This document shows, piece after piece, positions 1 through 40,531 of a stretch of DNA of 40,531 bases; position 1 is the stretch's first letter, and the number at the start of each line of letters is the position of its first letter. Below the pieces are notes generated by a model that ran no database searches, had not been told where the DNA came from, and worked only from the letters and a program-made list of their open reading frames with translations. The translations under genes and the position numbers were made by a program. The stretch covers positions 1-40,531 of the forward strand of contig JAJTER010000016.1 of NCBI GenBank assembly GCA_021299835.1, written 5' to 3'. Source of the DNA: Saprospiraceae bacterium. Its GTDB lineage: Bacteria; Bacteroidota; Bacteroidia; Chitinophagales; Saprospiraceae.

Positions 1-1163
1 GTATGAATGGACCAGGCAACCGGATATGGGTAATCAAAAGTATGATGAGTGTACCATTTTAAGGTATGAGCTACGGCTTTTGTTGAATATTGAGACCAAA
101 GTGGATTACCTTCTTTAGGATAAGCGGACATGGCCATAACTACGGTGCCATTTTTCTGAGCTACCCCCATGGCATCCCAGATAAATTTCCTGGAGGAAGC
201 AAAGGCAAAATCACGTACATTATTAGCTTGAAAAACCCATGTTTTCTCGGTTTTTGCTCTGGTCAATTCAGCCGCTCTTGCCTCCGTTTCTGTAACAATA
301 GCCATTGGGTTAATTCGTTCCGATTTAGCTTTTTCAAAACGGGTGAACTGATCCTTTGTGAGTACTTCTTTAGGGTTTGTTAAAACGCCTGTTGCAGCAA
401 CCACGTGATCTGAAGGTACGGTAAGGCTAACGGTATAATTACCAAAAGCAAGAGTAAACTCACCAGCCCCTAAAAATTGTTTGTTTTGCCAGCCCTCTAT
501 ATCGTCATAAACACACATTCTTGGGAAAAACTGTGCGATAGTATATAAATAATTATTATCCTTTGGAAAATATTCATAACCTGATCTGCCGCCTAGTCTG
601 ATACGATCATTGATGTTATACCACCATTTGATTTTAAATATATAAGTCTCTCCAGGTTTAACGGGTTTTGGAGGATCTACCCTCATCATGGTTTTTACTA
701 CAGAATAAGGAATATCTTTTCCTGTAACATCTTTCACAAAATCGAGCTTGAAGCCCCCGTCAAACCAAGGTTCCATGTCCTGAATTTGATTTAAGCTCAT
801 TCCTTGTTTCATATTTGAAGGAGCAGTCGAATAGGTATCTGATGTTTTTGATTGTTGGTTCTGATCCATCTGAAGCCAAAGATATTCCAGGTGATCTGGG
901 GAATTATTGGTATATGAAATCGTTTCTTCACCATAAACACGTTGTTTCTCGTCATCGAGTCGTATTTGCATAGTATAGTCGGCTTTTTGCTGCCAATATT
1001 GGTGTCCAGGTGCACCTCCCCCTGTGCGGTAAGTGTTTGGGGTTGGTAATTCCGTATATATCTGTCGGAATTTGTCTGTCATTCCTCCCTGACTATAAGC
1101 ATTGTTTGATGCAAAGCCTAATATAAGGAAAAGGAACATAAGGTTTAAATGATTCATTTTCAT
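1..1163 (-). CDS. M1-family metallopeptidase, N-terminal part (truncated by window edge)
   Basis: The reading frame is open from an ATG at 1163 to base 1, so about 387 residues are visible and the C-terminus is outside the window. The protein begins with a hydrophobic Sec signal peptide (MKMNHLNLMFLFLILGFASN) followed by a likely cleavage before SQGG. The following region (Y-T-M-Q-I-R-L-D-D-E, a beta-rich stretch, F-P-R-M-C-V-Y-D, and F-G-N-Y-T-V-S-L-T-V-P) resembles the N-terminal beta domain of secreted M1 aminopeptidase-like proteins of Bacteroidota. The HEXXH zinc motif would lie beyond the edge, so catalytic activity cannot be judged. A second ATG two codons downstream (1157) is an alternative start. 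Known of the family: zinc-dependent removal of N-terminal residues from peptides. Inferred here: periplasmic or surface peptide degradation. Confidence 0.72.
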   Translation of the reverse strand, partial: MKMNHLNLMFLFLILGFASNNAYSQGGMTDKFRQIYTELPTPNTYRTGGGAPGHQYWQQKADYTMQIRLDDEKQRVYGEETISYTNNSPDHLEYLWLQMDQNQQSKTSDTYSTAPSNMKQGMSLNQIQDMEPWFDGGFKLDFVKDVTGKDIPYSVVKTMMRVDPPKPVKPGETYIFKIKWWYNINDRIRLGGRSGYEYFPKDNNYLYTIAQFFPRMCVYDDIEGWQNKQFLGAGEFTLAFGNYTVSLTVPSDHVVAATGVLTNPKEVLTKDQFTRFEKAKSERINPMAIVTETEARAAELTRAKTEKTWVFQANNVRDFAFASSRKFIWDAMGVAQKNGTVVMAMSAYPKEGNPLWSQYSTKAVAHTLKWYTHHTFDYPYPVAWSIH

Positions 1164-1264
1164 AAGATCAAGTAGTTGAGTAGCTAAAATTAAAGTAAAG
1201 TTAGGAAAATGTTATTAGTTATTGCTTTTTAGTCTTTGGTAATCGGTAGATAGGGCTAAGAAGT

Positions 1265-2470
1265 TTATTTTGGTATTATAAATCCTTCCCACTTAGCAAT
1301 TACAGTAGGTGCTGCACAGTGACTAATCACATTGACACTGGTTCTAACCGGATCAATAAGTACATCTATTCCGAGCAAAAGGCCAAGCGCTTCTGTTGGC
1401 AGCCCAAAAGTAGGAAATAATGCTGCCAGAACAACAAAATTAGCTCTGGGAATACCCGCTACTCCTTTGCTGGTAACCTTTAGTATGAGAAGGATTAAAA
1501 TCTGTTGATCAAAGGATAACGGGATGTTGGCTGCTTGAGCGACAAAAAGGGTTGCCATTCCCAAATATAAAGTACTTCCATTCAGATTTAAGCTTAGACT
1601 TAGTGGCGCCACAATACCAATCAGCTTTTTTGGAATGCCATAATTTTCCAGATTAGTTAATGTCTGGGGTAATGCTGCAGCACTGGAGGTAGTGGCAAAG
1701 GCAATTAAAAAGGGTTCTTTTATATGATAGATAAAGCGCTTTAATGGTATGTTGAAAACAATCAAACTTCCAAAAAGTACAACAATCAGAAAGAATAATT
1801 GAGCTATCCAGGCACTGAAAATAAAAGAGGCTAATCCTGTTAAGGTTTCTGGTCCACTAGATGCGGTAATGGCCATTGCAGCAAATACAGCTGGGGGTGC
1901 TAAGAAAAAAATGAATTGGGTGAATTTAAAAGCTATTTCTGCAAGAGAATCTGTAAATTGTAAAACGGGTTTTGCCTTTTCCCCCACAGCTAAGGCGGCT
2001 ACTCCGAAAATAAAGGAGAAAATAACAATTTGTAAGATATCACCTCTGGCCATGGCATCAATAATACTTGTTGGAAAGGCGTTGACAAGTAAGTCATTTA
2101 AAGTCATACTTGTCTGATTTACAGATTCCTGACTATCCAGGTTTATGCCAATACCAGATTTGAAGAGAAGCGATGTAAACCAGCCAATCAGTAGCGCCAG
2201 AGTACTCCAAACCTCAAAACATAAAAGCGATTTCCATCCTAATCTACCCAAGTCATTTGCACTTTCCGCATTTCCTAAAGCTCTAATGAGAACACTAAAA
2301 AGGATTGGTGCAATAACCGCTTTAATGAGTCGAAGAAATATATCATTGATGAATTTGAAATGTAAGGTTAATTCCGGATAAATTAATCCAAACAGAAGTC
2401 CTGAAAAAGCAGCTATGAATAACCAATTTGACAGCGAAATACCTTTGATAAATTCCCAAAACGGCCTCAT
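1265..2470 (-). CDS. dicarboxylate/amino acid:cation symporter (DAACS family)
   Basis: A 401-residue multi-pass inner-membrane protein with the glutamate-transporter fold. The HP1 serine-rich tip (TTSSAAALPQT, 260-270), the TM7 unwound motif (NLNGSTLY, 295-302), the HP2 tip (SKGVAGIP, 334-341) and TM8 (GIDVLIDPVRTSVN, 367-380) are all present, so substrate binding is probably intact: the residues matching GltPh D390, D394, R397 and N401 are D369, D373, R376 and N380. Two acidic residues that bind Na+ in GltPh are changed: D312 of the NMD motif is N297, and D405 is H384. Coupling to Na+ may therefore differ, for example proton coupling. The substrate is not determinable; acidic amino acids or C4-dicarboxylates are usual. 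It lies behind the M1 peptidase start with a 101-nt gap. Confidence 0.9.
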   Translation of the reverse strand: MRPFWEFIKGISLSNWLFIAAFSGLLFGLIYPELTLHFKFINDIFLRLIKAVIAPILFSVLIRALGNAESANDLGRLGWKSLLCFEVWSTLALLIGWFTSLLFKSGIGINLDSQESVNQTSMTLNDLLVNAFPTSIIDAMARGDILQIVIFSFIFGVAALAVGEKAKPVLQFTDSLAEIAFKFTQFIFFLAPPAVFAAMAITASSGPETLTGLASFIFSAWIAQLFFLIVVLFGSLIVFNIPLKRFIYHIKEPFLIAFATTSSAAALPQTLTNLENYGIPKKLIGIVAPLSLSLNLNGSTLYLGMATLFVAQAANIPLSFDQQILILLILKVTSKGVAGIPRANFVVLAALFPTFGLPTEALGLLLGIDVLIDPVRTSVNVISHCAAPTVIAKWEGFIIPK

Positions 2471-2549
2471 CGCATTGTTTTATGTTAAATTGATGTAAAA
2501 TAGTTTATTTAGCGTTATTTTCAAGCCATAATTTAAATTTAATGACCTC

Positions 2550-3437
2550 GTGATTAATCCCTTTTTATCTATCATCATTTGTACTTACAATCGTCCTGAT
2601 TTTCTTATGGATTGTATTCAATCTATTGTAAAACAAATGGTTAGTGATGTTGAAATTTTAGTTGTTGATAATTTTGGAGATTTAAAAATCCAGGAAAAGA
2701 TTCAACAGTTCAAGTATTTAGATATTAATATTCAATACCTATTTGAAAAAAATAAAGGCCTTAGTAATGCCAGAAACAGAGGTTACATGGAGGCTAAAGG
2801 CGAATGGGTTCTTTATCTGGATGACGATGCTATTGCTTTTGATTCTTTGTTGGATAGGGTTAAGGAATTAATTCAATTAAATACTTTTGATTGTATCGGT
2901 GGCATGTATTATGCCAAATTTAAAAAAGGTAAACCTAAATGGATTTCAGAGGATTATGGGACAAATAAATTGTTTTCAACCGTACTTTCTGAATGCCCTT
3001 ACTATATTCCTCATGGATGTGTGGTACTTTATAGAAAATCCTTTTTGACGAAATTGAATGGTTTTTCTCATGATTTTGGGATGAAAGGCAAGGATTTTGG
3101 TTATGCTGAAGAAACGGAATTACAATTTAGGATCGCTAATGCCGGGGGTAAAATTGGGTTTGATCCGGATTTGAAAATCTGGCATTTCGTTCATGAATAT
3201 AGGTTAACTGCCTTAAATATGATTAAATTAAATTTTGCATTGGGAAGAGGTCATCGATTTGACTGTGATATTCCTGTTTTACTTAGGTTTAAATTGTTAG
3301 TATTCTCCTTTGTTGGTTTATTTATAAAAAGAATACCCGAAGCTTTGTTCAAGTTTGTTTTCATAAAAGATTACCAATGGCAGAGAGCAATCATATATAT
3401 CTTTGGACCAACAAGTTATCATTTAGGTAGATTTTAG
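2550..3437 (+). CDS. glycosyltransferase family 2 (GT-A fold)
   Basis: A 295-residue GT-A glycosyltransferase. The N-terminus has the nucleotide-sugar fold opening (LSIIICTYNRPDFL, residues 6-19) and the metal-binding DXD region is YLDDDA near residues 93-98. A GYAEETELQFRI stretch near 190 supplies the acidic residue expected of the catalytic base region, and a hydrophobic segment near the C-terminus suggests membrane association. The start is GTG at 2550, because no in-frame ATG gives the family N-terminus. A three-codon ATG-ACC-TCG-TGA mini-frame at 2542-2553 overlaps this GTG. It is followed four bases later by another GT2 on the same strand, so the two are probably co-transcribed. Donor and acceptor are unknown. 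Confidence 0.88.
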   Translation: MINPFLSIIICTYNRPDFLMDCIQSIVKQMVSDVEILVVDNFGDLKIQEKIQQFKYLDINIQYLFEKNKGLSNARNRGYMEAKGEWVLYLDDDAIAFDSLLDRVKELIQLNTFDCIGGMYYAKFKKGKPKWISEDYGTNKLFSTVLSECPYYIPHGCVVLYRKSFLTKLNGFSHDFGMKGKDFGYAEETELQFRIANAGGKIGFDPDLKIWHFVHEYRLTALNMIKLNFALGRGHRFDCDIPVLLRFKLLVFSFVGLFIKRIPEALFKFVFIKDYQWQRAIIYIFGPTSYHLGRF

Positions 3438-3441
3438 TTTG

Positions 3442-4377
3442 ATGAAAGTATCGGTTATCATTCCTTTTTATAATGCATTTTCTTTTCTTGAAAAGAGTGT
3501 TTCCTCTGCCTTGAATCAGGATGAAACAGGCGAATTAATTTTAATTGATGACCATTCTACAGATAATAGCCTTGATTTAGTTAAAAAATTACAGCAAAAA
3601 GACGATCGGATTATCATTTTCCAAAATAATTCCAACATTTCCGGTGCGGCTATTTCAAGGAATGTAGGCGTTCATCATGCCAGTCATGAATATATCGCAT
3701 TTTTGGATGCTGATGATTATTATTTGCCGGAACGATTTACGTCTGATGTTCTTTTGTTTTTAAATAATCCCGATATAGATGCAGTGGTTAATTCTGTTCA
3801 AATCAAATTGCAAAAGGGTGAAAAGCAGTTTATTTTAAATTCTTTTTATATACATAATGAATTATTAGGTTTTTCAAGGTCATTTTCGCCAATAGAGATT
3901 AACGATTTCATTGCTGGATTTAATTTACACTTGAATGGATTGACCATCAGAAAATCAATTTTTCAAAAAACAGGTGGTTTTGATGGATATCTAAAACAAG
4001 CAGAAGACCGAGATTTCTACTTAAGATTATTTTCTGAGGCAAAGGTAATTTCTGCGGATATTAAAATAGCCAAAGCAATATATTTCATTCATACGGAAAA
4101 TTCAATTCAGAAAATTAACGAAGCGGTTTACTACAGGAGAATGGCAGCAAAAAAGCATTTTTTTCAAAAAATCTCAATAAATTCAGCGTGGTCTTTCAAG
4201 GTAAAAAAGTGGAAATCTTTTCTTGAATATGATTTTTTATGGCTATTCAAGAAGGACTTACCATATAAGAAATGGATAAAAATACTATTGCTTCCCGTAT
4301 TTATATATAGACTTTTTTCTAAAAACGATCCCTTGTTCGATATAAACCGGACCATTCCCCCCACTTCACATAAATGA
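3442..4377 (+). CDS. glycosyltransferase family 2 (GT-A fold)
   Basis: A 311-residue GT2 with opening motif KVSVIIPFYNA, a nucleotide-binding LIDDHSTDNS near 36-45 and a metal-binding FLDADDYY (DXD) near 90-97. The EDRDFYLRL segment in the middle fits the acceptor-side catalytic region. The C-terminus is basic with a short hydrophobic stretch (ILLLPVFIYRLF) that may sit on the membrane. I chose ATG 3442; a TTG at 3439 is in frame. It starts four bases after the preceding GT2 stop. Its last 59 bases run antisense through the 3' end of the opposing GT2 gene at 4319-5224, an unusually long tail-to-tail overlap. Sugar specificity is unknown. Confidence 0.87.
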   Translation: MKVSVIIPFYNAFSFLEKSVSSALNQDETGELILIDDHSTDNSLDLVKKLQQKDDRIIIFQNNSNISGAAISRNVGVHHASHEYIAFLDADDYYLPERFTSDVLLFLNNPDIDAVVNSVQIKLQKGEKQFILNSFYIHNELLGFSRSFSPIEINDFIAGFNLHLNGLTIRKSIFQKTGGFDGYLKQAEDRDFYLRLFSEAKVISADIKIAKAIYFIHTENSIQKINEAVYYRRMAAKKHFFQKISINSAWSFKVKKWKSFLEYDFLWLFKKDLPYKKWIKILLLPVFIYRLFSKNDPLFDINRTIPPTSHK

Positions 4378-5224
4378 TGCGAAAACATAAGTAACTGTAT
4401 GCCATTGGAAACCGACAGAAAATAGCGATGTTATTTACTATGGCTCTTGGTATCTTTTTTGGATTGTATTTAACGTGACCTGCCAGAAGCAAAAGCTCGG
4501 TCAAACACCTTTTTTTAATAATAAAATGACGAATATCTGAGTGATGCCAGCTGAGAATATCATCCAGGCAGGCTCTGTTATTCATCATATTTTTCACATA
4601 ATTAGGACCAATACCGCCACTATTGCTCGGATTGTAATGGTAAATGGCTGTCCATATATTTATAACATAAATAGGTTCTATTTCTCCAATTTTCAGTAAA
4701 AAGTATAAATCTTCGTTAATATAATATGTAACTGGAAAGGATTTATCATTTAAAAGATTCCTATGTATAGCCGCGGTAGTGAAATATTCAAATGGGTAAG
4801 TATTTCCTCCTTTTATTCCTATAATACTTGATTTTTTTGATGGTATCCCGTTTTCATAAATAAGCATCCCCGTTCTAAATACCTTATAGGTATCATTTTT
4901 CAAAATGGCTTCATAAAGGGTTTGAAGATGATTCGGTAAGTATTCATCATCGCTGTCTTGAAAACAAATAAAAGTTCCCTTTGCTTTAGAAATTCCTGCA
5001 TTTCTTGCGGTGCTTCTACCTTGATGATGTTGGTAAAAATAATGTATATTATGAGATGAATAGTTCTGAACCACGGCATTGGTTTCATCCGTACTTCCAT
5101 CATCTATGATGATTAACTCCCAATTTTTAAATTGTTGATTTAATATACTTTTAATAGGGATGTCTAATTTATCTGCCCTATTATAAGTTGGAATTATGAT
5201 AGAGAAAAAAGGGTTGCTTTGCAT
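4319..5224 (-). CDS. glycosyltransferase family 2 (GT-A fold)
   Basis: A 301-residue GT2. The sequence opens with FFSIIIPTYNRADKL, followed by LIIIDDGSTDET (nucleotide binding) and FQDSDDEYLP (DXD metal site) near residues 90-99; the GRSTARNAGI segment between them is typical of the family. The C-terminal third is rich in aromatic and basic residues and may bind the acceptor lipid. The ATG at 5224 gives the expected N-terminus. The 3' end overlaps the convergent + strand GT2 gene by 59 bases. It is the last of a run of - strand polysaccharide genes beginning near 11084, although 113 bases separate it from the GT25 upstream. Confidence 0.88.
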   Translation of the reverse strand: MQSNPFFSIIIPTYNRADKLDIPIKSILNQQFKNWELIIIDDGSTDETNAVVQNYSSHNIHYFYQHHQGRSTARNAGISKAKGTFICFQDSDDEYLPNHLQTLYEAILKNDTYKVFRTGMLIYENGIPSKKSSIIGIKGGNTYPFEYFTTAAIHRNLLNDKSFPVTYYINEDLYFLLKIGEIEPIYVINIWTAIYHYNPSNSGGIGPNYVKNMMNNRACLDDILSWHHSDIRHFIIKKRCLTELLLLAGHVKYNPKKIPRAIVNNIAIFCRFPMAYSYLCFRIIYVKWGEWSGLYRTRDRF

Positions 5225-5337
5225 ATTAGTTACTTTTTGTTCTTATTTCAGCTTATTTATAAAAATATTATTCTTGTCATTTTTATAAATAAACAACTTA
5301 GAGTGTATATAGAATTTTTAAGCATAATTTTTAAAAA

Positions 5338-6132
5338 TCAAAAGTTATTGGTTAGAATTCTATTTGGGCCATTATATGAAAATTTTAAAAGCTTATTTTT
5401 TGCATAACCTGGGTTTAAAAAATAAATTACTCTTTTTAAATTCTTTTTTATATGGTAAAGAAATATATTATTTTTCTTGAATTCACCATTTTGAATTGTA
5501 CTTTTAAAATCAAGCGATTGATATACAATAGGTTTATTGACTATTAATCTAATAAACCCAAAAGTTTCACAACAACCAATTACATGGTCTATAGGAACAA
5601 TTGGAACAGAAAATAGGGAGATAAATTTTTCTGCACCGGATCTACTAACAATATAAGCATGAGTTCCAAAACTCACCTCCAATGGAATTTGCAGTTTAAA
5701 TGTAGAAAATTTTTGAGATAGAAAATTTGAACCTAATACACCTTTATCTTTTCTTAACAAGTAATGTCCAAGTAAGATAAAATCAAAATTTAACGTATTG
5801 ATTGCATTTTCTAACTCAAATATAGAAATCAAAAAGTGCGTATGGAAATAAAAATCATCCTCAAGTACACAGATATAATCATCGTCTGATAATAAAAACT
5901 CTTTTAAAACGGAACAATGACTCATATACAATCCTATTTCTCCTCTATTTAATGTTTTGGTTAATCCAAAGCGATAGGTATTGCATGATAGTTCTTGAAT
6001 ATATTTTTCGTTCAGGTCATTTCCATCGACTGCTTTAATTATCTTATAGTCTAAATTAATTGCTGAGCATATAGAATGTGCTCTATCATATTTTTTTTTA
6101 TCACGTTCTAAATTTATTATTCTAAATTTCAT
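5338..6132 (-). CDS. glycosyltransferase family 25 (LPS-type)
   Basis: About 264 residues from ATG 6132. The opening MKFRIINLERDKKKYDRA matches the start of GT25 proteins, which transfer galactose or related sugars to LPS or lipooligosaccharide cores. Further family features are IIKAVDGNDL, the LNRGEIGLYMSH segment where the family has GEIGC-SH, and the acidic CVLEDDFYF (metal or nucleotide binding). SFGTHAYIVSRSGAEKF fits the conserved G-AY-S--GA region. An upstream in-frame ATG at 6159 would add nine residues that do not look like family sequence. Codons are very AT-rich, fitting a polysaccharide locus open to exchange. The neighbours are other glycosyltransferases, so a role in a surface glycan is likely; the linkage is unknown. 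Confidence 0.85.
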   Translation of the reverse strand: MKFRIINLERDKKKYDRAHSICSAINLDYKIIKAVDGNDLNEKYIQELSCNTYRFGLTKTLNRGEIGLYMSHCSVLKEFLLSDDDYICVLEDDFYFHTHFLISIFELENAINTLNFDFILLGHYLLRKDKGVLGSNFLSQKFSTFKLQIPLEVSFGTHAYIVSRSGAEKFISLFSVPIVPIDHVIGCCETFGFIRLIVNKPIVYQSLDFKSTIQNGEFKKNNIFLYHIKKNLKRVIYFLNPGYAKNKLLKFSYNGPNRILTNNF

Positions 6133-6196
6133 TAAAATAAGTTTTACTCTTGGATCCATTCTGGGTGAAAATCCAACTCAATGATACATATTGATT

Positions 6197-7510
6197 TCAT
6201 AGTAGGTCCTCTAACAATTTTGAGAGATTACTCTGTTTATTATCCCAACTTAATTTATCTTTTAAATGAGATGGAATATGTGGTGGTTCGTAAGTTCCGT
6301 TGATCCATAATGTATATAATTTCATGAGTTCACGCTTTAATTTTTCCAAATCTTCGGTTTTTCCATACTGATAAACAGATCCAATTTGTAAGGTTTTCAA
6401 TAAATACGACAAATCGCTATTTTCGATTCCCTTGACCAAAGAAATGATATAATTTCCTGAGCCAATGTATTCATATAATTTTGCGGGTATAGTACCTCCC
6501 TGACTATCCTCTGACCAGGTTAACATGAGGTTGATATGGGATTTTTGCTGAATTTCTAAAGAATGATTTCTCTCGGAAATATTTTCAATGTAAAAAGCAT
6601 TAAATAATAAAGGATAGGTATCACAGAATGACTTCCATTTGGCGATGTCTTTTCCCATATAAATGATTTTCAGCTTACTGACCTCTATTTTTTTAGAAAG
6701 TACTAGATGGGTTAATGCCTCAAAAAGCAGGCTTGGATCTCTTAAATCATGATATAGTGACCCAGTATAAGAGATAGTAAATTTTTCAGAACTATGGGTT
6801 AAGTTTTCTCGGAAATCTACCCCATTTTCAAAGGTGATTGTTTCATTATTTAATGAATCAATGCTTTTTTTAACTCCGTGGGAAGTGGTTATATTAAGAT
6901 TTGAATGTTTTAGCATTTTTCGCCATAGGTGATTTTGTAGTCTAGGAATGATTGTATTTTTCCTGATAGAATCATAAGGGGCGTCTTGAAAGCTATTAAT
7001 CCATATAATGTTAGGATAATTTATTTTAAGTAAGAATCCAATTAAAACATTGGCGGTAGGTCTAAAACTAGTAATTACGAATGTTTTTGCCCTTGTTCTT
7101 TTGATTATTTTTTTTGCTTTTCTATAACCGTCAATAAGGTATAATAACCCACCCTCCCCAACGAGTAAATTGAATGGAAGGGACTCATTTGCTTTTATGA
7201 TCCATTGGATTAATTTATTTTGTTTAACAGATTCAGGATAGTGGGTATTTTTATTCTTTGAATAAAAACGCTGGATGATAGTCCTGTAATCAATGGTGTT
7301 TATTAATTCTATAGATTTGAACGAACTCAAATCTGATTCCTCTTTTGGAAGAATTTTTTGATTGGACGTCGTTAAAATGTATAAATCAGAAAAAATTCTA
7401 TGGAATATTTGAGCTAAATGAAAATTGCGGATAACTCCAACTGACTTTATGGGTGGAAAGTAATAGGAGATAAAAATACAGGTTGAATTTTTAATTTCAG
7501 ACTCGCCCAC
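6197..7510 (-). CDS. glycosyltransferase family 4-like
   Basis: A 437-residue GT-B type protein. The N-terminus (CIFISYYFPPIKSVGVIRN) is the glycine/proline loop seen in GT4 enzymes that act on polysaccharide intermediates. In the C-terminal half, ISYTGSLYHDLRDPSLLFEAL starts the nucleotide-sugar domain, and TIPAKLYEYIGSGNYII corresponds to the donor-binding EX7E region. The start is GTG at 7510, preceded by a purine-rich AGGAAAAAAC a few bases upstream and by an in-frame stop, so no ATG start is available. It lies 64 bases upstream of the GT25 and downstream of a 545-base non-coding stretch. Donor and acceptor cannot be told from sequence. Confidence 0.83.
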   Translation of the reverse strand: MGESEIKNSTCIFISYYFPPIKSVGVIRNFHLAQIFHRIFSDLYILTTSNQKILPKEESDLSSFKSIELINTIDYRTIIQRFYSKNKNTHYPESVKQNKLIQWIIKANESLPFNLLVGEGGLLYLIDGYRKAKKIIKRTRAKTFVITSFRPTANVLIGFLLKINYPNIIWINSFQDAPYDSIRKNTIIPRLQNHLWRKMLKHSNLNITTSHGVKKSIDSLNNETITFENGVDFRENLTHSSEKFTISYTGSLYHDLRDPSLLFEALTHLVLSKKIEVSKLKIIYMGKDIAKWKSFCDTYPLLFNAFYIENISERNHSLEIQQKSHINLMLTWSEDSQGGTIPAKLYEYIGSGNYIISLVKGIENSDLSYLLKTLQIGSVYQYGKTEDLEKLKRELMKLYTLWINGTYEPPHIPSHLKDKLSWDNKQSNLSKLLEDLL

Positions 7511-8055
7511 CGTTTTTTCCTATAAATGTAAATAAATTTAATAACTAAAGTTTTGCAGTTAATGATAAGAACCTTACAGTGGGATATTTCATTATTCCAA
7601 ATTGGATTTACCCAGCTTCTTAATGTTACTCTCATTTTCTATCAGTTTAAAAATAATATCTTTTAATCATCACGAAATTCATCAAATTTTTAACATATAT
7701 CTGAGAGGCTTTTCACAATGAATTCAATAAACTTGCAGCAGCTTTAGGTGACTTAAAAAATTTTATTAAAGCATGTTAAAACAGTTTTTGATAGTTCGAT
7801 TTTAACATGACTTACTTCAATGAAATAAAATGCTATGAATCAAAGTTTTGGTGTTCAATGCAACCCCAGCCACAATATAATGAGTAAATTGTATTTGGTT
7901 CGCATCCTTTACTTGGGAGATTTTTACGCTTAAAAAGCCACTAACGAGATTCAATTATTCAGGTTCAGATAAATTTCATTTTTTTTCCATCCACCGGTAT
8001 GCTGGTGCTAACATCACCATAGAACTGTGGATGATAAACTTTCTTCTTTTCATCA
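7511..8055. other. 545-base non-coding stretch with a perfect inverted repeat
   Basis: No convincing gene on either strand. It separates the DoxX-like gene from the GT4 gene, both on the - strand. The one structured element seen is a pair of perfect 10-base arms, CATGTTAAAA (7772-7781) and TTTTAACATG (7800-7809), with an 18-base spacer. No Bacteroidota TAnnTTTG box was found on the - strand ahead of the GT4 start. Confidence 0.6.
7772..7809. repeat. perfect 10-bp inverted repeat, 18-nt spacer
   Basis: CATGTTAAAA at 7772-7781 is the exact reverse complement of TTTTAACATG at 7800-7809. The spacing and the absence of a T-run argue against an intrinsic terminator. It could be an operator for a dimeric regulator, or a chance product of AT-rich sequence. 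It lies about 260 bases upstream of the GT4 start at 7510. Confidence 0.5.
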
Positions 8056-8460
8056 TTACCCAAATATTTTTATTTCACTTTTACTTGCCCACCATGCCCA
8101 AAGGATTAGAATGGGTTGTCCAATCAATAAGCGGATCCATGATTTTATCGGGGTCATTTCAATGGATCCAATAATGAATTCCCCTTTTTGAATAAAATAA
8201 ATATGGCTTGGTATAAAAGCTATCAACATGATTATTATACATTTAACGGCAAATAATCGCGTTCTACTTGGTATAAGTAGTAAAGCCAGGGCAATCTCAA
8301 AGACCCCTGCCAGTATATTTATCTCTTTAGCCCATTGAGACAGATAGGGTGGAATAACTGGTAAGTAAAATGTAGGGGATGCAAAATGATTATAACCTGC
8401 GAACAGATAAAAACCTATTAATAGAAAGAATAATGTGTTTTGGAGGATATTTGTTTTCAT
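8056..8460 (-). CDS. DoxX-like integral membrane protein
   Basis: A 134-residue four-helix membrane protein from ATG 8460 (an in-frame ATG at 8490 would add ten residues). The pattern LFFLLIGFYLFAGYNHFASP, a second helix with ILAGVFEIALALLLIP and a third with CIIIMLIAFIPSHIYFI resembles DoxX/DoxD-like proteins, including the G-NHF segment and the G-FE-A-A--L helix. Functions across this family are poorly defined; some members are subunits of quinone-linked oxidoreductases. Its position between an O-antigen polymerase-like gene and glycosyltransferases does not by itself suggest a sugar role. It may be a passenger in the locus. Confidence 0.75.
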   Translation of the reverse strand: MKTNILQNTLFFLLIGFYLFAGYNHFASPTFYLPVIPPYLSQWAKEINILAGVFEIALALLLIPSRTRLFAVKCIIIMLIAFIPSHIYFIQKGEFIIGSIEMTPIKSWIRLLIGQPILILWAWWASKSEIKIFG

Positions 8461-8593
8461 ATTTAAATATATTGAATTTTTCGATGGCAATTCATTACGA
8501 TAGGTTATCTTTTAATTGAGGTGGAATAAAAGATTAACAATCTGTTGGGTTTTTAATTCTTGTGGCCGATGATACGTTATAAGCCCGATTATT

Positions 8594-9907
8594 TTATGAA
8601 TTAACAGGGTATCGCTTGCTTCGTATAGTTATTCCCAAAAAGCCAAGTAAGATCCATAAATGTCTGAAATTTTGTATGTCCGTTGAAATGGCTTCCAGCA
8701 TGAAATAGGAAAAGGAGCAAATGAAAATCCATTTTAAGCCGTTAGAATCAGATAATCCGACGACTTCTTTATATATGGTAAACATTAGGAATAGTAAGGC
8801 TAAAAATCCTGATATTCCATATTCTGCCAAGGTCCCTGTGTAAGTTGAAAGGGGGTCGTACACTGGTCTTGAAATGGTCTCTTTAGTTTTTTTGTATTTT
8901 AAATTAATGACATTCAATAAGTTACCTCCTCCGCATCCAAGAATAGGGTGTTCAATAAATTCCTTTATAGCATTTTCCTTTTGCACATAGTACCAGGATT
9001 TATATAAATAATAATTATCTATCCTTAAAAATGGGATAGCCAGGCCATAAACCTCTTTTTCCCGGAATGGTTTTTTGGTTACCATAATATGGGTTAATAA
9101 AATTGAACTTATAATAAGGAAAGCAGCGAAAATCCGGATGAATATTATTCCTTTGTTTTTACTTTTTAAATGCGAAATAAAATATATAACCAGTATAGCT
9201 AAAATAAATGGTAGAGATTTTCCATACGTGCCAAGCAACATTAATCCTATAAATACCATCGAAAGAATAAAGTCTCTTTTTTTAATAGGAATAACTTTAA
9301 TTTTCCCATTCATTAACGCTATAATTATCCAAAAAGGAATACTTAAAATACTAACTAACATTACAGGTTCATTGGTTAACACTTTTAAGCGATATAAATC
9401 ACCAAAATAGGGATAAGAATAAAAGATTTGAAATACACCTATATTTATATGTTGTGTTAGTAATATTAAGCCTATAAAAAGGGTAATTATAATTAAAGCC
9501 AGTTGTAAAGAAAATGCTTTGACAAAGAATAGTTCTATTTCTTTCGCCTTAGAACGAAAAAATATAAATTGAATTAAAATATATAAACAAATCAAATAAA
9601 ATTGCCCGGAAAGTTCAATGAAAGTGGTCACATTAAAATGTAAAATTAAATTTATAGTTCCTACCATAAGCCATAGCATTATAGCTTTATCTAAGGTTGT
9701 CATTTTAATATTTTTCCAATCGGCCCATTTAATTTGGGGAATAAATAGGAGTATTAGAATTACAAATATTATTTCGGGAACTTGAATTTTACTATTAAAT
9801 ATGGGTAGCCAAATAATTTTTTGAAATGGGATGGTTATAATATAGAGGCAAAGTAATAGTAGATAGTTTTTTTTATTTTTAAGATTATAATAGCCGAATT
9901 CTCCCAT
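8594..9907 (-). CDS. O-antigen ligase/polymerase family membrane protein (Wzy/WaaL-like)
   Basis: A 437-residue protein with roughly eleven to twelve hydrophobic segments. The large loop before the last helices carries EHPILGCGGGN (where the family usually has HP-LG-G-G), followed by DPLSTYTGTLAEYGISGF, corresponding to the Wzy_C region that ends in a helix with E-GI-G. Such enzymes polymerise lipid-linked oligosaccharide repeats or ligate them to an acceptor in the outer leaflet of the inner membrane. The usual H-N pair before the last block reads D-S here, which is a variation. It begins 13 bases after the stop of the GT4 gene upstream, so the pair is probably co-transcribed. Polymerase versus ligase cannot be separated from sequence alone. 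Confidence 0.82.
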   Translation of the reverse strand: MGEFGYYNLKNKKNYLLLLCLYIITIPFQKIIWLPIFNSKIQVPEIIFVILILLFIPQIKWADWKNIKMTTLDKAIMLWLMVGTINLILHFNVTTFIELSGQFYLICLYILIQFIFFRSKAKEIELFFVKAFSLQLALIIITLFIGLILLTQHINIGVFQIFYSYPYFGDLYRLKVLTNEPVMLVSILSIPFWIIIALMNGKIKVIPIKKRDFILSMVFIGLMLLGTYGKSLPFILAILVIYFISHLKSKNKGIIFIRIFAAFLIISSILLTHIMVTKKPFREKEVYGLAIPFLRIDNYYLYKSWYYVQKENAIKEFIEHPILGCGGGNLLNVINLKYKKTKETISRPVYDPLSTYTGTLAEYGISGFLALLFLMFTIYKEVVGLSDSNGLKWIFICSFSYFMLEAISTDIQNFRHLWILLGFLGITIRSKRYPVNS

Positions 9908-9920
9908 TTCTATTATGTGT

Positions 9921-11057
9921 TTATTTTAATATTTCATATACAATATCTTTAATTTGGCTAGCTATTATGGCATCATCAAATTCATTACATGCTTTTATTC
10001 TGCCTATTTCTCCCATTAATTTCTTTTCTTCCGGAAGTAGGGATAAGAATTTTAAGAAAGTATCTGCCAGTGCTTTTGAATTTTTTATTTCCACTAAGTA
10101 TCCATTTTCTCCATCTTCCACTGCTTCTCTACAACCTGCAGTTTGAGAAGTAATGATTGGTTTTCCCATAGCCATGCCTTCTGTAATGGTTCTTGCAATT
10201 GCTTCACGGTAGGAAGGTAATACGATGCAATCGGATGAGGCAATAACTTCTCTTATATCTTTAACAAAGCCAAGATATTGGATTATTTCATCTTCAACCC
10301 ATTGGATTAATTCTTTTTTATCAATGGTTGCTGGATTATTCTCATCTATTTCCCCAACAATTAAAAATTCAACATCATTTCGCTCTTCTCCCACTATTTT
10401 GGCAGCTTCTACAAATTCTCTTATCCCCTTATCGTATAACAATCTACCTATAAAGGTGAAGACTGTTTTTTTTCTTTCTTTAGTATTTTCCATTGGTTTA
10501 TACCATTGGGTATTAACGCCACATCCTTTTATGGAAATAGATTTTTGTTTAGTTATAATGTTTAAAGCTTCGAATAGTTCCCTATCCTCAATGTTTTCAA
10601 AGATAAATTTTTCATTGAACTTGCCAGAAATTTTATATAGGGAGGTGACAATACTTTTCAGGAGGCCGCCGTGTATAAAAGGGTAACCTAATCCGGTAAT
10701 AATGGCAATAGATTTTAAATGTAAACTTTTAGCCGCAAGACTTCCATAAATATTTGGTTTGTTTGTAAAATGAAGTATTACATCGGGATTGATTTCCTTA
10801 TAAATACGCCTCAGCTCTAAAAACAACCTAATATCATTCAAAGGATTGATGCCATCTCTAACTAAACGTTGCAGATTATAGTGTAGAACGGAAGGATATT
10901 TATCTTTATAAATCAGGTATTCATCAACGGGTGCGACTACAATTACTTTAAATCCCTCACCTAAAAATTGTTCAATCAGATTTAATCTAAAATTATAAAT
11001 ATTCCATGTGGTATTAGCTACCAAAGCAATGATTCTCCCCTTCTTGTTCTCTTTCAT
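9921..11057 (-). CDS. glycosyltransferase family 4 (PglA-like)
   Basis: About 378 residues from ATG 11057, which is preceded by purine-rich sequence; ATG 11084 is in frame and adds nine residues. The N-terminal GT-B domain opens with ALVANTTWNIYNFRLNLI, typical of enzymes related to bacillosamine-linked N-acetylgalactosaminyltransferase PglA and other GT4 enzymes adding an early sugar to undecaprenyl-PP-linked intermediates. The donor domain has FIGRLLYDKGIREFVEAA and PSYREAIARTITEGMAMGKP, which contains the EX7E motif, then TAGCREAVEDGENGYLV. It is the first gene of the - strand polysaccharide run. The exact sugar transferred is unknown. Confidence 0.87.
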   Translation of the reverse strand: MKENKKGRIIALVANTTWNIYNFRLNLIEQFLGEGFKVIVVAPVDEYLIYKDKYPSVLHYNLQRLVRDGINPLNDIRLFLELRRIYKEINPDVILHFTNKPNIYGSLAAKSLHLKSIAIITGLGYPFIHGGLLKSIVTSLYKISGKFNEKFIFENIEDRELFEALNIITKQKSISIKGCGVNTQWYKPMENTKERKKTVFTFIGRLLYDKGIREFVEAAKIVGEERNDVEFLIVGEIDENNPATIDKKELIQWVEDEIIQYLGFVKDIREVIASSDCIVLPSYREAIARTITEGMAMGKPIITSQTAGCREAVEDGENGYLVEIKNSKALADTFLKFLSLLPEEKKLMGEIGRIKACNEFDDAIIASQIKDIVYEILK

Positions 11058-11084
11058 ATATCGTTCTTTCAAACCTATATTCAT

Positions 11085-11729
11085 TTAAAAGGGGTAAATA
11101 TAGTGGTTATATTTGATTAAGGGGTGGGACTTTAATAAAATTAGTACATGGTTAATTATTAAAGTGTTATGAATAGGGATTTACAGATAAACCTGAAGAT
11201 ATTAAAGTTTTTCCCTGCATATTATCTGTTATTTTTAAATCGGCCTTCATTCTATTAAATTATGGTAAATGACCCTTTTTAAATTAAAATTTCATGTTGT
11301 ATTTCTTTTCTTGTTTATGGTTAAATAAATATTTATGGCAATATAGAGGCAGATTTAACAGCGTGGAGGTATAAAAAATATTAGGACTAAGTTGTCTGGG
11401 CTATGTCTTTTGAGTTAATACGAAAGAAAATATCTACAAGTTAACATTAGGTTTAACCAAAGATGCTATCTAAAATTCCTGATACCGTGTGTTAGGGATA
11501 AATATTAAATCAAAACCTATCGGGAAGAAGACACGAAGCATCGCTTCTCTACGATAATTTTGTTTAATATCTTTTTTTCCATCGGGCATAAGTTGAGATA
11601 CTCATCTGTTATTTATCTTTTGCCATTACAAAGCTTTATTAACCCAATGTATAATTTATCATAAAAAAGAGGCTGTCTTTTGATATACCCTCTTTTTTGC
11701 ATTGAATCTCGATTATCAGTCTTACCTTT
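11085..11729. other. 645-base intergenic region with a terminator and a degenerate palindromic repeat
   Basis: No gene is supported on either strand. The end near thrC holds an intrinsic terminator (11663-11698). Around 11526-11552 is a GC-richer patch, ACGAAGCATCGCTTCTCTAC, resembling degenerate dispersed palindromes (an idealised form is GAGACGCGATGCATCGCGTC) that I recall from Bacteroidota and cyanobacterial intergenic regions. No TAnnTTTG box was found ahead of the GT4 start on the - strand. Confidence 0.55.
11663..11698 (-). terminator. intrinsic terminator of the thr operon (bidirectional)
   Basis: Perfect 10-base arms AAAAAAGAGG (11663-11672) and CCTCTTTTTT (11689-11698) with a 16-base spacer. 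Read on the - strand it follows the thrC stop at 11730 by about 30 bases and ends in a T-run. The symmetry of the A and T tracts would let it work in both directions. Confidence 0.75.
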
Positions 11730-13058
11730 TTAACTAAATGTAGATAATAATTGATTTTTAAATCCATCATAATTTGTATCCATTTCTATGGACACTTTTT
11801 CTTTATTTGCTAATATAGATAGTCTTTCTGGTACGTCTATGGTACGTCTCAATATTCTTTCCACGTCGGGTTTAAACTTGGAAGAATGGGCTGTTTCCAA
11901 TATGATTCCGTAAGTGTTTGGGTGACTCTTCATGTAATCTTTTAACGCATAATATCCGACCGCACCGTGTGGATCTATAATATAATTATACTTTTCATAT
12001 ACTTCTTTGAGGGCACTTTCCGTTTGTGTATCATCTACGGCTATTCCGGTAATTTCATTTTTTACATTGTTCCACGTGGAACATTCTTTTGAATTACTTT
12101 CAAAAAGATCCAAAATTCTTGGGAAGTTAGATGGATTTCCAACGTCCATTGCGTTTGATAAGGTTCTAATGGCGGGTTTTGCTACATATTGTCCGGTAGA
12201 TAAATAATCGGGAACTATTTTATTTACATTGGTTGCAGCTATAAAGTGATGAATAGGCAAGCCTAATTGTTTGGCGATTAAACCTGCTGTAATATTGCCA
12301 AAATTACCACTCGGCACTACGTAAGTTATGTCTTTGGTCTTTCTTGCGTTTTCTGATATTTGCCTGTAGCTTTCGAAGTAATAAAAGGATTGCGGAATCA
12401 AACGAGCAATATTAATTGAATTGGCAGAAGACAAGCGTAGTTGAGCATTTAAATCCTTATCGAGAAAAGCTTCTTTTACCAGTGCCTGGCAATCGTCAAA
12501 AGTACCATCTATTTCTATTGCATGTACATTACCTCCCAGGGTGGTTAGTTGCTTTTCCTGTAATTCACTTACTTTTCCTTTTGGATATAGAATAACAACG
12601 CTAATGCCAGGTACGTGATGAAATCCAAAGGCAACAGCTCCACCAGTATCTCCGGATGTGGCTACAAGTATGATTAATTCCTGTTTATTGTCACCATTGT
12701 AATATTGCATTATTCTGGACATAAATCGGGCGCCAAAATCTTTAAAGGCTAACGATGGTCCGTGAAATAGTTCTAAAGTGGCGATATTATCATTTAAGAG
12801 ATAATTTGGCGCAGGAAAATTAATTGCATCGTAGGTAATTTCGGCTAATTTTTCGTTGGGAATAGATCCTTCAAAAAGATGTTTTGCTATTTGAAAGGAG
12901 TTTTCCTGAAAAGAGTTTTCCTCAAACTTTTGCCAAAATGTATGTGGTAAAGGTTTGATCTTAGACATATACAAACCATTATCTGGGGGTAGCCCTTCCA
13001 TTATGGCTCTTTCTAAATCGACAACAAATCCTTTGTTTTTCGTGCTGTAAAGTTTCAT
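11730..13058 (-). CDS. thrC: threonine synthase
   Basis: A 442-residue PLP enzyme converting O-phosphohomoserine to threonine in the cytoplasm. The PLP lysine is K106 in HGPSLAFKDFGARF. The phosphate-binding VATSGDTGGAVAFGF follows at about 132-146, and VVPSGNFGNITAGLIAKQLG at 248-267 is the conserved second cofactor loop. Length and N-terminal order (MKLYSTKN, VDLERAIMEGLPPDNGLY) match the long-type threonine synthase. It is the last gene of thrA-thrB-thrC, 13 bases after thrB, and is followed by a terminator. Unusually, codons 326-331 (C-S-T-W-N-N) contain a perfect 16-bp parS-type palindrome. Confidence 0.97.
   Translation of the reverse strand: MKLYSTKNKGFVVDLERAIMEGLPPDNGLYMSKIKPLPHTFWQKFEENSFQENSFQIAKHLFEGSIPNEKLAEITYDAINFPAPNYLLNDNIATLELFHGPSLAFKDFGARFMSRIMQYYNGDNKQELIILVATSGDTGGAVAFGFHHVPGISVVILYPKGKVSELQEKQLTTLGGNVHAIEIDGTFDDCQALVKEAFLDKDLNAQLRLSSANSINIARLIPQSFYYFESYRQISENARKTKDITYVVPSGNFGNITAGLIAKQLGLPIHHFIAATNVNKIVPDYLSTGQYVAKPAIRTLSNAMDVGNPSNFPRILDLFESNSKECSTWNNVKNEITGIAVDDTQTESALKEVYEKYNYIIDPHGAVGYYALKDYMKSHPNTYGIILETAHSSKFKPDVERILRRTIDVPERLSILANKEKVSIEMDTNYDGFKNQLLSTFS
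12068..12083. other. parS: parS-type centromere site (ParB-binding palindrome) inside thrC
   Basis: The sequence TGTTCCACGTGGAACA is a perfect 16-bp palindrome and fits the bacterial parS consensus TGTTNCACGTGNAACA; as I recall the identical 16-mer is the parS form used in Pseudomonas. It lies in codons 326-331 of thrC, encoding C-S-T-W-N-N. ParB binds parS and spreads to form the nucleoprotein complex for chromosome segregation, and parS sites are often inside genes and usually near oriC. The other CACGTG hexamers seen (402-407 and 17515-17520) lack the flanking arms. Confidence 0.88.
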
Positions 13059-13071
13059 GAATATATCTTTA

Positions 13072-13998
13072 TTAAGAAAGAACGACGGCTCCTTCCTGGT
13101 TTATTTTCCCAGTGTACAAAGTGGCAGGAATGCCGTGTAGTTCAAAAATATTTCTCATTGCCATACCTCCTTTTTGGGCAGCAGTTTCTCCATTAAAAAG
13201 GGCGAAAATAGATGGTCCAGCACCAGAGATACTGCAACCCAAGGCATCCATTTTTAAAGCGATATTCTTTATTTCATAAAAATGAGGTATTAACACAGCT
13301 CGTTGAGGTTCAATGACATGATCTGTCAAAGATCTTCCAATCAGTTCATAATCAGAACGATAGAGCCCAGCAATGAAAGATGCCAGATTTCCAGTTTGTG
13401 CAATACACTTTTGAAGGGAAATGTCAGGTTTGAGTATATTACGGGAATCTCTTGTTAGAACTTCCACTTCAGGGTAAATTACAGCGGCTACCAGATCGTC
13501 GGGAATGGGTAGTGAAGTTATGTCAAGGGTTGCATTTTCACGAATTAAAATAATGCCTCCAAGTAAGGATGGCGCAACATTATCGGCGTGATAGGAACCA
13601 TCGGCAAGTTGCTCCCCCAGTACGGCAAAATGTAGTAACTCCTTCTTAGTCAGGGGATTTCCTAACAAAGTATTTACGGCAAAAACGCCAGCCACCGCAC
13701 TGGCAGCACTGGAGCCTAGTCCGCTACCAAAGGGCATTTTTTTGTGGATATCCAGTTCAATGCCCATCTCGCTTTTTCCGAGGAAATTCAATAGTGCCTG
13801 CGCCGAAAAAGTAGCCGTATTTTTTTCTGGCGAAAATGGCAATCGGTTCGTTCCCGTAATCTTGCCAACACTCATCCCTTTTCCATCAGAAAATCGCGCA
13901 ACTACTTCATCTCCTGGGCTCCCAAGAGCAAAGCCTAAAATATCATAACCTACCCCAATATTAGCCACCGAGGCGGGTGCAAAAACACGAATCTCCAT
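13072..13998 (-). CDS. thrB: homoserine kinase
   Basis: A 308-residue GHMP-family kinase that phosphorylates homoserine with ATP, the step before ThrC. The family ATP loop is KMPFGSGLGSSAASAVAG near 85-102, and the N-terminal APASVANIGVGYDILGFAL carries the conserved substrate-side motif. SISGAGPSIFALF in the C-terminal part is the third GHMP motif. I chose ATG 13998, four bases after the thrA stop; the longer in-frame ATG at 14073 lies within thrA and would add residues unlike the family. The tight spacing on both sides indicates one transcript. Confidence 0.96.
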   Translation of the reverse strand: MEIRVFAPASVANIGVGYDILGFALGSPGDEVVARFSDGKGMSVGKITGTNRLPFSPEKNTATFSAQALLNFLGKSEMGIELDIHKKMPFGSGLGSSAASAVAGVFAVNTLLGNPLTKKELLHFAVLGEQLADGSYHADNVAPSLLGGIILIRENATLDITSLPIPDDLVAAVIYPEVEVLTRDSRNILKPDISLQKCIAQTGNLASFIAGLYRSDYELIGRSLTDHVIEPQRAVLIPHFYEIKNIALKMDALGCSISGAGPSIFALFNGETAAQKGGMAMRNIFELHGIPATLYTGKINQEGAVVLS

Positions 13999-14002
13999 AA
14001 AA

Positions 14003-16462
14003 TTAATTGAGTTGATTGGCAATTTTAATGATTTCAGAGAAAATACCCGCTGCGGTAACTTCCGCCCCTGCACCAGGCCCTCTAATCACCAATGGCCTTT
14101 CCTTGTAACGTGTGGTAGTGAAAACAATCATGTTATCGCTACCACTAAGTTGGGAAAATGGATGTGTATCAGACATTTTTTCCAGTGAAATACTGGCTTT
14201 TCCATTCTCTAGTTTAGCCACCATACGAAGCACCTTGTTTTCTGCTTTAGCCTCTAAAAATAGCTGCTCAAAGGTATCATTTTCAGCGGATAAGGCTTTG
14301 ATAAATGCAGGTACATCGGGTGCATTTTGACAATTTTCAGAAAGAACAGAGGTGATAATTACCTCATCGCTTTCTATCTTCGCGCCTGCTTCTCGGGCGA
14401 GAATGATGAGTTTTCTTCTTAAATCAATACCATTTAAGTCAATTCTTGGATCTGGTTCGGTGTAACCTAAAGCCATCGCTTCTTCAACCATTTGGCTGAA
14501 TGTATGACCATTATTTCCAAAAGTATTAAAAATATAAGAGAGAGAACCCGATAAAACCGCTTCCATTTTAATGATTCTGTCCCCACTATTTATCAAATCG
14601 TTCAAGGTGGAAATAACAGGTAAACCCGCGCCGACATTTGTTTCGTACTGAAACATAACGCCTCTCTTTCTGCTTAAGGATTTTAAAGCGGCGTATTTAT
14701 CATAAGCAGAGGAATTGGCTATTTTATTTGGCGTGGAAATTGAAATGCTGGCATTCAAAATCGCTTCGTAAAAATGAGTTATTTCTTCGTTTGCCGTATT
14801 ATCTATAAAAATGGAATTAGGCAAATTGATATGCTCCATTTCTTCCACAAAAGTTGAAAGTTGGCTGGTCTCCCCCATTTCATTTAACGTTTCCTTCCAC
14901 TGGTCTAAAGGAATACCTTCCCGGCGGATAATCATTTTTTTACTATTGGCTAAACCGACAAGCTTTAAGTCCAGGGAAAGTTCTTTCTTTAAAAATTCCT
15001 CCTGGGCTAGAATCTGGTTTAAAAGGGTACCTCCTATCAAACCGCAGCCAACCATAAAAAGATGAATCGTTTTTGTGTGGGAAAGGAAAAATGCCTCATG
15101 CATTACGTTTAATGCTTTAGACTCATCTAATCGACTGATAACTACAGAGATATTTAACTCAGAAGAGCCCTGTGCAATAGCAGCCACATTAATTCCATTT
15201 TTACCCAAGGATTGAAATAAACGTCCGGCCACACCAGGGAAATAACGCATTCTTTCTCCAATAACAGCTACCACGGCCAAATCCGTTTCTACTTTTAAGG
15301 TATCAATGAGCCCATTCTGGATTTCGGTTTCAAATAATGCCTCTACTATTTCTTTTGCCAGTAGTGCCTGATCAGGTTGAATGGCAAAAGAAATGGAATG
15401 CTCAGAAGATCCCTGAGTGATAAGAATGATATTGATGGATTTTTGGGCTAAGCCTGAAAATAGTCTGCCAGAAATACCAGGAACCCCAATTAATCCACTT
15501 CCTTGCAAGGTAAGTAATGCAATATGTTGAATAGAGGAAATACCTTTGACAGGATTATCACTCATTTCAGAATGATTTGAAACGAGGGTACCTTCAAAAC
15601 CAGGATTAAAAGTATTTTTAATGTAAAGGGGTATCTTTTTTGTTAAGGCTGGTTGAATGGTTGGTGGATAAATGACCTTTGCCCCAAAATGAGACATTTC
15701 CATAGCTTCAGCATAAGTCATTTTATGAATGGTAAATGCCTGAGGTACTTTCCTTGGATCAGCCGTTAAAACGCCATCTACATCGGTCCAGATTTCGATA
15801 GCTTCAGCATCGAGGCCTGCACCAAGGAGTGCTGCCGTATAATCGGATCCACCCCTTCCCAACGTTGTGGTTAATCCCCCTTTTCCAGCACCTATAAAAC
15901 CTGTAACTATTTGAATTTCATTTGTTTGAGAATAAAACTCTTTGATTTTTAGATAAGTATTGTTTAAATCAACTTTTGCATTTCCAAAGTTCTTATCGGT
16001 TTTTATTATTTTTCTAGAATCTAAATAAGCTGCCGGAATGCCCGCTTGTTTTAGTACGTGCGAAATTATAAAAGAGGAGCTTCTTTCACCAAAACTCAAT
16101 ACATAGTCCATGGTCCTTAATGAAGCTTCTCTAACCAGAAAAACGCCGTGAAGTAAATTTTTTAATACTTCCTGATTATTTTCCAGTTCAGCAATGACAA
16201 TACTTCGGGTGGGCTCAATAAGTAAAGATTCGGCAGCTTCAAAATGACGTAAACGGAACTGTTCGTGTAAATTAAGATAACTGTTATCACCATTCGCAGC
16301 ACGTTGACTCATTTCAATGAGCTGATCTGTCACTCCACCAAATGCTGAAAAAACAACGGTAAACGGCTGCCCACTTAAGTAATAATCTTTAAGAATAGAG
16401 ACAATTCCTCTAATTCTTTCAGGTTTTCCAACAGAAGACCCACCAAATTTTAGCACTTTCAT
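14003..16462 (-). CDS. thrA: bifunctional aspartokinase / homoserine dehydrogenase I
   Basis: An 819-residue fusion catalysing the first and third steps from aspartate to homoserine. The aspartokinase domain begins MKVLKFGGSSVGKPERI and includes TTLGRGGSDYTAALLGAGL near 200 and the WTDVDGVLTADPR segment. Two ACT-type regulatory repeats follow (GSGLIGVPGISGRLFSGLA and VIGERMRYFPGVAGRLFQSL, 325-440), each ending in a QGSSE motif, which suggests feedback control. The homoserine dehydrogenase domain starts at FMVGCGLIGGTLL and has YETNVGAGLPVISTLNDLI and the LNGIDLRRKLIILARE segment. ATG 16462 gives the family start; an upstream in-frame ATG at 16513 adds non-homologous residues. It is first in the thrABC operon. 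Confidence 0.96.
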   Translation of the reverse strand: MKVLKFGGSSVGKPERIRGIVSILKDYYLSGQPFTVVFSAFGGVTDQLIEMSQRAANGDNSYLNLHEQFRLRHFEAAESLLIEPTRSIVIAELENNQEVLKNLLHGVFLVREASLRTMDYVLSFGERSSSFIISHVLKQAGIPAAYLDSRKIIKTDKNFGNAKVDLNNTYLKIKEFYSQTNEIQIVTGFIGAGKGGLTTTLGRGGSDYTAALLGAGLDAEAIEIWTDVDGVLTADPRKVPQAFTIHKMTYAEAMEMSHFGAKVIYPPTIQPALTKKIPLYIKNTFNPGFEGTLVSNHSEMSDNPVKGISSIQHIALLTLQGSGLIGVPGISGRLFSGLAQKSINIILITQGSSEHSISFAIQPDQALLAKEIVEALFETEIQNGLIDTLKVETDLAVVAVIGERMRYFPGVAGRLFQSLGKNGINVAAIAQGSSELNISVVISRLDESKALNVMHEAFFLSHTKTIHLFMVGCGLIGGTLLNQILAQEEFLKKELSLDLKLVGLANSKKMIIRREGIPLDQWKETLNEMGETSQLSTFVEEMEHINLPNSIFIDNTANEEITHFYEAILNASISISTPNKIANSSAYDKYAALKSLSRKRGVMFQYETNVGAGLPVISTLNDLINSGDRIIKMEAVLSGSLSYIFNTFGNNGHTFSQMVEEAMALGYTEPDPRIDLNGIDLRRKLIILAREAGAKIESDEVIITSVLSENCQNAPDVPAFIKALSAENDTFEQLFLEAKAENKVLRMVAKLENGKASISLEKMSDTHPFSQLSGSDNMIVFTTTRYKERPLVIRGPGAGAEVTAAGIFSEIIKIANQLN

Positions 16463-16555
16463 TTCCTGAAATTTTATAAAAAAAAATATAATGACCAATG
16501 AATTGGCGTTCAATATAAAATTTAATAATTATTTGGTTTTTCAGGCTAAGTTTTG

Positions 16556-16563
16556 CAAAGGTA
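16556..16563 (-). promoter_or_regulatory. candidate thr operon promoter, -7 box
   Basis: On the - strand the sequence is TACCTTTG, an exact match to the Bacteroidota -7 consensus TAnnTTTG, about 95 bases upstream of the thrA ATG. No TTG is visible at the usual -33 spacing, so the call rests on the -7 box alone. Confidence 0.45.
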
Positions 16564-16753
16564 GGGAAATAGAAAGGATACGGCTAATTTGAACTTAATA
16601 ATTTTATTTAAAGGAAATAAAAAGAAGATTGGTACTTAATTAATGGCTGAATTTGATGCGGACTGGTAAATATTTCCGGATAAACAGATCCTGACTTCGC
16701 CACGCTTTTTTAGGTTGTTTTTTATTTCATTGATTATAAGTATATTATAATTT

Positions 16754-16779
16754 TTGCGATACCAAAATGGGTATCGCAA
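16754..16779. terminator. perfect 10-bp stem-loop, possible terminator
   Basis: TTGCGATACC (16754-16763) and GGTATCGCAA (16770-16779) are exact reverse complements around a six-base loop AAAATG. On the + strand a TTTTT follows eight bases later; on the - strand no T-run follows. It lies about 170 bases downstream of the methyltransferase stop and 190 bases upstream of the thrA -7 box, so it may insulate the two units or serve as an operator. Confidence 0.45.
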
Positions 16780-16947
16780 GACTAAATTTTTGATTTTTAT
16801 GGGATGTTTATATCAAGTAAAAAAATAGGTCTGGAAGCACAAGCGTTGTTGTTATTAGAAACTCCAAAGTAATAGTTGGGTAACTCAGATCAATCTGGTG
16901 CATTAAAATTTAGAAATAATCTTCTTAAAGAATTATAAATCAGCAGA

Positions 16948-17658
16948 TTAGTTTGTTGGTTTGATAAATATCATGCAGTGTTGCCAGGGAAGATTTTTTA
17001 TGTTTTTGTCGAAAACGAATCCTGCCGCCTTGAGTTCTTTAATAGATTGTGCCTCACTCATTTTATGGATGTCTTTGATAGGCACTTCGGCATCCTCAGA
17101 CCTAAATTCCACGAGTACTAATTTGCCTCCGGGCTTTAATGCTTTGAGCATTGAAATACCCATTTCATAAGGGTAAGAAAACTCATGATAACCATCCACT
17201 AATAAAACGAGATCTACTGTGTTTTCTGGTAAAGAAACACTCGTTTCTTTACTAAGTACAGGCACAATTCCCGACAGTTTTTCTTGTTTAATCCTTTTGT
17301 TCAGGTAGGCAATCATTTCCGGTTCTACATCTACGGCATATACTTTACCATTTCCTACCTTTTTTGACAGCAAGGCACTGTGGTAACCACTTCCTGCACC
17401 AATGTCTGCAATAATCATCCCAGGTTTTACATCAAGGTTCTTCAATAATTGAGAGGTGTTTTCCTCCATCTCCCTCTCCTGTCTTTCAAGCCAATCAATA
17501 CCAAAATGGCTCATCACGTGGGCAATTTGTCGGCCCATATACCATTTATTGATACCATTTGGGTCGCCACCTTTGATAGTATATCTCCCTTGAGCAGAAG
17601 CACTGAACGAGAGCAGGAAAGCAACAAAAAATAGTGAAATAGATATTGATTTTTGCAT
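16948..17658 (-). CDS. class I SAM-dependent methyltransferase fold with Sec signal peptide
   Basis: A 236-residue protein. Residues 1-22 are a textbook signal peptide (ISISLFFVAFLLSFSASA, cleavage before QG), predicting export. The mature part has the SAM-binding motif I ADIGAGSGYHS (84-94), an acidic D110 at the end of beta-2 (VYAVDVEPEM) where the ribose hydroxyls bind, then VDLVLLVDGYHEF and a LKPGGKLVLVEFR strand, so the Rossmann methyltransferase core is complete. An upstream segment contains N-K-W-Y-M-G-R-Q-I-A-H-V-M. SAM is not known to be abundant outside the cytoplasm, so the substrate and even the activity are unclear. It stands alone, with long non-coding stretches on both sides. 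Confidence 0.82.
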   Translation of the reverse strand: MQKSISISLFFVAFLLSFSASAQGRYTIKGGDPNGINKWYMGRQIAHVMSHFGIDWLERQEREMEENTSQLLKNLDVKPGMIIADIGAGSGYHSALLSKKVGNGKVYAVDVEPEMIAYLNKRIKQEKLSGIVPVLSKETSVSLPENTVDLVLLVDGYHEFSYPYEMGISMLKALKPGGKLVLVEFRSEDAEVPIKDIHKMSEAQSIKELKAAGFVFDKNIKNLPWQHCMIFIKPTN

Positions 17659-18196
17659 GGTTGACCTATTGGTTTAATTTAAAGGAGTAACATTGATAAG
17701 ACGCAAAAGAGTGGTCATTGGTTCTGAATTTTCCCGCATTTTTTCCTCTTTTATGGTGGAACAAAACAGGTAGCGTTTTTTTATTGGTAAGTCAACCATT
17801 CACCATAAATTTTTTTCATCAAGGTCCGTCATCTTTATAACAGATTTGGAATGGCGTGTTTAACTTGCTAAAGTTTCCAAGCAATTTTATCTATTCATTT
17901 GATCTGAGATACTTCCCAATTAGCATTAATTTCAAGAAATTAATAACCATGGGGAGCTATTTGCCTCAATGATGTTTTTTTATAGGTTTTTAATAAAATA
18001 TTTGTTTTGTTGCCTTATTAAATAATTTGGATATTTGCTTTTAACTCACCCAAAATTTACGAGTTATATTAAAAAATGCAATTTATTTATAATTTTATAT
18101 ACCTGATTATCAGATTTTATCGATCCGTTGGATCTAAGATATATATCTTCTTTAGTACTATTTTTATTGTTTACGTCAACGGTTAGAACAGCTGGA
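17659..18196. other. 538-base non-coding stretch with a 20-bp palindromic element
   Basis: It lies between the methyltransferase start and the porQ stop, both on the - strand. No gene is convincing. One near-perfect palindrome (17925-17944) is present. A 56-codon open frame at 18064-18231 (-), entering porQ in another frame, was considered and not accepted. No TAnnTTTG box was found for the methyltransferase. Confidence 0.55.
17925..17944. repeat. palindrome, 9-bp arms, possible operator
   Basis: ATTAATTTC (17925-17933) and GAAATTAAT (17936-17944) are exact reverse complements around AA. The short gap suits binding by a dimeric regulator rather than an RNA hairpin. It is about 270 bases upstream of the methyltransferase start. 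AT-rich background makes chance occurrence possible. Confidence 0.35.
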
Positions 18197-19249
18197 TCAA
18201 AAAATATTTTTCTTGAGTTGAGTAGTAACACCTATATGGGTTAAACCGCCGCCAAGATGATAGATAGATCGGCCGAAATCAAAGGAAAATCGTTTTATTT
18301 TAAGGCCAAATCCAAAGGAAAAGCCATTTAATCCACCAACGCCAACGGTACCAAATTCCATTCTACTTCTATGATTGTAAGCCATTCTTAATTTGAAATT
18401 TTCATTTGCGCCCACAATAAGTTCTCCATTGAGAATAATATGCCTGAATAAATTATCAACAAAAATGGCAAGCTTCGCCGGTTCAGCTAATTCCTCTCCG
18501 ATAATAAGCCTCGCTGATTCATTATCTGGATTGTAATATCTTACGTTCCAACGATTCAGGTTGTTATAAAGAAGCGTAAACCGAAAGGGTAAATAACGTA
18601 ATTTTTTTGAAATAGCTATTTGTAAATCACTAGGTAAGGGTTCCTTGCTGTTACCTGAAAAATATGGATTAAGTTGTACGCCAGCATTTCTATATACAAT
18701 ACCAATGGTAGTAAGCTTTGAAGAATCAGTGTAAAATAAGCCGGCATCTAAAACCAGCGCGGAAGAAACAAATTCACCTAAGGAAGATTGAGCGAAAGAC
18801 AGGGTAGTACCAAATTGCAATCTGTCATCAATGGAATGGGCAACTCCGACGGACATGCTGTTTTCATTTGCCTTAAATGTTCCATTTGTCTGAAAATACT
18901 CGTCAGTTCGGGGCATTTCACCGTACTGAATAAAATGAAGACCAAGATGTAACCATGTTTTGTTATAAGCTATAGTAAACGCATACGCAGCATTTCCACT
19001 TTGTATATTTCCGGGTAAAAAAAAATGATTTAGTCCAAGTTTCCCTGTCATATTCTGATTTAAAACAGCTGGATTACCGCCAATCAAATTAATATCACTA
19101 TCAGAAACTGAAATTTGGTTTCCACCTAGTCCAGTTAATCTGGCGGAAGGAGGAGATGCTAAAAAATTAAAAGTAGCTCTTCCTCCGGGGAATTGTCCAT
19201 ATACAGCCTTGGCCGCAAAAAGAAAGAAGAGAAAGAATACATTTTTCAT
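18197..19249 (-). CDS. porQ: type IX secretion system protein PorQ
   Basis: A 350-residue outer-membrane beta-barrel-type protein. A Sec signal peptide (residues 1-18, cleavage before QFPGG) is followed by the PorQ-like opening ATFNFLASPPSARLTGLGGNQISVSDSDINLIGGNPAVL. The rest is alternating beta strands ending in a short basic tail. Known of the family: PorQ belongs to the type IX secretion machinery of Bacteroidota and is linked to the PorU-PorV-PorZ attachment complex at the cell surface. Its ATG overlaps the stop of the upstream MORN-repeat gene in an ATGA, suggesting translational coupling. It is the last gene of the birA-to-porQ run. Confidence 0.85.
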   Translation of the reverse strand: MKNVFFLFFLFAAKAVYGQFPGGRATFNFLASPPSARLTGLGGNQISVSDSDINLIGGNPAVLNQNMTGKLGLNHFFLPGNIQSGNAAYAFTIAYNKTWLHLGLHFIQYGEMPRTDEYFQTNGTFKANENSMSVGVAHSIDDRLQFGTTLSFAQSSLGEFVSSALVLDAGLFYTDSSKLTTIGIVYRNAGVQLNPYFSGNSKEPLPSDLQIAISKKLRYLPFRFTLLYNNLNRWNVRYYNPDNESARLIIGEELAEPAKLAIFVDNLFRHIILNGELIVGANENFKLRMAYNHRSRMEFGTVGVGGLNGFSFGFGLKIKRFSFDFGRSIYHLGGGLTHIGVTTQLKKNIF

Positions 19250-19833
19250 TTTGTGGACTGGTTATCTTTCCATTGTGTCCGGCAAATACCACCGGAACAA
19301 ATCATTTTTTTTACTAATTTGCCCTCTTCATTATAAAATAATAAAGGACCGTCTTCCGTATTTCCATTTTTATAATTTCCAGAAACACTTAGCTGACCGG
19401 AAGGAAAAAACTCTTTGAAAGGGCCGTTTTCTTTATTTTTTGAAAAGGTTACCTCCTCAATCAAAAATCCCCGCTCATCATACTTATACCAGAGTCCAAC
19501 CATTTCATCATTGATGTATTGACCTTTTAATTTTAGCTTATTTCCCCCATAAAAGCTTCGGTATGCCCCATTAAACTGTCCATTTTCATGCGTTTCCAAG
19601 ACCGCAGTATCTTTTGAACCAGGAAAAAATAAGATTCTTTCCCCGTGGAGTAAAGAATCTTTTAAAGTGTAAATCTCTTGTGGCAATCCATTTTTATCCT
19701 TTATCACTACTTGTTTCACGTCAGCCTTGGTATCCTCTAGATTATGGCAGCCTGTTGGTAAGAATGCCAAAATAAAAAGTACCCTGTAAAGATTATTGGT
19801 TAATGATTTAAAAGATAAGTTAAGCAGAAACAT
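19246..19833 (-). CDS. MORN-repeat putative lipoprotein
   Basis: A 195-residue protein with a long hydrophobic N-terminus ending in FLPTGC, a plausible though not ideal lipobox with the lipidated cysteine at about 29. The mature part contains several MORN-2-type repeats of the form G-Y/F-NG---G-W--Y---G-L-----F (for example KLKGQYINDEMVGLWYKYDE and VSGNYKNGNTEDGPLLFYNE). Such repeats are widespread in Bacteroidota envelope proteins and are sometimes mislabelled YwqK antitoxin. Function is unknown. It sits between ugd and porQ, overlapping the porQ start by four bases, which hints at an envelope or secretion role. Confidence 0.72.
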   Translation of the reverse strand: MFLLNLSFKSLTNNLYRVLFILAFLPTGCHNLEDTKADVKQVVIKDKNGLPQEIYTLKDSLLHGERILFFPGSKDTAVLETHENGQFNGAYRSFYGGNKLKLKGQYINDEMVGLWYKYDERGFLIEEVTFSKNKENGPFKEFFPSGQLSVSGNYKNGNTEDGPLLFYNEEGKLVKKMICSGGICRTQWKDNQSTK

Positions 19834-19850
19834 AGGAAAAATATAATGAT

Positions 19851-21164
19851 TTAGGAAATAACCGATCTTCCCATACTTTCATAGTAGAATCCCTCCTCAG
19901 TCATCTGGTCTAAATCGTATAAATTCCGACCGTCAAAAATGTGAGGTTGACGCATTAACTGTTTCATTATCTTAAATCCAGGTGCTCTAAACTGACTCCA
20001 TTCTGTGACTATAGCGAGAGCATCAGCTTCAATCAGTGCTTCGTAAGGTTCATTAACATAAATAATACGATCTCCGAGTGTTTTTTGAACATTAGGCATA
20101 GCCTCAGGATCAAAAGCTTTAACCGTTGCGCCGGCTGCCAGCAATTTTTCAATGATAAACAAAGCGGGAGCCTCTCTAATATCATCGGTATTAGGTTTGA
20201 AGGCCAGGCCCCAAACGGCAATATTCAAGCCTTTAAGATTACCATTAAAACGATTAATTATTTTATTTGCAAGTATTATTCTCTGATTATCATTCACTTG
20301 CATTACAGAAGAAAGGATGTGGAAAGGATAATTGTTATCATTTGCTGTTTTTGCCAAGGCTTGTACATCCTTAGGGAAACAACTGCCGCCATAACCGACC
20401 CCTGGAAAAAGAAAACGTTTTCCAATTCTTGAATCTGAACCCATGCCCTTCCTTACCATGTCAACATCGGCGCCTAAGATTTCACAAAGGTTAGATATTT
20501 CATTCATAAAAGAGATACGCGTTGCTAAATATGCATTAGCAGCATATTTGGTCATCTCCGCAGATCTTACATCCATAAAGAAAATAGGGTTGCCCTGACG
20601 AACAAAAGGTTCGTAAAGCTGTCGCATTAATTTTTGAGCTCTTGCGGAACTTGTTCCAATGACTACCCTATCAGGTTTTAAAAAATCATCGACAGCGACG
20701 CCTTCCCTTAAAAATTCTGGATTTGAAACGACATCAAATAGATTTTTTGATAAACTTTGTTCCAATATAGCTGAAACTTTTTCAGCGGTTCCAACGGGTA
20801 CGGTACTTTTATCAACAATGACTTTATAGTCAACAATGATTTCAGATAAATCTTTAGCTACCTTTAGGATGTATGATAAATCGGCAGAACCATCTGCCCC
20901 AGGCGGTGTTGGCAAGGCTAAAAAAATAATTGCCGCATCTTTTATGGCCTCTGGAAGATTTGTTGTGAACGAAAGCCTGCCTTGTTTAGTATTCCTTTCA
21001 AAAATTATATCCAGGCCGGGTTCATAAATAGGTACTTCCCCTTTTTTTAATCTATCTACTTTATTTGCATCAATATCAACACAGATTACATGGTTGCCAG
21101 TTTCAGCAAAACAAGCACCGGTTACTAAACCAACATAACCAGTACCAACAACAGCTATTTGCAT
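19851..21164 (-). CDS. ugd: UDP-glucose 6-dehydrogenase
   Basis: A 437-residue enzyme oxidising UDP-glucose to UDP-glucuronate with two NAD+. The N-terminal Rossmann motif is VVGTGYVGLVTGACFAETG (residues 5-23), followed by IYEPGLDIIFERN. The catalytic cysteine is in PGVGYGGSCFPKDVQALAKT (about residue 260), and WGLAFKPNTDDIREAPAL opens the C-terminal UDP-binding domain. Full length for the family. It is nine bases downstream of the sorbosone-type dehydrogenase gene in the same run. UDP-glucuronate could feed the polysaccharide genes found elsewhere in this window; that link is inference. Confidence 0.95.
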   Translation of the reverse strand: MQIAVVGTGYVGLVTGACFAETGNHVICVDIDANKVDRLKKGEVPIYEPGLDIIFERNTKQGRLSFTTNLPEAIKDAAIIFLALPTPPGADGSADLSYILKVAKDLSEIIVDYKVIVDKSTVPVGTAEKVSAILEQSLSKNLFDVVSNPEFLREGVAVDDFLKPDRVVIGTSSARAQKLMRQLYEPFVRQGNPIFFMDVRSAEMTKYAANAYLATRISFMNEISNLCEILGADVDMVRKGMGSDSRIGKRFLFPGVGYGGSCFPKDVQALAKTANDNNYPFHILSSVMQVNDNQRIILANKIINRFNGNLKGLNIAVWGLAFKPNTDDIREAPALFIIEKLLAAGATVKAFDPEAMPNVQKTLGDRIIYVNEPYEALIEADALAIVTEWSQFRAPGFKIMKQLMRQPHIFDGRNLYDLDQMTEEGFYYESMGRSVIS

Positions 21165-21173
21165 AAAATTGAG

Positions 21174-22319
21174 TTAATTTGAGTAATATATTCTATAAAT
21201 AACATCGGCATAATCGTCAGAAACTAGCACTGAGCCATCGGGTAGTAGTTCCAGGTCAACGGGACGTCCTGTAACGTCGTCATTTTTAGGATTTAACCAA
21301 CCAGTAGCGAACGGTTTATAGCTGATAGCCTTTTGATTTTCATCCAGTGTCACAAAGGATAATTGATAACCCGACTTTTTAGTCCTGTTCCAGGAGCCGT
21401 GTTCTGCGATGAGGATTTGATTTTTATAGCTGGAAGGAAAATTATTTCCTGTATAAAATTCGATACCAAGGGGAGCCACATGCGCACCAAGTTTTTGAGC
21501 TGGTTTCACAAAATCGTCACAGGGGAATTTTTTACCAAACTCAGGGTCAGGTATATCTCCCTGGTGGCAATAAGGATAGCCGAAATGTAAATTATCTTTT
21601 TCAGCTCTATTCAGTTCACAAGCGGGGACATCATCACCCAGCATATCTCTTCCATTATCTGTGAACCAAAGCTCTTTTGAAGTAGGGTGCCAATTGAATC
21701 CCACCGTATTTCTAATACCGGAATGAACTACTTCCAGATTGGTTCCATCGGGATCCATTCTCGTGATAGAATTAAAAATTTTATCTTCTGATTCACAGAT
21801 ATTACAAGGTGCGCCAACGGGAACGTATAACTTTCCGTCAGGACCGAAAGCGATATATTTCCAGCCATGATGTTTTTCCGTGGGGAATTTATCGTAAATG
21901 ACTTCAGGTTCTCCCGGTTTATCCAGGTTTTCTTCAATATTTTTAAATCGTAAAATCCTGTTTACTTCTGCCACATATAAATCGCCATTTCTAATGGCCA
22001 CACCATTAGGCATATTCAGTTTAGAAGCAATCAAGTACTGTTTTTCTGCCTTATAATCGCCGTTTTTGTCAACCAATGCATATACATTCCCTTTATCTCT
22101 TGTACCGACAAATAATACACCGGAGGGAGAAAGTGCCATAGAACGGGCATTTACCACATTTTCGGCATAAATTTCGATGTTAAAACCATCGGGAAGTTTG
22201 ATGGTAGAAACATCAATTTTTCCGCTAAATATTTTTGGCATAGGAGGATTTATTTTCCCGCAGTAGAGGAAAAGTAACATCGGCAACACCATCAATGAAC
22301 TAAAAAGTGGCTTTTTCAT
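21174..22319 (-). CDS. PQQ-dependent sugar (sorbosone/glucose) dehydrogenase-like propeller
   Basis: A 381-residue exported protein. The N-terminus is hydrophobic (FSSLMVLPMLLFLYCGK) and could be a signal peptide or a lipoprotein signal; the residue before C is Y, so lipidation is doubtful. The mature part has the glucose/sorbosone dehydrogenase six-bladed propeller pattern: LPDGFNIEIYAENVVNARSM, WKYIAFGPDGKLYVPVGAPC, SGIRNTVGFNWHP, WFTDNGRDMLGDDVPACELN and IAEHGSWNR, then VTGRPVDLELLPDGSVLVSD. Known members oxidise sugars using PQQ and Ca2+ in the periplasm. Whether this one binds PQQ or acts as a non-enzymatic propeller is not decided by sequence alone. Confidence 0.83.
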   Translation of the reverse strand: MKKPLFSSLMVLPMLLFLYCGKINPPMPKIFSGKIDVSTIKLPDGFNIEIYAENVVNARSMALSPSGVLFVGTRDKGNVYALVDKNGDYKAEKQYLIASKLNMPNGVAIRNGDLYVAEVNRILRFKNIEENLDKPGEPEVIYDKFPTEKHHGWKYIAFGPDGKLYVPVGAPCNICESEDKIFNSITRMDPDGTNLEVVHSGIRNTVGFNWHPTSKELWFTDNGRDMLGDDVPACELNRAEKDNLHFGYPYCHQGDIPDPEFGKKFPCDDFVKPAQKLGAHVAPLGIEFYTGNNFPSSYKNQILIAEHGSWNRTKKSGYQLSFVTLDENQKAISYKPFATGWLNPKNDDVTGRPVDLELLPDGSVLVSDDYADVIYRIYYSN

Positions 22320-22334
22320 TTTTGAATTTTTTAA

Positions 22335-24317
22335 CTACTTTATATAATCTGATAAAACAGGATAGGTTGAAATGAGTTTAGAGGCTTGCTCTTTTGATAA
22401 TTTTTCACCGTCTAAAAAGGCAACAATTTCGTAATTCTTATTATTTGACCATTGAGCCAGCTCAAATGAATTAAATAATCCACTATATATACCTATTTTG
22501 TTCTTATCAGGTAAAATCTCAAACAACAGGTTTTCCTGCCCTTTAATATCTTCAATATTTATATTTTGAATATCGGTGTAGGGTATTTCTTTTAAAAGCC
22601 ACTTAAAGCAAAGGGCATCTTGAGCTATATTTCCATTTTCCCCATCAAAAAGCAAATTTGTATTCAACGCCATATCCATGGGCTTGGCACCGGAGAAACG
22701 AAAAGAAATACCTTGATTTCCTTTATCAAATAAGGGAGAACAAATTACGCGATAGCTAATGTTTGGATGTTTGAGGGAACTTTGTGAAAAAAAGCGATGG
22801 ATATCAACCAAAGTGAATAAGCTATTTTTCACCCCTGCACCAAAATCTAAATCTTTATGAGGATAGGCAGAAATAAATAACTTTAGTCCATCATTTTCAT
22901 TTAAAACAGGTATTACAGCATTAAAGTAAGGTTTATTACCACTTTCCAAAGGATGTTCAGCGCCATTTAACACCATGGCATTGAATTCAAAATAATCTAC
23001 CTTCTGATCTTCTTTATAGGCTATACCAGCCGTAAAAGTTTGGGGTTTCATTTCGCTCAACGGAGCAAAAAAGTAGGCAGTGTATAAATCTCTTGCGCCG
23101 TATCCACTTTTTCTGTTAGAGGCAAAATAAGCTGTTACGCCATCTCTGGCGGCAGAAAAATGGGTATCATCTGCCGCAGAATTAATGGGCGTTCCCATAT
23201 TTTCAGGCACCTGGGCTGCATTCAGTGAAATTTTAAAAATATCAAACCCACCAAGACTTATTTCCGGATTATTTGAGGAAAAGTATAAGGTAAGTCCATC
23301 AGGTGCGAGGAAGGGATAATTTTCATCATATACAGAATTTACATCAGGACCCATATTTTCGGGCTTTGACCACAATCCGTTCCGTTTACTTATTTTGAAT
23401 AAATCATATCCCCCTTTACCACCTAAGGTATTTGATGCAAAAATAATGAGGGTATCAGAAATAAAATGAGGTGGCGCCTGAGCAGAAACCCGATCAAAAG
23501 TCGGGTAGAACGGATTAATTTTAAATTTCCCTGATTTCCTAATGGTATCTGTAAAAATAGCTCCCTGGAGAAGATTATTTCCTCTAAAATAGTATAAAAC
23601 CTGTCCAGAGGGGTTAAATCCGATACAAACCTCATGATTAGGCGAATTTAAAATGGGGCTAAATGATTTTGGTTTTTCCCATACCCCATCTTCTTTAGCA
23701 CAATAATAAATATCAGTTTGTGGTAACTCTTCTTTTCCCTCGGTTAGATTGGCAGCGGTGAAATATATTCGGTTTTGGTAGAGAGGGTTCAAAACAGGGG
23801 CAAATTCATCACCCTGGGTATTTACCTGTCCTCCTAAATTTTCAACTACGGCTAAAGGATTACGATACTGAATGGCCAACCCTGTAGCACAGTGTCTAAT
23901 AATATTTCTAACCTCATTTCTATTGGGGTGCGAGGGAGCAATACCTTTTAGATAACTTTTTAAATAGGAGGAAGCGGTGGTAAAGTCCTGACGGTGAAAG
24001 CGTATTTGGCCTAAAAAAAGAAGCGCTTCTACCTGAAGGCTATTTTTGTTTTTCAGTAAAGAAACAAATTCTATTTCGGCCTCATCCAATTTATTTTTAT
24101 AATAATGGCTTGCGGCACTAAGGAAAGTAATTTCAGGGGATTCTGTTTTGAAAAACTTTTTTCCTACCTGTAGGTAACTTAAGACTTCGTCATACCTCTT
24201 TTGCTGAAATAGTTGATTCGCTTCATTAAATCGTTTGGTATTACCCTGCGCTATGGAGGAGAGAGGGTAAATATAAAGAAATAACAAAATTAGGGCGAAA
24301 GACCGACAAAGACTCAT
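22335..24317 (-). CDS. TPR and PD40 (WD40-like) envelope protein with SPOR-like C-terminus
   Basis: A 660-residue exported protein with a signal peptide (residues 1-23). Residues about 28-140 form TPR-like helices (FNEANQLFQQKRYDEVLSYL, EALLFLGQIRFHRQDFTTAS). Several PD40 propeller blades follow (FASNTLGGKGGYDLFKISKR, PFLAPDGLTLYFSSN, GGFDIFKIS, FASNRKSGYGARDLYTAYF). The last ~60 residues (KIGIYSGLFNSFELAQWSNN, IVAFLDGEKLSKEQA) look like a SPOR-type module. The TPR-PD40 order recalls PorE of the type IX secretion system, but the OmpA-like peptidoglycan domain of PorE is absent. A periplasmic or outer-membrane scaffold related to secretion is plausible given porQ in the same run; the specific role is unknown. 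Confidence 0.75.
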   Translation of the reverse strand: MSLCRSFALILLFLYIYPLSSIAQGNTKRFNEANQLFQQKRYDEVLSYLQVGKKFFKTESPEITFLSAASHYYKNKLDEAEIEFVSLLKNKNSLQVEALLFLGQIRFHRQDFTTASSYLKSYLKGIAPSHPNRNEVRNIIRHCATGLAIQYRNPLAVVENLGGQVNTQGDEFAPVLNPLYQNRIYFTAANLTEGKEELPQTDIYYCAKEDGVWEKPKSFSPILNSPNHEVCIGFNPSGQVLYYFRGNNLLQGAIFTDTIRKSGKFKINPFYPTFDRVSAQAPPHFISDTLIIFASNTLGGKGGYDLFKISKRNGLWSKPENMGPDVNSVYDENYPFLAPDGLTLYFSSNNPEISLGGFDIFKISLNAAQVPENMGTPINSAADDTHFSAARDGVTAYFASNRKSGYGARDLYTAYFFAPLSEMKPQTFTAGIAYKEDQKVDYFEFNAMVLNGAEHPLESGNKPYFNAVIPVLNENDGLKLFISAYPHKDLDFGAGVKNSLFTLVDIHRFFSQSSLKHPNISYRVICSPLFDKGNQGISFRFSGAKPMDMALNTNLLFDGENGNIAQDALCFKWLLKEIPYTDIQNINIEDIKGQENLLFEILPDKNKIGIYSGLFNSFELAQWSNNKNYEIVAFLDGEKLSKEQASKLISTYPVLSDYIK

Positions 24318-24338
24318 GGGTGTACTTTATTCAAAAGG

Positions 24339-25619
24339 TTAAAAGCCTTGATTTCCATCAAAATTTTCAATATAATCTGCGATTCGACGTAAAAAAGAAC
24401 TTCCCAGTGCTCCGTCCACTACTCTGTGGTCATAGGATAAAGATAAAAACATAAGATGTCGAATGGCTATAAGGTCACCATAAGGCGTTTCAACCACAGC
24501 GGGTTTCTTTTTTATGGCACCAATAGCTAAAATAGCTACCTGAGGCTGATTTATAATAGGCGTACCCATGATACTACCAAAAGTACCTACATTGGTTGTT
24601 GTAAAAGTTCCACCTTGAACTTCGTCAGGTTTCAATTGGTTATTTCTGGCCCGGTCTGCAAAATTATTTACTTTAGTAGTCAGTTCTAGCAAGCTCAGAG
24701 TGTCTGCATTTTTAATAACAGGCACAATAAGATTTCCGGAGGGTAAGGCGGTGGCCATACCAATATTAATGTCCTTTTTAATGATAATCTTGTCACCTTC
24801 AACAGAAATATTAATCAAAGGGAAATCAACCAAGGCCTTTGCCACGGCTTGAATAAAAATGGGGGTAAAGGTTATTTTTTGTTGATATTTAGCTTCAAAA
24901 GGTTTTTTAATTTTTTCTCTCCAAAGAACTATTTCGGTAACATCGGCCTCGGCAAATGAAGTTACGTGGGCGGAAGTTCTTTTAGACATAACCATGTGAT
25001 CGGCAATAAGCTTTCGCATTCTGTCCATCTCAATGATCTCATTTTCGCCTGAAGTACGGGAAATTATTTTTTCGGAAGTCTTGCTATTGCTCGAACTTAC
25101 CTTTTTTATTGATTCCAAATAGTCCAGCAAATCATTTTTTGTTACTCTCCCTTGCATACCTGTACCGGTGATAGTGTCTAACTGTTCATAAGAGATATTT
25201 TCCTTTAGCGCCATATTTTTCACGAGAGGAGAATAAAACCGGTTAGATTTGATGGTTGGGGCTATAGACGTAACAGGATTATTTATTTGATAATCAGGGG
25301 AATATGTCTCGGTATGGTTTACAGAAGATACATTGGTAACGATATCCTGAGAAATATATGTTTTTTCATCAGCATCCATGTCGGTAGCTATGATAGCTAT
25401 CGTTTGACCTACAGGCACCACATCATTTTCATTAAAAAGGATATCGATTAACTTACCTTTTACAGGAGAAGGAACATCGGTATCAACCTTATCAGTAGCT
25501 ATTTCGACCAGGGTATCGTCGATTTCAATTAAATCGCCAATATTTTTAGTCCATCTAAGGATGGTTGCTTCAATTATACTCTCGCCCATTTTAGGCATGA
25601 CAAGTTCAAAATGCGTCAT
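24339..25619 (-). CDS. 2-oxo acid dehydrogenase complex E2 component (dihydrolipoyl acyltransferase)
   Basis: A 426-residue E2. The lipoyl domain spans residues 1-77 with the lipoylated lysine K44 in EIATDKVDTDVPSP. A peripheral subunit-binding domain follows around 128-168 (YSPLVKNMALKENISYEQL, GRVTKNDLLDYLE). The acyltransferase domain covers about 190-426 and ends with the catalytic HxxxDG as H398-R-V-V-D402-G403. Other anchors are DRMRKLIADHMVMSKRTSAH and ATALPSGNLIVPVIKNAD. It transfers acyl groups from lipoate to CoA. No E1 or E3 gene lies nearby, so branched-chain, pyruvate or 2-oxoglutarate specificity is open; the lipoyl and linker style suggests a branched-chain-type enzyme. Confidence 0.92.
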   Translation of the reverse strand: MTHFELVMPKMGESIIEATILRWTKNIGDLIEIDDTLVEIATDKVDTDVPSPVKGKLIDILFNENDVVPVGQTIAIIATDMDADEKTYISQDIVTNVSSVNHTETYSPDYQINNPVTSIAPTIKSNRFYSPLVKNMALKENISYEQLDTITGTGMQGRVTKNDLLDYLESIKKVSSSNSKTSEKIISRTSGENEIIEMDRMRKLIADHMVMSKRTSAHVTSFAEADVTEIVLWREKIKKPFEAKYQQKITFTPIFIQAVAKALVDFPLINISVEGDKIIIKKDINIGMATALPSGNLIVPVIKNADTLSLLELTTKVNNFADRARNNQLKPDEVQGGTFTTTNVGTFGSIMGTPIINQPQVAILAIGAIKKKPAVVETPYGDLIAIRHLMFLSLSYDHRVVDGALGSSFLRRIADYIENFDGNQGF

Positions 25620-25647
25620 AAGGATATTTTATCCGTGTTAATTACTG

Positions 25648-25655
25648 CAAAAATA
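25648..25655 (-). promoter_or_regulatory. candidate internal promoter, -7 box, ahead of the E2 gene
   Basis: The - strand reads TATTTTTG, an exact TAnnTTTG match, 29 bases upstream of the E2 ATG in the 65-base gap after cinA, the longest gap within the birA-porQ run. No TTG is found at the standard -33 spacing. It could give the E2-to-porQ genes their own start. Confidence 0.4.
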
Positions 25656-25684
25656 CAAGGTATTTCATTAAAATGATTCTTAAT

Positions 25685-26929
25685 TCAATTTAACAAAAAA
25701 AGACGTAAATAATTTAAGGAAACATAAGCTGCGTATTGAATATTTTTTTCTCTGTTTTTACCTGCTTTCACAAGAAAGGTTTGGTGTTTTTCTTTACTAC
25801 CTAAGGCTACCCAAATGGTGCCAACCGGTTTCTCCACTGTTCCACCGTCCGGGCCAGCGATACCGGAAATGGCGACACCTATGTCTGCACCGGTATGCGA
25901 AAGTAAACCATGGAGCATTTCAATGACGGTTTCTTCGCTCACTGCACCATATTTTTCTATGGTAACGGGATTAACCCCCAATGATTTTTCTTTTATTTCA
26001 TTAGCATAGGAAACGATAGCCCCTTTAAAGTACTGGGATGAACCAGGCACCAGGGTAATGAGATGACTTAAAAAACCGCCGGTACAACTTTCGGCACAAG
26101 CGAGTTGGTAATTATTTTTCTTAAGTAACCGTCCAATAACAACAGGCAGTGTGTCTTCATCTTCACCGGCAACGAACTGCCCCAGTATGTTATGTAATTG
26201 GTTTGTTTTTTCAATAATTAAGCCTTCCAATAGTTGTTTATTTTCGCCTGAGCAAGAAAGTCGTAACCTGATTTGACTTAAAGCGGGCAAATAAGCGAGT
26301 TTAATAAAATGGGGCAGTTCATTTTCAAATGTTTCTAAACGCTGGGAGAGTGTTGTTTCAGGAATACCTGCTATCAGCAGGGTTTTATGAATTATTATTT
26401 CGGAAGGGAAGGTAGTCTTGAGTTTTGGAATAACCTCATTTTCCATGAGATATTCCATTTCATAAGGTACACCTGGGAGCGAAATAATAACTTTTCCCAG
26501 GCTAGTATTCAGCCACATACCAGGCGCTGTCCCCATTTTATTTGGTAAAACTACCGTGTTTTCAGGTACTTGTGCTTGTTGCACCAGATCCATAGTATTG
26601 GGGTCACGACCAATTTTAGTAAAAAAACGAATGAGGAACTGTTGCGTTTCTTCATGTAAAACTAAGGGTACATTCAGAAATTCTGCTAATGCTTTTTTGG
26701 TAATATCATCCTTAGTCGGTCCTAATCCGCCGGTGATAATGACTACATCTACCTCGTTGAGTGAAAGCTGAAGCTGTGATTTGATGTCCATTAATTCATC
26801 GGAAATGGACTTCATCTGACTGACCTTCATTCCAATAAGATTCAGCCTTTGTGCTATCCACGAAGAATTTGTATCTATGATTTGCCCGATCAAAATTTCG
26901 TCACCAATAGTAAGTACGTGAACTTTCAT
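25685..26929 (-). CDS. cinA: CinA family protein (MoaB-like domain plus NMN deamidase domain)
   Basis: A 414-residue two-domain protein. The N-terminal molybdopterin-binding-like domain (about 1-170) starts VHVLTIGDEILIGQIIDTNS and has VVIITGGLGPTKDDIT and VISLPGVPYEMEYLM. The C-terminal domain (about 255-414) has CAESCTGGFLSHLIT, the catalytic serine region of PncC-type nicotinamide-nucleotide amidase, then FKGAIVSYANEIKEKSLGV and GVAISGIAGPDGGTVEKPVG. Known roles are NMN deamidation and ADP-ribose pyrophosphate hydrolysis in NAD salvage. Start ATG 26929. It lies 32 bases downstream of birA. Confidence 0.95.
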   Translation of the reverse strand: MKVHVLTIGDEILIGQIIDTNSSWIAQRLNLIGMKVSQMKSISDELMDIKSQLQLSLNEVDVVIITGGLGPTKDDITKKALAEFLNVPLVLHEETQQFLIRFFTKIGRDPNTMDLVQQAQVPENTVVLPNKMGTAPGMWLNTSLGKVIISLPGVPYEMEYLMENEVIPKLKTTFPSEIIIHKTLLIAGIPETTLSQRLETFENELPHFIKLAYLPALSQIRLRLSCSGENKQLLEGLIIEKTNQLHNILGQFVAGEDEDTLPVVIGRLLKKNNYQLACAESCTGGFLSHLITLVPGSSQYFKGAIVSYANEIKEKSLGVNPVTIEKYGAVSEETVIEMLHGLLSHTGADIGVAISGIAGPDGGTVEKPVGTIWVALGSKEKHQTFLVKAGKNREKNIQYAAYVSLNYLRLFLLN

Positions 26930-26961
26930 GCCTCGATTTTAATAGTAAAAAGGGTAAAATG

Positions 26962-27732
26962 TTAAAGATAAATTAAATCTCCATGTTGAAAGTACAATGA
27001 CTGGTAATCAGAAGAAGATTTTACTATTAATTCACCCTTGTCAGAAACGCCAATGATAGTTCCTTGCAAAGTTTCATTATTTTTTTTAATAAGAAAAGTA
27101 TGTTCTTTGTTCATTCCTAACAGGCAGGAATGGTACTGAAACTTCAGCAAATCGGGTTGTTCATTAACATAGATTAAATATTCTTCCAGTGCAGCAAAAA
27201 GATTTTTTTCAATTTCTTTTCGGTTGGTTTCTTTGAATGTATTTAAAAAAAGGGAGGTCGCCGACGGAAGAAAATCGGGAAAAGACGCCTGATTTACATT
27301 TAATCCAACGCTAATAATAGTACTTTGAACTTTATGAAAGTTAAGACTGTTTTTTATCAGAATGCCGGCGATTTTTTTATTCATAATATAAATGTCGTTT
27401 GGCCACTTTAAATAAACGTTTTCAGGTAACGGATAGACATCGAGAATTGATTTTCTGACCGCTAAGCTAATAGCCATATTCATCAAATAAAGTTTTGATG
27501 GGGGAAAATTATCTGGAAACAGTATGATGGAAAGTAAAATATTTTTCCCTTTATCACTAAACCAGGTTTTTTCTTGCTGACCTTTCCCCGCTTCCTGGAA
27601 ATCGGCTGAAATAACTGTTCCGTGCTGTGGGTAACTGTGGGAAAGCAATTCCATTGCGTAAGAGTGAGTAGAGGTTATGCTATTAAAAAAAAGATAGGCA
27701 TCACCGATATTTTTATTCTTATTAAAATGCAA
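26962..27732 (-). CDS. birA: biotin-[acetyl-CoA-carboxylase] ligase
   Basis: A 256-residue biotin protein ligase without the N-terminal DNA-binding domain. The biotinoyl-AMP loop reads EAGKGQQEKTWFSDKGKN, where the family usually has GRGRxGR-W; the KWPNDIYIMNKKIAGILI segment is the second signature. It biotinylates the carboxyl carrier protein in the cytoplasm. The start is TTG at 27732: the codon two positions upstream is a stop and the next internal ATG is 27 codons in. A TTG-N22-TAATTTTG promoter is correctly placed just upstream, supporting this start. It is first in the birA-to-porQ run and divergent from rsfS. Confidence 0.92.
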   Translation of the reverse strand: MHFNKNKNIGDAYLFFNSITSTHSYAMELLSHSYPQHGTVISADFQEAGKGQQEKTWFSDKGKNILLSIILFPDNFPPSKLYLMNMAISLAVRKSILDVYPLPENVYLKWPNDIYIMNKKIAGILIKNSLNFHKVQSTIISVGLNVNQASFPDFLPSATSLFLNTFKETNRKEIEKNLFAALEEYLIYVNEQPDLLKFQYHSCLLGMNKEHTFLIKKNNETLQGTIIGVSDKGELIVKSSSDYQSLYFQHGDLIYL

Positions 27733-27764
27733 GTTTTATTATTTTAAAAGTTCTTAACTTGCCT

Positions 27765-27797
27765 CAAAATTACCAATTTAATTTTTTAAAACATCAA
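27765..27797 (-). promoter_or_regulatory. birA promoter (Bacteroidota type)
   Basis: On the - strand TTG (27797-27795) and TAATTTTG (27772-27765) are separated by 22 bases, within the 17-23 range known for Bacteroidota vegetative promoters. The transcript would start about 27 bases before the birA TTG codon. The -33 element lies only six bases from the divergent rsfS start, so the two genes share a very compact regulatory space. Confidence 0.6.
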
Positions 27798-27802
27798 TCA
27801 TT

Positions 27803-28195
27803 TTGAGTACAACCATTGCAAAGACTCCAAAGAAATTTCATAAAGAGGTGGAAAACCTCAATAATGAGATAATTGAGAGCATCAAAAATCTTAAAGGAAT
27901 AGATATAGTAAAAATGGATTTGAGGCATCTCCATGATGCACCTACTGATTTTTTTATTATTTGTGAGGGCACTTCCAATACCCAGGTAAAAGCTATAGCT
28001 AGTAATATTAATCGTCATGTGAAGGAAACTCTAGATATTAAGCCCAATCATGTTGAGGGGGAAAAATCAAGTTTGTGGATTTGTGTCGATTATTTTAACA
28101 CTGTTGTGCACGTTTTTCATCCCGATATGAGAAAATATTACGCATTGGAAGACCTATGGAGTGACGCTAAAACAGTGGCTTACGAAAATTTGTAG
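27803..28195 (+). CDS. rsfS: ribosomal silencing factor RsfS
   Basis: A 130-residue RsfS/Iojap protein that binds uL14 on the large subunit and blocks subunit joining. The core has DIVKMDLRHLHDAPTDFFII, CEGTSNTQVKAIASNINRHV, EGEKSSLWICVDYFNTVVHV and FHPDMRKYYALEDLWSD, all family signatures. The start codon is TTG at 27803; the frame upstream contains a stop at 27779 and no ATG or GTG. It is divergent from birA, which also starts with TTG, and is followed by ftsH 98 bases later, an arrangement common in Bacteroidota. Confidence 0.95.
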   Translation: MSTTIAKTPKKFHKEVENLNNEIIESIKNLKGIDIVKMDLRHLHDAPTDFFIICEGTSNTQVKAIASNINRHVKETLDIKPNHVEGEKSSLWICVDYFNTVVHVFHPDMRKYYALEDLWSDAKTVAYENL

Positions 28196-28293
28196 TATTT
28201 TTTTACAATTAAAGCTATGGTTTGCAACGATTATAGTAATTGATTGTTTGAACCCGTATATATTTTAATTTCAGACTTAAATAGCCTCCTGGC

Positions 28294-30300
28294 ATGGACA
28301 GTAACAAAAAACCGGCAAGCCCGGAAAATGGCGGTAACCGCTTTAATGGTTTTTGGATTTATGGAGTAATCATCCTTACTTTCTTAGCCATTAATATGTT
28401 CACAATGATTGGTGCTGACAAAAAGCAGCTGACCCAAAATCGTTTAGAACAAATGATACGTGATGCTGATATTGAAAAAATTGAGGTGGTCAATAATCAG
28501 AAAGCACTTATTTATATCAAAAAAGGTAGTTTGTCCAAATATAGTGATATAGAAAAGTCAAATCTTTCTGCAGACAGACATCATTATTTTATAGATATTG
28601 GAAATGTAGAAGTATTTAGTTCATCCTTAAAAGAGGTGCAAGAAAAAGCTGAGATTCCAAGAGAGACTTGGGTTCACCCTGCTTATGTTACCAAGACAAA
28701 CTGGATAGGTCCTATTTTAAATTGGGTTTTACCTGTATTTATCCTCATCGCTATCTGGCTTTTTATAATGAAAAGAGTTGGCGGTGGCGGTGGCGGTCCG
28801 GGAGGACAGATTTTCAATATTGGAAAATCAAAGGCGACTCTTTTTGACCAAAATAGTAAGGTGAATGTCACTTTCGCAGATGTTGCTGGTTTGGATGAAG
28901 CTAAGGTAGAAGTAATGGAGGTAGTTGATTTCTTGAAAACACCTAAAAAATATACCGCATTGGGCGGAAAAATTCCAAAGGGAGTTCTTTTAGTCGGCCC
29001 TCCGGGTACAGGAAAAACGTTGTTAGCTAAAGCAGTTGCAGGGGAAGCGAGTGTGCCTTTCTTTTCAATTTCAGGATCTGATTTCGTAGAAATGTTTGTC
29101 GGTGTTGGAGCATCAAGAGTTAGAGACTTGTTTAAACAGGCCAGAGAAAAAGCACCATGTATCGTTTTTATAGACGAAATAGATGCCATTGGCAGGGCTC
29201 GTGGAAAAAATAATATGCAGGGTGGAAATGATGAGCGCGAAAATACGTTAAATCAGCTTTTGGTAGAAATGGACGGTTTCTCCACTGATAAAGGAGTCAT
29301 CTTGATGGCTGCTACAAATAGACCTGATATATTAGATAGTGCTTTACTCAGACCCGGTCGTTTTGATAGACAAATTGGTATAGATCGCCCTGATCTAAAA
29401 GGAAGAGAAGCGATTTTTAAAGTTCATTTGAAAACTATCATCAAATCTGATGATGTTAAGCCTTTTATTCTTGCAGAAATGACCCCAGGTTTTGCAGGTG
29501 CAGATATTGCCAATGTTTGCAATGAGGCAGCTCTTATAGCAGCAAGAAGAAATAAATCGGCCGTTGACTTAGATGATTTTAATTATGCATTGGATCGTGT
29601 TATTGGTGGATTGGAGAAAAAGAATAAATTAATCTCTCCCGAAGAAAAGAAAATTATTGCTTATCATGAAGCGGGTCATGCTATCTGTGGCTGGTTCCTC
29701 GAACATGCGTCGCCATTGGTAAAAGTTACTATAGTTCCGCGTGGCATTGGAACATTGGGGTTTGCTCAATATTTGCCAAAAGAAGAAAATATAACCAGAA
29801 CAGAGCAATTACTTGATAGAATATGTATGACTTTTGGTGGCCGTGCAGCAGAGAAGTTGATTTTTAGTAAAATTTCAACAGGGGCCCAGAATGACCTCGA
29901 TCAGGTTACCAAAATGGCGTACAGTATGATCTCTATTTTTGGTATGAATGAGAAAGTAGGTCAGGTTTCATTTTACGGTATGCAAAATGATTCTTTTCAT
30001 AAACCCTATTCTGACGAAACAGCTTCTTTGATTGACGACGAAGTGAGACAGTTGCTGCAAGTTCAATATGAAAGAGCTCAAAACTTATTGATTGAGAAAA
30101 AAACGGAATTGGAAATGTTAGCTCAAGAGCTACTTACCAAAGAGGTTTTACATAAATCTGATGTCGAAAAATTAATCGGTCCCCGCCCATATCAGGAGGA
30201 AGAGAAGTACTATCATCCGGAAGAAATAAAGGAGGAAGTAAAAGAAGAGATAAAAGAGGAGACAAAAGAAGAAGTGGCTCCGACCGAAGAAAGTAAGTAA
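28294..30300 (+). CDS. ftsH: ATP-dependent zinc metalloprotease FtsH
   Basis: A 668-residue membrane AAA protease. Two transmembrane helices (21-40 and 141-159) bracket a periplasmic domain; a glycine-rich linker ([12 protein letters not shown], 161-172) leads to the AAA module with Walker A GPPGTGKT (235-242), Walker B IVFIDEID (290-297) and the SRH region near 340-358. The zinc site is HEAGH (458-462), with the third ligand in the QNDLDQ segment near 535. It degrades misassembled membrane proteins and regulators. The C-terminal ~30 residues are a low-complexity E/K tail with repeated E-E-I/V/T-K units. It is convergent with the EamA gene, stops three bases apart. Confidence 0.98.
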
Positions 30301-30303
30301 GCG

Positions 30304-31194
30304 TTATATCCGTTTGTTGTTATAGAATTTATAGATAGGATATATTATAACAGAAAGGACAATTAGCAAACTTCCCCAATAAAAGGAGTTTGTTAATTGT
30401 TCGTTCTCGTTAAGCAGGAACCAGGCAAATGCAATGCCATAAAGCGGCTCAAGCGTCATACTAAGGCTAACGGTAAAGGCACTCAGTTGCTTCATAGCAT
30501 GAAGGGTTAGAGAATAGGCGAGGCTGGTACATACAAAAGCTAAAAGAGCTATGTACATCCAGTCATTAGTTCCCTGAGGAATTATTGCTTCTTTAGGATT
30601 GAAAGTTAGCCAAAAGGGAATAGCAATGGTTATCAATATTAGCGCGCTGCCGAGCTCCAGAAAAGTTAGGGTAATCGCATCCGAGAGCAAGGTTAGTTTT
30701 TGATTTAACGAACTAAAAAGGGAAGCCAGGAAGGCGGAAAAAAGTCCTATCAAAAATCCATCTAAAAATTTTGTCGGTAAGGTTCGTACAATGAGTATCA
30801 TTCCTGGTATAATAAGTAGAGAGAGCATGATTTCAATGACATTTATCTTTCTCTTCTGTACAAAAGGTTCAAGAAAAGCGGTAAATAAAGGCGTTGCGGC
30901 CAGAGCTAAAACGCCAACAGATGCATTGGATGCTTTAATGGATCCGTAAAAGGTTAACCAATGAAGACCCACAATAACACCTGTTCCACAGATAAAGAGG
31001 ATATTTTTTGTGGAGACCTGTTTAAAAATGGATGTTAATTTTGCAAAAAAGCCGAGACTGATAACGGTTAAAAGTATTCGCCACCATACGAGAGGCAGCG
31101 CTGAAAGAGATATGACGGCACCTAAAATGGCTGTAAAACCAAACAGAATAATTGAAAAATGTAATGCCAGATAGGAACGTAAAGGCTCTTTCAT
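30304..31194 (-). CDS. EamA/DMT-superfamily transporter
   Basis: A 296-residue membrane protein with ten predicted helices in two EamA halves (first ending near residue 140). Characteristic segments are LPLVWWRILLTVISL in helix 2, FYGSIKASNASVGVLALAATPLFTAFLEP (end of the first half, here split over helices 3-4), and VCTSLAYSLTLHAMKQLSAF then MTLEPLYGIAFAWFLLNE in the second half. Start ATG 31194; a TTG two codons upstream is in frame. Members export small metabolites or amino acids; the substrate is unknown. It ends back-to-back with ftsH. Confidence 0.9.
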   Translation of the reverse strand: MKEPLRSYLALHFSIILFGFTAILGAVISLSALPLVWWRILLTVISLGFFAKLTSIFKQVSTKNILFICGTGVIVGLHWLTFYGSIKASNASVGVLALAATPLFTAFLEPFVQKRKINVIEIMLSLLIIPGMILIVRTLPTKFLDGFLIGLFSAFLASLFSSLNQKLTLLSDAITLTFLELGSALILITIAIPFWLTFNPKEAIIPQGTNDWMYIALLAFVCTSLAYSLTLHAMKQLSAFTVSLSMTLEPLYGIAFAWFLLNENEQLTNSFYWGSLLIVLSVIIYPIYKFYNNKRI

Positions 31195-31247
31195 GAACAA
31201 TTTTAGTATTTATGTCATTATAGTATTTTAAACCAAAATAACCTGCT

Positions 31248-31712
31248 ATGTTAAAAATCGGTGATACAGCTCCCTCGTTTACTTTGTTCTCAAGTGAGAA
31301 GAATGAAGTATCTCTCTCAGACTTCCAGGGCCAATCGGTAGTCATTTTGTTTTTCCCCCTTGCATTTACTGGTGTTTGTACCACTGAATTGTGTAATACC
31401 AGAGATGATATCCAGTCTTACAAAAATTTGAACGCCCAAGTTATTGCTATTTCGGTAGATTCTCTTTTTACCTTGGAAAAATTTAAAGCAGAACAAAATT
31501 TGAATTTCCCATTATTGGCTGATTTTAATCGCACGGTTTCTGCAGATTACGGTTGTCTGTATGAAGATTTTGTTTTGGGAATGAAAAAAGTGGCTAAAAG
31601 GTCTGCATTTGTCGTCGATAAAAATGGAATTATCCAATATGCAGAGGTATTGGAAAGTGCGGGAGATTTACCGAACTTTACCGCCGTTAAAAGTACCTTA
31701 CAAAATTTGTAA
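31248..31712 (+). CDS. peroxiredoxin (AhpE/Bcp type)
   Basis: A 154-residue thioredoxin-fold peroxidase reducing peroxides in the cytoplasm. The active site FFPLAFTGVCTTELC has the PxxxTxxC pattern with the peroxidatic cysteine in GVC; a second cysteine five residues on (C-T-T-E-L-C) is where PrxQ/Bcp proteins have a resolving cysteine. The PLAFTG wording is closer to AhpE. The region after it (FPLLADFNRTVSADYGCLYE, KRSAFVVDKNGIIQYAEV) is standard. It is followed ten bases later by clpS, so the two are probably co-transcribed. Confidence 0.93.
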   Translation: MLKIGDTAPSFTLFSSEKNEVSLSDFQGQSVVILFFPLAFTGVCTTELCNTRDDIQSYKNLNAQVIAISVDSLFTLEKFKAEQNLNFPLLADFNRTVSADYGCLYEDFVLGMKKVAKRSAFVVDKNGIIQYAEVLESAGDLPNFTAVKSTLQNL

Positions 31713-31722
31713 TTATATAGCT

Positions 31723-32037
31723 ATGACGTTTTCTCACGCAGATACGGACGAACTGATCTTAACCGAAGTAATTGAGGAATTAGACAGCGATAATACAGGT
31801 AATGTAGCCAGATTAATTGTGTTTAATGATGAGCATAATACATTTAATTGGGTTATAGATTGTTTTATGCAGGTTTTGAATCATTCAGAAGCACAGGCAG
31901 AGCAGTTAGCCCTCCTTATTCACTTGAAGGGTAAGGCAACCGTCAAAACGGCACCAAAAAGAGTGCTAAAGCCTTTTAAGGACTCTTTAACGGAGAAAGG
32001 TTTGTCTGTAATCATTGAGGAAGACAGTGGCAAATAA
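31723..32037 (+). CDS. clpS: ATP-dependent Clp protease adaptor ClpS
   Basis: A 104-residue adaptor that delivers N-degron substrates to ClpAP. The binding pocket region reads VFNDEHNTFNWVIDCFMQVL, equivalent to the family YNDD-NT-E-V---L, and it is followed by HSEAQAEQLALLIHLKGKA, the conserved helix with the H-KGKA segment. The acidic N-terminal 30 residues are typical of the flexible extension. ATG 31723 is chosen; a longer in-frame start at 31609 lies inside the peroxiredoxin gene. Two strong terminators follow the stop. Confidence 0.93.
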   Translation: MTFSHADTDELILTEVIEELDSDNTGNVARLIVFNDEHNTFNWVIDCFMQVLNHSEAQAEQLALLIHLKGKATVKTAPKRVLKPFKDSLTEKGLSVIIEEDSGK

Positions 32038-32054
32038 ATGAAAGAATTTAAAAC

Positions 32055-32085
32055 AAAGCCCCAGAGTAAATCCCTGGGGCTTTTT
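32055..32085 (+). terminator. intrinsic terminator after clpS
   Basis: AAAGCCCCAG (32055-32064) and CTGGGGCTTT (32074-32083) form a perfect GC-rich 10-bp stem with a nine-base loop, ending in a T-run. It begins 18 bases after the clpS stop. Confidence 0.85.
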
Positions 32086-32161
32086 AATTGGCTGAAAACT
32101 AATTCTTGAATGTATAATCTATCTTAAGCTACAATATAAATTTCAAATTTTACAATTCCAA

Positions 32162-32200
32162 AAAATAATAGGGGAATTAGGAGTTCCCCTATTATTTTTA
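32162..32200 (+). terminator. second intrinsic terminator, 16-bp perfect stem
   Basis: AAAAATAATAGGGGAA (32162-32177) and TTCCCCTATTATTTTT (32185-32200) are exact reverse complements with a seven-base loop. The A/T tracts make it functional in both directions. It lies about 80 bases after the first terminator and isolates the gene at 32266. Confidence 0.8.
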
Positions 32201-32235
32201 AAAATGATGGGATATTTTTTGACCAATTTTCGTTC

Positions 32236-32243
32236 TATATTTG
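32236..32243 (+). promoter_or_regulatory. candidate promoter -7 box ahead of the propeller/winged-helix gene
   Basis: TATATTTG matches TAnnTTTG and lies 22 bases before the ATG at 32266. The nearest upstream TTG is 14 bases away, shorter than the usual 17-23, so the -33 element is weak or absent. Confidence 0.45.
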
Positions 32244-32265
32244 TAAGGCCGAAAAATCTTAATGT

Positions 32266-33705
32266 ATGTTCAGAAATGTTTTTATTTGTTGTCTATCGCT
32301 CATCCTTTTCATTTCTGAAATTACCTGTCAATCAAGAAATCAATCATTAATTCTATCTTCTGATCAATTTAATATTGCGGTAGATCCTCAAAATGGAGAT
32401 TATATTGTCCTTGCAAAAGATAGTTTTTATTTATTTAATTTATCAGTATCGGGAGGATGGAGGTCTTATAAGTACAAAAAGAACGACCTGGATACGGTAT
32501 TGAATCAACCTGTAGAATTGAACTTCATTCATAATGCCAAACAAGTTCTTTTCTTTTCAGGTGGCGGAGGACACGTATATCTTTTTAAAGATTCTTCTAT
32601 CCTTCGTCAGGATAAATCATTTCTGCAAAAAAATCAATTTGGTGCGGCAAGCTTTGAGTTTAAAGATAAAATCATTCTTTATAGCGGGTATGGCTTTTAT
32701 TCGTATAAACCATATATGACTGAATTTTCTGATAAAACCAACGAATGGTTCTTAAGACCTTATGCTTCTAATCAATATCTACCTAAAGGTAGGCAAGCAG
32801 TCGTTTATCAGATAGACAAAAAACGGGGTTATTTTTATATGTCTTCGGGATATACTTTAAACAAGCCGTATTTTGAAGATGTAGAAAATTTGGATTTAAA
32901 TGATGTCTGGAGGTTTGACCTGAACACAAACAAATGGAAACAACTTGGGTACATAAAAGATGATAGGAGAATAAGAAATCTTCGGTTTCCTTTCTTTGCC
33001 ATGGGGAATTTTTACGCGATTGAAAAAGGACCTAATAATGCTGTCGTAAAAATAAATATAGCTGATAATTTATTTGAAAAATTTAAAACGGACCATCTGG
33101 TTGATCAGTCTTTAGTAGAATATGGGACGGTATATAATGCTAAGGATGAAAATATTCTTCTGGTAATTAAAGGCAAGGATTTAAGGGACAAACCAGGTTT
33201 TGTGATTAGAATAGTTCCGCTCAAGGAATTAGAAAAGAACTTAATTATTTCCAAAAAGTATTATTTCACTGTATTTGATAGGTTATGGCCCTTTGTTTTG
33301 ATGATCGTGGTTCTTATGAGTGTAGTATTTTTCAATAAGGCGTTTAAGAAAAGAAAAAACAATCAGCGAAATGAAAAGCCAGTCATTCATTTTAATCTAG
33401 CTGAAAACGAATTTACTTTTAGTGAAATCAAGATACCTTTTGAGGATGAACAGATTCAGTTTCTACATTATTTGGTGGAAAACGGAGGAGAAATTTCAAA
33501 CAATGACTTGTTAGACTTTATTAAAAAGGGTCAGGAATCCTTAGATACTTTAAAGAAAAGGAAGCTAAAATTAATAATGGATATAAATCAAATTTTTAAA
33601 ATTTGCACCGGATTGAGTAAACCGTTTTTACTTGAACTAAAAGATGATAACGACAGAAGGTATAAAGACTATCTTATTAACCCTATTTATGAGGTGAGGA
33701 TGTAA
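32266..33705 (+). CDS. membrane protein: exported propeller-like sensor, one TM helix, cytoplasmic winged-helix-like domain
   Basis: A 479-residue protein I cannot assign to a named family. Residues 1-21 are a signal peptide (FICCLSLILFISEITCQ). Residues about 30-325 are beta-rich with kelch-like turns (LFFSGGGGHVYLF, IILYSGYGFYSY, DVWRFDLNTNKWKQLG), consistent with a propeller outside the cytoplasm. A single helix at 340-357 (LWPFVLMIVVLMSVVFF) is followed by basic KKRKNNQR, giving an N-out/C-in topology. The cytoplasmic ~100 residues (FNLAENEFTFSEIKIPFEDE, QIQFLHYLVENGGEISNNDL, LDTLKKRKLKLIMDINQIF, DNDRRYKDYLINP) read like a winged-helix DNA-binding domain. It would then be a ToxR-like one-component regulator. 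It has its own promoter box and is insulated by terminators. The ligand and targets are unknown. Confidence 0.7.
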   Translation: MFRNVFICCLSLILFISEITCQSRNQSLILSSDQFNIAVDPQNGDYIVLAKDSFYLFNLSVSGGWRSYKYKKNDLDTVLNQPVELNFIHNAKQVLFFSGGGGHVYLFKDSSILRQDKSFLQKNQFGAASFEFKDKIILYSGYGFYSYKPYMTEFSDKTNEWFLRPYASNQYLPKGRQAVVYQIDKKRGYFYMSSGYTLNKPYFEDVENLDLNDVWRFDLNTNKWKQLGYIKDDRRIRNLRFPFFAMGNFYAIEKGPNNAVVKINIADNLFEKFKTDHLVDQSLVEYGTVYNAKDENILLVIKGKDLRDKPGFVIRIVPLKELEKNLIISKKYYFTVFDRLWPFVLMIVVLMSVVFFNKAFKKRKNNQRNEKPVIHFNLAENEFTFSEIKIPFEDEQIQFLHYLVENGGEISNNDLLDFIKKGQESLDTLKKRKLKLIMDINQIFKICTGLSKPFLLELKDDNDRRYKDYLINPIYEVRM

Positions 33706-33710
33706 AATAC

Positions 33711-33740
33711 AAAAAGCCAACCTTTTCAGATTGACTTTTT
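33711..33740 (-). terminator. terminator between the regulator gene and tRNA-Asn, better on the - strand
   Basis: AAAAAGCCAA (33711-33720) and TTGACTTTTT (33731-33740) form a 10-bp stem with a single mismatch; on the - strand that position is a G-U pair, so the hairpin is stronger for the tRNA transcript. T-runs on both ends allow bidirectional use. Confidence 0.65.
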
Positions 33741-33741
33741 G

Positions 33742-33815
33742 CGCCTCAGGTAGGGCTCGAACCTACGACCTACGGATTAACAGTCCGCCGCTCTAACCGG
33801 CTGAGCTACTGAGGC
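33742..33815 (-). tRNA. tRNA-Asn (anticodon GTT)
   Basis: A complete cloverleaf of 74 bases on the - strand: acceptor GCCTCAG pairing CTGAGGC, discriminator G, D-arm with AGCTCAGCCGGTTAGAGC, anticodon loop CTGTTAA on a GCGGA/TCCGT stem, and T-arm GTAGGTTCGAGCCCTAC. The 3' CCA is not encoded. The promoter and the terminator around it indicate a single-gene unit. Confidence 0.95.
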
Positions 33816-33854
33816 AGGTTAGATGTACCTTAAGATATTTTCAAAAGGCGACTG

Positions 33855-33886
33855 CAAAAATAGTAGGATTATTAAATAAATTGCAA
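33855..33886 (-). promoter_or_regulatory. tRNA-Asn promoter (Bacteroidota type)
   Basis: On the - strand TTG (33886-33884), a 21-base spacer and TATTTTTG (33862-33855) match the Bacteroidota consensus exactly, about 40 bases upstream of the tRNA 5' end. Confidence 0.7.
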
Positions 33887-33918
33887 TATTTACACAATAA
33901 ATTTTAAAAAAAATCACA

Positions 33919-34842
33919 ATGAAATTATTAACTGTTGGTACTGTGGCATTTGACGATATTGAAACGCCATTTGGTAGAGCGGAAAGGGCTATTGGTGGTG
34001 CTGCAACTTATATATCATTAGCCGCATCATACTTTGCCGAGCAGGTTAGAATCGTTTCTGTAGTGGGTGACGATTTTCCTGAAAGCGTTTTGCAAGACTT
34101 AACAAGTCGCAATATTGATTTGACAGGGCTGGAAGTAAAGAAAGGCGAAAAGTCGTTTTTCTGGGCGGGACGATACCACAATGACATGAACTCCCGGGAT
34201 ACCCTTGAAACGCAACTCAACGTATTAGCCGATTTTAATCCTATTCTTCCTGAAGCATATAAAAGTTCAGAATTTTTAATGTTAGGAAACCTGACGCCAG
34301 ACATTCAATTATCGGTTATTGAACAAATGGTGGGTAAGCCAAAATTAATTGCGTTGGATACCATGAACTTTTGGATGGATATTGCCATGGAAAGTCTCAA
34401 AAAGGTATTAAAAAGAATTGATATGCTAATTATCAATGACGAAGAAGCCAGGCAACTAGCTGGTACTTATTCTTTGGTGACGGCGGCGGCAATCATTCAT
34501 GAAATGGGACCTAAATTTGTTGTGATTAAAAAAGGAGAACACGGCGCCCTTTTATTTGAAGGGGAAAACATATTTTATGCTCCTGCATTACCCTTAGCGG
34601 AGGTTTTTGACCCAACAGGTGCCGGCGATACCTTTGCAGGCGGATTGATGGGGTATTTAGCTATGACCGGAGAGGTTTCTTTTGAAAATTTAAAAAGAGC
34701 TATTATTTACGGTTCAGCAATGGCTTCATTTTGCGTTGAAAAGTTTAGTACAGAAAGACTGCTGAACCTTTCTAAAGTTGAAATTGACGCGCGGATAGAT
34801 AAATTTGTTAAACTGGTTAATTTTGATTCTATTCCAGTATAA
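33919..34842 (+). CDS. PfkB-family carbohydrate/nucleoside kinase
   Basis: A 307-residue ribokinase-fold kinase. The N-terminal MKLLTVGTVAFDDIETPFG with the GGAATYISLAASYF di-glycine hinge fits the family, and the C-terminal signature FDPTGAGDTFAGGLMGYLA (near residues 229-247) contains the anion-hole GAGD with the catalytic aspartate. In between, LIINDEEARQLAG and VVIKKGEHGALLF are usual PfkB strands. The substrate cannot be told; adenosine, fructose and ribose kinases share these motifs. It starts 104 bases after the tRNA 5' end and divergently from it. Confidence 0.9.
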   Translation: MKLLTVGTVAFDDIETPFGRAERAIGGAATYISLAASYFAEQVRIVSVVGDDFPESVLQDLTSRNIDLTGLEVKKGEKSFFWAGRYHNDMNSRDTLETQLNVLADFNPILPEAYKSSEFLMLGNLTPDIQLSVIEQMVGKPKLIALDTMNFWMDIAMESLKKVLKRIDMLIINDEEARQLAGTYSLVTAAAIIHEMGPKFVVIKKGEHGALLFEGENIFYAPALPLAEVFDPTGAGDTFAGGLMGYLAMTGEVSFENLKRAIIYGSAMASFCVEKFSTERLLNLSKVEIDARIDKFVKLVNFDSIPV

Positions 34843-34843
34843 A

Positions 34844-35884
34844 TTACTCCTGATTGGCTAACTGTCCGCATGCGGCATCAATATCTTTTCCCCTGCTACG
34901 GCGGACAGTTACCATTATTCCTTTTTCCCGGACAGTCTTTGCAAAAATATCTATCTTATTTCCGCTGGCTTTTTCAAATGGGGCATCGGGGATAGGATTG
35001 TATTCAATAATATTTATTCTTACTGGAAAATTCCGGCATAGTTTAACCAGGTTTAAAGCATCGGCAACAGAATCATTAAATCCCTGGAAAGCAATATATT
35101 CATAGCTAATTCTATTTCCTGTTTTTTCATAATAATAGGAAATAGCTTCTAAGATAGCCTTTAAGTTGTTTGATTCATTAATGGGCATTATCTGATTTCT
35201 TTTTTCGTCATCAGCTGCATGAAGAGAAAGCGCTAAATTAGTTTTTGTCCCATCATCGGCTAATTGCCGGATCATTTTCCCAATGCCAGCTGTACTGATA
35301 GTAATTCGTCGGGCTGCCATGTTCCAGCCTGTCGGTGATGTTAGCTTTTCAATACTGTCCATAACAGGTTTATAAGCTAAGAGCGGTTCGCCCATGCCCA
35401 TATAGACAACGTTTGTCAGTTTTTTATTAAAATGCTCGAGGCATAAGTTATTTATAGCATTGACCTGACTTACAATTTCTCCTGCGGTCAGATTTCTTTC
35501 TCTTTTCATTTTTCCCGTTGCACAAAAACTGCAAGTCAAGCTGCAACCAACCTGGCTGGACACGCAGACGGTAAATCGGTTTTCATCCAATACGGGAATA
35601 AGTACGCTCTCTATGTTAAATCCGTCATGTAATCTGAATCTGGCTTTTATTGTACCGTCTTCACTAATTTGTTGTTTGTCCAACGCAATATTTAGAAATA
35701 TAAAATATTCATTTAGTTTTTCCCGAAGAACAATGGGTAGATTCGTCATTTCCTCGAAAGACTGAGCGTTATGTTGCCAAAGCCAGGCATAGATTTGTTT
35801 GGCACGAAAAGATGGCTGTCCCCAGGAGCTTAGTAATTCTGATAAACCGGGTAGAGAAGCCTCTCTAATATCTTGTTGTTTCAT
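34844..35884 (-). CDS. rlmN: 23S rRNA (adenine-2503-C2)/tRNA methyltransferase RlmN
   Basis: A 346-residue radical-SAM enzyme adding a C2 methyl group to A2503 of 23S rRNA and A37 of some tRNAs. The [4Fe-4S] motif is CSLTCSFCATGK near residues 113-124; the GMGEPLLAY segment binds SAM; the methyl-carrying cysteine is in DIDAACGQLANQE near the C-terminus. The N-terminal LLSSWGQPSFRAKQIYAWLW is the usual opening. ATG 35884 is used; the longer in-frame start at 35947 lies inside the aminopeptidase gene. It is 32 bases downstream of that gene and probably co-transcribed. Confidence 0.96.
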   Translation of the reverse strand: MKQQDIREASLPGLSELLSSWGQPSFRAKQIYAWLWQHNAQSFEEMTNLPIVLREKLNEYFIFLNIALDKQQISEDGTIKARFRLHDGFNIESVLIPVLDENRFTVCVSSQVGCSLTCSFCATGKMKRERNLTAGEIVSQVNAINNLCLEHFNKKLTNVVYMGMGEPLLAYKPVMDSIEKLTSPTGWNMAARRITISTAGIGKMIRQLADDGTKTNLALSLHAADDEKRNQIMPINESNNLKAILEAISYYYEKTGNRISYEYIAFQGFNDSVADALNLVKLCRNFPVRINIIEYNPIPDAPFEKASGNKIDIFAKTVREKGIMVTVRRSRGKDIDAACGQLANQE

Positions 35885-35916
35885 AGAAAACGAAATATTG
35901 TAATGATAGGGGGTTT

Positions 35917-37704
35917 TTAAATTGGAGAACACTGTTGTTGCAGCCAAATTTTTTCATCATCAGAAATTAATGGGGATAAACCATTCCAAACCAAACGATG
36001 ATAATTGTTTAACCATTCTTTTTCATCCTGGTTCAATAGAGATGAATCAATAAGTTGAAGAGAAATGGGAAACAGGGTTAAATCCTCAAAAGAAAGAAAG
36101 CCATTTTCAAGATCTTTACAAAGCAAGATGTTTTCAATCCGTATGCCATATTCGCCTTCAATATAAACTCCGGGTTCATTGGTGGTAATCATGCCAGGCT
36201 TTAATGCGGTAGTTCCCCTGCTAGTGGTGGGATTTGTTGCAAAACCCTGTGGACCTTCATGGACGGATAGGAAAAAACCTACACCATGGCCAGTACCATG
36301 AGCATAATTCAAACCTTGCTTCCAAAGGGGTGTCCTCGCTAAAGTATCGAGTTGCATTCCTACGGTACCGGAGGGGAATTGAGCAGAGGCTAAAGCGATA
36401 AATCCCTTAAGCACTAAAGTAAAATGCTTTTTTATTAGTAATGGAGGGTTGTTTCCAATAAAAATGGTTCTGGTAATATCGGTCGTTCCGTCCAGGTATT
36501 GCCCACCAGAATCAACTAAAAGTAACCCACCTTTTTTAATGATAGCTGCCTTTTCGGAATGAGGGTGATAATGTATTATGGCGCCGTTACTTTTATAACC
36601 AACAATGGCATTAAAACTTTCCCCTTTATAATCGGCCTGTTGTGATCTGTAAAAGGCACATTTTTCTGCAAAATCAAATTCAGAGATAGCATGCTCATTT
36701 TCTATTTCACTTTCTAACCATCTAAAGGCACGAATCAGGGCTATCCCATCTTTAAGCATTGCTTTTTGAATGTGCATTATTTCATTTTCCGATTTAACCG
36801 CCTTGAGTTCCATAATCCAATTGGGGTGCATCAAACACCTTTCAGGAGGTATAATCTTGTAAATGGCAGCATTTAACGATTCAGGATGTACGATAAAGGT
36901 GACATTACTCCCTAAATGAGCTATGGAATCCATTAGTGCCTCATAAGGTAAAATAGTAATATTTTCCTTTGATAAGGATTCAAATGTTTTGGGAGATATT
37001 TTTTTTTCGTTGACAAATAAAAAACAAGATTCTTTCCCTAATAATAAATACGCATAGAATAAAGGATTAAACGGAATATCATTGCCCCTTAGATTTAATA
37101 TCCAGGCAATATCATCTAAAGTGGACAGGACAAGATAATCAGCATCTAATGATGTCATTTTAGCTCTTAATAAACCCATTTTACTCTCCCTGCTAATTGA
37201 CGAAAAATGTATATCATGGTCAAATATCTCTGAAGCAGGTAAAGCAGGTCTGTTTACCCATAGTTTGTCAAAAGGATTATATTGTGGAAGAAGAGTTAAA
37301 TGATGTGTAGAAAAAAGGGCTGTAATATGTTCAAGTTGTTGTATGGAGAAAAGACGGGAATCTAAACCGATTTGCTTACCTGGAGTTAGTTGTTTAACTA
37401 ACCAGGGTAAATGCTCTGGTGCATGCGGTACTTTTTGCTTGTGAAGCGTTATACCTGAGCCGGATAATTCAATGTCGGCTTGTATAAAATATCTGGGGTC
37501 CGTCCAAAGTGCGGCATAATCTGCCAGAACAATCAAAGTACCAGCGGAACCTGTAAAGCCACTTATCCATTCTCTTACGGCCCAATGATCTGCAATATAT
37601 TCACTTTGATGCGGGTCACCGGAAGGTATAATCACCGCATCTATTTTATTTTTTTGCATATCAATCCGTAGAGATTGAATTCGCTTCTTCATAACATCAC
37701 TCAT
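35917..37704 (-). CDS. pepP: Xaa-Pro aminopeptidase (M24B, long form)
   Basis: A 595-residue aminopeptidase P of the long (eukaryotic APP1-like) type, with two creatinase-like N-terminal domains before the catalytic pita-bread domain. Metal ligands are in LLVDSGGQYLDGTTDITRT (first D pair), HGTGHGVGF (H), and the TNEPGVYIEGEYGIRIEN segment (E), all present. It removes N-terminal residues preceding proline, in the cytoplasm (no signal peptide). ATG 37704 is used; Met5 is an alternative. A perfect 12-bp inverted repeat ends two bases before the start codon. Confidence 0.94.
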   Translation of the reverse strand: MSDVMKKRIQSLRIDMQKNKIDAVIIPSGDPHQSEYIADHWAVREWISGFTGSAGTLIVLADYAALWTDPRYFIQADIELSGSGITLHKQKVPHAPEHLPWLVKQLTPGKQIGLDSRLFSIQQLEHITALFSTHHLTLLPQYNPFDKLWVNRPALPASEIFDHDIHFSSISRESKMGLLRAKMTSLDADYLVLSTLDDIAWILNLRGNDIPFNPLFYAYLLLGKESCFLFVNEKKISPKTFESLSKENITILPYEALMDSIAHLGSNVTFIVHPESLNAAIYKIIPPERCLMHPNWIMELKAVKSENEIMHIQKAMLKDGIALIRAFRWLESEIENEHAISEFDFAEKCAFYRSQQADYKGESFNAIVGYKSNGAIIHYHPHSEKAAIIKKGGLLLVDSGGQYLDGTTDITRTIFIGNNPPLLIKKHFTLVLKGFIALASAQFPSGTVGMQLDTLARTPLWKQGLNYAHGTGHGVGFFLSVHEGPQGFATNPTTSRGTTALKPGMITTNEPGVYIEGEYGIRIENILLCKDLENGFLSFEDLTLFPISLQLIDSSLLNQDEKEWLNNYHRLVWNGLSPLISDDEKIWLQQQCSPI

Positions 37705-37706
37705 CC

Positions 37707-37738
37707 TTGATTAATTTTTATTACATAAAATTAATCAA
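37707..37738. repeat. perfect 12-bp inverted repeat abutting the pepP start
   Basis: TTGATTAATTTT (37707-37718) and AAAATTAATCAA (37727-37738) are exact reverse complements with an eight-base spacer. On the - strand the hairpin would end two bases before the pepP ATG and could hide the ribosome-binding region; as DNA it could be an operator. Confidence 0.55.
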
Positions 37739-37774
37739 AAGAACCTAATGTAATGTTTAAAGTAGAGATGTGTT

Positions 37775-37794
37775 TGTGTTCATTTAAGAACACA
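37775..37794. promoter_or_regulatory. candidate operator in the pepP/rpoN divergent region
   Basis: TGTGTTC-ATTTAA-GAACACA is a perfect 7-6-7 inverted repeat. It ends 18 bases upstream of the rpoN -7 box (37813), covering the place of the -33 element, a position suited to repression or activation. Confidence 0.45.
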
Positions 37795-37812
37795 CATATA
37801 ATAAAAAATAGT

Positions 37813-37820
37813 TATATTTG
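37813..37820 (+). promoter_or_regulatory. candidate rpoN promoter, -7 box
   Basis: TATATTTG matches TAnnTTTG exactly and lies 32 bases before the rpoN ATG. No TTG is seen at the standard -33 spacing. Confidence 0.5.
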
Positions 37821-37852
37821 CTTAATAAACAAATAATTCGGAACAACAAGGT

Positions 37853-39382
37853 ATGCGGACAGGGTTAAGTCAGAAGCAAATTCAGATTCAAAAGCTTTCA
37901 CCCCAACAGATTCAACTTATGAAGCTGTTGCAGGTTCCTACTGCATTGCTGGAACAAAGAATTAAGGAGGAGATTGAAGAAAATCCGGCGCTTGAAGAGG
38001 GGGAAAACATAGTAGAAACGGATACACAGGACCAGGACCCTGAAGAATCTGTAGAAAGTGACATAGAAACAGATGACGAGCCTGTCATTGACGACGAAAT
38101 GGAGGTAGTTGACTATATCCAGGAATACCTTGATAATGAAGACGATACGCCGGACTATAAGCTACAGGGAGATGGATATAATCCAGAGGAGGAAGAAAAA
38201 TCCATGCCTGTGGTGCTTGAAAATTCTTTTTACGATTTTTTAGAGCAACAAATAGGCTTGTCCACTTTTTCGAATGAAAAGGAAAGGATTATTGCCAGGC
38301 AGATTATCGGGAGCATCGACGAAGACGGTTATTTGAGAAGAGATACCTTCGCTTTAGTGGACGATTTAATTTTTTCGTTAAATGTCATAGTAACAGAATT
38401 TGAGATTGAAGAAGTATTAAAAAAAGTCCAGAGATTTGACCCACCAGGTATTGGTGCCCGTGATTTACAAGAATGTTTGCTGATACAATTAGCACTGCGT
38501 ATAGAACAAACAGGAAAGGAAAGCCAGACAAAAGACGCGTTGATATTGGCTTATAAAATGGTGGATAAATATTTTGATGCATTTTCAAAAAAGCACTATG
38601 AGAAGTTATTAAGATCCCTCAATATTTCTGAAAAGCAGTTAAAACAAGCGGTTGAAGAAGTATTGAAATTAAATCCCAAGCCATCAAGTGGTTATATTGG
38701 CGACGCCAAATCGAGCAATAATCAATACATTATCCCAGATTTTATCATAACAAACCGCGATGAGGAGCTTGAAGTTGTCTTACATTCAAGGAATGCCCCG
38801 GAATTGAGAATTAGCGATCATTTCAGAGAAATGCTCCGGACTTACGGGGTTGATAAGACAAAGGGATTGAGTGCACAGTCTGATAAAGAAGCCGTTAAGT
38901 TTATACGACAAAAAATTGAATCGGCCCGATGGTTCATAGACGCTATAAGACAACGTCATGAAACCATGTATAGAACGATGTATGCTATTTTGGAATATCA
39001 ATACGAGTTTTTTCTAACGGGTGATCAGAAGAAGTTGAAGCCCATGATATTACAAGATATTTCAACGGCTACCGGACTAGATGTTTCAACGATTTCCAGG
39101 GTAGCCAACAGCAAATATGTCCAAACAGAATTTGGAACCAAACGATTGAAGGAATTTTTCTCTGAATCTATGCAAATGAGTGACGGAGAGGAGGTTTCAA
39201 CTATTGAGGTGAAGAAGATATTAGGGGAATTGATCGCTGGAGAAGACAAGAAACTTCCCTTGTCCGATGATAAACTGACGCAAATATTAGGAGAAAAGGG
39301 TTATCCAATTGCTCGCAGGACGGTAGCAAAATATAGGGATCAATTAAATATAGCCAAGGCATCATTAAGGAAGGAACTTTAA
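37853..39382 (+). CDS. rpoN: RNA polymerase sigma-54 factor
   Basis: A 509-residue RpoN. Region I is the glutamine-rich N-terminus (LSQKQIQIQKLSPQQIQLMK), region II is strongly acidic (about 50-115: TDTQDQDPEESVESDIETDD), and the core-binding region follows (FDPPGIGARDLQECLLIQLA). The DNA-binding domain ends with the RpoN box ARRTVAKYRDQLNIAKA, and the HTH reads DISTATGLDVSTISRVANSK. It directs transcription from -24/-12 promoters with an AAA activator; no activator gene is in the window. The stop overlaps the opposing aminotransferase stop by four bases. Confidence 0.97.
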   Translation: MRTGLSQKQIQIQKLSPQQIQLMKLLQVPTALLEQRIKEEIEENPALEEGENIVETDTQDQDPEESVESDIETDDEPVIDDEMEVVDYIQEYLDNEDDTPDYKLQGDGYNPEEEEKSMPVVLENSFYDFLEQQIGLSTFSNEKERIIARQIIGSIDEDGYLRRDTFALVDDLIFSLNVIVTEFEIEEVLKKVQRFDPPGIGARDLQECLLIQLALRIEQTGKESQTKDALILAYKMVDKYFDAFSKKHYEKLLRSLNISEKQLKQAVEEVLKLNPKPSSGYIGDAKSSNNQYIIPDFIITNRDEELEVVLHSRNAPELRISDHFREMLRTYGVDKTKGLSAQSDKEAVKFIRQKIESARWFIDAIRQRHETMYRTMYAILEYQYEFFLTGDQKKLKPMILQDISTATGLDVSTISRVANSKYVQTEFGTKRLKEFFSESMQMSDGEEVSTIEVKKILGELIAGEDKKLPLSDDKLTQILGEKGYPIARRTVAKYRDQLNIAKASLRKEL

Positions 39383-40531
39383 GAAACTACTTCATTTAGA
39401 CATTCCATCAAAATAGCGCAAGCCTCGTCAATTTCCTCAAAGGTAATGGTCAAAGGTGGGGCAATCCTTAGGGAGCGATCATTAAACAGAAACCAATCGG
39501 TTATTATTCCCTTCCCAATAGCGAGGTGAATCACTTTTCGAACCAAATCTGCATTATCTAAGTCTAAGGCCATAAGTAGGCCGGCATGTCTGATTTCTTT
39601 AATGAAGGGGTGTTTTAGGATAGAGATAAATCTATCTGATTTTGCCTGAACCAAAGAAATCAGATCACTCTCTATTAAATATTGAAGGGTAGCGAATGCC
39701 GCGGCGGCACTGACCGGATGACCACCGAAAGTAGTTATATGTCCCAGGACTGGATTTTCAGAAAGCCCTGACATTATTTCCTTGGAGGAAATAAAAGCAC
39801 CGATAGGCATGCCACCACCTAAACCTTTGGCTAGTAGGAGAATATCAGGAATAACATCATATTTACTAAAAGCAAAAAGACTTCCCGTTCTACCCATACC
39901 TGTCTGAATTTCGTCAAGAATGAGTAGCGTTCCCGTCGATTTGCAACGATCTGCAACTTGTTTTAAAAAATCTCCATGGGGAAGGCGCACCCCAAATTCA
40001 GCCTGCACTGTTTCAAGAATAACTGCCGCTGTTTTGTTTGTAATACGGTCTAAACAAGAAAGACAATTAAAATCGATATGATTAATGTGAGGAAGCAAAG
40101 GAAAAAAGGCTTCTGTAAAGGTAGTGGGAAACATAAGGGATGCCGCACCTTGAGTACTGCCATGGTACGCAAATTTTGCTGAAATAATTTCTGAACGGCC
40201 CGTATATTTTTTTGCAAGTTTCATGGCTCCTTCTGTTGCTTCAGAGCCGCTATTAACCAAATAAACCGAGGATAAATTTTCAGGTAATAAAGAAGTTAGC
40301 AGGGATACCAGTTTAATCTGCGGACTCAATACAAATTCACCATAAACGAGGGTATGCATGTATAAATCTACCTGATTTTTAATGGCATTAACCACGGCGG
40401 GGTGTCTGTGGCCTAATACACTAACACTTATTCCAGCAATAACATCCAAATATTTTTTATCATCGATATCATACAGATAAACACCTTCTGAACGGACAAT
40501 TTCCAGGGCTAATGGAGCAGGACTGGTTTGG
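39379..40531 (-). CDS. class III aminotransferase (acetylornithine/ornithine type), N-terminus cut by window edge
   Basis: About 383 residues are visible; the frame is open to the window edge and the true start lies outside. The visible start QTSPAPLALEIVRSEGVYLY is the conserved region before the first PLP motif. PLP binding is through LDEIQTGMGRTGSLFAFSKY and the lysine in LLAKGLGGGMPIGAFISSKE; NSGSEATEGAMKLAKKYTGR is the phosphate-binding segment. It transfers an amino group from an amino acid such as ornithine to an oxo-acid, in the cytoplasm. An internal ATG at 40449 is not the real start. Substrate is not determinable. Confidence 0.9.
   Translation of the reverse strand, partial: QTSPAPLALEIVRSEGVYLYDIDDKKYLDVIAGISVSVLGHRHPAVVNAIKNQVDLYMHTLVYGEFVLSPQIKLVSLLTSLLPENLSSVYLVNSGSEATEGAMKLAKKYTGRSEIISAKFAYHGSTQGAASLMFPTTFTEAFFPLLPHINHIDFNCLSCLDRITNKTAAVILETVQAEFGVRLPHGDFLKQVADRCKSTGTLLILDEIQTGMGRTGSLFAFSKYDVIPDILLLAKGLGGGMPIGAFISSKEIMSGLSENPVLGHITTFGGHPVSAAAAFATLQYLIESDLISLVQAKSDRFISILKHPFIKEIRHAGLLMALDLDNADLVRKVIHLAIGKGIITDWFLFNDRSLRIAPPLTITFEEIDEACAILMECLNEVVS

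Follow-up and report, generated by a model that had tools for sequence, protein, structure and literature searches.

A probable one-component transmembrane transcription regulator with a kelch-like ectodomain and a predicted C-terminal winged helix, from an unnamed family of Bacteroidota

A gene of a Saprospiraceae bacterium (assembly GCA_021299835.1, contig JAJTER010000016.1) raises the question of whether a single polypeptide could both receive a signal outside the inner membrane and act on DNA inside the cell. The initial annotation of the stretch analysed here (40,531 nucleotides, referred to as the window) had proposed exactly this: a signal peptide, an exported propeller-like region, one transmembrane (TM) helix and a winged-helix domain at the C-terminus. 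The open reading frame itself is as annotated in its coordinates, its ATG start and its length of 479 codons, encoding 479 residues. Upstream lies a clpS-like gene (31633–32034; 54.4 bits to PF02617 in Pfam); downstream, the gene is convergent with a tRNA-Asn gene (33741–33815, minus strand), after which a PfkB-family gene follows (33919–34842, Pfam). All features are listed in the table below.

Orthologs were searched in 60 genomes comprising the genus and wider relatives. At E 0.001, matches were obtained in exactly the seven members of the genus, the window included, and in none of the other 53 genomes, which are wider relatives outside the genus. The gene is full-length in all seven, and the six congeneric orthologs share 86–93% identity with the window protein; five of the records with an ortholog are named, and these are metagenome-assembled genomes under the labels Bacteroidetes, Saprospiraceae, Haliscomenobacteraceae or Haliscomenobacter hydrossis. 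Comparison of the window with each of the six orthologs (Nei-Gojobori) gave dN/dS values of 0.10–0.17 for the whole gene and 0.05–0.12 for residues 386–479, so that this is a real, protein-coding gene under purifying selection, which is strongest on the C-terminal domain.

Features of the regulator locus, in window coordinates.
Feature	Position	Strand	Basis
Transmembrane regulator gene, 479 aa	32266..33705	+	ORF; 7/7 genus members; dN/dS
N-terminal hydrophobic, signal-type segment, ~residues 1-23	32266..32334	+	hydropathy only
Putative exported kelch-like ectodomain, ~residues 24-335, limits approximate	32335..33270	+	Pfam kelch matches
Ectodomain family signature RxDxS...NQ...GYG...K...W, residues 114-161	32605..32748	+	15-sequence alignment
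Transmembrane segment, residues 342-360	33289..33345	+	hydropathy 2.11
Basic juxtamembrane stretch, residues 361-372	33346..33381	+	sequence; 6 K/R in 15 residues past TM
Predicted C-terminal winged-helix domain, OmpR/PhoB fold, residues 373-479	33382..33702	+	pLDDT 88.6; VIA Z 10.7
Helix 3, residues 426-448, the proposed recognition helix	33541..33609	+	model; K/R at 430, 433
Predicted wing, residues 455-471; D463 and R465 invariant, Y469 nearly so	33628..33678	+	model and alignment
Terminator-like hairpin behind clpS, the first of two upstream of the gene	32055..32083	.	minus-strand call; 7/7 identical
Symmetric hairpin, second of the upstream pair; terminator-like on either strand	32161..32199	.	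scan and folding
Hairpin between convergent regulator and tRNA-Asn genes	33709..33742	.	minus-strand call
Promoter-like TTTG-N14-TATATTTG	32218..32243	+	frequency as by chance; TATATTTG in 6/7 genus members

The gene had also been described as walled off by two terminators and served by its own promoter, and both statements hold in part. A scan of 31700–34000 found five terminator-like sites where 1.2 were expected. The middle hairpin, with its stem at 32171–32188, was called on both strands and is the sole one of the three hairpins called as a terminator on the plus strand; folded over its full extent it reaches −21.2 kcal/mol (z −4.4), a value that none of 200 shuffled sequences equalled. 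The outer two were called on the minus strand only. Read by eye, their plus-strand T-runs lie partly within the stem, which accounts for the missing call, and both are likely plus-strand terminators all the same. The first is identical in all seven genus members over 32055–32087, and the last borders the tRNA-Asn gene. As for the promoter, the TTTG-N14-TATATTTG pattern is well placed, ending 22 bases before the ATG, and its TATATTTG box is kept in six of the seven genus members, with TATATTCG in the seventh (L004); against this, patterns of its type occur six times in the window where 5.85 are expected by chance. Its 14-base spacing is short relative to the consensus. From the hairpins together with the promoter pattern, the regulator is likely a stand-alone gene, and the promoter is plausibly real. 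The spacer that separates the upstream pair of hairpins (73 bases, 32088–32160, plus strand) has a mean column identity of 97% across the seven genus members, more than the third codon positions of the regulator (75–87% identity to the window). It might be an operator, or a small RNA that terminates at the second hairpin; among 18 Rfam matches tRNA alone exceeded its gathering score, and none within 32088–32160 did so.

Elsewhere in the window, 8594–11084 and 19851–21164 (minus strand) carry genes of surface-polysaccharide type—O-antigen ligase-like (just under the cut-off), group 1 glycosyltransferase and UDP-glucose/GDP-mannose dehydrogenase—and a 350-residue open reading frame at 18197–19249 (minus strand) has no Pfam match at E 0.001. 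The idea that the 437-residue open reading frames of the window are duplicates proved wrong.

The part of the protein ahead of its C-terminal domain agrees with the proposed layout. Residues 5–23 form a hydrophobic segment (hydropathy 1.93) that, judged from hydropathy alone, is consistent with the signal peptide claimed for it. The single later hydrophobic segment has three Lys or Arg residues within 15 positions before it and six after it, as would be expected for an N-out/C-in orientation, and the claimed pairing of one TM helix with a basic juxtamembrane stretch is thus borne out. Two Pfam models match the region between the two segments above their cut-offs, Kelch_3 with 24.1 bits (cut-off 22) and Kelch_2 with 23.6 bits (cut-off 21.3), which turns the annotated propeller-like region into a kelch-like ectodomain. 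A full-length AlphaFold2 model, built from the seven genus sequences, has a mean pLDDT of 44, with block values of 23–58 in the ectodomain. With this model Foldseek ranked kelch proteins first (E 4.5e-5), at TM-scores of about 0.2, and VIA-align 2 returned mixed propellers with a best Z of 7.4, within the range of unrelated models. The ectodomain is kelch-like by its sequence motifs, and may close into a kelch-type propeller, one of about six blades. The signature columns given in the table are invariant in an alignment of 15 sequences. A few relatives weakly match kelch-type sugar mutarotases (E 0.02–0.05), which is only a hint as to what the ectodomain may bind. A PHROGs match to phrog_12615, of unknown function (E 8.8e-4), covers the kelch stretch and was set aside.

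Pfam (E up to 10) gave nothing over its cut-off in the C-terminal part of the window protein, and neither Pfam nor NCBIfam holds a model that recognises the domain; among 23 family members scanned at E up to 1, no DNA-binding regulator model scored better than E 0.028. The OmpR-type Pfam model in particular had no match in the window protein (E up to 10) or in any of the 23 members (E up to 1). Residues 368–479 were folded alone with 23 family sequences (model number plus 367 gives the residue number). The resulting model has a mean pLDDT of 88.6 and a pTM of 0.82, all five models falling between 86.6 and 88.6. Three strands are followed by a helix (394–405), a short strand, a second helix (412–419), the third helix (426–448), two wing strands and a C-terminal strand. 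VIA-align 2 placed PrrA first, with Z 10.7 and an rmsd of 2.3 over 92 residues. PhoB (Z 9.6) and ToxR (Z 8.6), both in complex with DNA, are among the 50 matches listed, as is CadC (Z 9.3). Judged by their titles, 49 of the 50 are effector domains of OmpR/PhoB type; the odd one is a structure of the Nse1/3/4 complex. Foldseek against the PDB reported nothing that passed E 0.001; its list opens with PrrA (E 0.022, probability 1.00), DrrD, BaeR, VbrR, PhoP, SaeR and CadC, with MarR proteins below these OmpR-type entries.

Such modest Foldseek E-values, together with the poor full-length model, are what one would cite in favour of a misassigned fold. This we regard as highly improbable: the five models of the isolated domain agree at high pLDDT, the same helices and strands recur in the full-length model, which yields a compact C-terminal domain with pLDDT 67–81 over residues 381–450, and sequence profiles independently, if weakly, reach winged-helix proteins. 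The C-domain profile matched the winged helices of DrrD (E 0.03) and of SaeR and ToxR (E 0.3–0.9), and a broader one matched the wings of AdcR, ZitR, OhrR and MexR (E 0.012–0.4) among unrelated rows. Residues 373–479 are thus predicted to form a winged helix of the OmpR/PhoB fold, and the structure prediction and fold search put forward with the annotation as a means of refuting its winged helix at about residues 370–479 led instead to the domains of OmpR, PhoB, CadC and ToxR.

A winged helix need not bind DNA, and such domains can serve as protein-binding modules. The C-terminal domain could accordingly have lost DNA binding and dock a cytoplasmic protein, in which case the whole would be a kelch receptor or scaffold anchored in the membrane, with a partner passing on the signal. 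Several observations fit this. In the window protein the first two helices are acidic and the wing has a net charge of −1, the lowest among 43 rows (mean +1.5); and the Nse1/3/4 complex is one of the 50 structural matches listed. Also counting against DNA binding by the window protein, position 457 is Glu where 26 of 40 rows have Arg, and strong basic charge (+4) is confined to the first half of helix 3. The family as a whole points the other way. Over 40 rows (the 43-row family alignment minus three near-identical genus rows), D463 and R465 of the wing are invariant, and Asp-x-Arg is found in all 43 proteins checked; position 433 is Arg or Lys in 39 rows and position 430 Lys or Arg in 36, with Y469 kept in 38 and N441 in 36. 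Contact with DNA would require such features, basic residues in helix 3 and a wing arginine that does not vary. The other 49 structural matches listed are effector domains of transcription regulators, and the gene neighbourhoods offer no conserved candidate for a partner and no linked target gene: with the thresholds applied, none of the other gene families is common to more than three of 21 loci, and two small neighbour clusters are common to three. We therefore hold docking of a partner to be unlikely and DNA binding, as judged from the predicted fold and its conservation, to be the better account of this domain.

The annotation had further proposed a search for the same architecture across Bacteroidota, and this recovered the order ectodomain, TM segment and winged helix in eight families, three of them outside the class of the window. 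A profile built from the genus matched 16 of 395 phylum genomes at E 0.01. Three of these were judged chance (G522, and the short or broken frames of G359 and G315) and one was the window's own genome; the remaining 12 matched in the ectodomain, and wherever the C-terminus lies on the contig, the TM segment and C-domain are present as well (L056 runs off its contig). The C-domain profile A6, built from these relatives, matched 20 of the 395 genomes at E 0.01, three judged chance (G251, G232 and G473, the last a 47-residue frame with a stop). With the second-round profile A7, run at E 0.001 over 298 genomes from the order of the window, 22 genomes had a match, of which one, a Cas9-like protein (G763), was dropped. 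The 43-row profile A8 matched 22 of the 395 genomes at E 0.001; four were judged chance, leaving 18. These four were a repeat protein (G395) that matched over model positions 4–103 with E 4.3e-4, a MarR-like protein (G423) and two short frames (G554 and G508).

The accepted genomes belong to eight families (f1, f14, f20, f25, f27, f43, f49 and f62), f43, f49 and f62 being labelled outside the window's class. The distribution is widespread yet patchy, most sampled genomes having no match, and some genomes hold multiple copies (four in G744, three in G769). The domain order is common to the 43 proteins checked, a set that leaves out L091 (whose open frame holds only TM segment and C-domain), L056 (cut off by its contig), L055 (the latter half of a fused protein), the six genus orthologs and repeat fetches. 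A TM-type segment with a hydropathy of at least 1.49 is found in 42 of the 43, the exception being L060, whose value of 0.97 is unreliable as the sequence ended at residue 610; in 40 of the 43, more Lys and Arg residues follow the segment than precede it. Among 31 proteins found via the C-domain profile, 29 carry the strict ectodomain motif (GGxG, then any residue, then an aromatic residue or Leu), L077 having SGYGYY instead and L098 lacking the motif. No accepted hit has the C-domain behind another kind of sensor, an observation that is partly circular, as hits were accepted by architecture; those with a different architecture scored poorly (E 3e-4 or worse) and, once read, were put down to chance. 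One member (L050:718–2916, minus strand) is longer, at 733 residues; its additional N-terminal stretch of about 230 residues weakly matches an OB-fold model, below the cut-off. Members that stand in tandem on the same strand occur as a pair in two cases (L074 and L081 in G284:C6; L106 and L110 in G744:C1).

Several other searches were set aside. Within the family of the window, a whole-protein profile matched four of 150 genomes, namely three of the genus and a weak hit in the kelch stretch (G156). At E 1 the genus-only C-domain profile A2 had matches in 43 of 150 genomes, the best beyond the genus being E 0.0098; none of the loci that were read (L032, L041–L044) is a relative, and three look like MnmE. 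Searched against the PDB, A2 found a designed protein first (E 0.0003) and then superoxide dismutases, and profile A1 had no match there. A plasmid search had none either.

Among known systems, SusR is the closest in layout. It is reported to be a Bacteroidota regulator of one chain with a periplasmic sensor, an inner-membrane anchor and a C-terminal cytoplasmic DNA-binding domain, and acts with no phosphorelay (PMC3878776). The window protein would share this layout, N-terminal sensor, membrane anchor and C-terminal DNA-binding domain in one chain, and two weak matches led us to test for kinship: the NCBIfam SusR model in one of 15 members (E 0.0073) and Pfam DUF6377 in L048 (E 1.3e-4, below the cut-off), a name not found in the literature searched. 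Kinship was not borne out. As we read them, three SusR-family proteins (NF058541, over the cut-off) combine a helical sensor with a coiled coil and a LuxR-like HTH, whereas the window protein has kelch motifs and a predicted winged helix; the winged-helix profile A7 gave no match above the inclusion threshold at their C-termini, and NF058541 had no match in the window protein and none in its genome at E 1e-5. An N-terminal sensor joined to a C-terminal DNA-binding domain thus has precedents in Bacteroidota, in SusR and in hybrid two-component systems, with other domains (PMC3878776). The hybrid systems of Bacteroides carry an AraC-like domain where the window protein would have a winged helix, and Pfam detected no histidine kinase or receiver domain in the window protein (E up to 10) or in the relatives scanned.

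In fold, the closest systems by the model are the OmpR/PhoB effectors and the DNA-binding domains of ToxR and CadC, which are N-terminal in their own proteins. The window protein resembles ToxR and CadC in combining, in one chain, a predicted OmpR-type winged helix, one TM segment and a putative periplasmic sensor, and differs from them in that the order is inverted and the sensor kelch-like. The annotated description of a ToxR/CadC layout turned around is therefore apt in that comparison; the order as such is not new, given SusR and the hybrid systems. OmpR/PhoB response regulators share the DNA-binding fold, whereas the window protein is membrane-anchored and has neither a receiver domain nor an OmpR-type Pfam match. 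The Asp-x-Arg of the wing resembles MarR wings, as seen in the profile matches to AdcR, ZitR, OhrR and MexR, and a MarR-like protein (L165) is a weak hit of the family profile; unlike MarR, the C-domain has strands before its first helix, as in OmpR/PhoB, and is membrane-anchored and C-terminal.

A DNA-binding domain and a TM segment in one protein define a transmembrane transcription regulator, and here the former is given by the predicted fold and the latter by hydropathy. A 2023 census of such regulators reports Bacteroidota as enriched and identified DNA-binding domains by Pfam models (PMC10269533); the word kelch is absent from its main text. Because no Pfam model recognises the C-domain, a Pfam criterion of this kind would not see it. 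In the literature covered (titles and the beginnings of abstracts, few subscription journals), we recognised no description of a membrane regulator combining kelch and winged-helix domains; an earlier one may exist. The annotation had known no named family for this protein, and with neither a Pfam nor an NCBIfam model nor an earlier description found, we have found none.

Taken together, the protein is quite probably, as first annotated, a transmembrane transcription regulator of the one-component kind, one that would switch genes directly from the membrane and belong to an unnamed family within Bacteroidota. The N-terminus would be exported, with the kelch-type sensor in the periplasm, and the single TM helix would cross the inner membrane; the winged helix, tethered about 12 residues from the membrane, would bind operator DNA. 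Binding of a ligand or partner to the ectodomain may change dimerisation or conformation, a change that the TM helix would carry inward, so that the two DNA-binding domains of a dimer would be placed on DNA directly, with no kinase, phosphoryl transfer or release. The gene, its domain order, the predicted fold and the conservation of the family are established by computation; orientation in the membrane, DNA binding, dimerisation, ligand and targets are inferred. Release is the point on which another scheme differs: an ectodomain signal would lead to cleavage near the membrane and free the winged helix. Release by proteolysis is known for other membrane transcription factors, and the lone TM helix, with the short basic stretch next to it, would suit such a scheme. 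In one genome (G394; C8, ~258.3–261.5 kb; L055/L060), two copies share an open frame of 1223 residues; this would fit a dimeric working unit, and release does not call for two copies in one chain. Action only after proteolysis we consider very unlikely, and receptor and regulator in one chain is the most economical reading.

The principle of such a switch is known; the combination is new, and the DNA-binding family has gone unrecognised. It is fairly probable, though a little less so than the reading of the window protein itself, that we are dealing with a phylum-wide unnamed class of direct membrane gene switches: a kelch ectodomain (RxDxS...NQF...GGYGFW), a TM segment and a new winged-helix family of predicted OmpR topology with an invariant DxR wing, unseen by the Pfam-based census, present in three to four copies in some genomes and as a putative single-chain dimer in one. 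A family whose DNA-binding domain Pfam does not recognise would be missing from regulator counts based on Pfam. With sensor, helix and DNA-binding domain each present once, it would be a minimal receptor for studying the passage of a signal across a membrane to DNA with no kinase, and the order inverted relative to ToxR and CadC, together with the natural two-copy fusion, would make the geometry of the dimer directly testable.
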